A stretch of DNA of 64,000 bases, taken from positions 1 to 64,000 of the forward strand of contig NZ_PDKG01000011.1 of NCBI RefSeq assembly GCF_004116725.1, read 5' to 3'. The stretch comes from Arcobacter sp. CECT 8986. GTDB taxonomy: Bacteria > Campylobacterota > Campylobacteria > Campylobacterales > Arcobacteraceae. Made by a program: the position numbers and the translations under genes. This document shows, piece by piece, positions 1-64,000 of the stretch. The stretch's first letter is position 1, and the number at the start of each line of letters is the position of its first letter. The notes under the pieces were generated by a model. It ran no database searches. It was not told the origin of the DNA and saw only the letters and a program-made list of their open reading frames with translations.

Positions 1-149
1 ATGAGATGGTAAGAATGGTAGATACAATGATATTTACAAATGAGCATGGAGAAGTTTGTCCAGCAGGATGGAACAAAGGTGACGAAGGTATGAAAGCTGA
101 CAAAGATGGTGTTGCTGATTATCTTGCTAAAAATGAGAATAAATTATAA
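1..149 (+). CDS. 2-Cys peroxiredoxin (AhpC/Prx family), C-terminal fragment
   Basis: The window opens inside this gene; the frame begins at base 3 and ends with TAA at 147-149. The visible 48 residues contain the EVCPAGW motif with the resolving cysteine of typical 2-Cys peroxiredoxins, followed by the usual KGDEGMKAD tail. The family reduces hydrogen peroxide and organic hydroperoxides in the cytoplasm, and this C-terminal cysteine forms the inter-subunit disulfide. The N-terminal half with the peroxidatic cysteine lies outside the window. A strong hairpin follows, so it probably ends its transcript here. Confidence 0.9.
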   Translation, partial: EMVRMVDTMIFTNEHGEVCPAGWNKGDEGMKADKDGVADYLAKNENKL

Positions 150-171
150 TAAATAACTACCTTTGATAATG

Positions 172-219
172 AGAAGATACCAAAAAATGGTATCTTCTTC
201 ATTTTATTGACTTTTTTTT
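172..219 (+). terminator. Rho-independent terminator after the peroxiredoxin gene
   Basis: A perfect 9-bp stem, GAAGATACC (173-181) and GGTATCTTC (189-197), encloses a 7-nt A-rich loop. T-rich sequence follows, including eight T at 212-219. It separates the peroxiredoxin gene from rho. Confidence 0.85.
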
Positions 220-315
220 AAATAAACACTACAATTACAAAACTTAAATTTTAAACTAAAAAACTTCAAAAACTACATACTTTATGTATATCGAAATAAA
301 AGGTTAAATAAACTT

Positions 316-1659
316 ATGGAAGAGTCTAAAACTCAATCTAAAACAAAAAGTCCCAAATGTAACGGGAATTCTAGTAGAAAAACTAGAACTCATATCCCAG
401 TTGAAGGGCATACGATAGAAAAACTAAGAGAATATCCTCTCGAAGATTTATTAAAAATCGCTAAAGAACTTAAAGTAGAAAATCCTCAAGAACTTAAAAG
501 ACAAGATTTAATGTTTTCAATTTTAAAAAATCAAATTGATGCAGGTGGATTTGTATTATTTACTGGTATTTTAGAGATAAAAGAGGGTGGATTTGGTTTT
601 TTAAGAGCAATTGATGGTAATTTTTCAGATACTTCTAGTGATTCTTATGTATCTGCTACTCAAATTAGAAAGTTTGCATTAAGAACAGGTGATATAGTTA
701 CTGGACAAGTAAGACCACCAAACAAAGAGAGTGAAAAATATTATGCTTTATTAAAAATTGAAGCAATAAACTACTTACCTGTAAATGAATCTAAAAACAG
801 ACCTCTATTTGATAACTTAACTCCTTTATATTCTACTGATAGATTTAAATTTGAATATAACTCAAATAAAATGACAGGAAGAATACTTGACTTATTTGCA
901 CCTATGGGTAAAGGTCAAAGGGGATTAATCGTTGCCCCTCCAAAAACTGGTAAAACAGAACTATTAAAAGAGTTAGCATACGGTATTACAAGAAATCATC
1001 CAGAAACACACCTAATGGTTCTTCTAATTGATGAAAGACCAGAAGAGGTAACTGATATGCAAAGATGTGTAAAAGGAGAAGTTTATTCTTCTACTTTTGA
1101 TTTACCTGCACATAATCATGTTAGAGTTGCTGAAATTGTTATTGAAAAAGCAAAAAGACTTGTAGAGATGAAAAAAGATGTTGTAATTTTACTTGATTCT
1201 ATTACAAGATTAGCAAGAGCATACAATACTGTAACACCAAGTTCTGGAAAAGTACTTTCTGGTGGGGTTGATGCAAATGCACTACATAAACCAAAAAGAT
1301 TCTTTGGTGCTGCTAGAAATATTGAAGAGGGTGGTTCTTTAACTATTATCTCAACTGCACTTATTGAAACTGGTTCAAAAATGGATGAAGTAATTTTTGA
1401 AGAGTTTAAAGGTACAGGTAACTCAGAAGTTGTATTAAGTAGAAATGCAGCAAATAGAAGAGTTTATCCAGCACTTGATATTATTAAATCAGGAACAAGA
1501 AAAGAAGAGTTACTTCTTACTCCAGAAGTTCTTCAAAAAACATGGATTTTAAGAAATGCAATTTCATCAATGGATGAAGTGGAAGCTTTAAAATTCTTAT
1601 ACTCAAAAATGCAAAAAACTAAAGATAACGAAGAATTCTTTAACTCAATGAATGAATAG
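316..1659 (+). CDS. rho: Transcription termination factor Rho
   Basis: This is the hexameric RNA-dependent ATPase that terminates transcription. An N-terminal Rho-N segment (about residues 30-75) precedes the cold-shock-like RNA-binding domain with GFGFLR at 92-97. The ATPase core has the P-loop APPKTGKTE (207-215), the [13 protein letters not shown] strand (236-248), the Walker B region [14 protein letters not shown] and the RNA-contacting loop [21 protein letters not shown] region near residue 315-335. At 447 residues it has a short lysine/serine-rich N-terminal extension relative to the 419-residue E. coli protein. It starts at an ATG and sits alone between hairpins at 172-219 and 1661-1686, so it is probably monocistronic. 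Confidence 0.98.
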
Positions 1660-1660
1660 G

Positions 1661-1686
1661 CAAAATTCTGTAAAAACAGAATTTTG
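1661..1686 (+). terminator. Hairpin just downstream of rho
   Basis: A perfect 11-bp inverted repeat, CAAAATTCTGT (1661-1671) and ACAGAATTTTG (1676-1686), with an AAAA loop, begins one base after the rho stop codon. No continuous T tract follows, so it may act as a weak terminator or a 3'-end stabiliser. Confidence 0.6.
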
Positions 1687-1749
1687 TCATCTCAAATAAT
1701 CTATACATACTTGATATTAAAAAATTATATAATTGTGAGAGTTAAATAA

Positions 1750-1771
1750 AAAGAGGTAAAAATACCTCTTT
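1750..1771 (-). terminator. Terminator hairpin downstream of the membrane microprotein
   Basis: AAAGAGGTA (1750-1758) pairs perfectly with TACCTCTTT (1763-1771) around an AAAA loop. Read on the minus strand it is followed by a T-rich stretch, which suits termination of the microprotein gene that ends at 1789. It may also work for transcripts coming from rho. Confidence 0.7.
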
Positions 1772-1788
1772 TCTATGTAGATACAAAG

Positions 1789-1884
1789 TTACTTTTCTTT
1801 TACAAAAAGACCAACTACCCAGCTAAAACCTGCAAATGCTAGTAGCCCTGAAACTATAAAAATTAGTATCTCTGTGATAAACAT
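1789..1884 (-). CDS. Single-pass membrane microprotein, 31 residues
   Basis: This is a very short ATG-started frame of 31 codons ending with TAA. It has a strong purine-rich ribosome site (GGAAAGGGGAC) about 4 bases before the start. Residues 6-28 form one continuous hydrophobic helix with glycines at 13, 19 and 25 and a tryptophan at 22; the protein ends in the charged tail KEK. A terminator hairpin lies directly downstream and a 16-bp palindrome lies upstream, so it looks like a complete transcription unit. I do not recognise the family. Short single-helix proteins often act as accessory subunits of membrane complexes such as oxidases or efflux pumps; which partner applies here is unknown. 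It could still be non-coding, but the ribosome site, hydrophobicity pattern and flanking signals all agree. Confidence 0.65.
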   Translation of the reverse strand: MFITEILIFIVSGLLAFAGFSWVVGLFVKEK

Positions 1885-1909
1885 AATGTCCCCTTTCCTT
1901 ATTTTATAA

Positions 1910-1925
1910 ATGAATGCTCATTCAT
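1910..1925. promoter_or_regulatory. TetR-type operator palindrome
   Basis: The 16-bp perfect palindrome ATGAATGCTCATTCAT lies 26 bases upstream of the microprotein start codon. Paired TGAATG/CATTCA half-sites with a 2-bp centre are typical of operators bound by TetR/AcrR-family repressors. No TetR gene is in the window, so the regulator would act from elsewhere. Confidence 0.55.
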
Positions 1926-2091
1926 AAACATAATAATGAATTTTAGGGCATTTTAAATTAGAAGAAAATTAAATAATAAAAAAATTGCCAATTTATATGC
2001 ATAAACTACAAATAAAAAAGTATAAAAATTATGATTTTAAAAATTTGTTTTAATATGAATACTTTTAACAAAGTAGTTATCAATTTTTTGT

Positions 2092-2097
2092 TATAAT
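2092..2097 (+). promoter_or_regulatory. -10 box of the murI-dnaX unit
   Basis: A consensus TATAAT preceded by a T-rich stretch lies 25 bases before the murI start codon. There is no obvious -35 hexamer, as is usual for sigma-70 promoters in Campylobacterota. Confidence 0.6.
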
Positions 2098-2122
2098 CGG
2101 CAAAATTGAAATAAGGTAAAAG

Positions 2123-2914
2123 TTGAAAATAGGTGTATTTGATTCTGGCCTCGGTGGATTAACTGTTGTAAAAGCAATTAGTGAACATTTTAAGGGTGCA
2201 GATATTTTTTATATAGCTGATACAGCATATGCTCCATATGGAGATAAGACGCAAGAAGAGATAAGGAATAGGTGCATTCAAATCACTGAATTTTTGATTT
2301 ATTCTTTTAATATAGAAGCGTTAATTGTTGCTTGCAATACAGCAACTTCTGCTGCAATTAAATATTTAAGAGATGTATATAAAGATTTAATTGTAATAGG
2401 AACAGAACCAGGAATCAAACCAGCACTTAATTTAACAAAAACATCAAAAGTTGCAGTTTTGGCAACGAAAGCTACACTAAAAGGTGAAAAGTATCAACAG
2501 TTAGTTGAGAACTTATCTAAAGGTAAAGATATTACTTTATATGAACAAGCTTGCGTTGGTTTAGTTGAACAAATAGAAAATGGTGAAATTAATTCACCAA
2601 AAACTTATGAGATGTTAAAGCAGTGGCTTTTACCAATGAAAGAAAAAAATGTAGATACAATTGTTTTGGGTTGTACTCATTATCCTTTAGTTAGTGATGT
2701 AATAAGAGATATTATGGGGAATGAAATAAATTTAATCGAAACTGGAAATGCTATTGCAAATAGATTAATTTATTTGACTTCTTTAAAAGGGCATAATGAA
2801 GAGAATCCTTTAAATATATCAATTGGATATACAGGGAAAATTAATAGAACTATGATAAATAAAATTTTTAAAGATTATAACAATAAGATTGAAGTAAGGA
2901 ATTGTAAGATATGA
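2123..2914 (+). CDS. murI: Glutamate racemase MurI
   Basis: The enzyme converts L-glutamate to D-glutamate for peptidoglycan synthesis in the cytoplasm. The N-terminal GVFDSGLGG motif and the two catalytic cysteines are present: C71 in ACNTATSAA and C184 in GCTHYPL. At 263 residues the length is normal. The start is a TTG at 2123; a TAAGG ribosome site precedes it and the conserved MKIGVFDSG sequence begins there. It overlaps the start of dnaX by 4 bases (ATGA), so the two are probably translationally coupled. Confidence 0.96.
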   Translation: MKIGVFDSGLGGLTVVKAISEHFKGADIFYIADTAYAPYGDKTQEEIRNRCIQITEFLIYSFNIEALIVACNTATSAAIKYLRDVYKDLIVIGTEPGIKPALNLTKTSKVAVLATKATLKGEKYQQLVENLSKGKDITLYEQACVGLVEQIENGEINSPKTYEMLKQWLLPMKEKNVDTIVLGCTHYPLVSDVIRDIMGNEINLIETGNAIANRLIYLTSLKGHNEENPLNISIGYTGKINRTMINKIFKDYNNKIEVRNCKI

Positions 2915-5049
2915 GTGAAGTACTAACAGATAAAAAAGTTTTAGCATTAAAATATAGACCAAAAAGATTTGAGGATTTAGTAGGGCAAAGTACAATTTCT
3001 CAAACATTATCGTTAGCATTAGATTCAAATAGATTATCACATGCATATCTTTTTAGTGGATTAAGAGGAAGTGGAAAAACAAGTACAGCTAGAATTATGG
3101 CTAAAGCACTTTTATGTTCAAATGGTCCTACATCAAAACCTTGTGAAGTTTGTGAAAATTGTCAAAGTGCAAATGCAAATAGACACTTAGATATTATAGA
3201 AATGGATGCTGCTAGTAATAGGGGAATTGATGATATTAAAGATTTAATAGAGCACACTAAATATAAACCAAGTAGTGCAAGATTTAAAGTATTTATTATT
3301 GATGAAGTTCATATGCTTACAACTCAAGCTTTTAATGCTTTATTAAAGACATTAGAAGAGCCACCAAGTTTTGTAAAATTTATTTTGGCTACTACTGACC
3401 CTTTAAAATTACCTGCAACAATATTAAGTAGAACTCAGCATTTTAGATTTAATAAAATATCAAACTCTGATGTTGTTCATCATTTAGCACATATTTTAAT
3501 AGAAGAAGATGTTGAGTATGAAACTGAAGCACTTGAAATTTTAGCAAGAAGTGGACAAGGTAGTTTAAGAGATACATTAACACTACTTGACCAAGCAATT
3601 ATTTATTCAAAAGGTAAAGTAAATACTATTGCAGTTGTTGAGATGTTAGGTTTAATAGAACCAAAAGTAATGGATGAGATTTTTGATATTGTTTTAAATA
3701 AAAAAGATATTACTACATTAATAAAAAAACTTGAAAATTATGAAGTATCACAAGTTTGTGATGAAATGACAATCTATTTAAAACAAAAAATGTTAGATAA
3801 AGATGCAAAATTTGATTTACTTTTATTTGATAGATTTTTTAGAATATTAGGAGATGCAAAACATCTTTTAGCTTTAAATTCTGATTCAAGCTTTGTTTTA
3901 ATTTTAAGTTTATTAAAAATGCAAGAAGCAACTAATTTAAAATCAATTCAAGATATTATAAATCAAGTAGAGCAAGTAGAAGTTCAACCAGCTGTAAAAG
4001 AGGCTATTTCCTCTCAGAAAGTTTTAGAAGATGCAAAAGAAGATACAAATCATTTATATAGTGAAGTAAAACAAGAAGAGATAAAACCAGCTGAAATTTC
4101 AAAAGAAGAGATAAAACAAAAAGTTGAAGAGAATTTAGAAACAATAAAACCTCAAGTACAAGTACAAGAAGAAGTTTCAGATTCAAATCCTTTTGAAACT
4201 CCATTTGATATGGAACCAGAAACAAAAATTGAAGAACCAAATGTTGCAGATATAGTAATGAGTAGTGAAAATAATACTTTAGATTTAAATGTAATTGATG
4301 CTGTTGAATTTACTACACCATTTGATGAAAATTTTGAAGATACAAATTTTGAACCAAATGAGCAATATGAACAACCTGCTACTTCAAATAGTGTAGTTGA
4401 AGAACCTATTGTTCAAGAAACACAAAAAACTAATGAGATAGAACAACAAAATAGTACAATCGAAAATGAAGATAGTGATGATGCACTAAATGATGCTTTA
4501 TCTTCTCATTTAGAGCAAGAAAAAGACCCAGCTTTTGAACTTTATGAAAAAGTTATAAATAGAGTATATGATAGAGATGTTAGATTGGGTGAGTGTTTTG
4601 AAGATAATTTTGTATTTAAAAGTTATGAAGATAAAAAACTTCAAATTATCTCTTATGCTCAAGGTGATGAGAGAAAATTTTTGTTTAAACACTTTGGAAT
4701 ATTAAAGACATTTATATATGATGTATTTGGAAGTGAAACTGAATTAGATTTTATAAAAGATGATTCGTCATCAACTCAAAAAAAAAAATCTAAAGTAGAA
4801 GAAAAACCTCAAATAAATGAAGAAGCAAATCCTGTTTCTTCACAAACTCAACAACAAGTAGTTGAACCACAAGCAATAGAAGATGACTTACAAGGTGGTT
4901 CTGGTTGTGTTGCTACTATGCATAATAGTGAAAAACCTACACCTTCTCAGCAAGAATTAGAAATAAATGATATCTTAAACTCAAAGATGCTTAATAAAGC
5001 AAAAGAGCTTTTTGATATAAAAAAAATAACAGTAAAGACAAAGACTTAA
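2911..5049 (+). CDS. dnaX: DNA polymerase III subunit gamma/tau
   Basis: This is the clamp-loader ATPase that loads the beta clamp and, as tau, couples polymerase to helicase. The AAA+ module shows Walker A GLRGSGKT (50-57), zinc-ligand cysteines C69, C78, C81 and C84, Walker B DEVH (131-134) and the sensor/arginine-finger SRT at 173-175. From about residue 365 a long acidic, low-complexity linker leads to a C-terminal tau-like region of about residues 540-710. At 712 residues it is tau-sized. A run of eleven A at 4778-4788 lies inside codons 623-626; both one-base slippage directions reach a stop within a few codons, which would give a protein of about 627 residues. It is coupled to murI by a 4-base overlap and ends before a hairpin. 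Confidence 0.96.
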   Translation: MSEVLTDKKVLALKYRPKRFEDLVGQSTISQTLSLALDSNRLSHAYLFSGLRGSGKTSTARIMAKALLCSNGPTSKPCEVCENCQSANANRHLDIIEMDAASNRGIDDIKDLIEHTKYKPSSARFKVFIIDEVHMLTTQAFNALLKTLEEPPSFVKFILATTDPLKLPATILSRTQHFRFNKISNSDVVHHLAHILIEEDVEYETEALEILARSGQGSLRDTLTLLDQAIIYSKGKVNTIAVVEMLGLIEPKVMDEIFDIVLNKKDITTLIKKLENYEVSQVCDEMTIYLKQKMLDKDAKFDLLLFDRFFRILGDAKHLLALNSDSSFVLILSLLKMQEATNLKSIQDIINQVEQVEVQPAVKEAISSQKVLEDAKEDTNHLYSEVKQEEIKPAEISKEEIKQKVEENLETIKPQVQVQEEVSDSNPFETPFDMEPETKIEEPNVADIVMSSENNTLDLNVIDAVEFTTPFDENFEDTNFEPNEQYEQPATSNSVVEEPIVQETQKTNEIEQQNSTIENEDSDDALNDALSSHLEQEKDPAFELYEKVINRVYDRDVRLGECFEDNFVFKSYEDKKLQIISYAQGDERKFLFKHFGILKTFIYDVFGSETELDFIKDDSSSTQKKKSKVEEKPQINEEANPVSSQTQQQVVEPQAIEDDLQGGSGCVATMHNSEKPTPSQQELEINDILNSKMLNKAKELFDIKKITVKTKT
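4778..4788 (+). other. A11 homopolymer in dnaX, possible slippage site
   Basis: Eleven consecutive A encode the end of Q623 and K624-K626. One extra A gives AAA ATC TAA and one A fewer gives AAT CTA AAG TAG, so either shift ends translation at once and removes about the last 85 residues. Transcriptional slippage at an A9 run in dnaX is established in Thermus; its use here is inferred. Confidence 0.45.
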
Positions 5050-5075
5050 TTCCAGTTTTTAGGCATTTAAGTCTT
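5041..5075 (+). terminator. Hairpin at the end of dnaX
   Basis: AAGACTTAA (5041-5049) and TTAAGTCTT (5067-5075) are perfectly complementary around a 17-nt loop that could close further through CC and GG. The stem includes the dnaX stop codon and is followed by GTTTG. It probably separates dnaX from the next gene. Confidence 0.6.
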
Positions 5076-5082
5076 GTTTGAA

Positions 5083-5088
5083 TATAAT
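5083..5088 (+). promoter_or_regulatory. -10 box upstream of the thioredoxin-fold protein
   Basis: TATAAT lies 31 bases before the start codon at 5120, immediately after the dnaX hairpin. An AAGGAGAA ribosome site follows it. Confidence 0.5.
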
Positions 5089-5119
5089 GTTCGATAAATT
5101 TAAATAAGGAGAATTAGTT

Positions 5120-5953
5120 ATGTCTTTAACAACAAAGACACTACTTATAAGTTCACTTCTTTTTAGTAGTATATATGCAAATAGTATAGATGATAAAGTA
5201 ATAAGTTTTGAAAAGAAAAGATTTTCAAGTAATAAAAGAGTTGAGATAAAAGATTTATCAATCAGCATGAAAAAAGAACTACCTGTTAAAGGATGGTACG
5301 GGTTTGTTATTGATGTAAATGCACAAATTGCAAATAAAAATCTAAATGCAAAAGATACTCTTTTCTCAAATGGAGAAGTTATTGCTCCTGAGTTAGTAGA
5401 TATGAAAACAGGAAAATCATTTAAAGAAATGATGACTCCTGAACTAACAAGTATTTACTATAGTAAAAAAAGATTAATTGCAGGAAAAGATAATGCAAAA
5501 GATAAACTTGTAGTATTTTCTGATCCATTGTGTCCATTTTGTATAGAGTTTATGCCAAATGTAATTGAATATGTAAAAAAACATGATGATATAGCTTTAT
5601 ATTATTATCATTTCCCTCTTTTACAAATTCATCCAGCATCAAAAATAATAGTAAAAGCAATGCTTGTTGCTAAACAAAAAGGTGTAAAAGATATTGAGTT
5701 GAAAGTTTATAAAGCTAACTTTACAAAATATATGACTCCTGAAGAAAAAGATGCAAGTAAAATTTTAAAAACATTTAATAAACTTATAAATACAGATATA
5801 AAACTTAGTGAGTTAAATAATAAAACAATTGATGAAGAAGTTTTTACAGATATAAATATGGGTGAAAATGTAATGGTTGAAGGAACTCCAACTATATTTG
5901 TAAATGGAAAACAAGATAAAACAAAATTAGAATATGAAATGTTAGGAAAATAG
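5120..5953 (+). CDS. Periplasmic thiol-disulfide oxidoreductase (DsbA/DsbC/G-like thioredoxin fold)
   Basis: The first 20 residues form a signal peptide ending in a plausible SIYA cleavage site. After a region of about 100 residues comes a thioredoxin fold with the redox motif C138-P-F-C141 in FSDPLCPFC, and the cis-proline loop GTP (P257) near the C terminus. The 277-residue layout, with an N-terminal domain before the catalytic domain, resembles DsbC/DsbG-type isomerases and related Campylobacterota thioredoxin-fold proteins more than plain DsbA. It probably forms or repairs disulfides in exported proteins; the exact client is not visible. hemC begins 3 bases after its stop, so the two are likely co-transcribed. 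Confidence 0.85.
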   Translation: MSLTTKTLLISSLLFSSIYANSIDDKVISFEKKRFSSNKRVEIKDLSISMKKELPVKGWYGFVIDVNAQIANKNLNAKDTLFSNGEVIAPELVDMKTGKSFKEMMTPELTSIYYSKKRLIAGKDNAKDKLVVFSDPLCPFCIEFMPNVIEYVKKHDDIALYYYHFPLLQIHPASKIIVKAMLVAKQKGVKDIELKVYKANFTKYMTPEEKDASKILKTFNKLINTDIKLSELNNKTIDEEVFTDINMGENVMVEGTPTIFVNGKQDKTKLEYEMLGK

Positions 5954-5956
5954 TAA

Positions 5957-6898
5957 ATGGAAAAACTAGTAATTGCAACAAGAAGAAGTAAATTAGCATT
6001 ATGGCAAAGTGAATATATCAAAGATAGACTATTAGAGTTATATCCAAATATGACTATTGAGTTAAATGAAATATCAACAAGAGCAGATAAAATATTAGAT
6101 GTTCCATTGGCAAAAATTGGTGGAAAAGGTCTATTTACAAAAGAGTTAGAAATAGCACTACTAAATAAAGAAGCTGATATTGCAGTACATAGTTTAAAAG
6201 ATGTTCCAGTTGTATTTGAAGATGGTTTTAAACTAGCAGCTGTTACAAAAAGATTTGACCCAAGAGATGCATTTTTAAGTGAAAAATATTCAAGTATAGA
6301 TGAACTTCCACAAGGTGCAGTTGTAGGAACAACAAGTCTTAGAAGAAGAATGGAATTAAAAATGTTAAGACCTGATATAAATCTAAAAGATTTAAGAGGT
6401 AATATAAATACAAGAATTGCTAAGTTAAAAGCAGGTGAATATGATGCAATTATTTTAGCAGCAACTGGTGTACAAAAATTGAAAATTGAAGGTGAAGTTA
6501 AACATTTTGCTCCAATCTCAACTGATAAAATGACTCCATCAATGGGACAAGCAATTTTAGGAATTGAGACTTTAGATAATCCAGAATTAATTGAACTTTT
6601 ATCAGCATTACATGATAAAGATGCACATATTGAAGCTACAATTGAAAGAGACTTTGTAAGAGTATTAGAAGGTGGTTGTCAAGTTCCAATCGGTGTAAAA
6701 GCTACAATTAGTGAAGATAAACAAACTGTAAAAGTTGATGCAATAGTTGGAATGCCAGATGCAAGTGAACATATTGAAGATAGTGTAACTGTTGAAATAG
6801 GTAAATTTGAAACAGTTGGTAAAGAAATGGCACAAAAATTCATAGCAAAAGGTGCAAAAGAGTTATTAGCAAAAGCAGAAAAGGTAGCTTTCCAATAA
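5957..6898 (+). CDS. hemC: Porphobilinogen deaminase (hydroxymethylbilane synthase)
   Basis: The enzyme joins four porphobilinogen units into hydroxymethylbilane for haem and sirohaem synthesis. The fold is recognised from the N-terminal ATRRSKLALWQ motif, the catalytic aspartate D82 in HSLKDVP, the arginine-rich TSLRRRM substrate-binding segment, and the dipyrromethane-cofactor attachment site C241 in LEGGCQVPIG. At 313 residues the length matches the family. Its sirohaem branch would supply the nitrite/sulfite reductase encoded at 44.9 kb. It follows the thioredoxin-fold gene by 3 bases without its own visible promoter. Confidence 0.97.
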   Translation: MEKLVIATRRSKLALWQSEYIKDRLLELYPNMTIELNEISTRADKILDVPLAKIGGKGLFTKELEIALLNKEADIAVHSLKDVPVVFEDGFKLAAVTKRFDPRDAFLSEKYSSIDELPQGAVVGTTSLRRRMELKMLRPDINLKDLRGNINTRIAKLKAGEYDAIILAATGVQKLKIEGEVKHFAPISTDKMTPSMGQAILGIETLDNPELIELLSALHDKDAHIEATIERDFVRVLEGGCQVPIGVKATISEDKQTVKVDAIVGMPDASEHIEDSVTVEIGKFETVGKEMAQKFIAKGAKELLAKAEKVAFQ

Positions 6899-6904
6899 AT
6901 TGTG

Positions 6905-6910
6905 TATAAT
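6905..6910 (+). promoter_or_regulatory. -10 box of the isochorismatase-family gene
   Basis: TATAAT lies 29 bases before the ATG at 6940; a TAGGAGAG ribosome site is in between. Confidence 0.5.
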
Positions 6911-6939
6911 TAATGTACATCTTAAAGTAGGAGAGCCTT

Positions 6940-7482
6940 ATGAGAATTCATGCAAATGATGCACTATTTTGTTTAGTGGATGTACAAGAAAGACTATTTC
7001 CACATATAAAAGATTATGAGAAGTTAGAAAAAAATCTTCTAACATTGGTAAAAGGTTTACAGTTACATGAAATGCCTTTTATCATAAATGAACAGTATAA
7101 AAAAGGAATAGGTGAGACAATACCAAGTTTAAATGAACTAGTTGAGTCTTATCCTCATTTTGAAAAAACTACTTTTTCTTGTTGTAAAAATGAACCAACA
7201 TTTGAAGCAATAAAAGAGCTAAAAAGAAAGTTTGTTATAGTTGCAGGTATTGAAACACATGTTTGTGTATTGCAAACTTGTATTGATTTATTAGAAGCTG
7301 GATTACAACCTGTATTGGTTACTGATTGTGTTGGTTCTAGAAAAGAACATGATACAGAAGTTGCTATAAGTAGATTAGTTCAAGCTGGAGTAATTCCTAC
7401 AACTTACGAATCACTTTTATTTGAACTTACAGTAAATGCAAAACATCCTGCATTTAAAGAGATTTCAAAGTTAGTAAAATAG
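6940..7482 (+). CDS. Isochorismatase-family cysteine hydrolase
   Basis: This is a 180-residue single-domain cysteine hydrolase. The family catalytic triad can be read as D14 (CLVDVQERLF), K76 (FEKTTFSC) and C109 (ETHVCVLQT), with the usual GIETHVCV strand before the nucleophile. Family members hydrolyse isochorismate, nicotinamide, ureidoacrylate or related amides; the sequence does not decide between them. The metal-site histidines of nicotinamidases are not evident, so a YcaC-like hydrolase is more likely. The gene stands alone between its own -10 box and a bidirectional terminator. Confidence 0.88.
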   Translation: MRIHANDALFCLVDVQERLFPHIKDYEKLEKNLLTLVKGLQLHEMPFIINEQYKKGIGETIPSLNELVESYPHFEKTTFSCCKNEPTFEAIKELKRKFVIVAGIETHVCVLQTCIDLLEAGLQPVLVTDCVGSRKEHDTEVAISRLVQAGVIPTTYESLLFELTVNAKHPAFKEISKLVK

Positions 7483-7500
7483 AGTATTCTATTTTACTAA
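7471..7500. terminator. Bidirectional terminator between the isochorismatase gene and nnrS
   Basis: A perfect 13-bp stem, TTAGTAAAATAGA (7471-7483) and TCTATTTTACTAA (7488-7500), encloses the loop GTAT. It contains the last codons of the plus-strand gene and ends 3 bases from the minus-strand stop codon of the nnrS-like gene, so it serves both convergent genes. Confidence 0.85.
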
Positions 7501-7502
7501 TT

Positions 7503-8669
7503 TTAAGATTTTATTCTTAATAAAAATCTACCATATTTAAATAACCATAATATAAATAGCAATATCCAAAGAGTAAAACCTAAATGTAAAAATAGAGTAT
7601 AAATATCATTATTTAATATAAACTCTATTGATGTAATAATTCTTGCAAAAATAACTACTTGAGTTAATAAGAAAAGAAATTTTGTATATCTATCAGCAGT
7701 AATTACTTGTGCTGGAACAGCATGCCCTAAACATACCCTTGAACCAAAGCCAATAAGAAGTGTAGTTGCAAAACCTAAAGCAAAGATATGAAAAGATAGT
7801 TTAAAACTATATGTAACAAATATAGACTCTAAAAACAAAGATATATAAGCAATCTCAAACCAAATTAAACCAACTGATAAAATAGATAAAATTGCAGGAA
7901 CTTTTTTTACTATATTTAATTTATAAATAATAAATCCAAAAAATAAAGAACTAATAAATGAGATAATAGCAGTCAAATATGCTAATTGAAATTGTAATGA
8001 TATACCTGTTAAAATAAGTAATAAAATTGATATTTGTTTTGTATATTTAGGCAATTTATTTATTGGAGTTTTTGTAAAAGTAAAAAAGAATGCAGGAATC
8101 ATTTTAAGTGCAATAATAAATATAATGCAAAGTAAATATGAAAAGAATATAAGCATAGATAAATTTGTAGAAAAAATAGCTTCTATTATTAGTAAAGTTG
8201 CACCAAGTATTAATATATAATTTATAAATAAACTATCTTCTTTATTTATAGCTTTACCAGCTTTTATTGTCTCAAAAAATATTTTGATAAAATAAAATAT
8301 TGTAAAACTAACAATAATTTTTCCAATGATTACATTTATAAATAAAGCTGTCAAAATTCCTACTTGATAAACTATCCACGCATATAAATATTTGTTTTTA
8401 TTTATAACATTTGATGAGGTATATTTAGGTATTACAGTTATTAAAAAGCCTAAAAAAGCATTTGTAAAAACACCAAAATTTAATCCAAATCCATGAACTA
8501 AACTAAAGTTTATATCTAAATTTGCAATAAAACTACTAAAAGATATAGCCATAATAAAAATTGCAAAAAATATTGATGAAGAGAAAAATATTTGATGTGG
8601 TTGAGAAGTAAATCTTTTCCACCAAGTTTTTTCAATTATTGGTTGATTTGGGAGTGTTGAAAATTGCAT
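7503..8669 (-). CDS. nnrS: NnrS-family multi-pass membrane protein (nitric-oxide/nitrosative stress)
   Basis: This 388-residue protein has about twelve hydrophobic segments. Family landmarks are the N-terminal SQPHQIFF segment, the GFLITVIPKYTSS loop after the third helix and the conserved region with SFHIFALGFATTLLIGFGSR followed by CLGHA. NnrS proteins bind haem and copper and are linked to denitrification and to relief of nitrosative stress; the biochemical mechanism is not settled. An FNR/NNR-type box lies 52-65 bases upstream with a matching -10, so it should be switched on by low oxygen or nitric oxide. It lies downstream of the prp operon but is insulated from it by a terminator. Confidence 0.88.
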   Translation of the reverse strand: MQFSTLPNQPIIEKTWWKRFTSQPHQIFFSSSIFFAIFIMAISFSSFIANLDINFSLVHGFGLNFGVFTNAFLGFLITVIPKYTSSNVINKNKYLYAWIVYQVGILTALFINVIIGKIIVSFTIFYFIKIFFETIKAGKAINKEDSLFINYILILGATLLIIEAIFSTNLSMLIFFSYLLCIIFIIALKMIPAFFFTFTKTPINKLPKYTKQISILLLILTGISLQFQLAYLTAIISFISSLFFGFIIYKLNIVKKVPAILSILSVGLIWFEIAYISLFLESIFVTYSFKLSFHIFALGFATTLLIGFGSRVCLGHAVPAQVITADRYTKFLFLLTQVVIFARIITSIEFILNNDIYTLFLHLGFTLWILLFILWLFKYGRFLLRIKS

Positions 8670-8692
8670 ATGTCATCCTAACTTTTTTGCGA

Positions 8693-8734
8693 AGTATGAC
8701 ATAAACAAAAATTTGTATCATTGATTGAGGTCAA
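8693..8734 (-). promoter_or_regulatory. FNR/NNR-type box and -10 of nnrS
   Basis: TTGATTGAGGTCAA (8721-8734) matches the FNR-family consensus TTGAT-N4-ATCAA at nine of ten positions. On the minus strand CATACT (8693-8698) is a 4/6 match to the -10 box, placed so that the box would be centred near -41.5, the classic activator position. The expected start site is about 17 bases before the nnrS ATG. Confidence 0.65.
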
Positions 8735-8735
8735 T

Positions 8736-8763
8736 AAAAGTAGTGAATAATCTCACTACTTTT
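8736..8763 (-). terminator. Terminator of the prp operon
   Basis: AAAAGTAGTGA (8736-8746) and TCACTACTTTT (8753-8763) form a perfect 11-bp stem with a 6-nt loop, 11 bases after the prpF stop. It ends in T residues on the minus strand and abuts the FNR-like box of nnrS. Confidence 0.8.
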
Positions 8764-8773
8764 ATTTAAATTG

Positions 8774-9949
8774 TTATTTCATTGTATCAGCAGGAACGTG
8801 TACAAAACCATCCATAATTACTCTTGCACTTCTACTCATACTTGCTTTTTCTACTTTGTATTTACCATCTTGTTGGCTTAATATTGCACCAACTTTTAAA
8901 GTTCCAGATGGATGTCCAAAAGTTACATTGTCTTTTTCTCCTCCACCTGCTGCAATATTTACTAAAGTTCCAGGAACACAAGCTGCAACACCAATTGCAA
9001 CTGAAGCTGTACCCATCATCGCATGATGAAGTTGTCCCATAGATAAAGCTCTAACATTTAAATCAATATCAGATGTAGTAATTTGTTTACCACTTGATGC
9101 TGTATAGTCTTGAGATTTAGAAACATAGGCAATTTTTGGAGTATGTGCTCTTGTTTGTGCTTCTTTTATATCAGAAATTAATCCCATTTTTATAGCACCA
9201 TAAGCTCTAATTGTTTCAAATTTAGTTAAAGCTTCTTCATCTGAATTGATATCAGGTTGTAGTTCTGTTCCTTTGTATCCTAACTCATCTGCATTTAAAA
9301 AGATAGTAGGAATTCCAGCTGTTATCATAGTCGCTTTAAAAGTACCAATACCTGGAACTTCTAAATCATCAACTAAATTACCAGTTGGAAAAAGTTCTTC
9401 ACTTGGATCAACTGGCTCTACAAACTCTAGCTTGATTTCAGCTGCAGGAAAAGCAACACCATCAATTTTATAATCACCAATTTCTTGAACTATTCCATTT
9501 TTAATAGGAACATAGCAAAGAATTGTTTTTTTGATATTTGCTTGCCAAATTTTAACACAACAAATACCATCTTGTGGAACATTATCTACCAAACCACTTT
9601 TAATTGCAAATGGCCCAACTGCACTTGATAAATTACCACAGTTTCCTGACCAATCCATAAATGGTTTGTCTATTGATACTTGACCAAAATAGTAATCAAC
9701 ATCATGACCTTCTACTTCACTTTTTCCTACTAGAACAGTTTTTGAAGTACTTGAAGTTGCTCCACCCATCCCATCAATTTGTTTTTTGTATGGGTCTGGG
9801 CTTCCAACAACTCTTAATAAAAGTTTGTCTTTTGCTTCTTGATTATTTCTTGCTTCAAGTGGTAAATCATCAATATTAAAAAATGTCCCTTTACTTGTAC
9901 CACCACGCATATACGTAGCTCTTACAGTAATTTGTGGTTCATAACTCAT
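8774..9949 (-). CDS. prpF: 2-methylaconitate isomerase PrpF
   Basis: PrpF isomerises trans- to cis-2-methylaconitate and is needed when the methylcitrate cycle uses AcnD instead of PrpD. The N-terminal RATYMRGGTSKGTFF sequence is the family signature; K70 and C104 (in SGNCGNL) correspond to the active-site lysine and cysteine described for the Shewanella protein. At 391 residues the length is typical. It follows acnD by 10 bases with a GAGGAA ribosome site, and a terminator hairpin lies right after it, so it is the last gene of the prp operon. Confidence 0.95.
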   Translation of the reverse strand: MSYEPQITVRATYMRGGTSKGTFFNIDDLPLEARNNQEAKDKLLLRVVGSPDPYKKQIDGMGGATSSTSKTVLVGKSEVEGHDVDYYFGQVSIDKPFMDWSGNCGNLSSAVGPFAIKSGLVDNVPQDGICCVKIWQANIKKTILCYVPIKNGIVQEIGDYKIDGVAFPAAEIKLEFVEPVDPSEELFPTGNLVDDLEVPGIGTFKATMITAGIPTIFLNADELGYKGTELQPDINSDEEALTKFETIRAYGAIKMGLISDIKEAQTRAHTPKIAYVSKSQDYTASSGKQITTSDIDLNVRALSMGQLHHAMMGTASVAIGVAACVPGTLVNIAAGGGEKDNVTFGHPSGTLKVGAILSQQDGKYKVEKASMSRSARVIMDGFVHVPADTMK

Positions 9950-9959
9950 AATTATTCCT

Positions 9960-12551
9960 CTATTTACTTGCGATTACATCTTTAGCAAATTTTTGTAAAA
10001 TACCACCTGCTTTATATACTTCAACTTCAGCACTTGTATCAAGTCTACAAGTTACAGGAATTTCTACTTTTACACCATTTGCTTTAGTCATTACAACTGT
10101 TAAATCACATCTAGGAGTGATTTCTCCAACAATTTCGAAAGTTTCTGTTCCTTCTATATTGTAAGTATGTCTTGTATCACCATCTTTAAATTGTAATGGT
10201 AAAACACCCATTCCAACTAAGTTTGTTCTATGGATTCTTTCAATTGATTCTGCAATAACAACTTCAACACCCGCAAGTCTTACACCTTTTGCTGCCCAGT
10301 CTCTTGAACTTCCTTGTCCATAGTTTGTACCAGCAATAATAATAAGACCTTGTTTTCTGTTTCTATAAGTCTCTATTGCTTCCCACATTCTAGATTCAGT
10401 GCCATCTGGCATAATCTTAGTTAAGCTTCCTTGTTTTACATTTCCAGCTTCATCTTTAACCATTTCATTGAATAGTTTTGGATTTGCTAATGTTGCTCTT
10501 GAAGCTGTATTATGGTCACCTCTATGTGTCGCATAAGAGTTCAAATCTTCAATTGGTAATCCCATTTTAATACAATATTCACCTGATGCACTATCTGGTA
10601 AAATTGCATTTGAAGGAGATAAGTGGTCTGTTGTAATATTATCTGGGAATACACCTAAAGGTCTTAAATCTTTAAGAGCTGGCATACTCATAAACTCATC
10701 TTCCCAATATGGTGGTTTTTGAATATATGTTGATTTTGAATTCCATTTATAAAATGGCTCAACTTTAATATCTTCTAATGGATTTCTTGCAAACATTGGG
10801 TCATAAACTTCTGTAAACATTTCTGGTTTTACAGATGATTCAATAACTGCATCAATCTCTTCATCACTTGGCCATAAATCTTTTAACTTGATGTCATTAC
10901 CATCTTTATCTTTACCTAAAGTACCATTTTCAATATCAAATCTTATACTTCCAGCAAGAGCATATGCAATTACTAATGGAGGTGAAGCTAAAAATGCCTC
11001 TTTTACATATGGATGAATTCTTCCATCAAAGTTTCTATTTCCTGATAATACAGCTGTTGTATAAATATCATTGTCAACTGCTTCTTTTTGAATAGCTGGG
11101 TCAAGTGCTCCACTCATACCATTACAAGTAGTACAAGCAAATCCAACAATACCAAATCCAAGTTTTTCAAGTTCAGGTAATAATCCTGCTTCTTTTAAAT
11201 ATGTTTGTGCAACTTTTGAACCAGGTGCAAGTGAAGATTTAACCCAAGGTTTTCTACTTAATCCTAACTCATTAGCTTTTTTAGCTAATAATCCAGCTGC
11301 CACAACATTTCTAGGATTTGAAGTATTTGTACATGAAGTAATTGCTGCAATTAAAATTGCACCATCTGGCATTTTGTCACCTTCTTGAACAAAATCTTTT
11401 ATAATCCCTTCTTGTTTTAAAGTTGAAGTAGGTACTAATTTATGTGGTTTAGATGGACCTGCTAAACTTCTTGATACAGAACTTAAATCAAAAGTTAAAG
11501 TTTTTGCATATGTTGCATTTTCAAAAGCATCTGCCCATAGACCATTTGCTTTAGCATATTTTTCAACTAATTCAACTTGTTTTGGTTCTCTACCTGTTAA
11601 TTTTAAATAATCAATTGTTTGCTCATCAATTGCAAACATAGCAGCACTTGCACCATATTCTGGAGTCATATTAGAAATAGTTGCTCTATCTCCTAAGTTT
11701 AGGTATTTTACACCTTCACCAAAGAACTCTAAATATGCAGAAATTACACCTTGTTCTCTTAAAAATGAAGTTAAAGAAAGTGCAATATCAGTTGCAGTTA
11801 TACCAGCAGCTCTTTTTCCAACAACTTCAACACCAATAATTTCAGGTACTCTCATAAATGATGGATTTCCAAGCATAACATTTTCAGCTTCTAATCCACC
11901 AACACCAACTGCAATTACACCAAGTGCATCAACATGAGGAGTATGTGAGTCTGTTCCTACTAATGTATCTGGACTTGCAATACCATCATTATTATGAACA
12001 ACAGGAGACATTTTCTCTAAGTTGATTTGGTGCATAATTCCATTTCCTGGAGGAATAACATCTACATTATTAAATGCTTCTTTTGTCCAGTTTATGAAGT
12101 GAAATCTATCTGCATTTCTTCTATCTTCAATATCTCTATTTTTTTGAAATGCTTCTGGGTCATATCCACCACATTCAACTGCTAGTGAGTGGTCAACAAT
12201 AAGTTGAGTTGGAACAACTGGATTTACTTTATCAGGATTTCCACCTTTTGCAGCAACTGCTTCTCTAAGTCCTGCAAGGTCAACAAAAGCTGTTAAACCT
12301 AAAATATCATGACAGATAACTCTACTTGGATACCAAGGGAAATCTTTGTCTGTTCTTTTTTCTATTAATTGAATTAAAGAATCTTTTAAATCTTCGCTTG
12401 GACATTTTCTAATTAAGTTTTCTGCTAAAATTCTTGAAGTATAGTTTAATTTTTCAAAAGAACCCTCTTGTATATCTTCAACAGCACTTTTTACATCATA
12501 ATATTTTACATCTAAATTATCTAATTGTTTAAGATATTTTTCATTATTCAT
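9960..12551 (-). CDS. acnD: 2-methylisocitrate dehydratase, Fe-S dependent (AcnD)
   Basis: This aconitase-superfamily enzyme converts 2-methylcitrate to 2-methylaconitate in propionate breakdown. The cluster-ligand cysteines are C407 (SCTNTSNPRNV), C473 and C476 (ACTTCNG). The substrate region with TDSHTPHVD lies near residues 200-207, and the C-terminal swivel domain has the TNYGQGSSRDWAAKG motif. At 863 residues it is the AcnD length, shorter than AcnA. Its place between prpC and prpF favours AcnD over a plain aconitase. A 121-base gap with a hairpin separates it from prpC. Confidence 0.94.
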   Translation of the reverse strand: MNNEKYLKQLDNLDVKYYDVKSAVEDIQEGSFEKLNYTSRILAENLIRKCPSEDLKDSLIQLIEKRTDKDFPWYPSRVICHDILGLTAFVDLAGLREAVAAKGGNPDKVNPVVPTQLIVDHSLAVECGGYDPEAFQKNRDIEDRRNADRFHFINWTKEAFNNVDVIPPGNGIMHQINLEKMSPVVHNNDGIASPDTLVGTDSHTPHVDALGVIAVGVGGLEAENVMLGNPSFMRVPEIIGVEVVGKRAAGITATDIALSLTSFLREQGVISAYLEFFGEGVKYLNLGDRATISNMTPEYGASAAMFAIDEQTIDYLKLTGREPKQVELVEKYAKANGLWADAFENATYAKTLTFDLSSVSRSLAGPSKPHKLVPTSTLKQEGIIKDFVQEGDKMPDGAILIAAITSCTNTSNPRNVVAAGLLAKKANELGLSRKPWVKSSLAPGSKVAQTYLKEAGLLPELEKLGFGIVGFACTTCNGMSGALDPAIQKEAVDNDIYTTAVLSGNRNFDGRIHPYVKEAFLASPPLVIAYALAGSIRFDIENGTLGKDKDGNDIKLKDLWPSDEEIDAVIESSVKPEMFTEVYDPMFARNPLEDIKVEPFYKWNSKSTYIQKPPYWEDEFMSMPALKDLRPLGVFPDNITTDHLSPSNAILPDSASGEYCIKMGLPIEDLNSYATHRGDHNTASRATLANPKLFNEMVKDEAGNVKQGSLTKIMPDGTESRMWEAIETYRNRKQGLIIIAGTNYGQGSSRDWAAKGVRLAGVEVVIAESIERIHRTNLVGMGVLPLQFKDGDTRHTYNIEGTETFEIVGEITPRCDLTVVMTKANGVKVEIPVTCRLDTSAEVEVYKAGGILQKFAKDVIASK

Positions 12552-12578
12552 ACTAATATATCCTATTTTAAAGTTAAA

Positions 12579-12607
12579 AGGATTGCCTATATGAAATAGA
12601 CAATCCT
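12579..12607 (-). terminator. Intercistronic hairpin between prpC and acnD
   Basis: AGGATTG (12579-12585) pairs with CAATCCT (12601-12607), and CTAT with ATAG inside it around a 5-nt loop, with one C/A mismatch. On the minus strand a moderately T-rich stretch follows. It could be a partial terminator or a processing site that sets the ratio of prpC to acnD message. Confidence 0.5.
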
Positions 12608-12672
12608 ATTGTGTATTTTGCTAAACTTAGCACTATATTTTTTAGTGAATAAACTTCACTATTTTGATAATT

Positions 12673-13818
12673 TTATCTCTCTTCTAAAGGAACAAATTTT
12701 AAGTTTTCAGGCCCTGTATAATTTGCAGAAGGTCTAATAATTTTACCATCTTCTCTTTGTTCAATTACGTGTGCTCCCCATCCTGTAACTCTTGAGATAA
12801 CAAATATAGGAGTAAACATATCTGTTGGAATTCCCATTTGGTTATAAGATACTGCTGAGAACCAGTCAAGATTTGGGAACATTTTTTTCTCATTCCACAT
12901 AACTTCTTCTAATCTTGCTGCTACATCAAACATTAACATATCATTATTTTCTTCTGATAATCTTCTTGCAACTTCTTTAATTACTACGTTTCTTGGGTCA
13001 CTTGTAGTATAAACTGGGTGTCCAAATCCAATAATAATCTCTTTTCTTGCCATTCTTTCCTTGATATCTTTTTCTGCTTCATCAGCACTTGAATATCTTT
13101 CTTGAATTCTAAATGCAACTTCATTAGCTCCACCATGTTTTGGACCTCTTAATGCTCCAATAGAACCAGTAATACATGAGAACATATCAGAGTTTGTACC
13201 AGCAATTACTCTTGAAGTAAATGTTGATGCATTAAACTCATGCTCAGCATATAAAATTAGTGAAGTATGCATAGCTTTTACCCAAGATTCTCTTGGTTTT
13301 TCACCATGTAATAGATGTAAGAAATGTCCACCGATTGTATCATCATCAGTTACTACATCAATTCTTTTTCCATTAAATGCATAGTGATACCAGTAAGTTA
13401 ACATAGAACCAAAACAAGCCATTAATTTATCAACTATATTTTGTGCTTCTTCTTTTGGATGTGCTTCATCTTCAGACATAATAGCACCAAGAACTGAACA
13501 ACCAGTTCTCATAACATCCATTGGGTGAGCAGTTTTTGGTAATTGCTCTAAAGCAACTTTAACACCTTCTGGTAAATCTCTCATCCCTTTTAATTTTTCT
13601 TTATATGCTTTTAATTCTTCTTTATTAGGTAGTTTTTCATGTACTATTAAATGTGCAATCTCTTCGAACTCAGATTTATCAGCAAATTCTAAAATATCAT
13701 ACCCTCTATAGTGTAAGTCATTTCCTGATTTTCCTACTGTACAAATTGCAGTATTTCCTGCAGCGTGACCTGATAATGCAACTGATTTTTTTGGTTTAAA
13801 TCCTGTTGTAGTACTCAT
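12673..13818 (-). CDS. prpC: 2-methylcitrate synthase
   Basis: PrpC condenses propionyl-CoA with oxaloacetate to give 2-methylcitrate. The citrate-synthase triad is visible as H193 ([10 protein letters not shown]), H267 ([14 protein letters not shown]) and D318 (NLDWFSA). The 381-residue length is that of the short, gram-positive-like/PrpC type, not of the hexameric 430-residue citrate synthases. The neighbours prpB, acnD and prpF make methylcitrate synthase the better call, although such enzymes often keep some citrate synthase activity. A clear AAGGAG ribosome site precedes the ATG. Confidence 0.94.
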
Positions 13819-13857
13819 TTTTTCTCCTTAATCTAGTGTAATTAATTGATATTGTTC

Positions 13858-14736
13858 TTATTTGCTTCTAGCAAAAAGTTCGTCCATTTTTTGTTCATAC
13901 TCGTGGTAACCTAACATATCATAAAGCTCCATTCTTGTTTGCATAGTATCAAGAACTCCCTCTTGTGTTCCTTTTTCTCTTAATTCTTGATAAACATTTA
14001 ACGCAGCTTTGTTCATTGCTCTAAATGCTGATAATGGATAAAGAACCATATCTATTCCAACACTACCTAGTTCTTCAACTGTAAACATTGGAGTTGCACC
14101 AAATTCAGTAATATTTGCTAATACTGGTACATTGATTGCATTTGTAAATTCTTGGTACTCTTTTAAAGTGTGAATTGCTTCAGCAAAAATTGCATCTGCT
14201 CCAGCTTCAACATAAGCTTTTGCTCTTGAAATTGCAGCTTCTTGACCTTCACTTGCGTGTGCATCAGTTCTTGCAATGATATAAAAATCTGGGTCTAAAT
14301 CTTTTTTCGCATCCACAGCAGCTCTAATTCTATCACACATTTCTTCTGTTGATACTAGCTCTTTATTTGGTCTGTGTCCACATCTTTTTGCAGCAACTTG
14401 GTCTTCTAAGTGTAAACCAGCAGCTCCAGCTCTAATAAACTCTTTTACAGTTCTAGCAACATTAAATGCATGTCCCCAACCTGTATCAGCATCAACTATT
14501 AATGGAGTATCACAAATTGAAGTAATTCTTCTAATATCTATACATACATCTTCAATCATTGTCATACCTAAGTCTGGTAAACCATAAGATGCATTTGCAA
14601 CTCCACCACCAGAAATATAAATAGCTTTAAATCCTACTTTTGTAGCTTGTAATGCTTGGTAAGCATTTATTGTTCCTACAATTTGTAGTGGTGATTCTTC
14701 TTTTAAAGCTTCTCTAAATTTTTTTCCTGCGCTCAT
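13858..14736 (-). CDS. prpB: 2-methylisocitrate lyase
   Basis: PrpB cleaves 2-methylisocitrate into pyruvate and succinate, the last step of the methylcitrate cycle. The catalytic cysteine C119 sits in KRCGHR and the metal-binding aspartates in VDADTGWG (D82, D84). I place the start at the ATG at 14736 because GGAAGGGA lies 6 bases before it and the conserved [10 protein letters not shown] sequence begins there. An in-frame ATG 33 bases upstream has no ribosome site. From this start the protein is 292 residues, the family norm. It is the first gene of the minus-strand prp operon. Confidence 0.95.
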
Positions 14737-14827
14737 AATCGTCCCTTCCTTTTGTTTTTCTACAATCATTATACATCAAGCTAAAACTCATGGATTGTAT
14801 AATTATTGAAAATAAAAACTCAATTTT

Positions 14828-14835
14828 TTTGCAAA
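14828..14835. promoter_or_regulatory. TTTGCAAA palindrome in the prpB/regulator intergenic region
   Basis: The perfect palindrome TTTGCAAA lies between the divergent prpB and helix-turn-helix genes. Regulators of propionate and acetate metabolism in other phyla (RamB, PccR and mycobacterial PrpR) bind TTTGCAAA-type sites. A TGTACAA word (14847-14853) lies a few bases further on. Its role here is inferred from position and resemblance only. Confidence 0.4.
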
Positions 14836-14914
14836 GTATATAAAAATGTACAAGATTTGTTTTTATGTTTAAAAATAGTACAATAAATGATAAATTTTGT
14901 TTAAGGGAAGTTAA

Positions 14915-15892
14915 ATGTCATTTAAAACAGGAATAGAAAAAATCATAGAAATATATAAAAGATCTCATTTAAGTATATCAAAATTTTCATCATTAATACA
15001 AAAAGATAGAAGAACGGTAACTTCGTGGGTTGATGGGCTAACTGATGTAGAACCAAATGATGAAGTAAAGAAAAGAATATGTAGTTTATTTAGATATCCT
15101 GATTATATTTGGGAGTCTGGATGTACTGATGACGAGTTCTTAAAGTCAATTACTCAAATACCTCAAAAAGAAGTAAGAATAATAGATGAAGACTATCAAG
15201 GTAGATTAAAATACATAATGGATGTGGAAAAAAATAGAAGATTTGTAATACAAGCGCAGTTTCCAGGACCTATGTATAGAGATACAGCAGTTCAAAGAGT
15301 TTTTAGAAATAGAACTGATAAAAATATTGAAGAGTTAAAACAAAAAAGAATAGACCAAATGCTTAGATATGATTATGATACAACAGAGTGGTACTCAATA
15401 AAATCAATTCTTAGCTTTTGTTATGCAAAAATTGGTAACTTTTTTACACGTGAAGAAAAAATTAAAATATTAGAGCTTATTTATGAACTATTTAATAACA
15501 ACTATAATAAGAAGCTTTTTTTATTTGATTCTTTTTCAAGAAAAATATATGGAATGGAAACAACATATATCTCAATAAATGTAAAACAAAAAATACTTTT
15601 CTTTAAATCACCAATCGAATCTGTATTTATCGAAATAAGAAATAGAAACTTAGTAGAAAGAATGCATAGATATTACTCTTCTCCTATTGAGGCACCAAGT
15701 CATGTTAACTTTTTGGAATCTGTAAAAATTATTAAGATTTTACAAGACGCACTAAAATATAATAATACTTTGGCGCAAGCTTATGAGACAATAAATAGAA
15801 TGACTGATTATGGTGAACTTTTTTATCATAACTTATCAGTTGATTTACAAAAAGAGGTAACTCCTCCAAAACCAGGACAAAGAAGAAACTAA
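14915..15892 (+). CDS. Helix-turn-helix protein, candidate regulator of the prp operon
   Basis: This 325-residue protein has an N-terminal XRE-like helix-turn-helix at about residues 16-60 (SISKFSSLIQKDRRTVTSWVDG with a following helix). The remaining 260 residues are charged, have no membrane segment and match no ligand domain I can name. It is transcribed divergently from prpBC-acnD-prpF across a 178-base gap, the usual place for a local regulator, so control of propionate catabolism is a reasonable inference. It lacks the cysteine-rich C-terminal domain of the known ScfR/PccR regulators. The lysE-like gene starts 1 base after its stop, so the two are co-transcribed. Confidence 0.7.
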   Translation: MSFKTGIEKIIEIYKRSHLSISKFSSLIQKDRRTVTSWVDGLTDVEPNDEVKKRICSLFRYPDYIWESGCTDDEFLKSITQIPQKEVRIIDEDYQGRLKYIMDVEKNRRFVIQAQFPGPMYRDTAVQRVFRNRTDKNIEELKQKRIDQMLRYDYDTTEWYSIKSILSFCYAKIGNFFTREEKIKILELIYELFNNNYNKKLFLFDSFSRKIYGMETTYISINVKQKILFFKSPIESVFIEIRNRNLVERMHRYYSSPIEAPSHVNFLESVKIIKILQDALKYNNTLAQAYETINRMTDYGELFYHNLSVDLQKEVTPPKPGQRRN

Positions 15893-15893
15893 C

Positions 15894-16478
15894 ATGGAAG
15901 CAATATATTTACACCAATTTATAATACTTGCTGGTGCAATGTTTTTAGCTTTATTATCTCCTGGGCCTGATTTTGCGATGATAGTTAAACAAAGTATCAC
16001 ATATGGAAAAAGAAGTTCTATTTTTACAAGTATTGGAATAGGACTTATCATCTCTAAGTCGATAATACTGTTTAATATTATTAAGTATATTGGTGCAGTT
16101 TATTTAATATATCTAGGAATACAAAGTTTAAAATCAAAAGGAATAAAACTTGATGATAAAGATAAATCAACTAATAAAGAGATTAGTGATTTGAAGTCGT
16201 TTACTTCTGGATTTTTATGTAATGCCCTAAATCCTAAAGCAACACTATTTTTCTTATCAATGTTTACAGTTGTGATAGATATACATACTCCACTTTATAT
16301 TCAAGGATTTTATGGGTTGTTTTGTATATTTGCTACTATTGTTTGGTTTACTTTTTTATCTTTGGTTTTGAGTCAAAACAAAGTAAGAGGATTTTTTAGT
16401 AAATTTGGTGTTTGGTTTGATAGAACAGTTGGTGCTATTTTAATCGCTCTTGGATTAAAAGTAGCGTTTAGTAAATAA
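15894..16478 (+). CDS. LysE/RhtB-family amino-acid exporter
   Basis: This is a 194-residue inner-membrane protein with about six hydrophobic segments. The N-terminal LSPGPDFAMIVKQSITYG sequence is the signature of the RhtB branch of the LysE family, whose members export amino acids such as threonine or homoserine. The second half retains the FTSGFLCNALNPKA motif typical of the family. The substrate cannot be told from sequence. It is co-transcribed with the preceding helix-turn-helix gene. Confidence 0.9.
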   Translation: MEAIYLHQFIILAGAMFLALLSPGPDFAMIVKQSITYGKRSSIFTSIGIGLIISKSIILFNIIKYIGAVYLIYLGIQSLKSKGIKLDDKDKSTNKEISDLKSFTSGFLCNALNPKATLFFLSMFTVVIDIHTPLYIQGFYGLFCIFATIVWFTFLSLVLSQNKVRGFFSKFGVWFDRTVGAILIALGLKVAFSK

Positions 16479-16891
16479 TGATAGAAGACTGTACTTAATT
16501 GAGAAGTGTTTATTATAAATGTAAAAAAGTTGTATGTGTAAGTATATAAAATCTAAAAATATATAGGTTATAATTTTAACGCATCAAAAAGAATATAGAA
16601 ATACCTAAAATGAGCATTGTATTTTACCCATAATTCATTGTCAAATTCAAAACTTTTTATAGGTGTTGATTTCCTCATTATAAAGTCATTAATAGAATAA
16701 TTGAAGATAAAAATAAAACAAAACTTTTATAGCCTTTTCATAAAATGGTAGCGTATTAAATAAATTGTACTACCAATTTAAGTGGAAAAACATTAAGTAT
16801 AAAATACCTTTTAAGAAGTATGGGTCTAAATGATTTAACATTTAAAATAAACTTATGCTATTATTTTTAGTAATATATAAATAATTTTGAC
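16479..16891. other. Gene-poor stretch of 413 bases
   Basis: No convincing gene is seen. There is a 36-codon minus-strand frame (16568-16678) without a ribosome site and a loose inverted repeat with arms TGGTAG (16746-16751) and CTACCA (16770-16775). A TATTAT at 16859-16864 could be the -10 box of the following gene. Such a long spacer is unusual in this compact genome and could be the remains of deleted genes. Confidence 0.5.
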
Positions 16892-18490
16892 ATGGAGTTT
16901 ATTCTGAAATATCTAATTTTTCTAGTTTGCATGATTTTTTTTGTCTTTGTTCCAACAGATGTTGAAACAGAAAAAATAACACCTTGGCTATTGGGTATAA
17001 ATTTTACAGTTGCTTTTTTCTCAATAAATTTTACATTATTTGGATATCAACTTTCAAAATATAAATTAATTTACCATGGTATTTCAAAAAGACAATGGTT
17101 TAATATTTTATTACTTTTATTTTTACCATTTTTACCTCTAATTAGTTTTTTAATAATTCCTTTACATTTTGGAAATATTACATTATGGCTTCTGCCAATC
17201 TTATTTTTTCTTTGTATTGAAAATGTATCTTTGACAATAAAATATTTATCTCCTGAAAAATTTATAGAAGATTCTTTAAGTGATAGTGTAATATCTAATT
17301 ATTTACATTCTTTATCTCTTGAAATAAAAAAAGAAATTAATGAAAATGAGAAATATTTAAATGATAGAGAAAAATATCAGTTTCCAACTCATGCATATGA
17401 TTTTGAACCAAGTACATTAGGATTAAATCCAAATGATATTTGGGATTCTATTTCTGTAGTAGTAAATTTATCTATAGAAAATAACGACTATCCTATATTT
17501 AGACAATCAATATCTGCAATTTTAAAGTTGATAATAAATTTTTATTCTTTTAAAAATGAAGGTAATTATAAGATAGAGAGAGGAATAAAATATATAGCTA
17601 GGTATAGATTGAAAGCAATAATTATAAATATAATTGAAAAAGATAAAAGTGGTATTTACTTACAATCTCTTTCTAGTGAATTATGTGATTTTTTAATGAA
17701 AGAAGAGCTTTTAGATAATCCATGCAGTGATATGACTCGATCAGTAGTTTCAGATTTAGTATGGATTTCAGATAAGATGATAGAATCAAATAATTTAATT
17801 GAACCAATTAAAGCATTAAATTTTATTCATCGTTTAGTTGAAGTTAATATTTATAAATTAGAGAAAGAAGAAAATGACGATACCTCTAAGGTTTTAGATA
17901 AGTATAATATTGCTACTTATGCTCATAGTATTAAACATCTTGGGATGACAGCACTTAATAATGGAAATTCTCATTTTGCATATAGATGTATGGAAACATT
18001 ATCTTATTTGGGTTGTAGTGCAGCAAGATTAAAATCTCAGCAAACAATAATTGCAGTTTTAGAATCAATTGTTAATTTGGGAAGATTAGCAAGAAAATTG
18101 AGAATAGGTTGTTTTTGGTCTAGATGTTTAATACCAGCAGAAAGTCATGCAGAAGAATTTATTGGACATATTGTAACTTGGTTAGTAAAAGATATTGATT
18201 CAAAAGGTAATTTTTATCTGAAACCTTATATAGAACAATCTTATTCAAGACTTCGAGGTTTTAAATGTAGTGTAACTTTTAAAAATACAGATTGTTATGC
18301 AATATGGATAGAAGAATTAAAAAAAGATGGTAAAAAGATCCCTCATATAGAATCTGAATCAGGAATGCATGGTTATTGTGGAAAATGTGATTATTCAGAT
18401 TTCTCAAATATGAAAGAATACGTACTTCATGGTATAGGATCAAACGAAGATGTTATACATATGAAAGGTGCACCTATTCTTATAGATTAA
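16892..18490 (+). CDS. Unrecognised membrane protein with large cytosolic domain
   Basis: I do not recognise this 532-residue protein. The first 115 residues hold about four hydrophobic segments; the remaining 400 residues are soluble and mainly helical, with repeated leucine-rich helical pairs that could form a solenoid. Near the C terminus, YCGKC followed by DYSDF (about residue 495-502) and several single cysteines could form a metal site. The ATG at 16892 has no clear ribosome site, so initiation is uncertain. It stands alone between a 413-base spacer and thyA and interrupts an otherwise housekeeping order, which suggests an accessory, horizontally acquired gene. Its function cannot be stated. 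Confidence 0.75.
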   Translation: MEFILKYLIFLVCMIFFVFVPTDVETEKITPWLLGINFTVAFFSINFTLFGYQLSKYKLIYHGISKRQWFNILLLLFLPFLPLISFLIIPLHFGNITLWLLPILFFLCIENVSLTIKYLSPEKFIEDSLSDSVISNYLHSLSLEIKKEINENEKYLNDREKYQFPTHAYDFEPSTLGLNPNDIWDSISVVVNLSIENNDYPIFRQSISAILKLIINFYSFKNEGNYKIERGIKYIARYRLKAIIINIIEKDKSGIYLQSLSSELCDFLMKEELLDNPCSDMTRSVVSDLVWISDKMIESNNLIEPIKALNFIHRLVEVNIYKLEKEENDDTSKVLDKYNIATYAHSIKHLGMTALNNGNSHFAYRCMETLSYLGCSAARLKSQQTIIAVLESIVNLGRLARKLRIGCFWSRCLIPAESHAEEFIGHIVTWLVKDIDSKGNFYLKPYIEQSYSRLRGFKCSVTFKNTDCYAIWIEELKKDGKKIPHIESESGMHGYCGKCDYSDFSNMKEYVLHGIGSNEDVIHMKGAPILID

Positions 18491-18618
18491 AAGTAATATA
18501 TAATTTAAACTTACATATTGTTTAAAGTATTATTTATAAGTTTTCTAAGAACAAAAGTTAATTACAACTAATTTTATATATGTTAAAATACAAAATTTAA
18601 AAAAAAGAAGGAATATCA

Positions 18619-19482
18619 TTGAAACAATACTTAGATTTATTACAACATATATTAGATAACGGAAATCTGAAAGAGGATAGAACAGGTACAGGAACAACTT
18701 CTGTTTTTGGTTATCAAATGAGATTTGATTTAAGTGAAGGTTTTCCTTTAGTTACAACAAAAAAGACTCATTTAAAAGCAATAATTTCTGAATTACTATG
18801 GTTTATAGAAGGAAGTACTGACGAAAGAAGACTTGCTGAAATTCACTTTGGTGATAAAAGAGAAAACCTAATTGGTAAAAAAACAGTGTGGACTGCAAAT
18901 GCAGATGCACAAGGAAAAGACTTAGGTTATACAAATACAGATACTATAAAAGAGTTAGGGCCTGTGTATGGTGCACAATGGAGAAGCTGGGAAGGTGCAA
19001 ACTCAAAAAAAGTTGACCAATTAGCTGAACTAATAGAACAAATAAAAACAAATCCAGATAGTAGAAGATTGATACTAAATGCATGGAATGCAGCAGAGAT
19101 TGATAATATGGCTCTTCCTCCTTGTCATACATTTTTTCAATTTTATGTAGTAAATGGAAAGTTATCTTGTCAACTATATCAAAGAAGTGCAGATGTATTT
19201 TTGGGAGTTCCTTTTAATATCGCTTCATATGCTCTTTTAACAATGATGATAGCACAAGTTTGTGAGTTAGAAGTAGGGGATTTTGTACATACTTTTGGTG
19301 ATGCACATATTTACTCTAATCATATGGAACAAGTTAAGTTACAACTTACAAGAACGCCTTATGCAAAACCAACAATGAAAATAAATCCAAATGTAAAAAA
19401 CATAGATGATTTTAAAATGGAAGATTTTGAACTTTGTGATTATAAATGTCATGAAGCAATAAAAGGAGTGATGGCAGTATAA
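18619..19482 (+). CDS. thyA: Thymidylate synthase
   Basis: The enzyme methylates dUMP to dTMP with methylene-tetrahydrofolate. The catalytic cysteine C169 lies in [12 protein letters not shown]; the N-terminal [12 protein letters not shown] motif, the [11 protein letters not shown] segment and the C-terminal tail are all in place. At 287 residues it is about 20 longer than the E. coli enzyme because of an insertion in the small domain around residues 85-110. The start is a TTG with AGAAGGA before it. Its stop overlaps the folA start by one base, so dTMP synthesis and dihydrofolate recycling are encoded together. Confidence 0.97.
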
Positions 19483-19985
19483 TGAAAATTTCAATGATTG
19501 TAGCATACGGAAAAAACTGGGAAATTGGTCTAGACAACCAAATGTTATGGCATATATCAGAAGATTTTAAAAACTTCAAAAAAATTACTTCAGGTCATCA
19601 TATTTTGATGGGTAGAAAGACATTTGAAAGTATTGGTAAACCTCTTCCAAATAGAACATCAATAGTATTAAGTAAAAATGGTTTTGAATATGAAGGTGTA
19701 CACACTTTTTGCGATGTAAAAGAGGCTTTTGATTTTGCAAGAGAAAATGCAGAAGAAGAGCTTTTTATTATTGGTGGTGCAAATATATATAAAACACTAT
19801 TTCTTTACGTTGATAAAATGTATTTAAGTGAGGTTGATTTTGAAGGTGAAGCAGATGCTTATCTTAATGAGATTGATTTCACTTATTGGGACCTAATCGA
19901 GCAAAAAGATTATGAAGCAATAATCGAAGATGATAAAGTAAAAAGTCCAGCTTGGAAATTTAAAGTTTATGAAAAAAGAGATTAA
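19482..19985 (+). CDS. folA: Dihydrofolate reductase
   Basis: The enzyme regenerates tetrahydrofolate from the dihydrofolate made by thymidylate synthase. The 167-residue protein has the opening [16 protein letters not shown], the substrate-binding acidic residue in MLWHISEDFKNFK, the NADPH motif GRKTFESIGKPLPNR and the IIGGANIY turn. Translation is coupled to thyA through TAATG. The last codons are part of a bidirectional terminator shared with the convergent ankyrin operon. Confidence 0.96.
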   Translation: MKISMIVAYGKNWEIGLDNQMLWHISEDFKNFKKITSGHHILMGRKTFESIGKPLPNRTSIVLSKNGFEYEGVHTFCDVKEAFDFARENAEEELFIIGGANIYKTLFLYVDKMYLSEVDFEGEADAYLNEIDFTYWDLIEQKDYEAIIEDDKVKSPAWKFKVYEKRD

Positions 19986-19997
19986 TTCTCTTTTTTC
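19971..19997. terminator. Bidirectional terminator between folA and the ankyrin operon
   Basis: GAAAAAAGAGA (19971-19981) and TCTCTTTTTTC (19987-19997) form a perfect 11-bp stem with a TTAAT loop. It covers the ends of both convergent genes. Confidence 0.75.
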
Positions 19998-22900
19998 TTT
20001 AAATAATCAATAATATCTTTTGATTCACTATTTTTAATAGCTTGTTCTAGCGCTACTTTTACACTAGCTTTATATTTTATAAGAAGATTTACAATAGCAT
20101 CTTCTTCCTCTTTTATCTCTATTTCTTCAGGTAAAAATCCAACTGTTCTATTTGCAGAAAAATCCATATTTTTTATATAGTATAAAAGTGCAGAATCTAT
20201 GTTTTTATTGTAGTTTATATCAACTCCATATTCACTAAATAGTTTTAGATATTGTTCAAACTCATTTATAGTAAATGAAGTATCTAATAAAAAGTGAATT
20301 ACAGTTTTTCCCTCTTTTGAAATAGTATGAATATCTGCACCAAGCTCAAGGAGAGTTTTGATTAAGTTTATCTGTTTTAGTGAAATTGCATTTGTAAGAA
20401 TATGATTGTCTTCTTTATCAATCACATTTATATTTGCACCTTTTTCTACAAGAAGTTTTACTATTTTGATAGTTTTAAATTCATAAGTTTGGTATGTAGT
20501 TAATACTGAACTTAAAAGAGGTGTTGTTCCAAACTCATCAAGGGCATCAATATCATATTTTGTAAACTTTAATATTGAAGGAATTATTTCAATATTACCT
20601 ATTTCACAAGCTTTATGAAGTAAAGTTCTACCATCTTCTAGTCTTGATTCTTCTATATTATTATTTATTAACTTCTCAAATATAGAGATAGCTTCATTTA
20701 TATTATTTCTATATAGAGTAAAATATAAAGCATTTGCATTGTAATTGTCTACTTCATTGATAATCAAATCTTCTTCATCTAAAAGTTTATTTATAAAGTG
20801 TATTGAGCCTTGTGCAACTGCATACATTAAAGGAGTTATAAAATCAGTATCTTTTTTATTTACATCAACTTTTAGTTGTAATAGATGGTCAAATAGTTCT
20901 CTTTTATTATCTAATATTGTTGTAACAAGAGCACTTTTTCTATTATCTGGGATATTATCTAAATCAGCCCCATATTTATGAAGAAGTATAAGAGTTCTAC
21001 TTTTTATGCTCTCTACACTAAATGGACTGTCATAACCACTATTGCCTTGAACACAATAGTTTACAGCCGTTGTATTGTCTTTGTTTTTTGCATTTACTTT
21101 TGCACCTTGTTCTAATAAAAATTGAGTACAAATATATGTTCCATAGAAGCTTGATGCCATTAGTGCTGTTAAGTTATTTGATAACTCTTCTATATTTGCT
21201 CCATATTCTATTAGAACTTTTAGTGTATTTAATCTTTCAATGGCTTTTACATCTCTATTTGTACAAAGTGTTGTATATAGTGCATTTACATTTAGTCTGC
21301 TACCAGTAACATTTATATTTGCACCTTTATCAAGGAGCCATTTTACTGTTTGTGCTTTACATACCCAACAAGCTGTTAAAAGTAGTGTTGTTCCATCAAT
21401 ATCTTTATCTTCTATATCAATACCAACTTTTTTATCAAAGTATTCCAAATATGAGATAATCACATCATCTGTTATACTTGTTGAACGGTCTATAATATTA
21501 TGAATAACACTATTTTGAAGAACTTCTGTTCTCATTTTAGGATTTGCTCCATAGTCTATTAACATATCAAGTATTTTTTCGTTGGCTTTATCTTTATTTA
21601 CTAAAAGTTCAAAAATTGTTGAGGAGTCAATTTTCTCATTTTCATATACTTCTTGTATATTTGGGTTTGCATTATTTTGTAGTAAAAATTCTAAAATCTC
21701 TATATATTTATCTTTTTTATTATACTTCTCATCTTGTATTCTTTTTATGCACATAAGAAGTATTGTTGAGGTATATGGTTCATCTTTCCCTAACGTATAT
21801 TTTCTATTTATGTTTGGGTCTTTTTTTATTAGCTCTTTTATAGTACTTAACTCAAATCGACTCTCAACTAAATCTAATAAAATTTCTTTGATATTACAAT
21901 GGGCTTTCATATTAGAAAAAGAGTTAAGAAGCAGTTTTATCAAACTCTCTTTTTTATACTCTATTGCTATTCCTAAAGCTTGAGCACTATCTTTTTTTGA
22001 TTTTATTTCATAAAAATCTTTATATTCATACTCTTCATTTAAAGCAATTACTCTTTGTTGAACTACTGCTTTTCTTAAATATTTTATGGCATAGTACACA
22101 TAGTCACTATCTTTATCTAAAGGTAGGTTTGCATTTAGTAAAAACTCTATGCAATTGTCATTTATCTCACATAAAAAGATACTAAACATATCAAGAGTTA
22201 TTGGCTCATCATCTTCATCAATAAAATAAGTTGATTTTGTATTTAAATCAAGGTCATTTTTAATACATAGTTTTAGTATTTCGATTACTTTGTTTTCGTT
22301 GTTTTTTATTGTTTCTTCTTCGACAATATAGTTTGCAAGACTTTTTTTATATTTTGATACAAAATTGACATTTGCATTATGTTGAATAAATAAAGAAAGT
22401 ACATCAATATTACCACTTTTTATTGCATAGTAAAATGCACTTTGTTCGCATATCTCTATTTTTGCACCAAGCTTTAAAAGTAAATCTATTAAATCAGTAG
22501 AAGTTGTCTCTTTTATAAGTTTTGAGTAGTTTAATAAAGCAGTTGTATCTAGTTTTTTATCTATTTCATTTACATTTGCTTCTTTTTTTACAGCTATTGA
22601 TATTAGCTCTTTTTTCTGCTTGATATTTAGTTTTGGATTTTCTACAATATTTAATATAACAAGGGAATTTTTTAGGGTTTCACAAGAGTTAAAATAGTTA
22701 TAAATCTCTTCATAAGTAAGAATAGAACAATAATCAATAAAGTTTAAATCTTTTGATTTTATGTAGTTTATAATATCATCTAAATCACCCTTTTCAAATA
22801 AAGAGTTTACTTCTGCTTTTATATTTGAAAAATCAGCTCCTAAAAGAATCAACTCTTTTGCAACCATTGTTTGTTTTAGTTCGATAACTAACTTTAGAAT

Positions 22901-23611
22901 AGTTTTTTCACCATCTTTTGTATTTTGATTTAGTGTGATATTTGTCTGTTTTTTTAAATCTTTTATTATCTCTATTTTTTTCAAATTATCCAAAGGTGAT
23001 AGAATAATATCTTCTAAAATATTTTTTTTATTGTTGAAAATATGGATATTTTGTGTATCTACTTTTATTAAGTATTGAATAGTTTCAAAGTCACTATTAA
23101 CTTCCAACGCTTTTTGCAATGCAGTTTTATCTTCATACTCTTCTAATTGGGCTTTATTTTTTAGAAGTATTTGTAAAAAATTTAAACTTACTTTTTTTTC
23201 AATTGCATAGTGAATTAAAGGTATTTCATCTATTAGTCTTGGAAGTATCATCTTTTGGTTAATAAAATCTTCTAATATTTTGTAGTTATTTGTATCTATT
23301 AAAAGTTTTGTTACATTATCTGAAGCTTTTTGTTTTGCTGTATCAACTTTTGCTCCTATTGAAAAAAGATATTTTACTATCTCTTCTTTATTGTAAACAA
23401 CAGCATAATGTAAAGCATAGTTAGAAGTTGCTTCTTTTTCATTTACATTTTGTGATGTAATCTCTTTTTTTAACTCTTCAATATTATTGTCTTTAATTAG
23501 CTCTTCAATTTTAGAGTTTTTTTTCTTTTTTGAAAAGAAAAACTCAGAACTTGAACTCTCTTGTTGTTGCTCTTTTTTACTATTATTTAAAATTTTATCT
23601 AGAAATGACAT
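19982..23611 (-). CDS. Giant ankyrin-repeat protein 1 (1209 residues)
   Basis: The protein is almost entirely ankyrin repeats: units ending in motifs such as LL..GA(D/N)(I/V)N and followed by G.T.L..A occur along its length, clearest at residues 740-1130. The N terminus (about 1-40) is a short lysine/serine-rich leader without a signal peptide or membrane segment, so a cytoplasmic location is expected unless a dedicated secretion route exists. It shares colinear landmarks with the two upstream genes: SAQAL...AI then NMK near residue 550, and KDPNINR.Y about 40 residues later. It is the most diverged of the three. Its start overlaps the stop of the previous gene by one base (TAATG). Ankyrin proteins bind other proteins; the partner is unknown. 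Confidence 0.9.
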   Translation of the reverse strand: MSFLDKILNNSKKEQQQESSSSEFFFSKKKKNSKIEELIKDNNIEELKKEITSQNVNEKEATSNYALHYAVVYNKEEIVKYLFSIGAKVDTAKQKASDNVTKLLIDTNNYKILEDFINQKMILPRLIDEIPLIHYAIEKKVSLNFLQILLKNKAQLEEYEDKTALQKALEVNSDFETIQYLIKVDTQNIHIFNNKKNILEDIILSPLDNLKKIEIIKDLKKQTNITLNQNTKDGEKTILKLVIELKQTMVAKELILLGADFSNIKAEVNSLFEKGDLDDIINYIKSKDLNFIDYCSILTYEEIYNYFNSCETLKNSLVILNIVENPKLNIKQKKELISIAVKKEANVNEIDKKLDTTALLNYSKLIKETTSTDLIDLLLKLGAKIEICEQSAFYYAIKSGNIDVLSLFIQHNANVNFVSKYKKSLANYIVEEETIKNNENKVIEILKLCIKNDLDLNTKSTYFIDEDDEPITLDMFSIFLCEINDNCIEFLLNANLPLDKDSDYVYYAIKYLRKAVVQQRVIALNEEYEYKDFYEIKSKKDSAQALGIAIEYKKESLIKLLLNSFSNMKAHCNIKEILLDLVESRFELSTIKELIKKDPNINRKYTLGKDEPYTSTILLMCIKRIQDEKYNKKDKYIEILEFLLQNNANPNIQEVYENEKIDSSTIFELLVNKDKANEKILDMLIDYGANPKMRTEVLQNSVIHNIIDRSTSITDDVIISYLEYFDKKVGIDIEDKDIDGTTLLLTACWVCKAQTVKWLLDKGANINVTGSRLNVNALYTTLCTNRDVKAIERLNTLKVLIEYGANIEELSNNLTALMASSFYGTYICTQFLLEQGAKVNAKNKDNTTAVNYCVQGNSGYDSPFSVESIKSRTLILLHKYGADLDNIPDNRKSALVTTILDNKRELFDHLLQLKVDVNKKDTDFITPLMYAVAQGSIHFINKLLDEEDLIINEVDNYNANALYFTLYRNNINEAISIFEKLINNNIEESRLEDGRTLLHKACEIGNIEIIPSILKFTKYDIDALDEFGTTPLLSSVLTTYQTYEFKTIKIVKLLVEKGANINVIDKEDNHILTNAISLKQINLIKTLLELGADIHTISKEGKTVIHFLLDTSFTINEFEQYLKLFSEYGVDINYNKNIDSALLYYIKNMDFSANRTVGFLPEEIEIKEEEDAIVNLLIKYKASVKVALEQAIKNSESKDIIDYLKKKEN

Positions 23612-26600
23612 TAGAAAGATTCCATAAAAGATTTTAAATATGAATCTTCTTCATATTTTGTAGCAATTGATTTCGCATCTTCTATATTTGCACCACTTGA
23701 GATTAGCTTTGTAAAAAAGTATTCGAAGAAATCATTGTTATTATCATAAATTCCTTCAAAATAGTTTTGTATTAGTAAAGAAATAGCCACATCACCATTT
23801 GAATCTTTTTGGTTAATGTCTATACTATTTTCAAGACTAACTAAATACTCAAATACTAAATCACAATGAGTGATAACACAAAGATGAAGTAGTGTTCTTT
23901 CTTGATTATCTAAAGTATTAATATCTGCCCCTAAAGAGATTAGAGTTTTTATAGATTCGACTCTTTGCTCTTGAGGTATGTTAAGATTAGATTGTAAAGA
24001 CCAAGAAATAGCAGATAAACCAAAATTGTCTTTAGTATTGATATCATCAACAAAATTAAGAAGATACTCAAAAAGATTGAAGTGGCAAAAATATGAAGCA
24101 AAAATAAGAGGATTCATGCCATTTTCAAGATTTTTAAAAGGTACACCGTTTTCTTTAAGATAATCAATCAAATCAATAATGTTAGAATCGTTGCCTCTTT
24201 TTATAGCTTTGAAAATAAGATTTTCACCATTGTTGTCCTCAACAAGAAGATTGATATCTTCACTTTGAAGTAAAGTATTAGCAAAAAATAAATCACTAAA
24301 CTCAATAGCAACCATGATAGGAGTAATACCATTTTTGTCAGGTTTGTTTATGTCAACTTCAAGTTGTAAAAGAGTGTTGAAAATAGTTTTTAAATTAAAA
24401 CCAATAGAGTTGTTTAAAATAGTAGAACCTTCAAGAGGAACATTGTCTAAGTCACAACCATAATCTTTAAGAACTGCTAAGATTTTTGATTTGTTCTCTT
24501 CTATATTTTCTCTATCATCATAGCTATAAAAATGCTCAGTTTTTAAATAATCTTCTGTAATAAGAACATTTGTTGCATTACTATTTGCTTTATTTTTACT
24601 ATTAGCCTTTGCACCATTTTCTAAAAGAGTAACTAAAGCTTCAAAGCAACCATATTTTGCAGCACTCATTACAGCAGTTAGTTGTTCAGAATCAAACTGT
24701 TCAAAATCAACTCCTGCATCAATTAGTACTTTTACAGTCTGGGCTCTTTTAGTTTTATCAACAAAATAGTAGTTTGAAATTGCTTTATGAATGGCAGGAG
24801 AATTGTCTTCTCCTCCAATTATATGAATATCACTTCCTAAATCTATTAGATATTGTAAACATTTTGGAAGACAATTTGAAGTGGCAAATAAAAATAGATT
24901 ATAACCCTTTCTATCTTGTTGTACTAAATTTAAACCGCCACATTTTTTATGGAAATATTTTAGTGCTTCAAGTTTATGTTCATCATCTAAATCTCGTGTA
25001 TACATTATACTTTGAATTTGCGTTTGATTTAGATTTGATATTTGTATATTGGGTTTTACATTACCTTTATCAATTAGAAGGTCAAAGAGTTTTATAGAAA
25101 TATCATTATCAAGACTTGCACAAATTAGTGCTCCTTCTTCGTCTAAATAGTAGTCTGGAATATTATATTTTTTAAGAGGAATATTTGCATCTGCACCATT
25201 ATCAATCATAAAATCTATTAATTCATAAGCATCATCTACATATTTTTCTTCTACTGTATATCTTAGTACTCTAATTAGTGATGTTTCACTAATAGTAATA
25301 CCAAATTTATCTTCACTTTTATACTCTCTATTAAGATTTGTATCTTTTAAAATTAGTTTTTTTATAAAACTATTTGAAAAGTTTTTATTATAAGCAAGTG
25401 AGATTAGAGAGATATTTTCATGGTAACCTCTCATTTGTGGATATGTATCAATTAAATACTCGGCAAGTTCTTTTCTTTGCCAATCTATTGCCATTTCTAA
25501 AAATTGAGCACTATATCTATACTCTTTTTTCTTGAATTTTTTTACAAAGTATGCATCATATTCAAAATAAGGGTCTTTTTCTATAACCAGTTTACAAAGC
25601 TCATCATTAAGTTCATGTTTGAAAATAAAGCTAGTAATTCTTCCTAATTCTAATTCTTCATAAGTTTTAAGAAGATACTCAATAAAAGGATGAGATTTTT
25701 TATCAGCTATTAAAATATCTATAATTGAAGATTTTGGATAATCATCTTCAGGAAGTCCAATTACTTTTTGATTTATATCTAAACCTAATTTCACTAATAG
25801 ATTTATCATCTCTATTTGTTTTTCTAAGGTATCTAAATATGTATCATCAATAAAGCCATTTATTGCACCATGTCCATAACAATCTAACTCATTTATATCT
25901 ATATTTTGTTTTTCTACTAGATATCTTATTAAGTGAGTTTCATTTCCATTTATACAAAAAACAAGAGGTTGCTTTTTGTTTAGATTGAATATTGCTCCTT
26001 TTTCAAATAGAAATTCTACTGTTTCAATATTTTTACCAAAAATAAAATTCTCACATATATATTGTAATACATTTTGTCCTTGGGCATCATCATTTATTTC
26101 ATTTATATCACAACCTTTTTGTAAAGCAAGGTCAAAAAGTTCAATTTTACATTTATTATTAAACAGATTATTTTTTGCAATACATAAAAGAATTTGCATA
26201 TCTTTTGTAGTTGTTAAAGAATCAAGAAAATATTTTAAATCTTCATAAGATAAAAATGGAAGAAAATATTTATAATCCTCTTTTGGTTGGTTATTAAGTA
26301 AGGCATTTGAAATTGCTCTCATATTATCTTTTTCAAATGTCTCACCATACTCATTTGCTATATGTTTTATTCTTGCTCCATAGAATAAGAATAGAAATAG
26401 AAGTGTATAGTCTTCTTTTTTGTAAGCCTTTACAATTAAAGGTTCTGTATTTAAAATATCTTCATTTAAATTAAGATTTTTTTCTTCTAAAAGATAAGCA
26501 AAGATTGCTCCTCTTACTGTGTCTTCTATCTCATTGTTATCAAGAATTTGATGAGATATTGGAAGTTTTGACATACTATTTTCTAAAATATCATTATCTA

Positions 26601-26982
26601 TTAAAACTTTAAATAGTTTGAAATCATATTGCATTTTTAAAGCCATTTCAAATGGAGTCAATCCATAGCTATACTCTTTAGTAAAAGATGGGCTTTTTAT
26701 AATATGTGAGATTATATCAAGGTTTGAAGTTTCACTTAGGGCAAAAGATAAAATATTTAAATCATTGATTGTTTTTGGGAACTTAAAATTTTGACTCTCT
26801 AAGTATTCTAAAAAATCACTGTTTTTTGATTGGATTGCTAAAATTAAGTATTTTTCCAAATCAAATTTTATATAAATATCATTATTTTCTATGTAATTTA
26901 CTATTTTTTTAAGATTTCCCTCTTTTATAAGGGAATCAATACTGCTTTCTTTTTTTTTGTTAAATAACTCTTTTAATTTCAT
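23611..26982 (-). CDS. Giant ankyrin-repeat protein 2 (1123 residues)
   Basis: This is a full-length paralog of its two neighbours, without signal peptide. The N-terminal 200 residues align closely with protein 3 (for example the SETSNLDI and YGLTPFE segments near residues 85-115). Central landmarks are SAQFLEMAIDWQRKELA and KDTNLNREY, and the C-terminal half has canonical ankyrin units. The region encoded by 23931-24500 is nearly identical to that in protein 3. After it, protein 2 has about 80 further residues of repeats, then a cap (SGANIEDAKSIATK) that matches the cap of protein 3. Its stop overlaps the next start, and its start lies 31 bases after the preceding stop, so all three are one operon. 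Confidence 0.9.
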   Translation of the reverse strand: MKLKELFNKKKESSIDSLIKEGNLKKIVNYIENNDIYIKFDLEKYLILAIQSKNSDFLEYLESQNFKFPKTINDLNILSFALSETSNLDIISHIIKSPSFTKEYSYGLTPFEMALKMQYDFKLFKVLIDNDILENSMSKLPISHQILDNNEIEDTVRGAIFAYLLEEKNLNLNEDILNTEPLIVKAYKKEDYTLLFLFLFYGARIKHIANEYGETFEKDNMRAISNALLNNQPKEDYKYFLPFLSYEDLKYFLDSLTTTKDMQILLCIAKNNLFNNKCKIELFDLALQKGCDINEINDDAQGQNVLQYICENFIFGKNIETVEFLFEKGAIFNLNKKQPLVFCINGNETHLIRYLVEKQNIDINELDCYGHGAINGFIDDTYLDTLEKQIEMINLLVKLGLDINQKVIGLPEDDYPKSSIIDILIADKKSHPFIEYLLKTYEELELGRITSFIFKHELNDELCKLVIEKDPYFEYDAYFVKKFKKKEYRYSAQFLEMAIDWQRKELAEYLIDTYPQMRGYHENISLISLAYNKNFSNSFIKKLILKDTNLNREYKSEDKFGITISETSLIRVLRYTVEEKYVDDAYELIDFMIDNGADANIPLKKYNIPDYYLDEEGALICASLDNDISIKLFDLLIDKGNVKPNIQISNLNQTQIQSIMYTRDLDDEHKLEALKYFHKKCGGLNLVQQDRKGYNLFLFATSNCLPKCLQYLIDLGSDIHIIGGEDNSPAIHKAISNYYFVDKTKRAQTVKVLIDAGVDFEQFDSEQLTAVMSAAKYGCFEALVTLLENGAKANSKNKANSNATNVLITEDYLKTEHFYSYDDRENIEENKSKILAVLKDYGCDLDNVPLEGSTILNNSIGFNLKTIFNTLLQLEVDINKPDKNGITPIMVAIEFSDLFFANTLLQSEDINLLVEDNNGENLIFKAIKRGNDSNIIDLIDYLKENGVPFKNLENGMNPLIFASYFCHFNLFEYLLNFVDDINTKDNFGLSAISWSLQSNLNIPQEQRVESIKTLISLGADINTLDNQERTLLHLCVITHCDLVFEYLVSLENSIDINQKDSNGDVAISLLIQNYFEGIYDNNNDFFEYFFTKLISSGANIEDAKSIATKYEEDSYLKSFMESF
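23931..24500. repeat. 570-bp near-identical tract, copy A (in ankyrin gene 2)
   Basis: This tract matches 27097-27666 base for base without gaps (constant offset 3166). I count about eight differences, only one of which changes an amino acid (Ile to Val). The flanks on both sides are clearly more diverged. Confidence 0.9.
24621..24750. repeat. 130-bp near-identical tract, copy A (in ankyrin gene 2)
   Basis: This shorter tract matches 27781-27910 at an offset of 3160 with about four differences. It is separated from the 570-bp tract by about 120 bases of poorly matching sequence that includes a small indel. Confidence 0.8.
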
Positions 26983-27013
26983 ATCTATTGCCTTTTTTAT
27001 TTATTCTTTTATT

Positions 27014-30000
27014 TTATAAACTTTCTAATATTTCTATTGTTTCATCATCAAATTCATCTTTTCTAGCTATATTTATAACATCATGTTTATTTGCTCCTAA
27101 AGAGATTAGAGTTTTGATAGATTCGACTCTTTGTTCTTGAGGTATGTTAAGATTAGATTGTAAAGACCAAGAAATAGCAGATAAACCAAAATTGTCTTTA
27201 GTATTGATATCATCAACAAAATTAAGAAGATACTCAAAAAGATTGAAGTGGCAAAAATATGAAGCAAAAATAAGAGGGTTCATGCCATTTTCAAGATTTT
27301 TAAAAGGTACACCGTTCTCTTTAAGATAATCAATCAAGTCAATAATGTTAGAATCGTTGCCTCTTTTGATAGCTTTGAAAATAAGATTTTCACCATTGTT
27401 GTCCTCAACCAGAAGATTGATATCTTCACTTTGAAGTAAAGTATTAGCAAAAAATAAATCACTAAACTCAATAGCAACCATGATAGGAGTAACACCATTT
27501 TTGTCAGGTTTGTTTATGTCAACTTCAAGTTGTAAAAGAGTGTTGAAAATAGTTTTTAAATTAAAACCAATAGAGTTGTTTAAAATAGTAGAACCTTCAA
27601 GAGGAACATTGTCTAAGTCACAACCATAATCTTTAAGAACTGCTAAGATTTTTGATTTGTTCTCTTCAAAGTTATCTTTATCATCATAAGAATAATTTTT
27701 TGTATTAAAATCACTTGGAATTGTTACATTAACAGCATTATAACCTGACTCATTTTTATTATTGCAATTAGCACCACTTTCTAAAAGAGTAACTAAAGTT
27801 TCAAAGCAACCATATTTTGCAGCACTCATTACAGCAGTTAGTTGTTCAGAATCAAACTGTTCTATATCAACTCCTGCATCAATTAATACTTTTACAGTCT
27901 GGGCTCTTTTTGTTTTATCTAAGTGTGGATAATTAGAGATTGCTTTATGCATAGCAGGAGAGTTGTCAAAACCTCCAACTATATGAACATCACTTCCTAA
28001 TTCAATTAGATAATTTACACATTTTGGTAAACATTCTGTTGAAGCTTTTAGAAGTAGAGTATCACCTTGAGTATTTTGTTGCTCTAAATCTATTTTACAT
28101 TTTTTAGTAAAAAATTTTAGATGTTTTAAAATGGCTTCATCACTTAAACCTCTAACTCCTAGGCATGAGCAAATTATAGATTCATTTCTTCCTCCTCTTT
28201 GCTCATTTAAGTCAATATTACCTTTAGTTATTAGTATATCAAGTAAGTTCTCTTCGAAACTCTCTTCAACTGCATATAAAAGTGGGTGTTCTTCTTTTAT
28301 TGCTGCATGTCCTAAATTTGTTTTAGTAAGAGGAATATTTGCATCTGCATTATTTTCTAATAGACAAGATACAATTTGAGTAATTTTATCTGTTGATATA
28401 TTTCCTAGACAAGCTAAAACTGCAATCAAAGAAGTTTCTGTTGTAGTGATTTTCTTTTGAGTAGAGGGATTTGTTTTTGTGCAATAGTAGACTCTATTTA
28501 AATTTGGGTCTTTTTCTATTAATTTCTTTATAAAATCAACACTAAAGTTATTAGAAAGTGCCATTTCAATAAGTGATCTGTGTTCTGTATATGTTTTCAT
28601 ATTTGGGTAGTTATCTAGTAGATATTGTGCAAGCTCTTTTCTCTCCCAATTTATTGCCATATCCAACGCTTGAGCACTATAATGATATTTTTTTTCATCA
28701 ATTTCTAAAGAGTAATAAAAGTCACTAATGTAGTTTGGATTTTTTTCAATTAGAAGTTTACATAATTTATCATTTGCTTTTTTAGCAAACATAAAACTAA
28801 TTTGCTCCTCTAGTTCAATCTCTTTATATGTTTTTAGAATATGTTCTAAAAAAGGGTGATTATCTTCATTGTCTAAAAGTATATCTATTATTGAACTTTT
28901 TGGTGATTCATCTTTACTATTTGAAATGACTTTTTGATTTATATTTAGACCTAGTTGCATTAAAACTTTTAGCATTTTGATTTTATCTTCAACTGTTTGT
29001 AAAAATCTAAAACCAATAAGCCCGTTTATTGCTCCTTGACCATTTTTATTTATCTCATTTATATCTATATTTTTGTCATTTACTAGATGCTTTATAAGAG
29101 GAATTTGATTTAAAAATACACAATTTGCGATTGAAGAGTTATTATCATAGTTAAAAATTGCTCCATTATCAAAAAGAAAATCAATAAAAGAAAAATCCTT
29201 ACCAACAATATAACTTCTACAATAGTATTGTAAAACTGTTAGCTTTTCACTATCTTTGTTTTGCTCATTTATATCACAACCTCTTTCTAAAGCAATCTTA
29301 CAAAGTTGTATTTTTTCACTATTCTCAATTAGTACATTTTCACAAATTAGAGTCATTATTTGCATATTTTTAATATCTTCAAATTTAAAAAAGAGCTTTT
29401 TAAAATCATTAAATGTCAAATATGTTGAAAAATATTTATAATCTTTTAGTGGTTGTTTTTCTAATAAAACAGTAGACATTTTTGCAATCTCTTTTTCTGT
29501 TAAAAAGATATTTTTATAAAATTTATGGATTGTTTTTATTGAAGCACCATAAGATAAGAATAGTTCAATTAGATATTTGTTTTGAGTGTCATATGCTTTT
29601 TCTAAAAGAGATTTTTGTCCTAGAATCTCTTCATTTAAGTCAATTTCTTTATTTTTTAGAAGATATGTTATTACATCAATTTTTAGTTGATATGTAATAT
29701 TATCATCTTCAACTAATTGGTGAAGAATTGGTAATCTTGCTATACTATTTTGTAAAATATTATTATCAATTAAAATTTTGAATATTTTTAAATCTGCTTT
29801 TATTTCTAGTGCAGTTTCAAATGGAGTAAATCCATAATCATACTCTTTTGTAAATGAATCATTTTTTATAATGTATGTAATAATATCTAAATTTGAAGTT
29901 TCATTTAAACCATAAGATAAAACACTTAAACCATCAATATTATTTGGAATAACTATATTTAAACTTATTAGATATTCTAAAAAGTTTTTATTTTCACTTT

Positions 30001-30151
30001 TTATTCCTAAACGTAAAAAATCATTAATATTTTCTTTTATATTAATACTATTTTTATCTAAATATTTTATAATCTTTTTTATTTTTCCTTTTAATATTAG
30101 TGATTCTAAGTCTTCATTATTATTAAAAGCGAATAAATTCTTTAATTGCAT
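27014..30151 (-). CDS. Giant ankyrin-repeat protein 3 (1045 residues)
   Basis: This is the first gene of the ankyrin operon. It has a consensus -10 box 22 bases upstream of its ATG and an AAAGGTAG ribosome site. The layout equals protein 2: a short N-terminal leader (MQLKNLF), an N-terminal region without canonical ankyrin units, the SAQALDMAINWERKELA landmark, KDPNLNRVY, then ankyrin units. It ends in a cap (LGANKHDVINIARK) directly after the near-identical tract, so about 80 residues of repeats present in protein 2 are absent here while the cap is kept. No signal peptide, membrane helix or enzymatic motif is seen. Likely a protein-binding scaffold; an effector or an immunity-like role is possible but unsupported. 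Confidence 0.9.
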   Translation of the reverse strand: MQLKNLFAFNNNEDLESLILKGKIKKIIKYLDKNSINIKENINDFLRLGIKSENKNFLEYLISLNIVIPNNIDGLSVLSYGLNETSNLDIITYIIKNDSFTKEYDYGFTPFETALEIKADLKIFKILIDNNILQNSIARLPILHQLVEDDNITYQLKIDVITYLLKNKEIDLNEEILGQKSLLEKAYDTQNKYLIELFLSYGASIKTIHKFYKNIFLTEKEIAKMSTVLLEKQPLKDYKYFSTYLTFNDFKKLFFKFEDIKNMQIMTLICENVLIENSEKIQLCKIALERGCDINEQNKDSEKLTVLQYYCRSYIVGKDFSFIDFLFDNGAIFNYDNNSSIANCVFLNQIPLIKHLVNDKNIDINEINKNGQGAINGLIGFRFLQTVEDKIKMLKVLMQLGLNINQKVISNSKDESPKSSIIDILLDNEDNHPFLEHILKTYKEIELEEQISFMFAKKANDKLCKLLIEKNPNYISDFYYSLEIDEKKYHYSAQALDMAINWERKELAQYLLDNYPNMKTYTEHRSLIEMALSNNFSVDFIKKLIEKDPNLNRVYYCTKTNPSTQKKITTTETSLIAVLACLGNISTDKITQIVSCLLENNADANIPLTKTNLGHAAIKEEHPLLYAVEESFEENLLDILITKGNIDLNEQRGGRNESIICSCLGVRGLSDEAILKHLKFFTKKCKIDLEQQNTQGDTLLLKASTECLPKCVNYLIELGSDVHIVGGFDNSPAMHKAISNYPHLDKTKRAQTVKVLIDAGVDIEQFDSEQLTAVMSAAKYGCFETLVTLLESGANCNNKNESGYNAVNVTIPSDFNTKNYSYDDKDNFEENKSKILAVLKDYGCDLDNVPLEGSTILNNSIGFNLKTIFNTLLQLEVDINKPDKNGVTPIMVAIEFSDLFFANTLLQSEDINLLVEDNNGENLIFKAIKRGNDSNIIDLIDYLKENGVPFKNLENGMNPLIFASYFCHFNLFEYLLNFVDDINTKDNFGLSAISWSLQSNLNIPQEQRVESIKTLISLGANKHDVINIARKDEFDDETIEILESL
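27097..27666. repeat. 570-bp near-identical tract, copy B (in ankyrin gene 3)
   Basis: Partner of 23931-24500, in the same orientation, 3166 bases apart. Nearly all differences are silent third-position changes, which points to recent homogenisation rather than old duplication. Confidence 0.9.
27781..27910. repeat. 130-bp near-identical tract, copy B (in ankyrin gene 3)
   Basis: Partner of 24621-24750, encoding the repeat around EQFDSEQLTAVMSAAKYGCF. Confidence 0.8.
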
Positions 30152-30173
30152 TTCGCTACCTTTAAAAAGCGAG

Positions 30174-30179
30174 ATTATA
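30174..30179 (-). promoter_or_regulatory. -10 box of the ankyrin operon
   Basis: On the minus strand TATAAT is preceded by GC, giving the GCTATAAT form common in Campylobacterota, and lies 22 bases before the start codon of ankyrin gene 3. It is in the 78-base gap to the divergent transporter gene. Confidence 0.65.
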
Positions 30180-30229
30180 GCTAAAAATAATATAAAAAGC
30201 TAATAAATAATATTTTCAATGGATATATA

Positions 30230-31138
30230 ATGATAAAATCAATAACAATACTTTTTCCTTTATGGGCAGTAATCTTTTCAATAATTTGCTATATTTCTCC
30301 AAATTTGGTAGTTGGGTTCAAAAGTTTAATTATTCCTTTATTGATTTTTATTATGTTTTGTATGGGAATCACTCTAAAAATTGATGATTTTAAAAGAGTT
30401 CTTAAAAAACCTAATATAATAGCCTTGACTACAATCTTACAATTTTTACTTATGCCTTTAGCTGCTTATTTTGTATCAAAACTATTTGATTTATCAACTG
30501 ATCTTTTAGTTGGAATGATTTTAGTAGGAGCAGTATCAGGAGGAACTGCTTCAAATGTAATAGCATATTTAGCAAAAGCTGATGTTGCTTTATCTATTAC
30601 TATGACTATTGTATCTACTTTATTATCTATTGTTGTTACACCTTATTTAACTTTGTTTTATATAGGTCAAACAGTTCCAGTTCCTGCTGGTAGTATGCTA
30701 TTAAGTATTTTAAAAATTGTATTTATTCCTGTATTAATAGGAATTATTTTAAACCACTTTTTTCATAAATATATAGATAAAAGACAAGATATTTTTGCAC
30801 TGTTATCAATAATTAGTATAGTATTTATTATAGGAATAATAATAGGAATAAATCAAAACAAAATATCATCAATTGCAACTTCTTTAATGTTGGCAATTAT
30901 TTGTCATAATATTATAGGTTTATTTGGTGGGTATGTTATTTGCAAAGCATTTGGTTATAATAAAAAAGAGTGTAAAACAGTAGCTATTGAAGTTGGTATG
31001 CAAAACTCAGGTTTAGCAGTTGTATTAGCAATGAAATATTTTTCAGCATTAAGTGCATTACCTGGAGCAATATTTAGTATATGGCACAACATATCTGGCT
31101 CTATTCTTGCTGGATATTGGTCAAAACAAAAGGATTGA
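30230..31138 (+). CDS. Bile acid:sodium symporter (BASS) family transporter
   Basis: This is a 302-residue protein with about nine or ten hydrophobic segments. The family fold is indicated by FCMGITLKIDDFKRVLKKP near residues 40-60, the GAVSGGTASNVIAYLAKAD crossover region and EVGMQNSGLAVVLA near residue 255. Bacterial members move bile acids, pantoate or other organic anions with sodium; the substrate here is unknown. It starts the plus-strand unit and is followed after 3 bases by a methyltransferase gene. Confidence 0.92.
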   Translation: MIKSITILFPLWAVIFSIICYISPNLVVGFKSLIIPLLIFIMFCMGITLKIDDFKRVLKKPNIIALTTILQFLLMPLAAYFVSKLFDLSTDLLVGMILVGAVSGGTASNVIAYLAKADVALSITMTIVSTLLSIVVTPYLTLFYIGQTVPVPAGSMLLSILKIVFIPVLIGIILNHFFHKYIDKRQDIFALLSIISIVFIIGIIIGINQNKISSIATSLMLAIICHNIIGLFGGYVICKAFGYNKKECKTVAIEVGMQNSGLAVVLAMKYFSALSALPGAIFSIWHNISGSILAGYWSKQKD

Positions 31139-31141
31139 TTT

Positions 31142-31936
31142 ATGAAGTTTGAAGATATAGATTTTAATGAAATGTACAAAGAGCAAAAGCAAAAAACCAC
31201 TTTTAAACCTAAAAGTAGTGATGATTGGAATAACAAAGCACCCTCTATGAATGAAAGAGTTCACTCTTCAATTTACAATGATGAGTTTTTAGATAGATTG
31301 AATTTAGATAAAATTGATTCTTTACTTGATGTAGGTTGTGGTGTAGGAAATTTATCTTTGAAATTAGCAAAAAAATTAAATAGTGTTTATTCACTAGATT
31401 ACTCATCTAAAATGTTAGAGTTATTAAATGAAAATGCAAAAGCACAAAATATCACAAATATCACTACAATAAATAAATCTTGGTATGATAATTGGGATGA
31501 TATTCCAAACACTGATTTAGTTATAGCTTCAAGGTCTATGGAAGTAAAAGATATGAAAGAAGCATTAGTTAAGTTAAATACAAAAGCAAATAAAAAAGTA
31601 GTAATTACTTATAAAAAAGGTGGTTCTTTTGTAAGTGATGAGATACTAGATGCTTTAGGAAAAAATATTATCAAAAAGCCTGATTATATCTATATTTTAA
31701 ATATATTATACTCTTTGGGTATTTATGCAAAAGTTGATTTTATAAATAGTGAAGGGCGAAATACAATCTATTCATCTAAAGAGAGGTTTATACAATCTAT
31801 TTCTTGGAGTATAGGTGCATTAACACAAGAAGAGATAAAAAATTTAGAAGATTATTATGATAATTTAACAACTGAACAAAAAAATAAAGAAGAGTATGTT
31901 CAATGGGCGATGATATCTTGGGATAAGAAGGCGTAA
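31142..31936 (+). CDS. SAM-dependent class I methyltransferase
   Basis: This 264-residue protein has the SAM-binding motif I DVGCGVGN at residues 63-70 and an acidic residue after strand 2 (SLDYSSKM), both typical of Rossmann-fold methyltransferases. Motif IV is weak (TDLVIASRSMEVKDM). The substrate cannot be read from the sequence; small-molecule methylation is likely because no RNA- or DNA-binding domain is present. It lies 3 bases after the BASS transporter gene and is probably co-transcribed with it. Confidence 0.88.
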   Translation: MKFEDIDFNEMYKEQKQKTTFKPKSSDDWNNKAPSMNERVHSSIYNDEFLDRLNLDKIDSLLDVGCGVGNLSLKLAKKLNSVYSLDYSSKMLELLNENAKAQNITNITTINKSWYDNWDDIPNTDLVIASRSMEVKDMKEALVKLNTKANKKVVITYKKGGSFVSDEILDALGKNIIKKPDYIYILNILYSLGIYAKVDFINSEGRNTIYSSKERFIQSISWSIGALTQEEIKNLEDYYDNLTTEQKNKEEYVQWAMISWDKKA

Positions 31937-31947
31937 AACCTTCTTAT
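31923..31947. terminator. Bidirectional terminator between the methyltransferase and glycosyltransferase genes
   Basis: ATAAGAAGG (31923-31931) and CCTTCTTAT (31939-31947) pair perfectly around CGTAAAA. It spans the stop codons of the two convergent genes. Confidence 0.7.
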
Positions 31948-33056
31948 AAAAGATTTAACTCCGTTGCAAAATCTTGAGCAATTTTCTCATAATTTCTAAT
32001 ATCTAGAAGTTTTTTTTGTCCATTTACTCCAACTTTTGCAACTTCTTCTTTTGACAATGCTAATAACTCTTCAATTTTTGATTTTATAGAATCTTTATCA
32101 AAATCACAAAACCATGCTTCAACATTATCTTCAAATAAAGTATTATTTTTTGCATTATTTGTCATAATACAAGGAACTGCACTTGAGTAATAATCTATAA
32201 TTTTAATAGATGTTGATGTATTAAAAATTGCAATATTTGGTAAAATAGATAAGCCAATATCTGCTTTAGCAATCAACTCTAATAATTCTTCTTTATTTTT
32301 AGTATTATAAAGCTCAATACAATTTTTTAAATTTGGATATTTCTCTAACATTTTTTTTGCATATTCTGGATCTTTTGTTGATATCATAATCCTAAAAAGA
32401 TTATTGTTTATTTGGCTAAATGCTTCTAAAATAGTCTCAAATTTTCTTAGATTATCTAAAGTTCCTGCATAAATAAATCTTTTGAAATCTTCAACATGTT
32501 GGATATTTTCATGTAAAACTTCTGGGTCAATACCTGTTGGAATAGGGTAAGTTTTTATACTAATTGAAGGAAAAAATTCATCTTTCATTTGGTTTGTAGA
32601 AGGCAAGAATATATCACATTCATTTATTAAAGTTGTCTCTTTGTATGATTGTATTTTATCTCCAATCATATCAAAAAAAGTGGAATTATTATTTGCTTCA
32701 TTCTCTTTTAGTTTTGCTATTCTTTTTGGGAAAGATAATCTAAATCCAACTTTGTATTTGTATCTTATCTTTGTTTTTAGAATATCTTTCAAAAGTTCAA
32801 TGTCATTTCTTATTACAATAAAATCATAAGAGTTTACATCAATTTGATTTTTTTCTAATTCTTCAAGCAAATTATCTTTTAATTTTAAAGGCAAAATAAA
32901 TCTTTGGTTGTCTTTTTTTTCAAAATCTGTTTTGAATTGAGAAAAATATAAGATATTTACATTTAAATGTTTGCCTAAATATTTTTCAAAAAAAGCACCT
33001 ATAAAACTGTGGTCTGTATATTCATCTTGGTCGGTTATATACAAGAAATTTTTCAT
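31944..33056 (-). CDS. GT-B fold glycosyltransferase
   Basis: This 370-residue protein looks like a family 1/4-type glycosyltransferase with two Rossmann-like domains. The C-terminal donor-binding domain has FIYAGTLDNLRKFETILEAF, ADIGLSILP and the IKIIDYYSSAVP segment, which replaces the usual E-x7-E motif region. The acceptor is unknown; surface glycan synthesis is possible, but no other glycan genes are nearby. I chose the ATG at 33056 because GGAGG lies 6 bases before it; an in-frame ATG 51 bases upstream has no ribosome site. It is monocistronic between a terminator and the divergent ABC transporter operon. Confidence 0.8.
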   Translation of the reverse strand: MKNFLYITDQDEYTDHSFIGAFFEKYLGKHLNVNILYFSQFKTDFEKKDNQRFILPLKLKDNLLEELEKNQIDVNSYDFIVIRNDIELLKDILKTKIRYKYKVGFRLSFPKRIAKLKENEANNNSTFFDMIGDKIQSYKETTLINECDIFLPSTNQMKDEFFPSISIKTYPIPTGIDPEVLHENIQHVEDFKRFIYAGTLDNLRKFETILEAFSQINNNLFRIMISTKDPEYAKKMLEKYPNLKNCIELYNTKNKEELLELIAKADIGLSILPNIAIFNTSTSIKIIDYYSSAVPCIMTNNAKNNTLFEDNVEAWFCDFDKDSIKSKIEELLALSKEEVAKVGVNGQKKLLDIRNYEKIAQDFATELNLL

Positions 33057-33189
33057 AAAGCCTCCTATATTTAATTTGCTAATTATTATATACCTAAATA
33101 GTTGCATAAAAAAAGCATAAAATTTACTTAATAAAAAATTGTATATTATTTATATAAAAGTTACATATTAATTAGCCTTTAAATGATAA

Positions 33190-33195
33190 TATAAT
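33190..33195 (+). promoter_or_regulatory. -10 box of the amino-acid ABC transporter operon
   Basis: TATAAT lies 36 bases before the glnQ-type start codon, in the 175-base divergent gap to the glycosyltransferase gene. The surroundings are rich in TA steps, so neighbouring alternatives exist. Confidence 0.4.
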
Positions 33196-33231
33196 ATTAT
33201 ATAAGTTTCTATTTTTCTAAAAAGAGAGCTA

Positions 33232-33975
33232 ATGCATAATAATCAAATAATTCAGATGAAAAAAATCAATAAATACTATGATGATTTCCATGTTTTAAAA
33301 GACATTGACTTTAGTGTTGAACAAGGTGAAATCGTTGTAGTTTGTGGACCTTCTGGTTCTGGTAAATCAACTTTAATTCGTTGTATAAATGGTCTTGAAG
33401 AGATTGACGATGGACAAATAATAGTTGATGATTTACATATTCATGATAGTAAAAAGAATTTAAAAGCAATAAGAAGTGAAGTAGGTATGGTATTTCAACA
33501 CTTTAACCTTTTCCCTCATCTTACAATTTTAGAAAATATTACAATAGCTCCAACATTGGTAAAAAACATATCAAAAAATGATGCTAAAGATATTGCAATG
33601 GAGCTCTTAAGAAAAGTAAAACTTGAAAACAAAGCAAATTCTTATCCTGCTGATTTAAGTGGTGGACAAAAACAAAGAGTTGCCATCGCAAGAAGTCTAG
33701 CAATGAAACCAAAAGTGATTTTATTTGATGAACCAACATCTGCACTTGACCCAGAAACAATTGGTGATGTGCTTTCTGTTATGAAAGATTTAGCAAAAGA
33801 AAAATTTACTTTAGTTTGTGTTACTCATGAAATGGGTTTTGCAAAAGAAGTAGGAGATAGAATAGTATTTATGGACCAAGGAGTAATTGTTGAAGAAAAT
33901 ACTCCAAGTGAATTTTTCAAAAGCCCAAAAAGTGATAGGGCAAAAAAATTCTTAAATGAAATATTAGTACACTAA
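33232..33975 (+). CDS. Polar amino-acid ABC transporter, ATP-binding protein
   Basis: This is a 247-residue ABC ATPase of the GlnQ/HisP type. It has Walker [10 protein letters not shown] (39-47), the Q-loop in [12 protein letters not shown], the signature LSGGQ (142-146), Walker B with FDEPTSALD (165-173) and the switch histidine in CVTHEMGFA. It powers amino-acid uptake together with the binding protein and permease encoded next. The [13 protein letters not shown] sequence is characteristic of the polar amino-acid subfamily. It opens a six-gene plus-strand run. Confidence 0.94.
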
Positions 33976-33993
33976 ACACAATAAGGAGAGATA

Positions 33994-34809
33994 ATGAAAA
34001 AAATACTTTTAGCAATGTTAGTTTTTTTAGCTTCTACAGTATTTGCAGCTGATTTAGACTTATGGAAAAACTCTACATTAAATAAAATAGTTCAAAGAGG
34101 TGAGTTAAGAGTAGGATTAGACCCAGGATATATGCCTTTTGAGATGAAAGATAAAAAAGGTAGATTAATTGGTTATGATATTGATATTGCAAGATTAATG
34201 GCAAAATCAATGGGTGTAAAATTAAAAGTTGTTCCTACTGCATTTGATGGAATTATTGCAGGTCTTTTAACTGACAAATTTGATATTATTATTGCTGGTA
34301 TGACTATTACTCAAGAGAGAAATTTAAAAATCAATTTTTCTGATTCATATATTGTAGTTGGACAAACTGTTCTTTTAAATAAAAAATTAGCAAATGAAAT
34401 AAAAGATTCAAAACAATTAAATAGTAAGAAATATACAATTACTGCTAAACTTGGTCAAACAGGTGAAATTGTTGCTAAGAAATTTTTCAAAAATGCAAAA
34501 ATCAATACTTTTGATACAGAAGTAGAAGCAGTTTCTGAAGTTTTAAATGGTAGAGCTGACGCATTTGTAAATGACCAACCATATAATGCAATTTTTATGG
34601 ATGGAAAGGGTAAAAATAAATTAGTTCATTTAGATAAACCTTTAACTTATGAGCCATTAGCATTTGGTATCAAAAAAGGTGACCCAGATTTCTTAAATTG
34701 GTTAAATAACTTCCTAAAACAAATTAAAAATGACAAATTATTAAATATTCAAGAAAAATTATATAATAAATGGTTTGTTAATACAGACTGGTTAAAAAGA
34801 GTTCAATAG
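33994..34809 (+). CDS. Polar amino-acid ABC transporter, periplasmic binding protein
   Basis: Residues 1-18 form a signal peptide ending in STVFA. The mature part has the family 3 solute-binding features: RGELRVGLDPGYMPFEM, then GRLIGYDIDIARLMAKSMG and the TAFDGIIAGL segment. Such proteins capture amino acids such as glutamine, cystine or arginine for the membrane complex; specificity is not visible. It lies 18 bases after the ATPase gene with an AAGGAGA ribosome site, and 3 bases before the permease gene. Confidence 0.93.
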   Translation: MKKILLAMLVFLASTVFAADLDLWKNSTLNKIVQRGELRVGLDPGYMPFEMKDKKGRLIGYDIDIARLMAKSMGVKLKVVPTAFDGIIAGLLTDKFDIIIAGMTITQERNLKINFSDSYIVVGQTVLLNKKLANEIKDSKQLNSKKYTITAKLGQTGEIVAKKFFKNAKINTFDTEVEAVSEVLNGRADAFVNDQPYNAIFMDGKGKNKLVHLDKPLTYEPLAFGIKKGDPDFLNWLNNFLKQIKNDKLLNIQEKLYNKWFVNTDWLKRVQ

Positions 34810-34812
34810 ATA

Positions 34813-35778
34813 ATGAGTAAAAAACAATCATTTGCACAAAATAAAACAATAGGGCATTTTATTGCTCTTGCGTTTTATATTGCAGTAGGATATTTTTTAT
34901 ATGTAGCTGCTACAAATATGAACTATGAATGGAAATGGACATCAATTCCTAAATATTTTGTATATAAAGATACACAAAGTGTAACTGCACCTGTTGGTGG
35001 AGTATTACAAAAAGAAAATGGTAAATACTATATTCAAAACGATGATGGTAAAACATTTTTAAATATTGATGATTCATATAAGCTTGAGTATAAATTAGGT
35101 TCTGATATTTATGAGTTTGATTTTATTGCATCAAAAACTGTTACTAAAGCTGGTCCTGTTTTATGGGGGCTTTGGACAACATTAAAAATCTCTTTTTTTG
35201 CAGCAATTCTTACTTATTTGATAGGTATAATAACTGCATTAATGAAACTTTCATCTTATGTATTTTTAAAAGATATAGCGACGGTTTATATTACTATTGT
35301 AAGAGGAACACCTTTACTTGTACAAATTTTCTTATTCTATTTTATTGTGGCAAATATTTTTGAATTAGATAGGTTTGTAGCTGGGGTATTATCTCTTGGT
35401 ATATTCTTTGGTGCATATATGGCTGAGATATTAAGAGGAGCAATTCAATCAATTGATAAAGGTCAGTTAGAAGCTGCAAATTCTTTGGGTATTTCTCATT
35501 TTCAAGCAATGAGATATATTATATTTCCTCAAGCTTTAAAAAGAGCATTACCTACTTTAGTTGGTGAGATGATTGCATTAATAAAAGATTCATCTTTAGT
35601 TTCTGTTATCTCAATCACAGACTTAACAAAAGTTGGTAGAGAAATTGTTGCAAATACATTCTCTCCTTTTGAAACTTGGATAGTTGTAGCACTTGTATAT
35701 CTATCAATAACATCAATTTTGAGTTATTTAGGTCATAATTTAGAGAAAAAATATAGTAAAAAAGGTGGAGTTGCATAG
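34813..35778 (+). CDS. Polar amino-acid ABC transporter, permease
   Basis: This is a 321-residue inner-membrane permease. After the first helix (about residues 15-32) comes a periplasmic stretch of about 75 residues, which is unusual for this family, whose members average about 220 residues. The standard five-helix permease domain follows from about residue 115. The cytoplasmic coupling motif EAANSLGISHFQAMRYIIFPQA is intact. The extra domain may help dock the binding protein. Only one permease gene is present, so the transporter is probably a homodimer in the membrane. Confidence 0.92.
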   Translation: MSKKQSFAQNKTIGHFIALAFYIAVGYFLYVAATNMNYEWKWTSIPKYFVYKDTQSVTAPVGGVLQKENGKYYIQNDDGKTFLNIDDSYKLEYKLGSDIYEFDFIASKTVTKAGPVLWGLWTTLKISFFAAILTYLIGIITALMKLSSYVFLKDIATVYITIVRGTPLLVQIFLFYFIVANIFELDRFVAGVLSLGIFFGAYMAEILRGAIQSIDKGQLEAANSLGISHFQAMRYIIFPQALKRALPTLVGEMIALIKDSSLVSVISITDLTKVGREIVANTFSPFETWIVVALVYLSITSILSYLGHNLEKKYSKKGGVA

Positions 35779-36402
35779 GTGCAAGAGTTTATGTCAACTT
35801 TTTTGCAAGAAGCAATCACCTTCTTTGCAATTATGGACCCTATTGGAATTAGTGCAGTAGCTTTATCAATACTTAGTACAAATATCACGAAAAGTGAAAT
35901 AAATAAAGTAGCTTCAAAAACTACAATAACAATTGTTATTGCTTTTTTTGTAGTTATAATTGCAGGTGAATTTGTACTAAAAGTATTTGGATTAGATATT
36001 AATTCATTGAAAGTTATGGGTGGTTTAGTACTGTTACTTATGGCTTTATCTATGATTAGTGGTAATACGAAATTTAAAGCTGATGGTGATGATAAACAAA
36101 ATGAAGAATTAGCAGTTATTCCTATTGCAATTCCTATTGTATTTGGAACAGGACTTTTTTCTACTATTATAATTTTTAAACATGAAGCAAAGACTTTTTT
36201 AGATCTTTTTTCTATCTCTTTAGCTTATTGTTTAAATGCTGTTATATTTTATTTAATATTTAAAAACTCTATTCATATAAAAAAACTTTTAGGAGTTACA
36301 GGACAAAATATAATTACTAAGCTTATGGGGTTAATTGTAGGTGCGTTAGCAATACAATTTGTCGTATCTGGTATTATAAGTCTTGCTAAGGTTTATATTT
36401 GA
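35779..36402 (+). CDS. MarC-family integral membrane protein
   Basis: This is a 207-residue protein with six predicted helices and the family features AIMDPIGISAVALS near the N terminus and GVTGQNIITKLMGLIVGALAIQFV near the C terminus. MarC/UPF0056 proteins have no firmly established function. The frame opens with a GTG that directly abuts the permease stop; an ATG four codons later is an alternative start. It overlaps the next gene by 4 bases, so it belongs to the same operon as the amino-acid importer. Confidence 0.88.
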   Translation: MQEFMSTFLQEAITFFAIMDPIGISAVALSILSTNITKSEINKVASKTTITIVIAFFVVIIAGEFVLKVFGLDINSLKVMGGLVLLLMALSMISGNTKFKADGDDKQNEELAVIPIAIPIVFGTGLFSTIIIFKHEAKTFLDLFSISLAYCLNAVIFYLIFKNSIHIKKLLGVTGQNIITKLMGLIVGALAIQFVVSGIISLAKVYI

Positions 36403-37013
36403 TAGATGTATTTGTTCATGGATTTATTGTAGGAATTAGTTTAATTGTTGCAATAGGTTCACAAAATGCATATATTCTAAAACTTGGCCTTTTAAAACAA
36501 CATATTTTCAAAGCTGTAATGTTTTGTATTTTTACAGATATTCTTTTGATTTCATGTGGTGTTTTAGGCCTAGGTTTCTTTATAAAAGACAATCAACTTC
36601 TAATAAATTCAATTGCAATATTTGGTATAGTTTTTCTTTGTTTTTATGCTTTTTTATCTTTTAAAAGTGCACTAAAAAATGAGAGTTTAAAAATAGATAA
36701 TGAAGTAAAAACTAATCCAGTAAAAAAAGTATTTGCAATGCTTTTTATGTTTACATTTTTAAATCCTCATGTTTATTTAGATACAGTGTTATTAATTGGT
36801 GGGATTGGTGCAAACGTAAAAGAGAATTTGAAAATATTTTTTATATTAGGAACTGCTAGCGCTTCAGCTGTTTGGTTTTTGTCTTTGGGATATCTTTCAA
36901 GACTTTTAATTCCTCTATTTAAAAAGCCAATAACTTGGAAAATATTAGATATATTAATTGGAATTTTAATGCTTTACATTGCATACTCACTTGTAGATTT
37001 ACTAAAAATATAG
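36399..37013 (+). CDS. LysE/ArgO-family amino-acid exporter
   Basis: This 204-residue membrane protein carries the LysE/ArgO opening signature GFIVGISLIVAIGSQNAYILK and the conserved TFLNPHVYLDTVLLIGG segment, which distinguish the arginine/lysine exporter branch from the RhtB branch. It should expel basic amino acids when they accumulate. The start is a TTG overlapping the MarC stop by 4 bases, so translation is coupled. Its place directly behind an amino-acid importer suggests that import and overflow export are controlled together. Confidence 0.9.
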   Translation: MIDVFVHGFIVGISLIVAIGSQNAYILKLGLLKQHIFKAVMFCIFTDILLISCGVLGLGFFIKDNQLLINSIAIFGIVFLCFYAFLSFKSALKNESLKIDNEVKTNPVKKVFAMLFMFTFLNPHVYLDTVLLIGGIGANVKENLKIFFILGTASASAVWFLSLGYLSRLLIPLFKKPITWKILDILIGILMLYIAYSLVDLLKI

Positions 37014-37026
37014 GAGTAAATATATT

Positions 37027-37803
37027 ATGGATTATATAGAAAATATAGGTTGTTTTGAAGTTGTTTTAGATCCATATGAAGGGATTACTATATCAAGACA
37101 AAGTGTTCCTTCTAATAATGTAGAGTTTGAACAAAATCTTATAAATCTTATAACAGTTTCAAAAAATAAAAATAGAAGACTTATTTGGATGACAATTGAC
37201 ATTGATAAATCTCATCTAATTCCAACTGCTGTAAAACATAATTTTGAGTTTCATACTTGTGAAAAAGATTATGTATTTATGGTAAAAAGATTAGTTGATG
37301 ATGCAATTATTCCAACTGCTGCTAATCATACATTGGGTGTGGGTGTTGTAGTTATAAATGAAGCAAATGAGATTTTAGTGATTAAAGAGAGAGTTTCAAG
37401 AATAGGGTATAAACTTCCTGGTGGACATATTGATAATGGTGAGTTGATTTCAAATGCAGTTGTAAGAGAGACTTATGAAGAGACAGGAGTTGATGTTGAG
37501 TTTGGTTCTATTGTAAGTATAGGACATTTTTATCCACATCAATTTGACCAATCAAATTTATATGTATTATGCAGTGCAAAGCCTTTAAGTTATGAAATAA
37601 ATATAAAAGATATTGATGAGATAGAAGATGCAAAATGGATAGATGTATTTGAGTTTTTGGAAGATGAAAATGTATTTGAATATAATAAAAAAATAATACA
37701 AGCAGCATTAAGTAAAAATGGCTTTTTTACACAAAAGTTAGAAGCATTTAAAAATCTTGATAAAGATTATGAACTATTTTTTCCTAAACAACAAAATATC
37801 TAA
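37027..37803 (+). CDS. Nudix hydrolase with N-terminal pre-Nudix domain
   Basis: This is a 258-residue protein. Residues 133-155 fit the Nudix box GX5EX7REUXEEXGU with the catalytic RETYEETG, so it should hydrolyse a nucleoside diphosphate linked to another group. The N-terminal 90 residues (with RLIWMTIDIDKSHLIPTA) resemble the pre-Nudix domain of the NUDT6-like subfamily. The substrate is unknown. It follows the ArgO-like gene by 13 bases and ends the operon. Confidence 0.9.
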   Translation: MDYIENIGCFEVVLDPYEGITISRQSVPSNNVEFEQNLINLITVSKNKNRRLIWMTIDIDKSHLIPTAVKHNFEFHTCEKDYVFMVKRLVDDAIIPTAANHTLGVGVVVINEANEILVIKERVSRIGYKLPGGHIDNGELISNAVVRETYEETGVDVEFGSIVSIGHFYPHQFDQSNLYVLCSAKPLSYEINIKDIDEIEDAKWIDVFEFLEDENVFEYNKKIIQAALSKNGFFTQKLEAFKNLDKDYELFFPKQQNI

Positions 37804-37894
37804 ATAGAAATTTAGCTTAAAAGTATATGGATTTTACCATTTATTTAATATATAAGTGATATAAATAGACCAATCAAATAAGAGGTTAATAAAA

Positions 37895-38260
37895 ATGGAA
37901 TATGGAACGCAAAGATTAGTTATGTATCCACATTTAAATGCAGCAGGAATACTATTTGGAGGACAAGCTTTAGCTTGGATTGATGAAGAAGTAATTATCT
38001 TTTCTGCAAATAAATTAGGAACAACAAGACTTGCCTTAGTGAAAATGAGTGAGGTTAGATTTCAAAATCCCGCTAATATTGGAGATATTCTAGTTATTGG
38101 AACTGAACTTGTAAAAATAGGAAGAACTTCAATTACTGTAAAGTGTGAGTTGAAAAATAAAACTACAAATAAAGTGATTGTTACAGTTGATGAAGTTGTT
38201 ATGGTTAATTTAGATTATAACAAACAACCAACACCACATGGACTTCCAGAGCCAGATTAA
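37895..38260 (+). CDS. Acyl-CoA thioesterase (hotdog fold)
   Basis: This is a 121-residue single hotdog domain of the YciA/acyl-CoA thioesterase family. The HLNAAGILFGGQALAWIDE segment (13-31) holds the family N15, the GG pair and the helix acid D30/E31; the second conserved stretch is SEVRFQNPANIGDIL. It hydrolyses acyl-CoA thioesters, probably of short or medium chain. An AAGAGG ribosome site precedes the ATG. The gene is separate from the preceding operon by 91 bases and ends in a perfect bidirectional terminator. Confidence 0.9.
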   Translation: MEYGTQRLVMYPHLNAAGILFGGQALAWIDEEVIIFSANKLGTTRLALVKMSEVRFQNPANIGDILVIGTELVKIGRTSITVKCELKNKTTNKVIVTVDEVVMVNLDYNKQPTPHGLPEPD

Positions 38261-38280
38261 AAAGAATTATCTTTTTAATC
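38255..38280. terminator. Bidirectional terminator between the thioesterase gene and the sucCD operon
   Basis: GATTAAAAAGA (38255-38265) and TCTTTTTAATC (38270-38280) form a perfect 11-bp stem with an ATTA loop between two convergent genes. Confidence 0.85.
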
Positions 38281-39018
38281 TTAATCTTCTAATATTATCT
38301 CTTTAAAATCACTTCTTGTATTTTTTATAGCTTTATTACTTTGTGCTTTTACTGTATAAACAAATGAGATTTTAGCACTATTTGTCTCATTTTTATGAGC
38401 ATGATGAAGTGTTCTACAATGAAATAAAACAATATCACCTTTATTTAAATTATAGTGAACTGCTTTTTGTATTAGTTTTTTATTTTCATCTATATCATCT
38501 CTAAAACTTGTAGTTTCATCAAACTGCTCTTTTTTTAAATCTATTTTATGAGAACCTGGAATAAATTCTAAAAGACCATTTTCTAAATACTCTTCATCTA
38601 AGCTAAGCCAAACACTAATTAAATCATCATTTTCAAAATTCCAGTATCTTCTATCTTGATGCCATGTAGTTCTAGTACTATCTTTTGGCATTTTTGTCAT
38701 GATAGAGTTGTGGTGTGCAAGAGTTAAAACAGGAGTATCATTTAGTAATTGTTTTAACATTGGTCTAATCTCTTTATTAGTCATCCAATCTTGAAATACT
38801 TTTTCTCTATCAAATACTTGTCTTAATCTTCTAACTGTAACAGCAGTATCTTTTACTCTTTGATACTCCTGTTCACTCTCTATTGGTTCTACTTTATTTT
38901 CAAGATGAATTTTGGCTTTTTCTAAAATTTCATCACAAAGACTTTCATCTGCAAAATTTCTGATAAGTAAAAATCCATCTTTATTAAATTGTTCAATTTG
39001 TTCTTGCGTTAGTTTCAT
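38281..39018 (-). CDS. Phytanoyl-CoA dioxygenase-family Fe(II)/2-oxoglutarate oxygenase
   Basis: This is a 245-residue oxygenase of the PhyH family. The iron facial triad is H120 and D122 in WHQDRRYW with the distal histidine at 205 or 206 (LHHAH). The double-stranded beta-helix core shows [23 protein letters not shown], the usual family hallmark. The 2-oxoglutarate-anchoring basic residue is probably K216, where arginine is more common. It uses oxygen and 2-oxoglutarate and releases succinate; its substrate is unknown. Its start overlaps the sucD stop by 4 bases, so it is translated with succinyl-CoA synthetase. Confidence 0.88.
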
Positions 39019-39887
39019 TTTTTTGTAACTTCTAAAAGTGCATCTTTTATATGTGTAATAGTTTTAACAGTAGTAACACCAGCTGCTTCTAATGCTCTAT
39101 ATTTATCTTCAGCTTTACCACTTCCACCATCAATAATTGCTCCTGCATGTCCCATTCTTTTGCCTTTTGGTGCAGTAACACCAGCGATATAAGAAACAAC
39201 AGGTTTAGTTATATATTTTTTAATATATTCAGCTGCTTGTTCTTCTTTTGTTCCACCAATTTCACCAATCATTACTATTGATTCTGTTTGTTCATCTTCT
39301 TCAAATAGTTTTAAAATATCAATAAAATCACTTCCTGGAATTGGATCTCCTCCAATACCTACACAAGTACTTTGACCAAGACCTGCTAAAGTTGATTGAT
39401 TTACTGCTTCATATGTTAGTGTTCCTGATCTTGATACAATTCCAACACTTCCAACTTTGTGTATTTCTCCTGGCATAATACCCATTTTACCAATTCCCGG
39501 AGTAATAACACCTGGACAATTTGGTCCAATTAATCTTGCACCATTTGCATCAACTGCTGCTTTTGCATCAAGCATATCTTTTACTGGAATTCCTTCTGTA
39601 ATACAAACTATTAGTTCAATACCATTTTCAGCAGCTTCAATTATAGAATCTTTACAAAAAGGTGCAGGAACATAAATTACACTTGCATTTGCTCCTGTTA
39701 AATCAATTCCACATCTAACACTATTATACATAGGAAGACCAAGATGAGTTAAACCTCTTTTTTTAGGAACAACACCACAAACCATATTTGTGCCATATTC
39801 AAGTGCTTTTTGTGTATGAAAACTACCTTGTGTACCAGTCATACCTTGACACATAATTTTTGTATTTTCATCAAGTAAAATAGCCAT
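39015..39887 (-). CDS. sucD: Succinyl-CoA synthetase, alpha subunit
   Basis: The subunit carries the phosphohistidine H247 in [17 protein letters not shown] and the CoA-binding [10 protein letters not shown] segment near the N terminus, with the [13 protein letters not shown] motif. Together with SucC it interconverts succinyl-CoA and succinate with nucleotide formation in the TCA cycle. At 290 residues it is standard. It lies 2 bases after sucC and overlaps the oxygenase gene by 4 bases. Confidence 0.97.
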
Positions 39888-39889
39888 AA

Positions 39890-41056
39890 TTAGTTCCCTT
39901 CTGTTAATTCAATAATTTTTTTAGTTGCTTTGTCTAAATCTTGTTCTTCAACAATATTTAATCCAGATTCTCTAATTAGTTTTAGACCCTCTTTTGCATT
40001 TGTACCTTCAAGTCTAACTACAAGTGGAATATTCATATCCATTTTGTCAACTGCTGCTATAATACCATTAGCAATAACATCACATCTTACAATTCCACCA
40101 AATATATTAATTAGAATTCCATTTACTTTTTTATCTGATAGTATGATTTTAAAAGCTTCAATAACTCTTTGTTCATTTGTGCTACCACCAACATCTAAAA
40201 AGTTTGCAGGCTCTCCACCATAAGTTTTGATTAAATCCATTGTTGCCATTGCTAAACCTGCACCATTTACCATACAACCAATATTTCCATCAAGTGAAAC
40301 ATAATTTAATTGCATTTTCTCTGCTTGAAGTTCTCTTGCATCTTCTTGTGTTTCATCTCTAATTTCATTTAATTGTTTTTGTCTAAAAAGTGCTGAGTTA
40401 TCAACTTGAACTTTTCCATCTAAACATACTAAATCACCTTGTTTAGTAATAACTAAAGGGTTAACTTCAATTAATGATAAATCATTATCCAAAAACATTT
40501 TATACATATTTTGTAAAAGTGGAATCATCTGTTTTACTTGATGGTCATCTAAACCTAAATCAAATGCAATTTGTCTACATTGATAAGGCATAATTCCAAC
40601 AACAGGATTTATTTTACTTTTTAAAATCTTTTTAGGGTCATTTTTTGCAACTTCTTCTATTTCAACTCCACCTTCAATTGAAGTCATAATAGTAATTCTT
40701 TGGCTACTTCTATCAATAACAAAAGCTAAATATAGTTGTTTATCAAACTCACAAGGTTTCTCTATATATAAAGAGTTAACAGGTTGTCCCTCTTTTGATG
40801 TTTGATAAGTTACTAGTCTACTACCAAGTAGTCTATTTGCAACTTCTTTTGCTTCTTTTTTTGTTTTTGTAAGTACAACTCCACCAGCTTTTCCTCTTCC
40901 ACCTGCATGAACTTGTGCTTTAATAACTAAGTTTTCATCACCTAGTGTTTCAAATATATCATCAAGTTGTGAACTATGTGTTAAAAGTTTTCCACAAGTA
41001 GTAGGAATATTGTATTTTCTAAATAGATTTTTCGCTTGATATTCATGTAAATTCAT
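39890..41056 (-). CDS. sucC: Succinyl-CoA synthetase, beta subunit
   Basis: This is a 388-residue ATP-grasp subunit. Visible features are the opening MNLHEYQAK, the nucleotide-binding [17 protein letters not shown], the metal-binding EVNPLV region and the [13 protein letters not shown] segment that faces the alpha subunit. It forms the TCA-cycle enzyme with the SucD protein encoded just after it. A GGAG ribosome site precedes the ATG. The propionate cycle at 9.9-14.7 kb also feeds succinate into this part of metabolism. Confidence 0.97.
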
Positions 41057-41086
41057 TTTATTTTCTCCATAATTAAAAGCTTTTTC

Positions 41087-41284
41087 TTAGTTTGATTTTA
41101 AAGAGAATTTATTTATAAACTCTTCTTTATCTCTTACGTATAAGCTTTCATCGTCTGCTTTATATATAATAGCCTCAATCCAAATATCATTTTTTTGTAT
41201 TTTGCAAAAATTTATTGGAATATAAGTTTTGAGATTTTTATAGTGTATATATTTTTCATGTAACTTTATTTCTTTTTCTTTCAT
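41087..41284 (-). CDS. Small conserved-looking protein, DUF1653-like
   Basis: This 65-residue protein is soluble and basic. Its order of motifs, HYKNLKTY, then an aromatic/acidic strand IWIEAIIYKADD and SLYVRDKEEF, resembles the DUF1653 pattern (HYKG..Y, VVYRALYG, LWVRP..MF), a small beta-rich domain of unknown function. The match is by eye and weak. It lies 30 bases upstream of sucC on the same strand, so it may be the first gene of the sucCD message. No strong ribosome site is seen. Confidence 0.55.
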   Translation of the reverse strand: MKEKEIKLHEKYIHYKNLKTYIPINFCKIQKNDIWIEAIIYKADDESLYVRDKEEFINKFSLKSN

Positions 41285-41359
41285 TGGGCTAATAATAACA
41301 AAAAAATATTAATACTTAGCTATTGTGTGAGAAATTATGAATTATTATTCAGGAGAAAA

Positions 41360-41388
41360 AAAGAATAAAAGATTAACTTTTATTCTTT
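41360..41388 (-). terminator. Terminator of the ThDP enzyme-aldehyde dehydrogenase operon
   Basis: AAAGAATAAAAG (41360-41371) and CTTTTATTCTTT (41377-41388) form a perfect 12-bp stem with an ATTAA loop. On the minus strand a run of T follows. It lies 11 bases past the aldehyde dehydrogenase stop. Confidence 0.85.
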
Positions 41389-41398
41389 TTGTAGATTA

Positions 41399-42793
41399 TT
41401 ATAGTACAGGTGATTTGATAACCATCATTTTTTCATTTGACATCTCATCCATAACATGAGAAATACCACCAACACCGATACCACTCTCTTTAGCACCACC
41501 AAATGGCATCCAGTCAACTCTGAATGCTGTATGGTCATTTACCATAACTGCAGTACCATTTAATTCTTTAACACATTTGAAACAAGTGTCAATGTTTTTA
41601 CTAAATACAGCTGCTTGGAAAGAAACAGCTAAAGAGTTTGCTCTTGCAATTGCTTCATCAATATCTTTATAAGAGTAAACACAAACTACTGGTCCGAATA
41701 CTTCTTTTTGAGATACTAATGAATCTTCTGATGGATTTAATAATACAGTTGGTTCAAAACAAGAAGCTGAAATTCTTTTTCCACCAACTAATACTTTTGC
41801 ACCTTTAGCAACAGCATCATTTACCCATTCTTCAACTCTATCAACTTCACCATTGTTAATTAATGGACCAACTTCAGTTTTAGGGTCTAATTGATTTCCA
41901 ACTACAAGTTTAGATGCAGCAGCAGCTAATTTAGTTGCAACTTCTTCACAAATAGATTCATCAACGTATACTCTTTGAACAGATACACAAACTTGACCAG
42001 CATGGTAGAAACCACCTTTTGCTAAATCAGGAATCATTGTATCAATATCTGCATCTTTAGCAACAATAACTGGTGCAACACCACCATGTTCTAATGCTAC
42101 TCTAGTACCTGGAGCTACTTTTGAACTTAAGTACCAACCAACAGAAGCAGAACCAATAAAAGTTAAGAATGAAGTTTTAGGAGAAGTAGCTAAGAATTCA
42201 CTACCATGTCTATCACAAACAATACCTTGAGCCCAACCTTTTGGTAATCCAGCTTCTTCAAGCATAGCAACTACTTTTAAAGCTGACATTGGAGTTTGTG
42301 TAGCAGGTCTAATAATTACTGGACAACCAACTGCAACAGCAGGAATAACTTGTCCAATTGCTAAGTTAAATGGGTGGTTAAATGCAGAAATAGCAACTGT
42401 TACACCAATAGGTTCTTTTAGTGTATAAGCAATTCTATTTGCAGAAGTAGGAGTTTGTCCCATTGCAACTTCTTTACCTTCGTATGCACCTAAATGCTCA
42501 ATAGCAAGTTTAACACTATTGATTGCTCTTAATACTTCAACTTTTGAATCAACGTAAGGTTTACCACCTTCGCTTGCACAAAGTTTAGTTAAATCTTCAA
42601 CTTGTGAAGACATAATTTGAGCTAATTTTTCTAAAATTTCAATTCTTTTATATTTTGGAAGCCAGTTTTTTCTATCAAGAAAAGTAGAGTGTGCTAAATC
42701 TAAAGCTGCCTCTACTTCTTCTTGTGTACTAAAAGGAACTTGTCCAACTACGCTATCATCAAATGGTGATGTAACATCTATCATTTTACTCAT
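41399..42793 (-). CDS. Aldehyde dehydrogenase (NAD(P)-dependent)
   Basis: This is a 464-residue aldehyde dehydrogenase. The catalytic residues are C269 (HAGQVCVSVQR), E235 (ALEHGG, in place of the common LELGG) and N139 (AFNHPFN). The cofactor-site lysine of most family members (KP motif) is an arginine here, R162 in IIRPATQTP, which may affect the NAD/NADP preference. The substrate is unknown. Its start overlaps the stop of the ThDP-enzyme gene by 8 bases, so it probably oxidises an aldehyde made by that enzyme, or both act in one short pathway. Confidence 0.9.
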   Translation of the reverse strand: MSKMIDVTSPFDDSVVGQVPFSTQEEVEAALDLAHSTFLDRKNWLPKYKRIEILEKLAQIMSSQVEDLTKLCASEGGKPYVDSKVEVLRAINSVKLAIEHLGAYEGKEVAMGQTPTSANRIAYTLKEPIGVTVAISAFNHPFNLAIGQVIPAVAVGCPVIIRPATQTPMSALKVVAMLEEAGLPKGWAQGIVCDRHGSEFLATSPKTSFLTFIGSASVGWYLSSKVAPGTRVALEHGGVAPVIVAKDADIDTMIPDLAKGGFYHAGQVCVSVQRVYVDESICEEVATKLAAAASKLVVGNQLDPKTEVGPLINNGEVDRVEEWVNDAVAKGAKVLVGGKRISASCFEPTVLLNPSEDSLVSQKEVFGPVVCVYSYKDIDEAIARANSLAVSFQAAVFSKNIDTCFKCVKELNGTAVMVNDHTAFRVDWMPFGGAKESGIGVGGISHVMDEMSNEKMMVIKSPVL

Positions 42794-44456
42794 TATTTTC
42801 TCCTTCTTCTTCTAATAATGTTTCAGCATTTTTCACAAGGTCATTTAAAATTGAGTGATTTAAAGAGTAATCAACTGCTAAATCAATAATATGAACACCT
42901 TTAGAATTTACACATTTATCTAAAGTTTCTGTGAATTCTTCACAAGATTGTGGTCTATGACCTGTTGCTCCATAAGCTTCTGCATATTTTACAAAATCTG
43001 GGTTATTATAGTCAAGACCGAATGTATCAAATCCCATACCAGTTTGTTTCCATTTAATCATTCCAAATGCATTGTCATTTAGGATTACAACAGTAATATC
43101 TAATCCTAATCTTACAGCTGTTTCAATCTCTTGTGAGTTCATCATAAATCCACCATCACCACAAACAGTAACAACTTTTTTATCTGGATTTACCATTTTT
43201 GCTGCAATTGCTGAAGGAAGACCTGCACCCATTGTAGCAAGAGCGTTATCTAATAATAATGTATTTGGTTTAGCACATTTATAGTTTCTTGCAAACCAGA
43301 TTTTATATACACCATTATCTAAAGTTAAAATATCATCAGGTCCTAAAATATCTCTGATTGTTTTTACTGTTCTTTGTGGTAAGATTGGGAATCTCATATC
43401 ACCAAAATATTTTGTTAATCTTTTATTTATTGTTTTTATAATTAATTTATAAAAATCGAAATCCCAATGAGCTTGTGGAGATAATGCTCTATTTAAATCG
43501 TTAATATCAGTTGCAATGTCACCAACTACATCTAAATGAGGGAAATATGTAGGGTCTACTTCTGATGGGAAAAAGTTAATATGAATAACTTTTGTAGCAT
43601 CTGGACCTTCTTTCATAAAAAATGGTGGTTTTTCGATTACATCGTGACCAACATTAATAATTAAATCTGCTTTTGAAATTGCACCATGAATAAAGTCATC
43701 AGCTGATAATGCAGCTGTACCTAAACATAGTTTGTGGTTATCATCAACTACACCTTTACCCATTTGTGTAGTAAAGAAAGGAATTCCAGTATCATTAACA
43801 AAATCAGTTAATGCATTACCAATTCTATTTCTATTTGCACCTGCACCAATTAAAATTAGAGGTCTTTTTGCAGCTTCAATCATTTTAACTGCTTCGTTAA
43901 TTGTAGTACTATCAGCTTTTGGAATTCTTACATTTCTTACTGGATATACACTATCATCTGCTTCTTCTGCTGCTATATCTTCAGGTAATTCAATATGTAC
44001 TGCACCTGGTCTTTCAGTTGTAGCAATTTTGAAAGCATCTCTAACCATAGAAGAGATATTGTTACCATTTACAACTTGCTTAGCATATTTTGTCATAGGT
44101 CTCATCATTCTAACGATATCTATGATTTGGAATCTACCTTGTTTTGATTTTTTAATTGGTTTTTGCCCAGTAATCATCATCATTGGCATAGCACCAAGTT
44201 GTGCATAAGCAGCACTTGTAGCAAAGTTTGTAGCACCAGGCCCAAGAGTTGATAAACATACACCAACTTTTCCTGTTAATCTACCATATGTTGCAGCCAT
44301 AAAACCTGCACCTTGTTCATGTCTTGTTAGAATTAATTTGATTTTTGAATTCCTTAACGATTCTAGTAAGTCTAGATTTTCTTCACCAGGAATACCAAAA
44401 ATGTATTCTACACCCTCGTTTTCTAAAGCCTTGATAAATAAATCAGATGCTTTCAT
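42786..44456 (-). CDS. ThDP-dependent enzyme of the acetolactate synthase family
   Basis: This 556-residue protein has the three-domain layout of acetolactate synthase and related decarboxylases. The ThDP-activating glutamate is E47 (TRHEQGAGFMA), the LGPGATN loop follows, and the cofactor-binding motif GDGGFMMN ends with NDNAFGM about 28 residues later. The general annotation would be acetolactate synthase large subunit. However, no small subunit or ilv gene is next to it; the partner is an aldehyde dehydrogenase read in an overlapping frame. A 2-oxo-acid decarboxylase that produces an aldehyde is therefore an equally good reading. Confidence 0.85.
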   Translation of the reverse strand: MKASDLFIKALENEGVEYIFGIPGEENLDLLESLRNSKIKLILTRHEQGAGFMAATYGRLTGKVGVCLSTLGPGATNFATSAAYAQLGAMPMMMITGQKPIKKSKQGRFQIIDIVRMMRPMTKYAKQVVNGNNISSMVRDAFKIATTERPGAVHIELPEDIAAEEADDSVYPVRNVRIPKADSTTINEAVKMIEAAKRPLILIGAGANRNRIGNALTDFVNDTGIPFFTTQMGKGVVDDNHKLCLGTAALSADDFIHGAISKADLIINVGHDVIEKPPFFMKEGPDATKVIHINFFPSEVDPTYFPHLDVVGDIATDINDLNRALSPQAHWDFDFYKLIIKTINKRLTKYFGDMRFPILPQRTVKTIRDILGPDDILTLDNGVYKIWFARNYKCAKPNTLLLDNALATMGAGLPSAIAAKMVNPDKKVVTVCGDGGFMMNSQEIETAVRLGLDITVVILNDNAFGMIKWKQTGMGFDTFGLDYNNPDFVKYAEAYGATGHRPQSCEEFTETLDKCVNSKGVHIIDLAVDYSLNHSILNDLVKNAETLLEEEGENNE

Positions 44457-44919
44457 CTTATCTCCAAATTATTGATTTAAAATTAACATTTGTGTTAGTT
44501 TCCCACAAAATGTTTTAAATTGAAATTAAACCTTTAATATACTTTCTATTCGTAATTCTTTTTGAATACAAATGTATATCAAATAAACAAAAAAGTATTG
44601 TTTTTAGTATAAAAAATATATATCATAATCATAAAATTCCATTAAATATATAAAGAAGTCTCTAAAAAGACCATAAATAGGGGATTCATTTTCTATAATA
44701 ATTTATTTTCGTAATTTTAACATATAATGTTACTTTTTTCCACAAAAAACTGTTTATGAAATTTGAAATGGGAAAAATATTTAAGAAAATAATTTCTTTT
44801 TGTAGTATAAAAGTATAGAAGAACATCTTAGGTTTATTATAAGTTAAAAAAAAATATAATATATTATACTTATAATAAAAATAAATTTATTTAATAATAT
44901 ATGTATTAATAGGAAAATC
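44457..44919. other. AT-rich divergent promoter region of 463 bases
   Basis: The gap separates the minus-strand ThDP-enzyme gene from the plus-strand sirohaem reductase gene. It is extremely AT-rich, with several TATAAT-like words, including TATAAT in the run near 44855-44880 on the reductase side. No open frame with a ribosome site and no clear structured RNA was seen. A short inverted repeat GTC/GAC around 44658-44670 is too weak to name. Confidence 0.5.
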
Positions 44920-46482
44920 ATGGAAAAAGAGTTATCAAAACTAGAACAATTAAAAGCATCAAGAAATCCGCTAAGAGTAATTGATGATATTTATAAAGAA
45001 GCAAATGAAGGTATCCCTTTAAGTGAAGATTATATAGGTTTACTTAAATGGTATGGTATGTATCCACACATAAATAGTGAGAATAAAGAAGACAAAAAGT
45101 ATTTTATGAAAAGAATAAAACTTGTTGATGCTTCAATGAACCTTGAACAATTAAAAGTGATGGGAAAAATTGCTAAAGAGTATGCACAAGGTTTAGTTGA
45201 TTTTACTACAAGAGAAAATGTTCAATTTCACTATATTCAAATAAAAGATTTACCAACAATTTTTGATTTATTAAAATCAGTAGGATTAACATCAAGAATG
45301 GCATCTGGTGATGGTCCAAGACCAATTGTAACATGTCCAGTAAGTGGAGTTGCTGCTGATGAAATCTTTGATGTAAGTAGTTTAGTAAAAGATATAGATT
45401 CTTATTTCGATAAAAATGAGGATGACTTTTCTAACTTCCCAAGAAAATATAAAATGTCTGTAAGTGGATGTTCATGTCATTGCTGTGGACATGAAATTCA
45501 AGATATTGCTTTTACTGCATTTAAAAGAGGCGATGAAGTTTTATTTGATTTAACATTAGCTGGTGGTTTATCAAAATCAAAACAGATTGCATATAGAGCT
45601 AATAGATATGTAAAAGAAGAGCAAGTAAGAGATGTTGCTGTTGCAGTAGCAGAGATATTTAGAGATAATGGTAATAGATATAACAGAAACAAAGCAAGAG
45701 TTAGACACTTAGTTAATGAGTGGGGATTAGAAAAATTTGTAGATGCTATTGAAGAAAAATTAGGTTACAAATTAGAAGAAGGGTTACAAGAACCAGAAAT
45801 AACTCCAATTCAAAATAGAAACCACTTTGGAATAAACAAATCAAAAACTGAAGGTGAAAGTTTTGTAGGTTTTGCAACAATTGCAGGAAGAATTCCAGGT
45901 GAAGATTTTGTAAAATTTGCTGAAATAATTGAAAAATATGATGCAAAAGGTATAAGACTTACAACAAGACAAAACTTTATTGTTTATGGTGTAAAAGATG
46001 AAGTAGTTGAAGATTTAGCAAATGAATTTGATAGTATTGGATATGCTTATAAACCAAATACATTTAGAGCAAGAACTCAAAGTTGTACAGGTAGGGAGTT
46101 CTGTAAATTTGGTATTACTGAGACAAAAACTTATGCTAATAAATTAATAAAACATTTAGAGACAAAATTCCCTGAGTTTAAAGAATATGTAATGATTTCT
46201 GTATCTGGATGTGGTAATGCTTGTTCTCATCCTCAAGTTGCTGATATTGGATTAGTAGGGTGTAAAACAAGAGTTGATGGTGAAAGAGTTGATGCTTATG
46301 ATGTTCAATTAGGTGGACATTTACAAGGTACAAACAATAGTAAAATTGCTACATCAACAAAAGTTAAAATTCCTGCAAGTGAAGTTCCAGCATTTTTAGA
46401 AAAATTAATTAACGATTATGAAAAAGATAGTTTAGGAACAAGTAGTTTTAAAGAGTATTTAACAAAAGTAGAAATTGCATAA
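44920..46482 (+). CDS. Ferredoxin-type nitrite/sulfite reductase (sirohaem and 4Fe-4S)
   Basis: This 520-residue enzyme has the two-fold repeated nitrite/sulfite reductase layout. The 4Fe-4S/sirohaem ligands are intact: C389 and C395 in CTGREFC and C431 and C435 in SGCGNAC. The sirohaem-binding TTRENVQFHYIQ sequence lies in the first half and LTTRQNFIVYG in the second. It should reduce sulfite to sulfide or nitrite to ammonia for assimilation with six electrons. The families are hard to tell apart by eye, so the substrate is left open. An extra cysteine cluster, SGCSCHCCGHE, lies near residues 182-192 at the position usually reading GC..NCAQHE. Confidence 0.9.
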   Translation: MEKELSKLEQLKASRNPLRVIDDIYKEANEGIPLSEDYIGLLKWYGMYPHINSENKEDKKYFMKRIKLVDASMNLEQLKVMGKIAKEYAQGLVDFTTRENVQFHYIQIKDLPTIFDLLKSVGLTSRMASGDGPRPIVTCPVSGVAADEIFDVSSLVKDIDSYFDKNEDDFSNFPRKYKMSVSGCSCHCCGHEIQDIAFTAFKRGDEVLFDLTLAGGLSKSKQIAYRANRYVKEEQVRDVAVAVAEIFRDNGNRYNRNKARVRHLVNEWGLEKFVDAIEEKLGYKLEEGLQEPEITPIQNRNHFGINKSKTEGESFVGFATIAGRIPGEDFVKFAEIIEKYDAKGIRLTTRQNFIVYGVKDEVVEDLANEFDSIGYAYKPNTFRARTQSCTGREFCKFGITETKTYANKLIKHLETKFPEFKEYVMISVSGCGNACSHPQVADIGLVGCKTRVDGERVDAYDVQLGGHLQGTNNSKIATSTKVKIPASEVPAFLEKLINDYEKDSLGTSSFKEYLTKVEIA

Positions 46483-46495
46483 AATAGTAAGATAA

Positions 46496-46518
46496 GAAAA
46501 GGAGTTTTACTCCTCTTC
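46496..46518. terminator. Terminator between the sirohaem reductase and ClC genes
   Basis: AGGAGT (46500-46505) and ACTCCT (46509-46514) pair around TTT, extended by GAA/TTC on the outside with one mismatch. The stem includes the stop codon of the minus-strand gene; it lies 14 bases after the plus-strand stop. Confidence 0.55.
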
Positions 46519-47892
46519 TTTACTATCTCTTCTTCTGATATTTTTCAGTTTTCTTCTCATAATTACAATTTTTTCTTTACTTTTTTCAGATAGATTTATC
46601 TCATTGTGTTCTAAGTTTTTACCAAACTCAATACTTAATAAATCAGATTTTTTCATTTTTAATATTTGTGAAGCATAAACACTTCTATGTCCAGTAATAA
46701 GAAAGCTTATTACAGCACTTATAGCAGCATAGTGTGCTATTTCAACACCAAAAAGTTCTACTGCCATAATTGTTGCAGCAATTGGAGCATTTGCAGCACC
46801 TGCAAGAACACTTGTAAATCCTAAAGCTGCAAATAATGCTAAGTGATCTCCAAATATTGTTCCAAGGAAATGCCCACTTGTAGCACCAATATAAAAAATT
46901 GGAGTAATAACTCCACCACTTCCACCAGCAGAAAGAGTAATAGAAGTGAAAATAGTTTTCATAATAAATGCATACCAAGGAACATCAGCTCCTGAAACAG
47001 AAGGGTCTGAATATAGTATGTCAGAAATTGTATCTAATCCTAATCCAAAATATCTATCTCCCACAAAAAATGAAAGAATTACTAAAATTAAACCACCTAA
47101 AAAAGCTTTCATATAAAGATTTATATCAATTCTTTTTATGTAGTAGTCTGATTTTTTAAATGCAGTAACTAAAAAGTCAGATACAATACCAAAAAATAGA
47201 CCAGCAATAATAACTTGGAAAATTAGAGTAATTTCAATTGGAATAGTTTGAGCAAAGTGTAAATTAAAGTAAGTATAGTTTACACCTAAGATTTTTGCTG
47301 TTGTATAAGCAGCAAACCCAGAAATAAATGAAGGTAATAATACATCATACATAATAATACCAACAATTAGAACTTCAATACCAAAAATAGCTCCAGAAAT
47401 AGGAGTACCAAATACAGATGCAAAACCTGCACTAATACCACAAATAACTAGTTTTTTTCTATCAGCTTTTGAAAATTTAAATACATCAGAAATTAAAGAA
47501 GCACATCCAGCACCAATTTGTGCACCAGGACCTTCTTTACCAGCTGAACCACCTGCAAATAGAGTTAAAATAGTAGCAACTAATTTAACAGGAATAACAG
47601 CAACCTCAATTTTACCATCTTTTTTATGTACGGCTTCTATAACTTTTTCTGTTCCATGACCTTTTGCATTTGGAGCAAATTTTTTCACTAAATATACACT
47701 TAACATCAATGCAAATGGTAATAAATAATAATAATGAAAAGGAAGAAAACTTCTACTGCTTTCTGCAGCATGAATAGAGTTTAGGAAAAAAGTTATAACA
47801 AAACCAATTGTAACACCAATAAAAGATGATAATAATACCCATTTAGTAACACTAAAAAATATGATTAATTGTTCAATAATATGTTTCTTCAT
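46507..47892 (-). CDS. ClC-family chloride channel/antiporter
   Basis: This 461-residue membrane protein has the ClC anion-selectivity motifs GGSAGKEGP, with the gating glutamate E120, and AGFASVFGTPISGAIFGIEVL. GSGGVITPIFYIGATSGH, seen near residues 320-340, is the third conserved region. Presence of the gating glutamate fits either a gated channel or a chloride/proton exchanger. The C terminus is a short basic tail without CBS domains. It is monocistronic, divergent from the unknown gene at 48093. Confidence 0.93.
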   Translation of the reverse strand: MKKHIIEQLIIFFSVTKWVLLSSFIGVTIGFVITFFLNSIHAAESSRSFLPFHYYYLLPFALMLSVYLVKKFAPNAKGHGTEKVIEAVHKKDGKIEVAVIPVKLVATILTLFAGGSAGKEGPGAQIGAGCASLISDVFKFSKADRKKLVICGISAGFASVFGTPISGAIFGIEVLIVGIIMYDVLLPSFISGFAAYTTAKILGVNYTYFNLHFAQTIPIEITLIFQVIIAGLFFGIVSDFLVTAFKKSDYYIKRIDINLYMKAFLGGLILVILSFFVGDRYFGLGLDTISDILYSDPSVSGADVPWYAFIMKTIFTSITLSAGGSGGVITPIFYIGATSGHFLGTIFGDHLALFAALGFTSVLAGAANAPIAATIMAVELFGVEIAHYAAISAVISFLITGHRSVYASQILKMKKSDLLSIEFGKNLEHNEINLSEKSKEKIVIMRRKLKNIRRRDSKEEE

Positions 47893-48056
47893 GTAAGCAC
47901 TTAATAATTAGTTTTTTTTTGATTCTAACAAAATTAATATGAATTTAAGATAATAAAAAAGAGAAATTTTATAATTTTAAACCCTATTTATTGGTACTTT
48001 AAAATTAAATGTTAAAAAAAATACACAAATCAGCCATAAATAACCTTAAATTTCGC

Positions 48057-48062
48057 TATAAT
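48057..48062 (+). promoter_or_regulatory. -10 box of the 144-residue unknown gene
   Basis: TATAAT preceded by CGC lies 30 bases before the GTG start; a weak AAAGGTG ribosome site is in between. Confidence 0.5.
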
Positions 48063-48092
48063 ATATATACATATTATAAAAAAAGGTGAATT

Positions 48093-48527
48093 GTGGAAGA
48101 TTTAGCTAAAGAAATTTCTGAAGTTATAGTTTCAAGTAGAATTACAAATATGACAGATAATATGGATGATGTAATAGATATTTTACAAAAAGATGAGACT
48201 CTTTTTGATGAAGTTGAAAATCTATTAACAAGAGATGATATTGTTTGGGTAAATAAAAATAATAATAAAATATATTTTGAAGTATCTTTTGAAAATGATT
48301 ATCCAAGATCTGTTAGCAGTAAAATTTTAGACTTAGATACTGAAATAAAATGGATTGAAAACCAAATTAATAAAGATGAAACAGAAATAAACTGGGAAAA
48401 TATCAAATATAGATATAAAAGAGCTTTAAAAGAGTTAGGTTTTAAAAATGTAACTTACTATCAAAAAGTAAGAGAGATTGTGTTAACACACAAATCTACT
48501 AAATGGAGATTTTTAAATAACAACTAA
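48093..48527 (+). CDS. Unrecognised 144-residue soluble protein
   Basis: I do not recognise this protein. It starts with GTG after AAAGGTG and a consensus -10 box. The sequence is acidic and mainly helical in its first 65 residues; a central WVNKNNNKIYFEVSFEND section looks like two beta strands, and the C-terminal half is a basic helical region (YKRALKELG, then KWRF). There is no signal peptide, membrane helix or metal motif. It stands alone between the ClC gene and glycerate kinase, without an obvious functional link to either. Confidence 0.7.
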   Translation: MEDLAKEISEVIVSSRITNMTDNMDDVIDILQKDETLFDEVENLLTRDDIVWVNKNNNKIYFEVSFENDYPRSVSSKILDLDTEIKWIENQINKDETEINWENIKYRYKRALKELGFKNVTYYQKVREIVLTHKSTKWRFLNNN

Positions 48528-48614
48528 AACTTATAACTAAAGTTATTTATAAAAACAACTACCATATTAATTTATTAAAGCATAATAAAAAGTTTTATGT
48601 AAAACTAATTATTT

Positions 48615-48620
48615 TATAAT
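48615..48620 (+). promoter_or_regulatory. -10 box of the glycerate kinase gene
   Basis: TATAAT lies 22 bases before the ATG at 48643, with the ribosome site TAGGAG in between. Confidence 0.5.
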
Positions 48621-48642
48621 ATATGATTAACTAGGAGTGATT

Positions 48643-49788
48643 ATGAAAGTATTAATAGCTAGTGACTCATATAAAAATGCATTATCTTCAAAAAATGTTG
48701 CAAATGCCATTGAAATAGGTTTTAAAAGAGTATTCGATGAATTTACTTATGAAAAGGTGCCTTTAGCAGATGGTGGCGAAGGAACAATAGATAGTTTAAA
48801 GAATGCCATTAAAAACTATAAAGAATTAGAAGTTGATGTATTAAATCCTATTGAAGAGAAAATAAAAGCAAAATATATATTAACATATGATAATACTGCC
48901 ATAATAGAAATGGCAAAATCAACTGGAATAGAGTTAGTAAATGAATCAAATAGAGATATCTTAAATTCTACATCTTTTGGTTTTGGGCAACAAATTGCAC
49001 ATGCAGTAAAAAATGGTGCAAGAAAGCTTATTTTGACTATTGGAAGTAGTGCTACTAATGATGTTGGTATTGGTATGCTTCAAGCTCTTGGTGTTAAATT
49101 TTATGATGATAAAAATGAAGAGATAAGTCATCAGAAAATACTTACTGCAAAAGATATATATAGAATAGATAATTTTGATATCTCATCATTAAGAAGCCTA
49201 AGGGATGTAAAAATTTTAGTTGCTTGTGATGTAGAAAATATTTTGTATGGAGAAAATGGAGCAACTCATACTTTTGCAAAACAAAAAGGTGCAAAAAGTA
49301 GTGAAATAGAGTTTTTAGAAGAGAGTGTTATCAAATTCTCAAATGTATGTGAAAGAAGACTTCAAAAAAAGCTTCATAATGAAAAAGGTGCAGGAGCTGC
49401 TGGCGGAGTTGGATTTGCACTACAAGCTTTTTTAAATGCAAAGAGTAAAAGTGGAATTGAAACAGTTATTGATTTTATAAATCTAGAAGAGAAGATAAAA
49501 GATGCTGATTTAATTATTACAGGTGAGGGCAAAGTTGATGAACAAACAATTTATGGTAAGACTGTAATGGGTGTTTTAACTATTGCTAAAAAATATGAAA
49601 AACCAGTAATTATAATAGCAGGTGCTTTAGATAAAGGTCATGAAAAGTTATACTCTTATGGTGCAACTTCTATTTTTGATATTACACCAAATAGTTTACC
49701 TTTAGAGGATTTATTAATAAAAACAGAAAGAAACATAATTGAAACATCTTATGCCATTGCAAATACGATGGCTATAAAGTTGAAATAA
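48643..49788 (+). CDS. Glycerate kinase (GarK/GlxK type I family)
   Basis: This 381-residue kinase phosphorylates glycerate with ATP and links glycolate/glyoxylate metabolism to glycolysis. The opening KVLIASDSYKNALSS, the DGGEGT loop (about residue 44-49), the GIGMLQALG segment and the C-terminal ITGEGKVDEQT motif are the family landmarks. I chose the ATG at 48643, since TAGGAG lies 5 bases before it and the family consensus starts there; a GTG two codons upstream overlaps the ribosome site. It ends in a hairpin shared with the convergent dynamin genes. Confidence 0.94.
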   Translation: MKVLIASDSYKNALSSKNVANAIEIGFKRVFDEFTYEKVPLADGGEGTIDSLKNAIKNYKELEVDVLNPIEEKIKAKYILTYDNTAIIEMAKSTGIELVNESNRDILNSTSFGFGQQIAHAVKNGARKLILTIGSSATNDVGIGMLQALGVKFYDDKNEEISHQKILTAKDIYRIDNFDISSLRSLRDVKILVACDVENILYGENGATHTFAKQKGAKSSEIEFLEESVIKFSNVCERRLQKKLHNEKGAGAAGGVGFALQAFLNAKSKSGIETVIDFINLEEKIKDADLIITGEGKVDEQTIYGKTVMGVLTIAKKYEKPVIIIAGALDKGHEKLYSYGATSIFDITPNSLPLEDLLIKTERNIIETSYAIANTMAIKLK

Positions 49789-49815
49789 AAGAAGTTATAT
49801 ACTCTCTTTTATTTC
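49782..49815. terminator. Bidirectional terminator between glycerate kinase and the dynamin pair
   Basis: GAAATAAAAGA (49782-49792) and TCTTTTATTTC (49805-49815) are perfectly complementary over 11 bp around a 12-nt loop and span the ends of both convergent genes. Confidence 0.65.
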
Positions 49816-51816
49816 TGTAAGTTTTTTGATTTTATTATCAAAATTTTGTTTTTTAGATTCTACAAATCTTATTCTATCTTTATTTATTTCTAAATATTGC
49901 TCTTTTGAGTACTTAATTATTTTAAATAGATAATTTCTTTTTGAAGTTAAAAAGTCTTCAATTTTTTCAAATGCAAAATTTGCTCTTAATTTAGAAAGTA
50001 TTTCATCTTCTCTTGGGTGATGAATACTAAATTTAGTAGGCTCTTTTTTATATAAATCTTCAGATTCTTTTATTTGTTGTTCAAAGTGTCCAATAGTTGC
50101 TTGTGTTGTTTGAATATAAGAGTAAGATAATGCTCCATTAAAATATGCAAACTTTTTTCTTAAAGCTGAGATATTTTCTAAAATTGCTTTTTGATAATCT
50201 TTTAATACATTTTCATGTACTTTAGCTGCAAAGTGTCTTGTATTTGAAAACTCTAAATCTGATGCAATTTCTCTATGTTTTCTTATTTTTTCATAAGCTT
50301 CTTGCCATTTATGAACTTCTGATTCAAGTTTTCTATATACTTCTCTAAAAGCTTCATCTGTTTGAAGTTCATTATTTTTAAGCATTTTAATAGAACGTTT
50401 AAACATCTTATCAATTGTTTGGTCATCATAAAATAGACTTTTATAAACATTATCACTATCTATCCAAAAAGTGCTATATTCAACTTTTTCTATTTTTGTT
50501 CCCGTTAAAAAATTACCTTTGCTTTCTTGAAATCTTGTTGATTCTACTCTTTTGATATTTTTAAATGTTTCATTTGCAATTTTTTCCATAATTGATTCTA
50601 ATGAATTATATATATTATATAAATCTTTAGAGTATTTTTTATAGATATTATCAAAAGCTTCAAGTACTTTATCTTCTGTAGTTTTTAAAATATCTTCTAG
50701 TGAGTTATAAGAACCTATAATTGTTTCGTACTCTTTTATTAAGATATCACATACACCTTTTAAATCGTTTTTAATAGAGAACTCTTTTGCTTCTTTAGCT
50801 TGAGGTCTTATTGTATTTTCAATGAACTCTAAAACTTTAGTAATATTTGATTCTTCTAATAGTTTTAAATCTTGTGTATCATCTTTTGAATTAATAGCAC
50901 AAACTTCTTTTTTAAATTCTTCGAACTCTTTTTCAAAAAAGTTTATTGAATTTACTTGTAAGTTTTCACTAAGTTTTGCTTTAAATTCTGTTGTTATTTG
51001 CGAGTATGCTGATTCTAATAAAATATTTTTTTGATGTTGTCTTGAATCAAGTGCTTGTTTTGCTGAAATTGGTATAACTTCTGCAAAATACTTTCCAAAT
51101 TTTGTTTTTATATAGTTTGTTGTTGTAGTTATTTGCTCTTGTGTAAATTTATCTTTTTGGTTTAATACGCATAATGATTTATTTTTGAATTGTTGCATAT
51201 ACTCTTCAAGTACTTCTGCTTCACTCATTTTTCCTGCATTATCAATTAATGTTAACCAAATAATTCCACCTACATCTCTTAAAACTCTTCTTGTAGTTTC
51301 TGTATCATTTTGACTTTGAGAGTTAAGACCTGGAGTATCAACAAAAGAGATATCTTTTAAAATATCCATTGGAGCATATAATGTTAAATATTTAACATCA
51401 TCTAATTCATCTTTTCTTTGGTCTGTAAAATCTGCAATTGCATCAATACTATGATACTCTTCTGCACCTGATTTGTATGTAATTTTTAATTTATACTCTT
51501 CACCATAGTTAATAAAGTTTACTTTAGAAGTAACAGGAGTAATACCAGTTGGTAAAATATTTCTTGATAATAAAGCATTCAAAAAAGTTGATTTACCAGC
51601 GGAAAACTGTCCAGTGATAGCAACTTCCATTGGGTATCTAGCTTTTCTATTAAACTTATCTAAAATAGATCTTAATTGCACTGATGGCATAAAATCATCA
51701 TCTAATAATAAATCTTTTACTCTATTTATTTCACCTACAATACTATCTTCATAAACTATTTCTTTCTTTTCATAGGCTGTTTTATATTCATTTATAAATT
51801 GTTGTAATAGTTTCAT
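49795..51816 (-). CDS. Dynamin-like GTPase, downstream member of the pair (DLP2-like)
   Basis: This is a 673-residue dynamin-family protein. The GTPase domain shows G1 GQFSAGKST (69-77), the G2 threonine in PTGITPVT, G3 DTPG (160-163) and G4 NQKD (219-222). Long helical segments follow, as expected for a dynamin stalk, and the region near residues 430-460 may hold a membrane-contacting tip. Its start overlaps the stop of the upstream GTPase gene by 4 bases. The C. jejuni proteins Cj0411/Cj0412, which lie at the same place behind frdCAB, form a heterotetramer that tethers membranes; the same partnership is likely here. Confidence 0.92.
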   Translation of the reverse strand: MKLLQQFINEYKTAYEKKEIVYEDSIVGEINRVKDLLLDDDFMPSVQLRSILDKFNRKARYPMEVAITGQFSAGKSTFLNALLSRNILPTGITPVTSKVNFINYGEEYKLKITYKSGAEEYHSIDAIADFTDQRKDELDDVKYLTLYAPMDILKDISFVDTPGLNSQSQNDTETTRRVLRDVGGIIWLTLIDNAGKMSEAEVLEEYMQQFKNKSLCVLNQKDKFTQEQITTTTNYIKTKFGKYFAEVIPISAKQALDSRQHQKNILLESAYSQITTEFKAKLSENLQVNSINFFEKEFEEFKKEVCAINSKDDTQDLKLLEESNITKVLEFIENTIRPQAKEAKEFSIKNDLKGVCDILIKEYETIIGSYNSLEDILKTTEDKVLEAFDNIYKKYSKDLYNIYNSLESIMEKIANETFKNIKRVESTRFQESKGNFLTGTKIEKVEYSTFWIDSDNVYKSLFYDDQTIDKMFKRSIKMLKNNELQTDEAFREVYRKLESEVHKWQEAYEKIRKHREIASDLEFSNTRHFAAKVHENVLKDYQKAILENISALRKKFAYFNGALSYSYIQTTQATIGHFEQQIKESEDLYKKEPTKFSIHHPREDEILSKLRANFAFEKIEDFLTSKRNYLFKIIKYSKEQYLEINKDRIRFVESKKQNFDNKIKKLTEIKESI

Positions 51817-54143
51817 TTTTTACAACCCTCTTTTATTATTTCTAATTTTTTTAAGTTTTTATGTATTTGAAGAGATAGTTTATCTCTATTTTTATCATTA
51901 TTTTCAAAAGATTTTATCTGTTTTTGAAGTATCTCTTCATCGCTTTTTAATTTATTTTCAAAGTGTTTTAGTGGAGCATTTAATGCATTGAAAAAGTTTT
52001 CAATTAACATTTGTGATACTTCATTTGCTTTTGTTGTGATATTTTCTTCAATAGTTGCAAACTCTTCTTTTAAGAACTGTTCTATTTTAGAATCTAAATC
52101 TTCTAATTTGTTAGCTTTTGATTTATTAACAGCATTTACAATTTTTGAAATTAATATATCATTTGAAGTTGTTAAAAAACCACTTTTAAAATCTTCTTGG
52201 AAAAATCCTCTTGCATCAAAGTTATCATTTTTATGTCCAATTGTAAATCCAAAATCATGATATTTTTGTTCACAAATTTCACCGATATTTTGAGATTTTT
52301 TAATAAATTTGTATCTATAATCTCTAATTATATCAATAATTCCATCTTTTATTGCAGTTTGAATTATACTTTTAGTTCTTGCATCTTCAGGTTTTTTCTT
52401 CTCTTTTTCATATGTATATCTTACATCACCTACAACTCTTTGTTTTATAACTGTTTGTAGTTCAATTAACTCTGATGTTAAAAAAGTCTCTAAAGATTTA
52501 ATATAATTTTTTGAATCATCTTTATAGTATAAAATATCTTCTTTCATTGCTTGGAAGATTTTTTCATTTGTTGATTTCTTTTTATTAAACTCTCTTAGTT
52601 CTACTTCTAACTCTTCTTTTGATTTTGATAATAGTCTTAATTCATAATTTAAAGCAGAAGTTTGTCTATCTATTGTTTTAATCATTTGTGCTTTTGCACT
52701 TTTTACGATTAAATCACTTTTTGAACTATTTTTACCAAATAAAGAATCATTTAAATAGTTTTCTATTTCAAGTATACCTGTATCTTCTATTTTAAAACCA
52801 GCTTCTAAAGCTTCTTCTTCTCTACCAGTTCTATGTAAAAGTGCCATTTTCCCAGAAATAGGAATAAATTTTATAGTTTTTAAAATATAATCAAGTTGAC
52901 TATCTTTATTTAATGCTTTAAGTTGTTTTTTTATAGATGATTTTGTATAGTCAATTACTTCTTGTAATTGTTCTTTTGATACAGTATCAGCTCTTGTAAT
53001 AACTATTAAAAGTTTTGATATATTTTGATATAGTAATGCATCAATAATAAACTCAACGTCTTTTAATGTTGCACTTTGGCTTACATTCATAAGGTGTAGC
53101 ATCATATCACAAGCAGATAAATACTCTTTTGTTATCTCTTCTCTTTGAATAACTGGGTCATCAAGACCTGGAGTATCAACTATTTCAATACCTTCTTCTA
53201 AAAACTCTAAATCAGATTTTAACTCAACATATTTAACTAAGTTACATTTTTTACCACTTGCTTCTGCTGAAGTAAATGCTGCTAAGTTATTTATATCAAC
53301 ACTATCACTTCTTGATTCTTCTTTTATATAATTATATAAATCATCTTTAAAAATAGATTTTGTTTCATCAATAAACTCTTTTATTGATTCTATTTGTGAA
53401 GCACTGTTTTCTATTCTTTCCCACTCATGTTTATTCCAATAAAAAACATTCGCACTTGGTGTTTTATCATATTTTACAATTGTTAAGTTTGCAGTCTCAG
53501 GAACAACAGCACTTCCTAAAATTTCTTTACCCATTAAGGCATTAAGCATTGTTGATTTACCTGCATTCATTACACCTGTAATACCAATAGAGAATTTTTG
53601 ATTATTTATATAATCAACAGTTTCATCTAACTCTTTTTTTAACTCTTCTTTATTGAAAAGTTCTTTTAACTCTTTTATTGTATTTTCAATATCTTCTTTA
53701 TGTTCTTGGAATGTTAGATTATTGTCAATTGCAATATCAGCGTTTTTTTCTTCTTCAACAACTAGTTCACTTGGGTCAAATAATGAAATTAGTTTTTCAT
53801 TATCTGCATTATCTAATATATGCTCATTTTTTAAATATTCAAAAGTACTATGTAATTTTTCAATTTCATCTTTATTATTATTTTTTGAGATTATTTCTAT
53901 TAAGTTATATTGTAATTGATATAGTTCATTAATTGTTGTAGGAGTTTTGTCAGTTATATTTTTACAAAGTTTATCAAAAGATTTTAAAGGTAAATATTTT
54001 TCATAATTTTTTCTTGTTGCGCTTAAAATAAGCGCAGCCACTTCAAAAAATTCAGCTTCATTTGCATTTTTGATTTCATAAGAAATCTCTTTTTTTACTT
54101 GACTACCGTGGTAAAGTAAAAAGTAATCGTTTGCTAAATTCAT
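51813..54143 (-). CDS. Dynamin-like GTPase, upstream member of the pair (DLP1-like)
   Basis: This is a 776-residue dynamin-family protein. An N-terminal helical region of about 180 residues precedes the GTPase domain: G1 GVMNAGKST (190-198), the G2 threonine in VPETANLT, G3 DTPG (323-326) and G4 TRAD (383-386). A long coiled, lysine- and glutamate-rich stalk follows, with many heptad-like leucines from about residue 490 to 560 and at the C terminus. It is larger than its partner, as in C. jejuni. The 16-bp terminator between frdB and this gene suggests a separate promoter for the dynamin pair. Confidence 0.92.
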   Translation of the reverse strand: MNLANDYFLLYHGSQVKKEISYEIKNANEAEFFEVAALILSATRKNYEKYLPLKSFDKLCKNITDKTPTTINELYQLQYNLIEIISKNNNKDEIEKLHSTFEYLKNEHILDNADNEKLISLFDPSELVVEEEKNADIAIDNNLTFQEHKEDIENTIKELKELFNKEELKKELDETVDYINNQKFSIGITGVMNAGKSTMLNALMGKEILGSAVVPETANLTIVKYDKTPSANVFYWNKHEWERIENSASQIESIKEFIDETKSIFKDDLYNYIKEESRSDSVDINNLAAFTSAEASGKKCNLVKYVELKSDLEFLEEGIEIVDTPGLDDPVIQREEITKEYLSACDMMLHLMNVSQSATLKDVEFIIDALLYQNISKLLIVITRADTVSKEQLQEVIDYTKSSIKKQLKALNKDSQLDYILKTIKFIPISGKMALLHRTGREEEALEAGFKIEDTGILEIENYLNDSLFGKNSSKSDLIVKSAKAQMIKTIDRQTSALNYELRLLSKSKEELEVELREFNKKKSTNEKIFQAMKEDILYYKDDSKNYIKSLETFLTSELIELQTVIKQRVVGDVRYTYEKEKKKPEDARTKSIIQTAIKDGIIDIIRDYRYKFIKKSQNIGEICEQKYHDFGFTIGHKNDNFDARGFFQEDFKSGFLTTSNDILISKIVNAVNKSKANKLEDLDSKIEQFLKEEFATIEENITTKANEVSQMLIENFFNALNAPLKHFENKLKSDEEILQKQIKSFENNDKNRDKLSLQIHKNLKKLEIIKEGCKK

Positions 54144-54167
54144 TTTATCTCCATACTTATAAAATAG

Positions 54168-54206
54168 AAAAAGTTAATTACCACATTACATGGTAATTAA
54201 CTTTTT
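54168..54206 (-). terminator. Terminator of the frdCAB operon
   Basis: AAAAAGTTAATTACCA (54168-54183) and TGGTAATTAACTTTTT (54191-54206) form a perfect 16-bp stem with a 7-nt loop, ending in T on the minus strand. A second 8-bp hairpin (54227-54247, GTGAAGAG/CTCTTCAC) lies between it and the frdB stop. Confidence 0.85.
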
Positions 54207-54258
54207 TTATTTGGTTTTGTTTTTTTGTGAAGAGAAAAACTCTTCACAATTTGAATTA

Positions 54259-54993
54259 TTATCGTAATGATACTAACTTTCTTCTTAGATAAGCTATTTT
54301 ATTTTGTAATGGTAAGTGTTTTGGACAATGGTCTTCACAAGCCATTAATGACATACAACCAAAAATACCATCATCATCACCAACTAATTCATAAAAATCT
54401 TCTGATGTTCTATTATCATGTGGGTCAACTTCAAATCTAGCTACTCTATTTAATCCTACTGGACCAACAAAATCTGGTCTCATAAGCATAGTACCACAAG
54501 AAGCAACACAAATACCACACTCAATACATCTATCTAATTCAAATGTATCATTTGCAACATCTGGGTCGATTCTTTCTTCCATTTTAGAAATATCAACTTC
54601 TTTATTTGAGTGAATCCAAGATTCAACTCTTTTAGACATTTTATCCATCCATTTACCAGTATTAACAGATAAATCTTTGATTAATTCAAATGCTGGCATT
54701 GGCATTAATTTTAGTTTTCCTTCTGGATAACTTGAAGTTAATGTTCTACAAGCTAATGCTGGTTTTCCATTGATTACCATACCACAAGAACCACAAATAC
54801 CTGCTCTACATACAAAGTCAAAAGATAAGTCAGGGTCTAAGTTTTCTCTTATATAGTTAAGTGCAATGAAAAGAGTCATACCTGGTGTCTCTTCTAATTT
54901 ATAATCTACAAAGTGAGGTTTAGAAACCTTACTTCTTGGATTAAATTTAAGTACTGAAATAGTTATTTCTCTACCTTTTTGTTCATTACTCAT
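54259..54993 (-). CDS. frdB: Fumarate reductase iron-sulfur subunit
   Basis: This 244-residue subunit carries three clusters: 2Fe-2S ligands C62, C67, C70 and C82; 4Fe-4S ligands C156, C159, C162 and C166; and further ligands C213, C219 and C223. It passes electrons from the cytochrome b subunit to the flavoprotein during fumarate respiration, or in reverse during succinate oxidation. Its start overlaps the frdA stop by one base (TAATG). Confidence 0.96.
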
Positions 54994-56978
54994 TATTTAT
55001 CTCCTGCTCTTTCATTTCTTTCTTTATAATTCATAGGTAAGTCAAAGTGCATTAATGCATCTTGAATTTCATGTCTATCTTTACCATCAGCTTCCATTTT
55101 TTCTCTTAATTCATCAACTTCAGCTTGTCTTATTGCAGAATCTGGATGTTCAATAATCATACCTTTAGCACCATACCCTCTAAATGCTGGTGGCATTTCC
55201 ATTTTCATAATATCTAATGGAGCATACTCAATTGTTGGTTCTAAATCTGTTGGGTTAGGCCATGTACAAAGTGTTCTATTTAACCAGTTTGCATCATCTC
55301 TTTTAGTATAGTCTTCTCTTGAGTGTGCACCTCTTGATTCAGTTCTATCTCTAGCACCTTTAGCAACACATAATGCTACTTTTAACATTTTTGGAACTCT
55401 ATATGCTTCTTCAAGTTCTGGGTTACCAGCTCTCTCTTTTGATTTTACAGTGATTTGTTTTGTTTTAACTAATAGTTCTTTTAACTCTTCTACTGCTTCT
55501 TCTAAGTGTGGACCATCTCTAAAGATACCAACTTTATCATGCATAATTTCTTTCATTCTATTTTTGATTTTGAAAATACTTTCAGAACCATTGTATGATA
55601 AAATTTCATCTAAATATGCATCTTCTGCATCAACAAATTTTTGAATTGTTGCAGTTGGAATAGTAACATCATTTTCTAAGCAGAAATCAGCAAAATAGTT
55701 ACCAATAATCATACCAGCAACAACTGTTTCAGAAACTGAGTTTCCTCCAAGTCTGTTAAATCCATGCATATCCCAACAAGCTGCTTCACCACAAGCAAAT
55801 AGACCTTTTAATCTTGTAGATTCACCAGTTGGTTTTGTTCTAATACCACCCATTGAGTAGTGTTGCATTGGTAAAACTGGAGCCCAACCTTTTGGACCTT
55901 CATCAGCTGGATCAATTCCATTAAAGATTTGACAAATTTCTTGTACATCTCTTAGGTTTCTTTCAATATGCTCTCTACCTAAAATAGAGATATCTAACCA
56001 TACGTGGAAACCATAAGGTGAAGGTACACCTTTACCATTTCTAATATGCTCAATCATTCTTCTTGAAACAACGTCTCTTGAAGCAAGCTCTTTTTTCTCA
56101 GGCTCATAATCTGGCATAAATCTATGTCCATCAACATCTCTTAAAATACCACCATCACCTCTACAACCTTCTGTTAATAAAATACCAGATGGAACAATTG
56201 GAGTAGGGTGGAATTGTACTGCTTCCATATTTGATAATGTTGCAATACCTGTTTCAATAGCAATTGCTGCACCAATACCTTCACATATTACTGCATTTGT
56301 TGTTTGTTTAAATACTCTACCATATCCACCAGTTGCAATACAAGTACCTTTTGCAACGTAAGCTTCAAGTTCTCCAGTAATTAAATCTCTAACAACAGCA
56401 CCATAACATCTTCCATCTTCATGGATTAGTCTGATTGCTTCTTTTCTATCTCTAATGTCAACATCATGTTTTAAAGCTTCATTTGCTACACCAAATAACA
56501 TTGTATGTCCAGTAGCATCTGCTGTATAACATGTTCTCCATTTTTTAGTACCACCAAAGTCTCTTGAAGTAATTAGACCATGTCTATCTTCATCTTCAGT
56601 AATTGTTGTTTTTTTAGCATTGATAACTGCATCTCTTGTTCCAGCTTTTACTCTAGACCAAGGCACACCCCATGCTGCTAATTCTCTAATTGCTTTTGGA
56701 GCAGTGTGTACAAACATTCTTGCAACTTCTTGGTCACATCCCCAGTCAGAACCTTTTACAGTATCTGCAAAGTGTAAATCTTCATTGTCCCCATCAGACA
56801 TTTTAGAGTTACCTAATGAAGCTTGCATACCACCTTGTGCAGCAGCACTGTGTGATCTTTTTACTGGAACTAAACTTAAAACTATAGTACTTAGTCCTTT
56901 TTTTTGTGCAGCAACAGCAGCTCTAAGACCCGCAAGTCCACCACCTATTACTAATGCATCACAGTAATTAACTTTCAT
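54993..56978 (-). CDS. frdA: Fumarate reductase flavoprotein subunit
   Basis: This 661-residue catalytic subunit has the FAD-binding [10 protein letters not shown] (12-21), H43 in [10 protein letters not shown] as the covalent FAD attachment, and the active-site region HPT and GCRGDGG typical of fumarate reductases. The length and the order frdC-frdA-frdB match the Wolinella succinogenes and Campylobacter quinol:fumarate reductases. Together with FrdC, the complex uses menaquinol. It begins 1 base after frdC. Confidence 0.96.
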
Positions 56979-56979
56979 A

Positions 56980-57762
56980 TTAAGCTAGCCTCCCATTATT
57001 ATCTATTTTTAAAATTTGTGCAGTTGGAACATATCTTTTTCCATAATCAGCTTTATGTTCTAAACCAATTTTAATATATGCAGCAAGAGTAGCAAAACCT
57101 AAAACTAAGAAAAATACAGTTAATGCCCATTTTACTTTTTTTAGTGTTTTTCTTGTTTGTCTAGGGTTATTCCCATCAAACCAACCCCATTTAACACATA
57201 ATCTATATAAACCAATTGTTCCGTGGAATTCTACTGCTAATAATAATAGAATATATAAAGGCCACATCCAATCACTTACAACTCTATCTGAACTTGCGTA
57301 TGGTCCAATATCTCCTGGGTGACTTAACATAATATATAAGTGTACAGAACCTAAGAAGAACATTGCAAAACCAGTAAATGCTTGAATAAACCAAAGTTTT
57401 GTATCATCATGACCCATATTTTTAGAATGCGCTTTAATTACTTGGTATTGTTTAAAATTACCTGGTAATTTTCTCATCCCTAATGCAGCATGCGTAATAA
57501 AAATAATAAAAACAACAGCAACAGCTATTGAAACAAAAATTGGATTTCCCCCTTCAACAATAAAGCTTCCTTCCAAAGCTTTTGTAACCCCATACATAAA
57601 ATCTTTGCTAATTAATATCGAAGATACCAATAGCATGTGAGCCCACATAAAAAGAGCAAGGAATAGCCCAGTTGCACTTTGAAAATAATCAAGTTTAGCT
57701 GGAAGTCTACTCTTCTTTCTTTCTGTAGTAGTACCAATATAACCTTCTATTAGGTCACTCAT
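56980..57762 (-). CDS. frdC: Fumarate reductase cytochrome b subunit (di-haem)
   Basis: This 260-residue membrane anchor has five hydrophobic helices. The four haem-ligand histidines of the Wolinella protein correspond to H42, H91, H141 and H180, and the glutamate of the proton E-pathway to E178 in [13 protein letters not shown]. The sequence [12 protein letters not shown] and the WGWFDG end are shared with the Wolinella subunit. It oxidises menaquinol on the periplasmic side. A clear AGGATG ribosome site precedes its ATG, and two possible -10 boxes lie upstream together with a 17-bp inverted repeat. It is the first gene of the operon. Confidence 0.96.
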
Positions 57763-57859
57763 TTTACATCCTTTCTAGTGATATTACTAATCTTTAAATC
57801 GTAGCGAAATAATAGCAAAACTGTTCTTCAAAAATAATTATAAAATAATTTTAGCGGAG

Positions 57860-57876
57860 TGTACAAATATTGTACA
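57860..57876. promoter_or_regulatory. 17-bp inverted repeat upstream of frdC
   Basis: TGTACAAATATTGTACA is a perfect inverted repeat with 7-bp arms and a 3-bp centre, about 98 bases before the frdC start. A minus-strand TATAAT at 57837-57842 would put its centre near -38; a TATTAT at 57809-57814 would put it near -68. Either fits a regulator site. Confidence 0.45.
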
Positions 57877-57896
57877 AAAAAAGAAAAAATGTATAA

Positions 57897-57922
57897 AAAA
57901 AGCCCTTAAATAAGGGCTTTTT
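57897..57922 (-). terminator. Terminator of the nuo operon
   Basis: AAAAAGCCCTT (57897-57907) and AAGGGCTTTTT (57912-57922) pair perfectly around AAAT, 64 bases past the nuoN stop. It separates the complex I operon from frdC and could work in both directions. Confidence 0.9.
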
Positions 57923-57986
57923 AAAAAAGAAGAAAAATAATATAATTTTAAATTGTTATACCTATTTTGTTACGTAATAACACATT

Positions 57987-59489
57987 TTATTTCATCATAA
58001 GTGATTGAACTGACATTTGAGCAATTTCAATCATAGTATCAATTCCCGGAATTGGGATAAAAAATACGATTGCACTACCAATACCACCTAAAACAGTTAG
58101 TATTGCAATGAATGCAATTGCATAAGTTGAAACTCTTTTATCATTAAATCCTTCACTTTTACAAGAAGCATTTGCTGGATAAAAATACATTACAGCTATA
58201 AGTTTAAAATAGTAGTAAACTGAAATAATAGTTGCAATAATTGCTAGTACAGCTAGACTTGTAAATCCTGCATCAATTGCTTCAGTAAACACATAAAATT
58301 TACCAATAAATCCAATAGTTGAAGGAATACCTGCTAAACTTAAAAGGAATATTGTCATCATTGCTGCAAGGTAAGGTCTCTCTTTTGATAATCCTTTGAA
58401 ATCATCATATGTAACTCTTACACTTGTTTCTGAAATAATATGAGAAACTAAACCAAATGAACCAATTGCAGATAATAAATAAGCAATTAGATAAAACATT
58501 GTTGCATATGCAGCTTGCGAGTTTTGACCAACTGCTAAAAATGCTAATAGTAAATATCCTGTATGAACAATAGATGATGCAGCAAGCATTCTTTTTACTA
58601 TTTTTTGTGTAATTGCTAACCAAGTACCAAATACTAAAGTTAATATAACAACTACATACATTATTGAATCCCAAAAATCAATAATAGATGTTATATCTTG
58701 TAAGAATACTCGCATAAAGAATGAGAAAATTGCAATTTTAAATACAGATGCCATATATGCTGTAATAATCATTGGAGCACCTCGATATACATCAAGTAGC
58801 CATGATTGGAATGGGAATGCAGCAATTTTGAATAAGAAAGTAAATAAAATTAGCGTTATACCAATATATACTAATGCTAAATCATTTCCTGAATGTGTTG
58901 AAATATATGTTGATATTTCTGTTAAATTTGTAGTTTGTGTTGCTCCATATATTAAAACAGTACCTAATAAGTAAAATGCTCCAATAAATGAACCTAAAAC
59001 TAAATATTTAAATATAGCTTCAACTCTTTTGTTATCATCACTGTTGTATCCAACCATTACATAAATAGAAAAAGATGCAATTTCAAGAGCAATAAATGCT
59101 GTAACTAATTCGTTTGCATTTCCAAGTAGTATCATACCAAATAGTGCAAACATTAAAATTGTAAAAAATTCACCTTTAAAATATTTTCTATGAAGAAAAT
59201 AGTGTTCACCAATTAATATAGTCAATAATGTTCCAGCAATTAATAATATTGTAAAGAAATTAGAAAAAGAATCAAATATCAAAACATTATTAAATATGTC
59301 ACTATATACAGTTATTGAATATTCATCTGTAAATGTAGCTACTGAAAAACCAAGTGCAATAATTAAAAATACAGAAGATAAAGCAATGAAATATTTTGTA
59401 CTAAATCTATCATACATACTTAATAGCATTAAAATAATACTTGCTACTAAAACCGTTAAAATTGGCATTAAAAATATTAGTTGATTCAT
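57987..59489 (-). CDS. nuoN: NADH-quinone oxidoreductase subunit N
   Basis: This is a 500-residue antiporter-like subunit with about fourteen helices, homologous to NuoL and NuoM. The family features are [15 protein letters not shown] with the conserved glutamate of helix 5, and [21 protein letters not shown] with the pumping lysine of helix 7. It is one of three proton-translocating modules of complex I. Its start overlaps the nuoM stop by 4 bases and it is the last gene before the operon terminator. Confidence 0.95.
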
Positions 59490-60967
59490 TTCATTACTCC
59501 AATTTTTAAAATGTCATTGATATAGTGAGTTACAGTTGGCTCAAATTTATCAATAAAAATATCAGGATAAATACCCATTATAAATACTAAAATTATCCAT
59601 GGTGTTAATCCAAGTATCTCTTTTATTTTTAAATCTCTCATATTTAAAGATTCACCATCTCTATTTTGTAATATTGCTCTTTGGAACATCCATAACATAT
59701 ATGATGCACCAATAATTACTGTAAGAGCTGAGATATAACCTAATGTATGATTAAACTCATAAATACCAAAAATAATTAATAATTCAGAAACAAAACCATT
59801 TGTTCCTGGAAGACCAATATTAGCAAATAGCATTACAGCAAATATTACAGTAAATATTGGAGCCGTTTTTGCTAAACCACCAAGTTTTTTAATAGATTTT
59901 GTTCCTGTTTCATCATGAATTATTCCTACAAGTAAGAATAATGCACCAGTTGCAATTGCATGTGCAATTATTAAATATAAAGCACCATTTATACCAAACT
60001 CATTTAATGAAAAAATACCAGCAGATATTAAACTTAAGTGAGAAGCAGATGAGTAAGCAAACATTCTTTTTATATCATCTTGCATAAGTGCAGCAATTCC
60101 AAAATAGATAAGTCCAAATAATCCAAAAACTACAAACCATGTTGAGAATTCAACATAGATATCTGGAAAAATAGGAATCATAAATCTAACAATTGCATAA
60201 ACACCTAATTTTGCCATAATTGATGAAAGTAAAAATACTGCACCAGTTGGAGCATTTTTATATGTTTCCATAATCCAAGTATGAAGAGGAAAAATTGGAA
60301 TTTTAATTGCAAATGCAGCTAAAAATGCTAAGAATAGCCATATCTTTTCATCATATGAAAGCGTAGTTATTTTCATTAAGTCTGTATATTGAAAAGACCA
60401 ATGTCCAAATTCTGCATTAAAAGTAACACCAAGATAAAGAATAGCTACAAACATCAATAAAGAACCAGCCATTGTATAAACTGTTACTTTAATTGTTGTG
60501 AAAACTTTGTCTCCAAATCCATAAATACCAATTAGTAAAAATACTGGTAGAAGCATAACTTCCCAAAAGAAGTAAAATAATACAACATCAAGAGCAAGTA
60601 ATGAACCTGTAACTCCTGTTTGAACTAAAAGTAAATTAATCCAGTAACCTTTAGTTCTTCCTTCCCATAGAAGTAAATAAGAAGTAGGAATTAATATAGC
60701 AATCATCATCAAAATAGTTAGAGAAAAACCATCTAATCCAATGTAGTAATTAATACCAAAACTACTAATCCAAGATGTATTTGTTACAAATTGCATACCC
60801 GCGCTTGGTTCAAACTGTAAATATAGCTTTAATACTAATGCTAAAACAACAGTTGTTGTTAAAAAAGCTATATTTCTAACAGCTTCAACATTTTTTGTTG
60901 TAATCATTAATCCAAAAGCTACAACTGCTGGTAAAAATATTATAAAAGATAAAATATCTGCACTCAT
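59486..60967 (-). CDS. nuoM: NADH-quinone oxidoreductase subunit M
   Basis: This is a 493-residue antiporter-like subunit. [15 protein letters not shown] is the N-terminal landmark, [19 protein letters not shown] carries the conserved glutamate of helix 5, and [23 protein letters not shown] carries the helix 7 lysine. It forms the middle proton-pumping module of complex I. It begins 1 base after nuoL and overlaps nuoN by 4 bases. Confidence 0.96.
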
Positions 60968-60968
60968 A

Positions 60969-62855
60969 CTACAATCCTAACAAATTATATAAATATATAA
61001 AGATACAACACATACCAACTAACATAAATGCAGCATAAAATCTAACATTTGCATTTTGTATCATTGCAACTTTTTTTCCAAATGAAATAAATCCATCACA
61101 AATACTCATAATGAATCCATCAATTATTTTCTCATCAACTACTTTGTCTATAAATGTACTTAGTTTTTTACTTGTTTGAACTAATACTTTGTCATAGAAC
61201 TCATCAACATAGAATTTATTTGCAATAATTCCTTCATCACTTTCAGGTTTATATACATCAAATTTTGCATATTTTTTATATGCAACTAGAATACCTGCAA
61301 GAGCAACAACTACTGAAATAATCATTAAGATATATTCAGTTGAGTGAGATAAGTGTAATTTATGAGAATTAAGTTGTGATAACCAAGTATCAACTCTTGT
61401 TTCTCCACCAAGAACTTCTGGTAAATTTAAAAAACCAGCAGCTATTGCACCAATTGATAATATCAATAATGGAATAGTTATTGTTTTTGATGTGTATGTA
61501 TATTGTGCAACATGCTTAGTTGGAGCAACAAATACTACAAAATAAAGTCTAAACATATAAAATGCAGTTAAAAATGCAGTAAATATACCAATTGCCCAAA
61601 TTAAATATTCACCATTTTGAAATGCTGCTGCTAATATTGCATCTTTTGAAAAGAATCCAGAAAAAGGAGGAATTCCCGATATTGCAATAACACCAACTAA
61701 GAATGTAAAATGAATAATTGGTAATTGTGCTCTATGTTGTGCAATTTTAAAAATATTTTGTTCATGGTGTAAAGCTATAATAATTCCACCTGCACCCATG
61801 AATAACATTGCTTTAAAAAATGCGTGTGTAAATACATGAAATAAACCAGTACTATAAAAACCAAGTCCTACACCTATAAACATATATCCCAATTGAGACA
61901 TAGTTGAATATGCAAGAATCTTTTTTATATCTTGTTGTCTTGTTGCAATTATTGCTGCAAATAGTGCAGAAAAAGCACCAATATAAGCAATAAAAGTTCC
62001 AATATCTTCTATTCCACTATATAAAAAGTGGAATCTTGATACCATATAAACCCCAGCTGTTACCATTGTTGCCGCATGAATAAGTGCTGAAATTGGTGTT
62101 GGTCCTGCCATTGCATCAGGAAGCCATACATATAATGGAATCTGTGCTGATTTACCCATAGCTCCAACAAATAGTAAAAATCCAGAAAGAATTAATAATT
62201 CAGTTGGTGCATTAGAAATATTTGCTTCAATTGTTGAGAAACTTAAAGAGTTTGCATCAATTGCAAAGAATAGAGTAACAACTCCTAATAGAAAACCAAA
62301 ATCCCCAACTCTATTTGCAATAAATGCTTTATTCCCTGCAAGAACATTATCTTTATCTTGATAATAAAATGCGATTAATAGATATGAACAAAGTCCAACA
62401 CCTTCCCAACCAATGAAAAGTATAATTGGATTATCTGCTAACACTAAAATTAACATTGATGCTAAGAAAAGATTGAAATAAGCAAAGAATTTACCAAATC
62501 CATCATCACCTTTCATATATCCTATTGCATAAATATGAATAAGCCAACCAATGAAAGTTACAAACATAGACATGAATATTGCTAAATTATCACCAAGTAA
62601 TCTCATCTCAATATTTAAATTACCAATAGAAATCCAAGTGAATAAATCTTGTGTGAAAACAACTTCTTCATCTTGCATTTGTAAAAATAGACATAGTGTA
62701 ATTAAAAAAGATATTAAAGGAGTAATTGTTCCAATAAGAGCAAATATTACTTCAGATATCTTTTGTTTTTTTACATGATAAAAGTAAAATCCTGTATTTA
62801 ATAAAGAACCAATTAATGGAGCTAATATTATCCAAACTAATAAAGGAGTATTCAT
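60969..62855 (-). CDS. nuoL: NADH-quinone oxidoreductase subunit L
   Basis: This 628-residue subunit is the distal proton-pumping module. GWEGVGLCSYLLIAFYY has the conserved helix 5 glutamate, and GKSAQIPLYVWLPDAMAGPTPISALIHAATMVTAGVY region contains the helix 7 lysine and the universally conserved histidine. The C-terminal part contains the long horizontal helix typical of NuoL. It overlaps nuoK by 4 bases. Confidence 0.97.
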   Translation of the reverse strand: MNTPLLVWIILAPLIGSLLNTGFYFYHVKKQKISEVIFALIGTITPLISFLITLCLFLQMQDEEVVFTQDLFTWISIGNLNIEMRLLGDNLAIFMSMFVTFIGWLIHIYAIGYMKGDDGFGKFFAYFNLFLASMLILVLADNPIILFIGWEGVGLCSYLLIAFYYQDKDNVLAGNKAFIANRVGDFGFLLGVVTLFFAIDANSLSFSTIEANISNAPTELLILSGFLLFVGAMGKSAQIPLYVWLPDAMAGPTPISALIHAATMVTAGVYMVSRFHFLYSGIEDIGTFIAYIGAFSALFAAIIATRQQDIKKILAYSTMSQLGYMFIGVGLGFYSTGLFHVFTHAFFKAMLFMGAGGIIIALHHEQNIFKIAQHRAQLPIIHFTFLVGVIAISGIPPFSGFFSKDAILAAAFQNGEYLIWAIGIFTAFLTAFYMFRLYFVVFVAPTKHVAQYTYTSKTITIPLLILSIGAIAAGFLNLPEVLGGETRVDTWLSQLNSHKLHLSHSTEYILMIISVVVALAGILVAYKKYAKFDVYKPESDEGIIANKFYVDEFYDKVLVQTSKKLSTFIDKVVDEKIIDGFIMSICDGFISFGKKVAMIQNANVRFYAAFMLVGMCCIFIYLYNLLGL

Positions 62856-63166
62856 GAATTTTCTCCTTGTGTTAGTGTATTAAATACATCTGTATCAAGA
62901 GATTTTTTTGATCTAAATAATAGAATAATAACAGATAAAAATATTGCTGCTTCAGCTGCTGCAATTGCTATTACTAAAATAGAAATTATTTGTGCATCTA
63001 AATTAAAATGATATCTTGCAAATGTTACAAAAAATAGTGTAATTCCATTTAGCATTAATTCAATTGACATATATATTACAAAAATATTTCTTCTTGCAAT
63101 TACACCAATAACCCCTATTGAAAATAGTATCATTGAAACAAATGCATATGATGTTAGACTTATCAT
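62852..63166 (-). CDS. nuoK: NADH-quinone oxidoreductase subunit K
   Basis: This is a 104-residue, three-helix membrane subunit. It has the two conserved membrane glutamates: one in MSIELMLNGI (helix 2) and one in AIAAAEAAIFL (helix 3), which relay protons between the quinone site and the pumping modules. It overlaps nuoJ by one base and nuoL by 4 bases. Confidence 0.96.
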   Translation of the reverse strand: MISLTSYAFVSMILFSIGVIGVIARRNIFVIYMSIELMLNGITLFFVTFARYHFNLDAQIISILVIAIAAAEAAIFLSVIILLFRSKKSLDTDVFNTLTQGENS

Positions 63167-63690
63167 TATTGTTCTCCTCTTTTTTCTTTAGGCTTTCTTC
63201 TTTTTGCAAGAACAATTGACCCTACTAATGCTACTAAAAGTAGAATAGAAATTAATTCAAAAGATACAAGCCAGTTATTATATAATGCCATCCCCACTGG
63301 TTTTATATCTCCAAAATCTGTATTTGTGATACCTAAATCTTTACTAGGAAGATTTGATATAGCTTTTAAAACTAATACATTTAAAGGAATCATTAAAATA
63401 AGACCTAATCCAATTAAAGGATATTTTTTAGGTTCATTTGGTAAGTCTTCTTCTTTGATATTAAGAAACATCAAAATAAATAGTATAAGAGTCATAATTG
63501 CTCCTGCGTATACTATTATTTGAACCATAAATAGAAAACTTGCACTTAACAATGCAAATAAACCACCTATTGATAACATAGTTATTAATAGACCTAATGC
63601 ACTATAAATTGGACTTTTATTTATTAACATTGCGATTGCACCAGCAATTGCAAAAGCACTTAATGCAAGAAAAATAATATCAGCCATCAT
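63166..63690 (-). CDS. nuoJ: NADH-quinone oxidoreductase subunit J
   Basis: This is a 174-residue, five-helix membrane subunit of complex I. The conserved third helix with the tyrosine/glycine pattern [19 protein letters not shown] contains the pi-bulge region that moves during turnover. The C terminus is a short basic tail. It overlaps nuoI by 11 bases at its start and nuoK by one base at its end. Confidence 0.94.
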
Positions 63691-64000
63691 TTAAATCCTT
63701 TGAACGCTCATTTGCCATAAGATACTGTTTATCAACTACAAAATCTTCTCTTTTCGAACCTGTAAATGAAAAAATGCCAGTATCCATTCTAATTGCATCA
63801 CATGGACAAGCTTCAACACAATATCCACAATAAACACACTCTAAAAGGTCAATTTTAAATTGTTTAGGTTTTTTTTCTGCAACTCCATCAAATCTCTCTT
63901 CTGCATCAATGAAAATACATTGTGCAGGGCAAGCTGTTGCACACATATAACATGCTACACATTTTTCACTACCATCAGACCATTTAGTTAGTCTATGTAC
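63680..64000 (-). CDS. nuoI: NADH-quinone oxidoreductase subunit I, C-terminal part
   Basis: The gene runs off the right edge; the frame remains open to base 64000 ([13 protein letters not shown] upstream of the first internal methionine). Both 4Fe-4S motifs are visible: [12 protein letters not shown] and [12 protein letters not shown]. This ferredoxin-like subunit passes electrons to the last cluster near quinone. The visible part ends in a charged tail ([14 protein letters not shown]). It overlaps nuoJ by 11 bases. Confidence 0.95.

Follow-up and report, generated by a model that had tools for sequence, protein, structure and literature searches.

Between rho (316-1659, plus strand) and murI (2123-2914, plus strand) of the window, as the whole 64,000-nucleotide stretch analysed here is called, lies a very short gene read on the minus strand. 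The initial annotation had proposed a complete small transcription unit at this point, and all its elements were found where it had put them, or adjoining:

1748-1773, minus strand: hairpin 3' of the stop codon, probable terminator (-13.5 kcal/mol, z -2.9)
1789-1884, minus strand: microprotein gene of 31 codons, single-helix hydrophobic product; the stop codon (1789-1791) is included in the coordinates
about 1890-1900, minus strand: Shine-Dalgarno region, AAGGAAAGGGG, placed by sequence and geometry comparison
1910-1925, no strand assigned: predicted TetR-type operator, a 16-bp palindrome with the conserved core TGAAT-N4-ATTCA at 1911-1924
1930-1935, minus strand: candidate -10 hexamer TATTAT, weak in DNA this AT-rich
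about 1940-1945, minus strand: alternative -10 candidate TAAAAT, likewise weak in AT-rich DNA

The open reading frame runs from an ATG at 1884 down to 1789, its product being MFITEILIFIVSGLLAFAGFSWVVGLFVKEK, and the strong ribosome site claimed for it is indeed present upstream of the ATG. The hairpin stood as a structure and is likely to act as a terminator, but its T tail is weak and a scan for consensus terminators did not list it.

Comparison with relatives leaves hardly any doubt that the 31-codon frame is a genuine protein-coding gene. Of 150 relatives searched with the protein, 35 gave a match at E<=1, and within the own genus 6 of 6 genomes did so at E<1e-6. Start, length and stop are all retained, and pairwise dN/dS was 0.01-0.18 in 19 of 19 pairs, drawn within four close groups (G003 and G004 were read but left unpaired), which denotes purifying selection. 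Lack of conservation and frame-breaking changes, named at the outset as what would count against a gene, were looked for in the relatives and did not occur. AlphaFold2 gives a single helix over residues 2-30 (pLDDT 92.7), as had been predicted from the letters, and this hydrophobic helix probably spans the membrane.

The window's microprotein matched no family in Pfam and NCBIfam, where 27 members of its own family gave scattered weak matches only (best E 0.0014), and among chains of solved structures it had no useful match, photosystem I at E about 0.5 being chance. When 398 genomes of the order were searched with a profile, convincing members turned up in Arcobacteraceae only. Matches in other families of the order (E 0.0005-0.05) fell mostly inside long frames or fragments and were dropped. 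Those in genus g11 were dropped as a different gene, judged on three contexts: in L175 the match is part of a 55-aa frame that precedes a gene resembling glycyl-tRNA synthetase, and its neighbours recur in L178 and L182. The matches in G061 and G065 were dropped along with these three. The microprotein thus appears to define an undescribed, lineage-specific family, confined within the searched genomes to Arcobacteraceae; a frame this short is easily missed by annotation.

One false family match (L181) was set aside before operators were counted, leaving 40 distinct members, which fall into 20 copies of class A and 20 others. Class A consists of 18 copies at the murI/UDG locus, where the UDG-like gene was seen in 16 and murI in 17, and of 2 in tandem elsewhere in G014. 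The others comprise 16 copies by hisI, a group that includes contig-end copies placed by the adjoining pyrophosphohydrolase gene, and 4 second copies by rho. In most relatives the UDG-like gene (52 bits against the DNA-deoxyinosine glycosylase model, below the cut-off of 80) lies between murI and the microprotein; it is missing from the window (1926-2122), so that in this species the microprotein adjoins murI.

The two classes differ in their upstream region. In each of the 20 class-A copies the core TGAAT-N4-ATTCA starts 28-44 nt upstream of the ATG, without a mismatch in 18 and with a single one in 2; it was found in none of the other 20, whose best matches carry 2 or more mismatches. At 1910-1925 the palindrome reads ATGAATG-CT-CATTCAT and is perfect over 16 bp, as the initial annotation had it. 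The core is expected 0.52 times in the window and was observed twice; a single palindrome on its own is within chance, and it is the comparison across copies that makes it significant. The second occurrence in the window, at 41338-41351, has the centre TATT, outside the R-N-N-Y form, and is probably due to chance.

In all 20 class-A copies the Shine-Dalgarno sequence lies 3-19 nt from the end of the palindrome, and a -10-like hexamer, weak evidence in such AT-rich DNA, ends 1-15 nt upstream of it. Operator between -10-like hexamer and ribosome site is the layout of a repressed TetR operon, and it recurs in 20 of 20 class-A copies. Since a transcript starting 3' of the palindrome would keep little of the ribosome site, if any, the predicted start most likely falls under the palindrome, which would then occupy a repressor position. 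On these comparisons we regard the palindrome, with high confidence, as a functional operator, and we infer that the microprotein promoter is quite probably subject to repression.

A genome-wide search for ATGAATG-NN-CATTCAT with up to 1 mismatch located the motif in two places, before the microprotein and upstream of a [NiFe]-hydrogenase operon, while the reversed control had 0 genomic matches. The looser TGAAT-RNNY-ATTCA has 7 matches in the genome against 3 for the reversed pattern; 6 lie upstream of a gene and 1 inside a gene. The genes following the six sites encode the hydrogenase small subunit, aspartase, a C4-dicarboxylate transporter (679.6 bits, cut-off 396), a small basic protein, the microprotein, and a short protein resembling, by eye, the product of the gene immediately ahead of a ModE-like gene; names of regulon genes that carry no family call were likewise assigned by eye. 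The survey of site contexts in relatives was a selection of 29 places, in which R-N-N-Y centres were kept and AAAA/TTTT centres and others left out; these include hydrogenase operons and hyp/NicO-like, NrfD-like, Dcu, aspA and SQR-like genes, as well as a PhsA-like molybdopterin enzyme (397.9 bits, below the cut-off of 694). Among 42 relatives' and six own-genome sites, 3 fall inside frames of at least 60 aa (one of these frames, 63 aa long, is doubtful), whereas single half sites in the 29 relatives' loci do so in 340 of 449 cases (76%). Some hydrogenase promoters and that of aspA have the site 80-275 nt upstream of the first start codon, a distance at which it does not clearly occupy a repressor position. 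The gene content points to a regulon of hydrogen and anaerobic respiration.

Two small genes with the palindrome stood out. The 115-aa protein of L117 (1133-1480; G000:C2, minus strand, in the window's own genome) has it 27 nt before its start, with TATAAT just upstream, and resembles, by eye, the protein encoded just before the ModE-like gene in L116; its gene is a probable further member of the regulon. In two genera (L119 1627-1836 and L111 2094-2300) the palindrome precedes the gene for a small basic protein, 68-69 aa long, of which the L119 copy had no Pfam match.

Regulation from elsewhere, as initially suggested, fits the distribution of TetR genes, of which a search of the genome found four. 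One lies beside EmrAB-like genes, another (L128) has TTGAC palindromes of its own, and one further frame is short. The fourth belongs to the hydrogenase cluster (G000:C2:268413-269006; L127 1471-2067), on a contig other than the window's, immediately ahead of a cytosolic HupSL-like pair and HydABC-type operons. A guessed TetR-like pattern, TTGAC-N6-GTCAA, was the wrong motif and marks the L128 gene instead: two such palindromes stand just before it, at G000:C2:418862-418911 (L001, L002), and are probably its own operator.

The hydrogenase-cluster protein scores 53.9 bits against PF00440 (TetR_N; cut-off 24), and its model is all helical with an N-terminal HTH fold (pLDDT 88.3), the best PDB matches being all of the TetR family; sequence, Pfam and fold comparisons thus agree. 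Against 13 NCBIfam subfamily models (FadR, BetI, AcrR, RutR and others) it fell far below every cut-off. FadR, the fatty-acid degradation regulator of Bacillus subtilis and relatives, has an operator with TGAATGA/TCATTCA arms. The predicted fold resembles it (TM-scores 0.72-0.79 to 3whb/3whc chains), but the protein reaches 40.5 bits against a cut-off of 200 on the FadR model, and FadR is not known to have the CEGFxC pair.

This pair, C119 and C124, is invariant in 78 of 78 sequences, and the model places it in a loop predicted with low confidence. The expected recognition helix (residues 38-47) likewise shows no variation among the 78; for this comparison two of the 79 homologues, whose frames were read short, were left out. 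The invariant cysteines suggest redox, metal or Fe-S sensing. The 79 homologues (L183-L261) come nearly all from genomes named Campylobacterota, and a hydrogenase signature is present at 69 of the 79 loci. The 1.2 Mb around them contain 52 palindromes against 0 matches of the reversed control, and L254 and L255 each have one beginning 46 nt upstream of the TetR match. Across Campylobacterota, the hydrogenase-cluster TetR may be a repressor that responds to redox state, metal or hydrogen.

Sites and this TetR gene occur together. Among 91 Arcobacteraceae genomes the strict site is found in 43 of the 57 with the gene and in 5 of the 34 lacking it (totals of 100 versus 7 sites; reversed controls 10 versus 2). 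The association holds when only hydrogenase carriers are counted (43/56 versus 2/17), within genus g11 (5/7 versus 1/9) and beyond Arcobacteraceae (12/26 versus 3/33), although these counts are not phylogenetically independent and, owing to shared ancestry, p-values overstate their independence. All 19 class-A genomes have the TetR gene. Exceptions exist on both sides: 14 of the 57 TetR-positive Arcobacteraceae genomes lack a strict site, and two hydrogenase-bearing genomes with no TetR detected have sites, G063 (3 sites; 86% complete) and G065 (1 site). On this co-occurrence, the hydrogenase-cluster TetR is quite probably the protein that binds the palindrome at 1911-1924, and the TetR type first assigned to the operator is supported by this association.

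Another global anaerobic regulator, for example of CRP/FNR type, might bind the palindrome instead, the TetR gene merely travelling with the hydrogenase. An FNR-type binder was the first reading of the anaerobic regulon and was ranked second after the co-occurrence tests; the 5-4-5 half-site spacing also fits the CRP/FNR superfamily, and the genome has two CRP/FNR-type genes side by side. However, both their products have PETLSR in the helix, which we take to indicate an FNR-like TTGAT site, the palindromes follow TetR even among hydrogenase carriers and precede it closely in L254 and L255, and the site at the microprotein is in a repressor position. We consider a CRP/FNR-type binder unlikely, and the hydrogenase-cluster TetR stays the preferred one.

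A related arrangement has been described in Sulfurospirillum multivorans, where a TetR-like repressor upstream of hupSL might repress these genes (Kruse et al. 2017, PMC5357620). The two proteins share family, phylum and position directly before a cytosolic HupSL-type hydrogenase; orthology is deduced from position, and the Sulfurospirillum homologue L211 is 62% identical to the TetR considered here. In contrast to the present case, the available text of that account gives no operator, regulon or signal and mentions no microprotein; it does state that neither ArcAB nor Fnr was found in Epsilonproteobacteria, and suggests that a hydrogen sensor is missing in S. multivorans (PMC5357620). HydABC, HupSL, Sqr and CydAB are listed in Arcobacter in the accessible part of PMC4584990, and the review PMC6682613, in its accessible part, names no such regulator. 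No description of the palindrome, the regulon or the microprotein was found in the literature searched, whose coverage stops short of most subscription journals.

The locus would thus encode a small protein that crosses the inner membrane once and belongs to an Arcobacteraceae family not described before. Its promoter would lie just upstream of the palindrome, so placed that a repressor bound there would cover the transcription start. This repressor would most likely be the TetR of the [NiFe]-hydrogenase cluster, whose other targets may include hydrogenase, hyp/nickel-transport-like, aspartase, C4-dicarboxylate-transport and sulfur-redox genes. Once this TetR releases the DNA, the microprotein would be made together with genes for anaerobic and hydrogen electron transfer, and might join or tune a membrane respiratory complex, beside the operator-less paralogue encoded near hisI. 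Most TetR-bearing genera lack the microprotein, which is therefore not needed for hydrogenase function as such and looks like a lineage-specific addition, no core part of the hydrogenase. Its role as an accessory of a respiratory complex, suggested by size, helix, regulon and the paralogue pair, is a tentative proposal.

Which complex it might serve leads to the terminal oxidases, whose small subunits (CydX, CioY, CcoM) it could resemble. The helices of bd-type oxidases, CydX and CioY, are like it in being about 30-37 aa long, in forming one helix and in their respiratory setting, and the available part of a small-protein census of Campylobacter jejuni presents the 34-aa helix CioY as an oxidase subunit with conserved Trp, Pro and Tyr (PMC11955535). 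The microprotein differs in having no sequence match to them and no oxidase operon: by the neighbour motifs looked for and the flanking frames, none of the 40 members adjoins oxidase genes, the neighbours being rho, murI, UDG-like, metQ-like or hisI and the test for cydAB/cioAB adjacency negative. Moreover, the 27 aligned members have no proline and no invariant Trp or Tyr, so the residues reported for CioY (PMC11955535) are not conserved here, and no chain of a solved structure is matched. An oxidase accessory seems rather improbable. A type I toxin-antitoxin system, with the microprotein as its small hydrophobic toxin, would explain about 30 residues, one helix, a charged C-terminus and tight control, but is highly improbable for a gene under strong purifying selection at a conserved chromosomal position, whose paralogues have retained promoters of their own that lack the operator. 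The efflux role that the initial annotation suggested, here taken as an accessory of a multidrug pump under a local efflux TetR, could appeal to the operator type and to small helical pump partners such as AcrZ, but is scarcely credible, as not one of the 7 genomic sites accompanies an efflux gene, the region of the EmrAB-linked TetR has no such palindrome and the sites seen in relatives are respiratory.

Taken as a whole, the reading that we favour by a little is that of a single-helix protein, specific to this lineage, which serves as an accessory to a respiratory membrane complex and is repressed by the TetR of the hydrogenase cluster. That the CEGFxC TetR also provides Campylobacterota with the hydrogen or redox switch they have seemed to lack and, in Arcobacteraceae, swaps the microprotein for the operator-less paralogue within a respiratory membrane complex is, as a joint proposition, doubtful. 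With these results, a 31-codon frame can be assigned a likely regulator, a regulon and a clearly delimited class of relatives, in a physiological setting of hydrogen and anaerobic respiration; and a TetR repressor spread across Campylobacterota, whose targets had gone unreported in the sources available, acquires a probable operator sequence and regulon.
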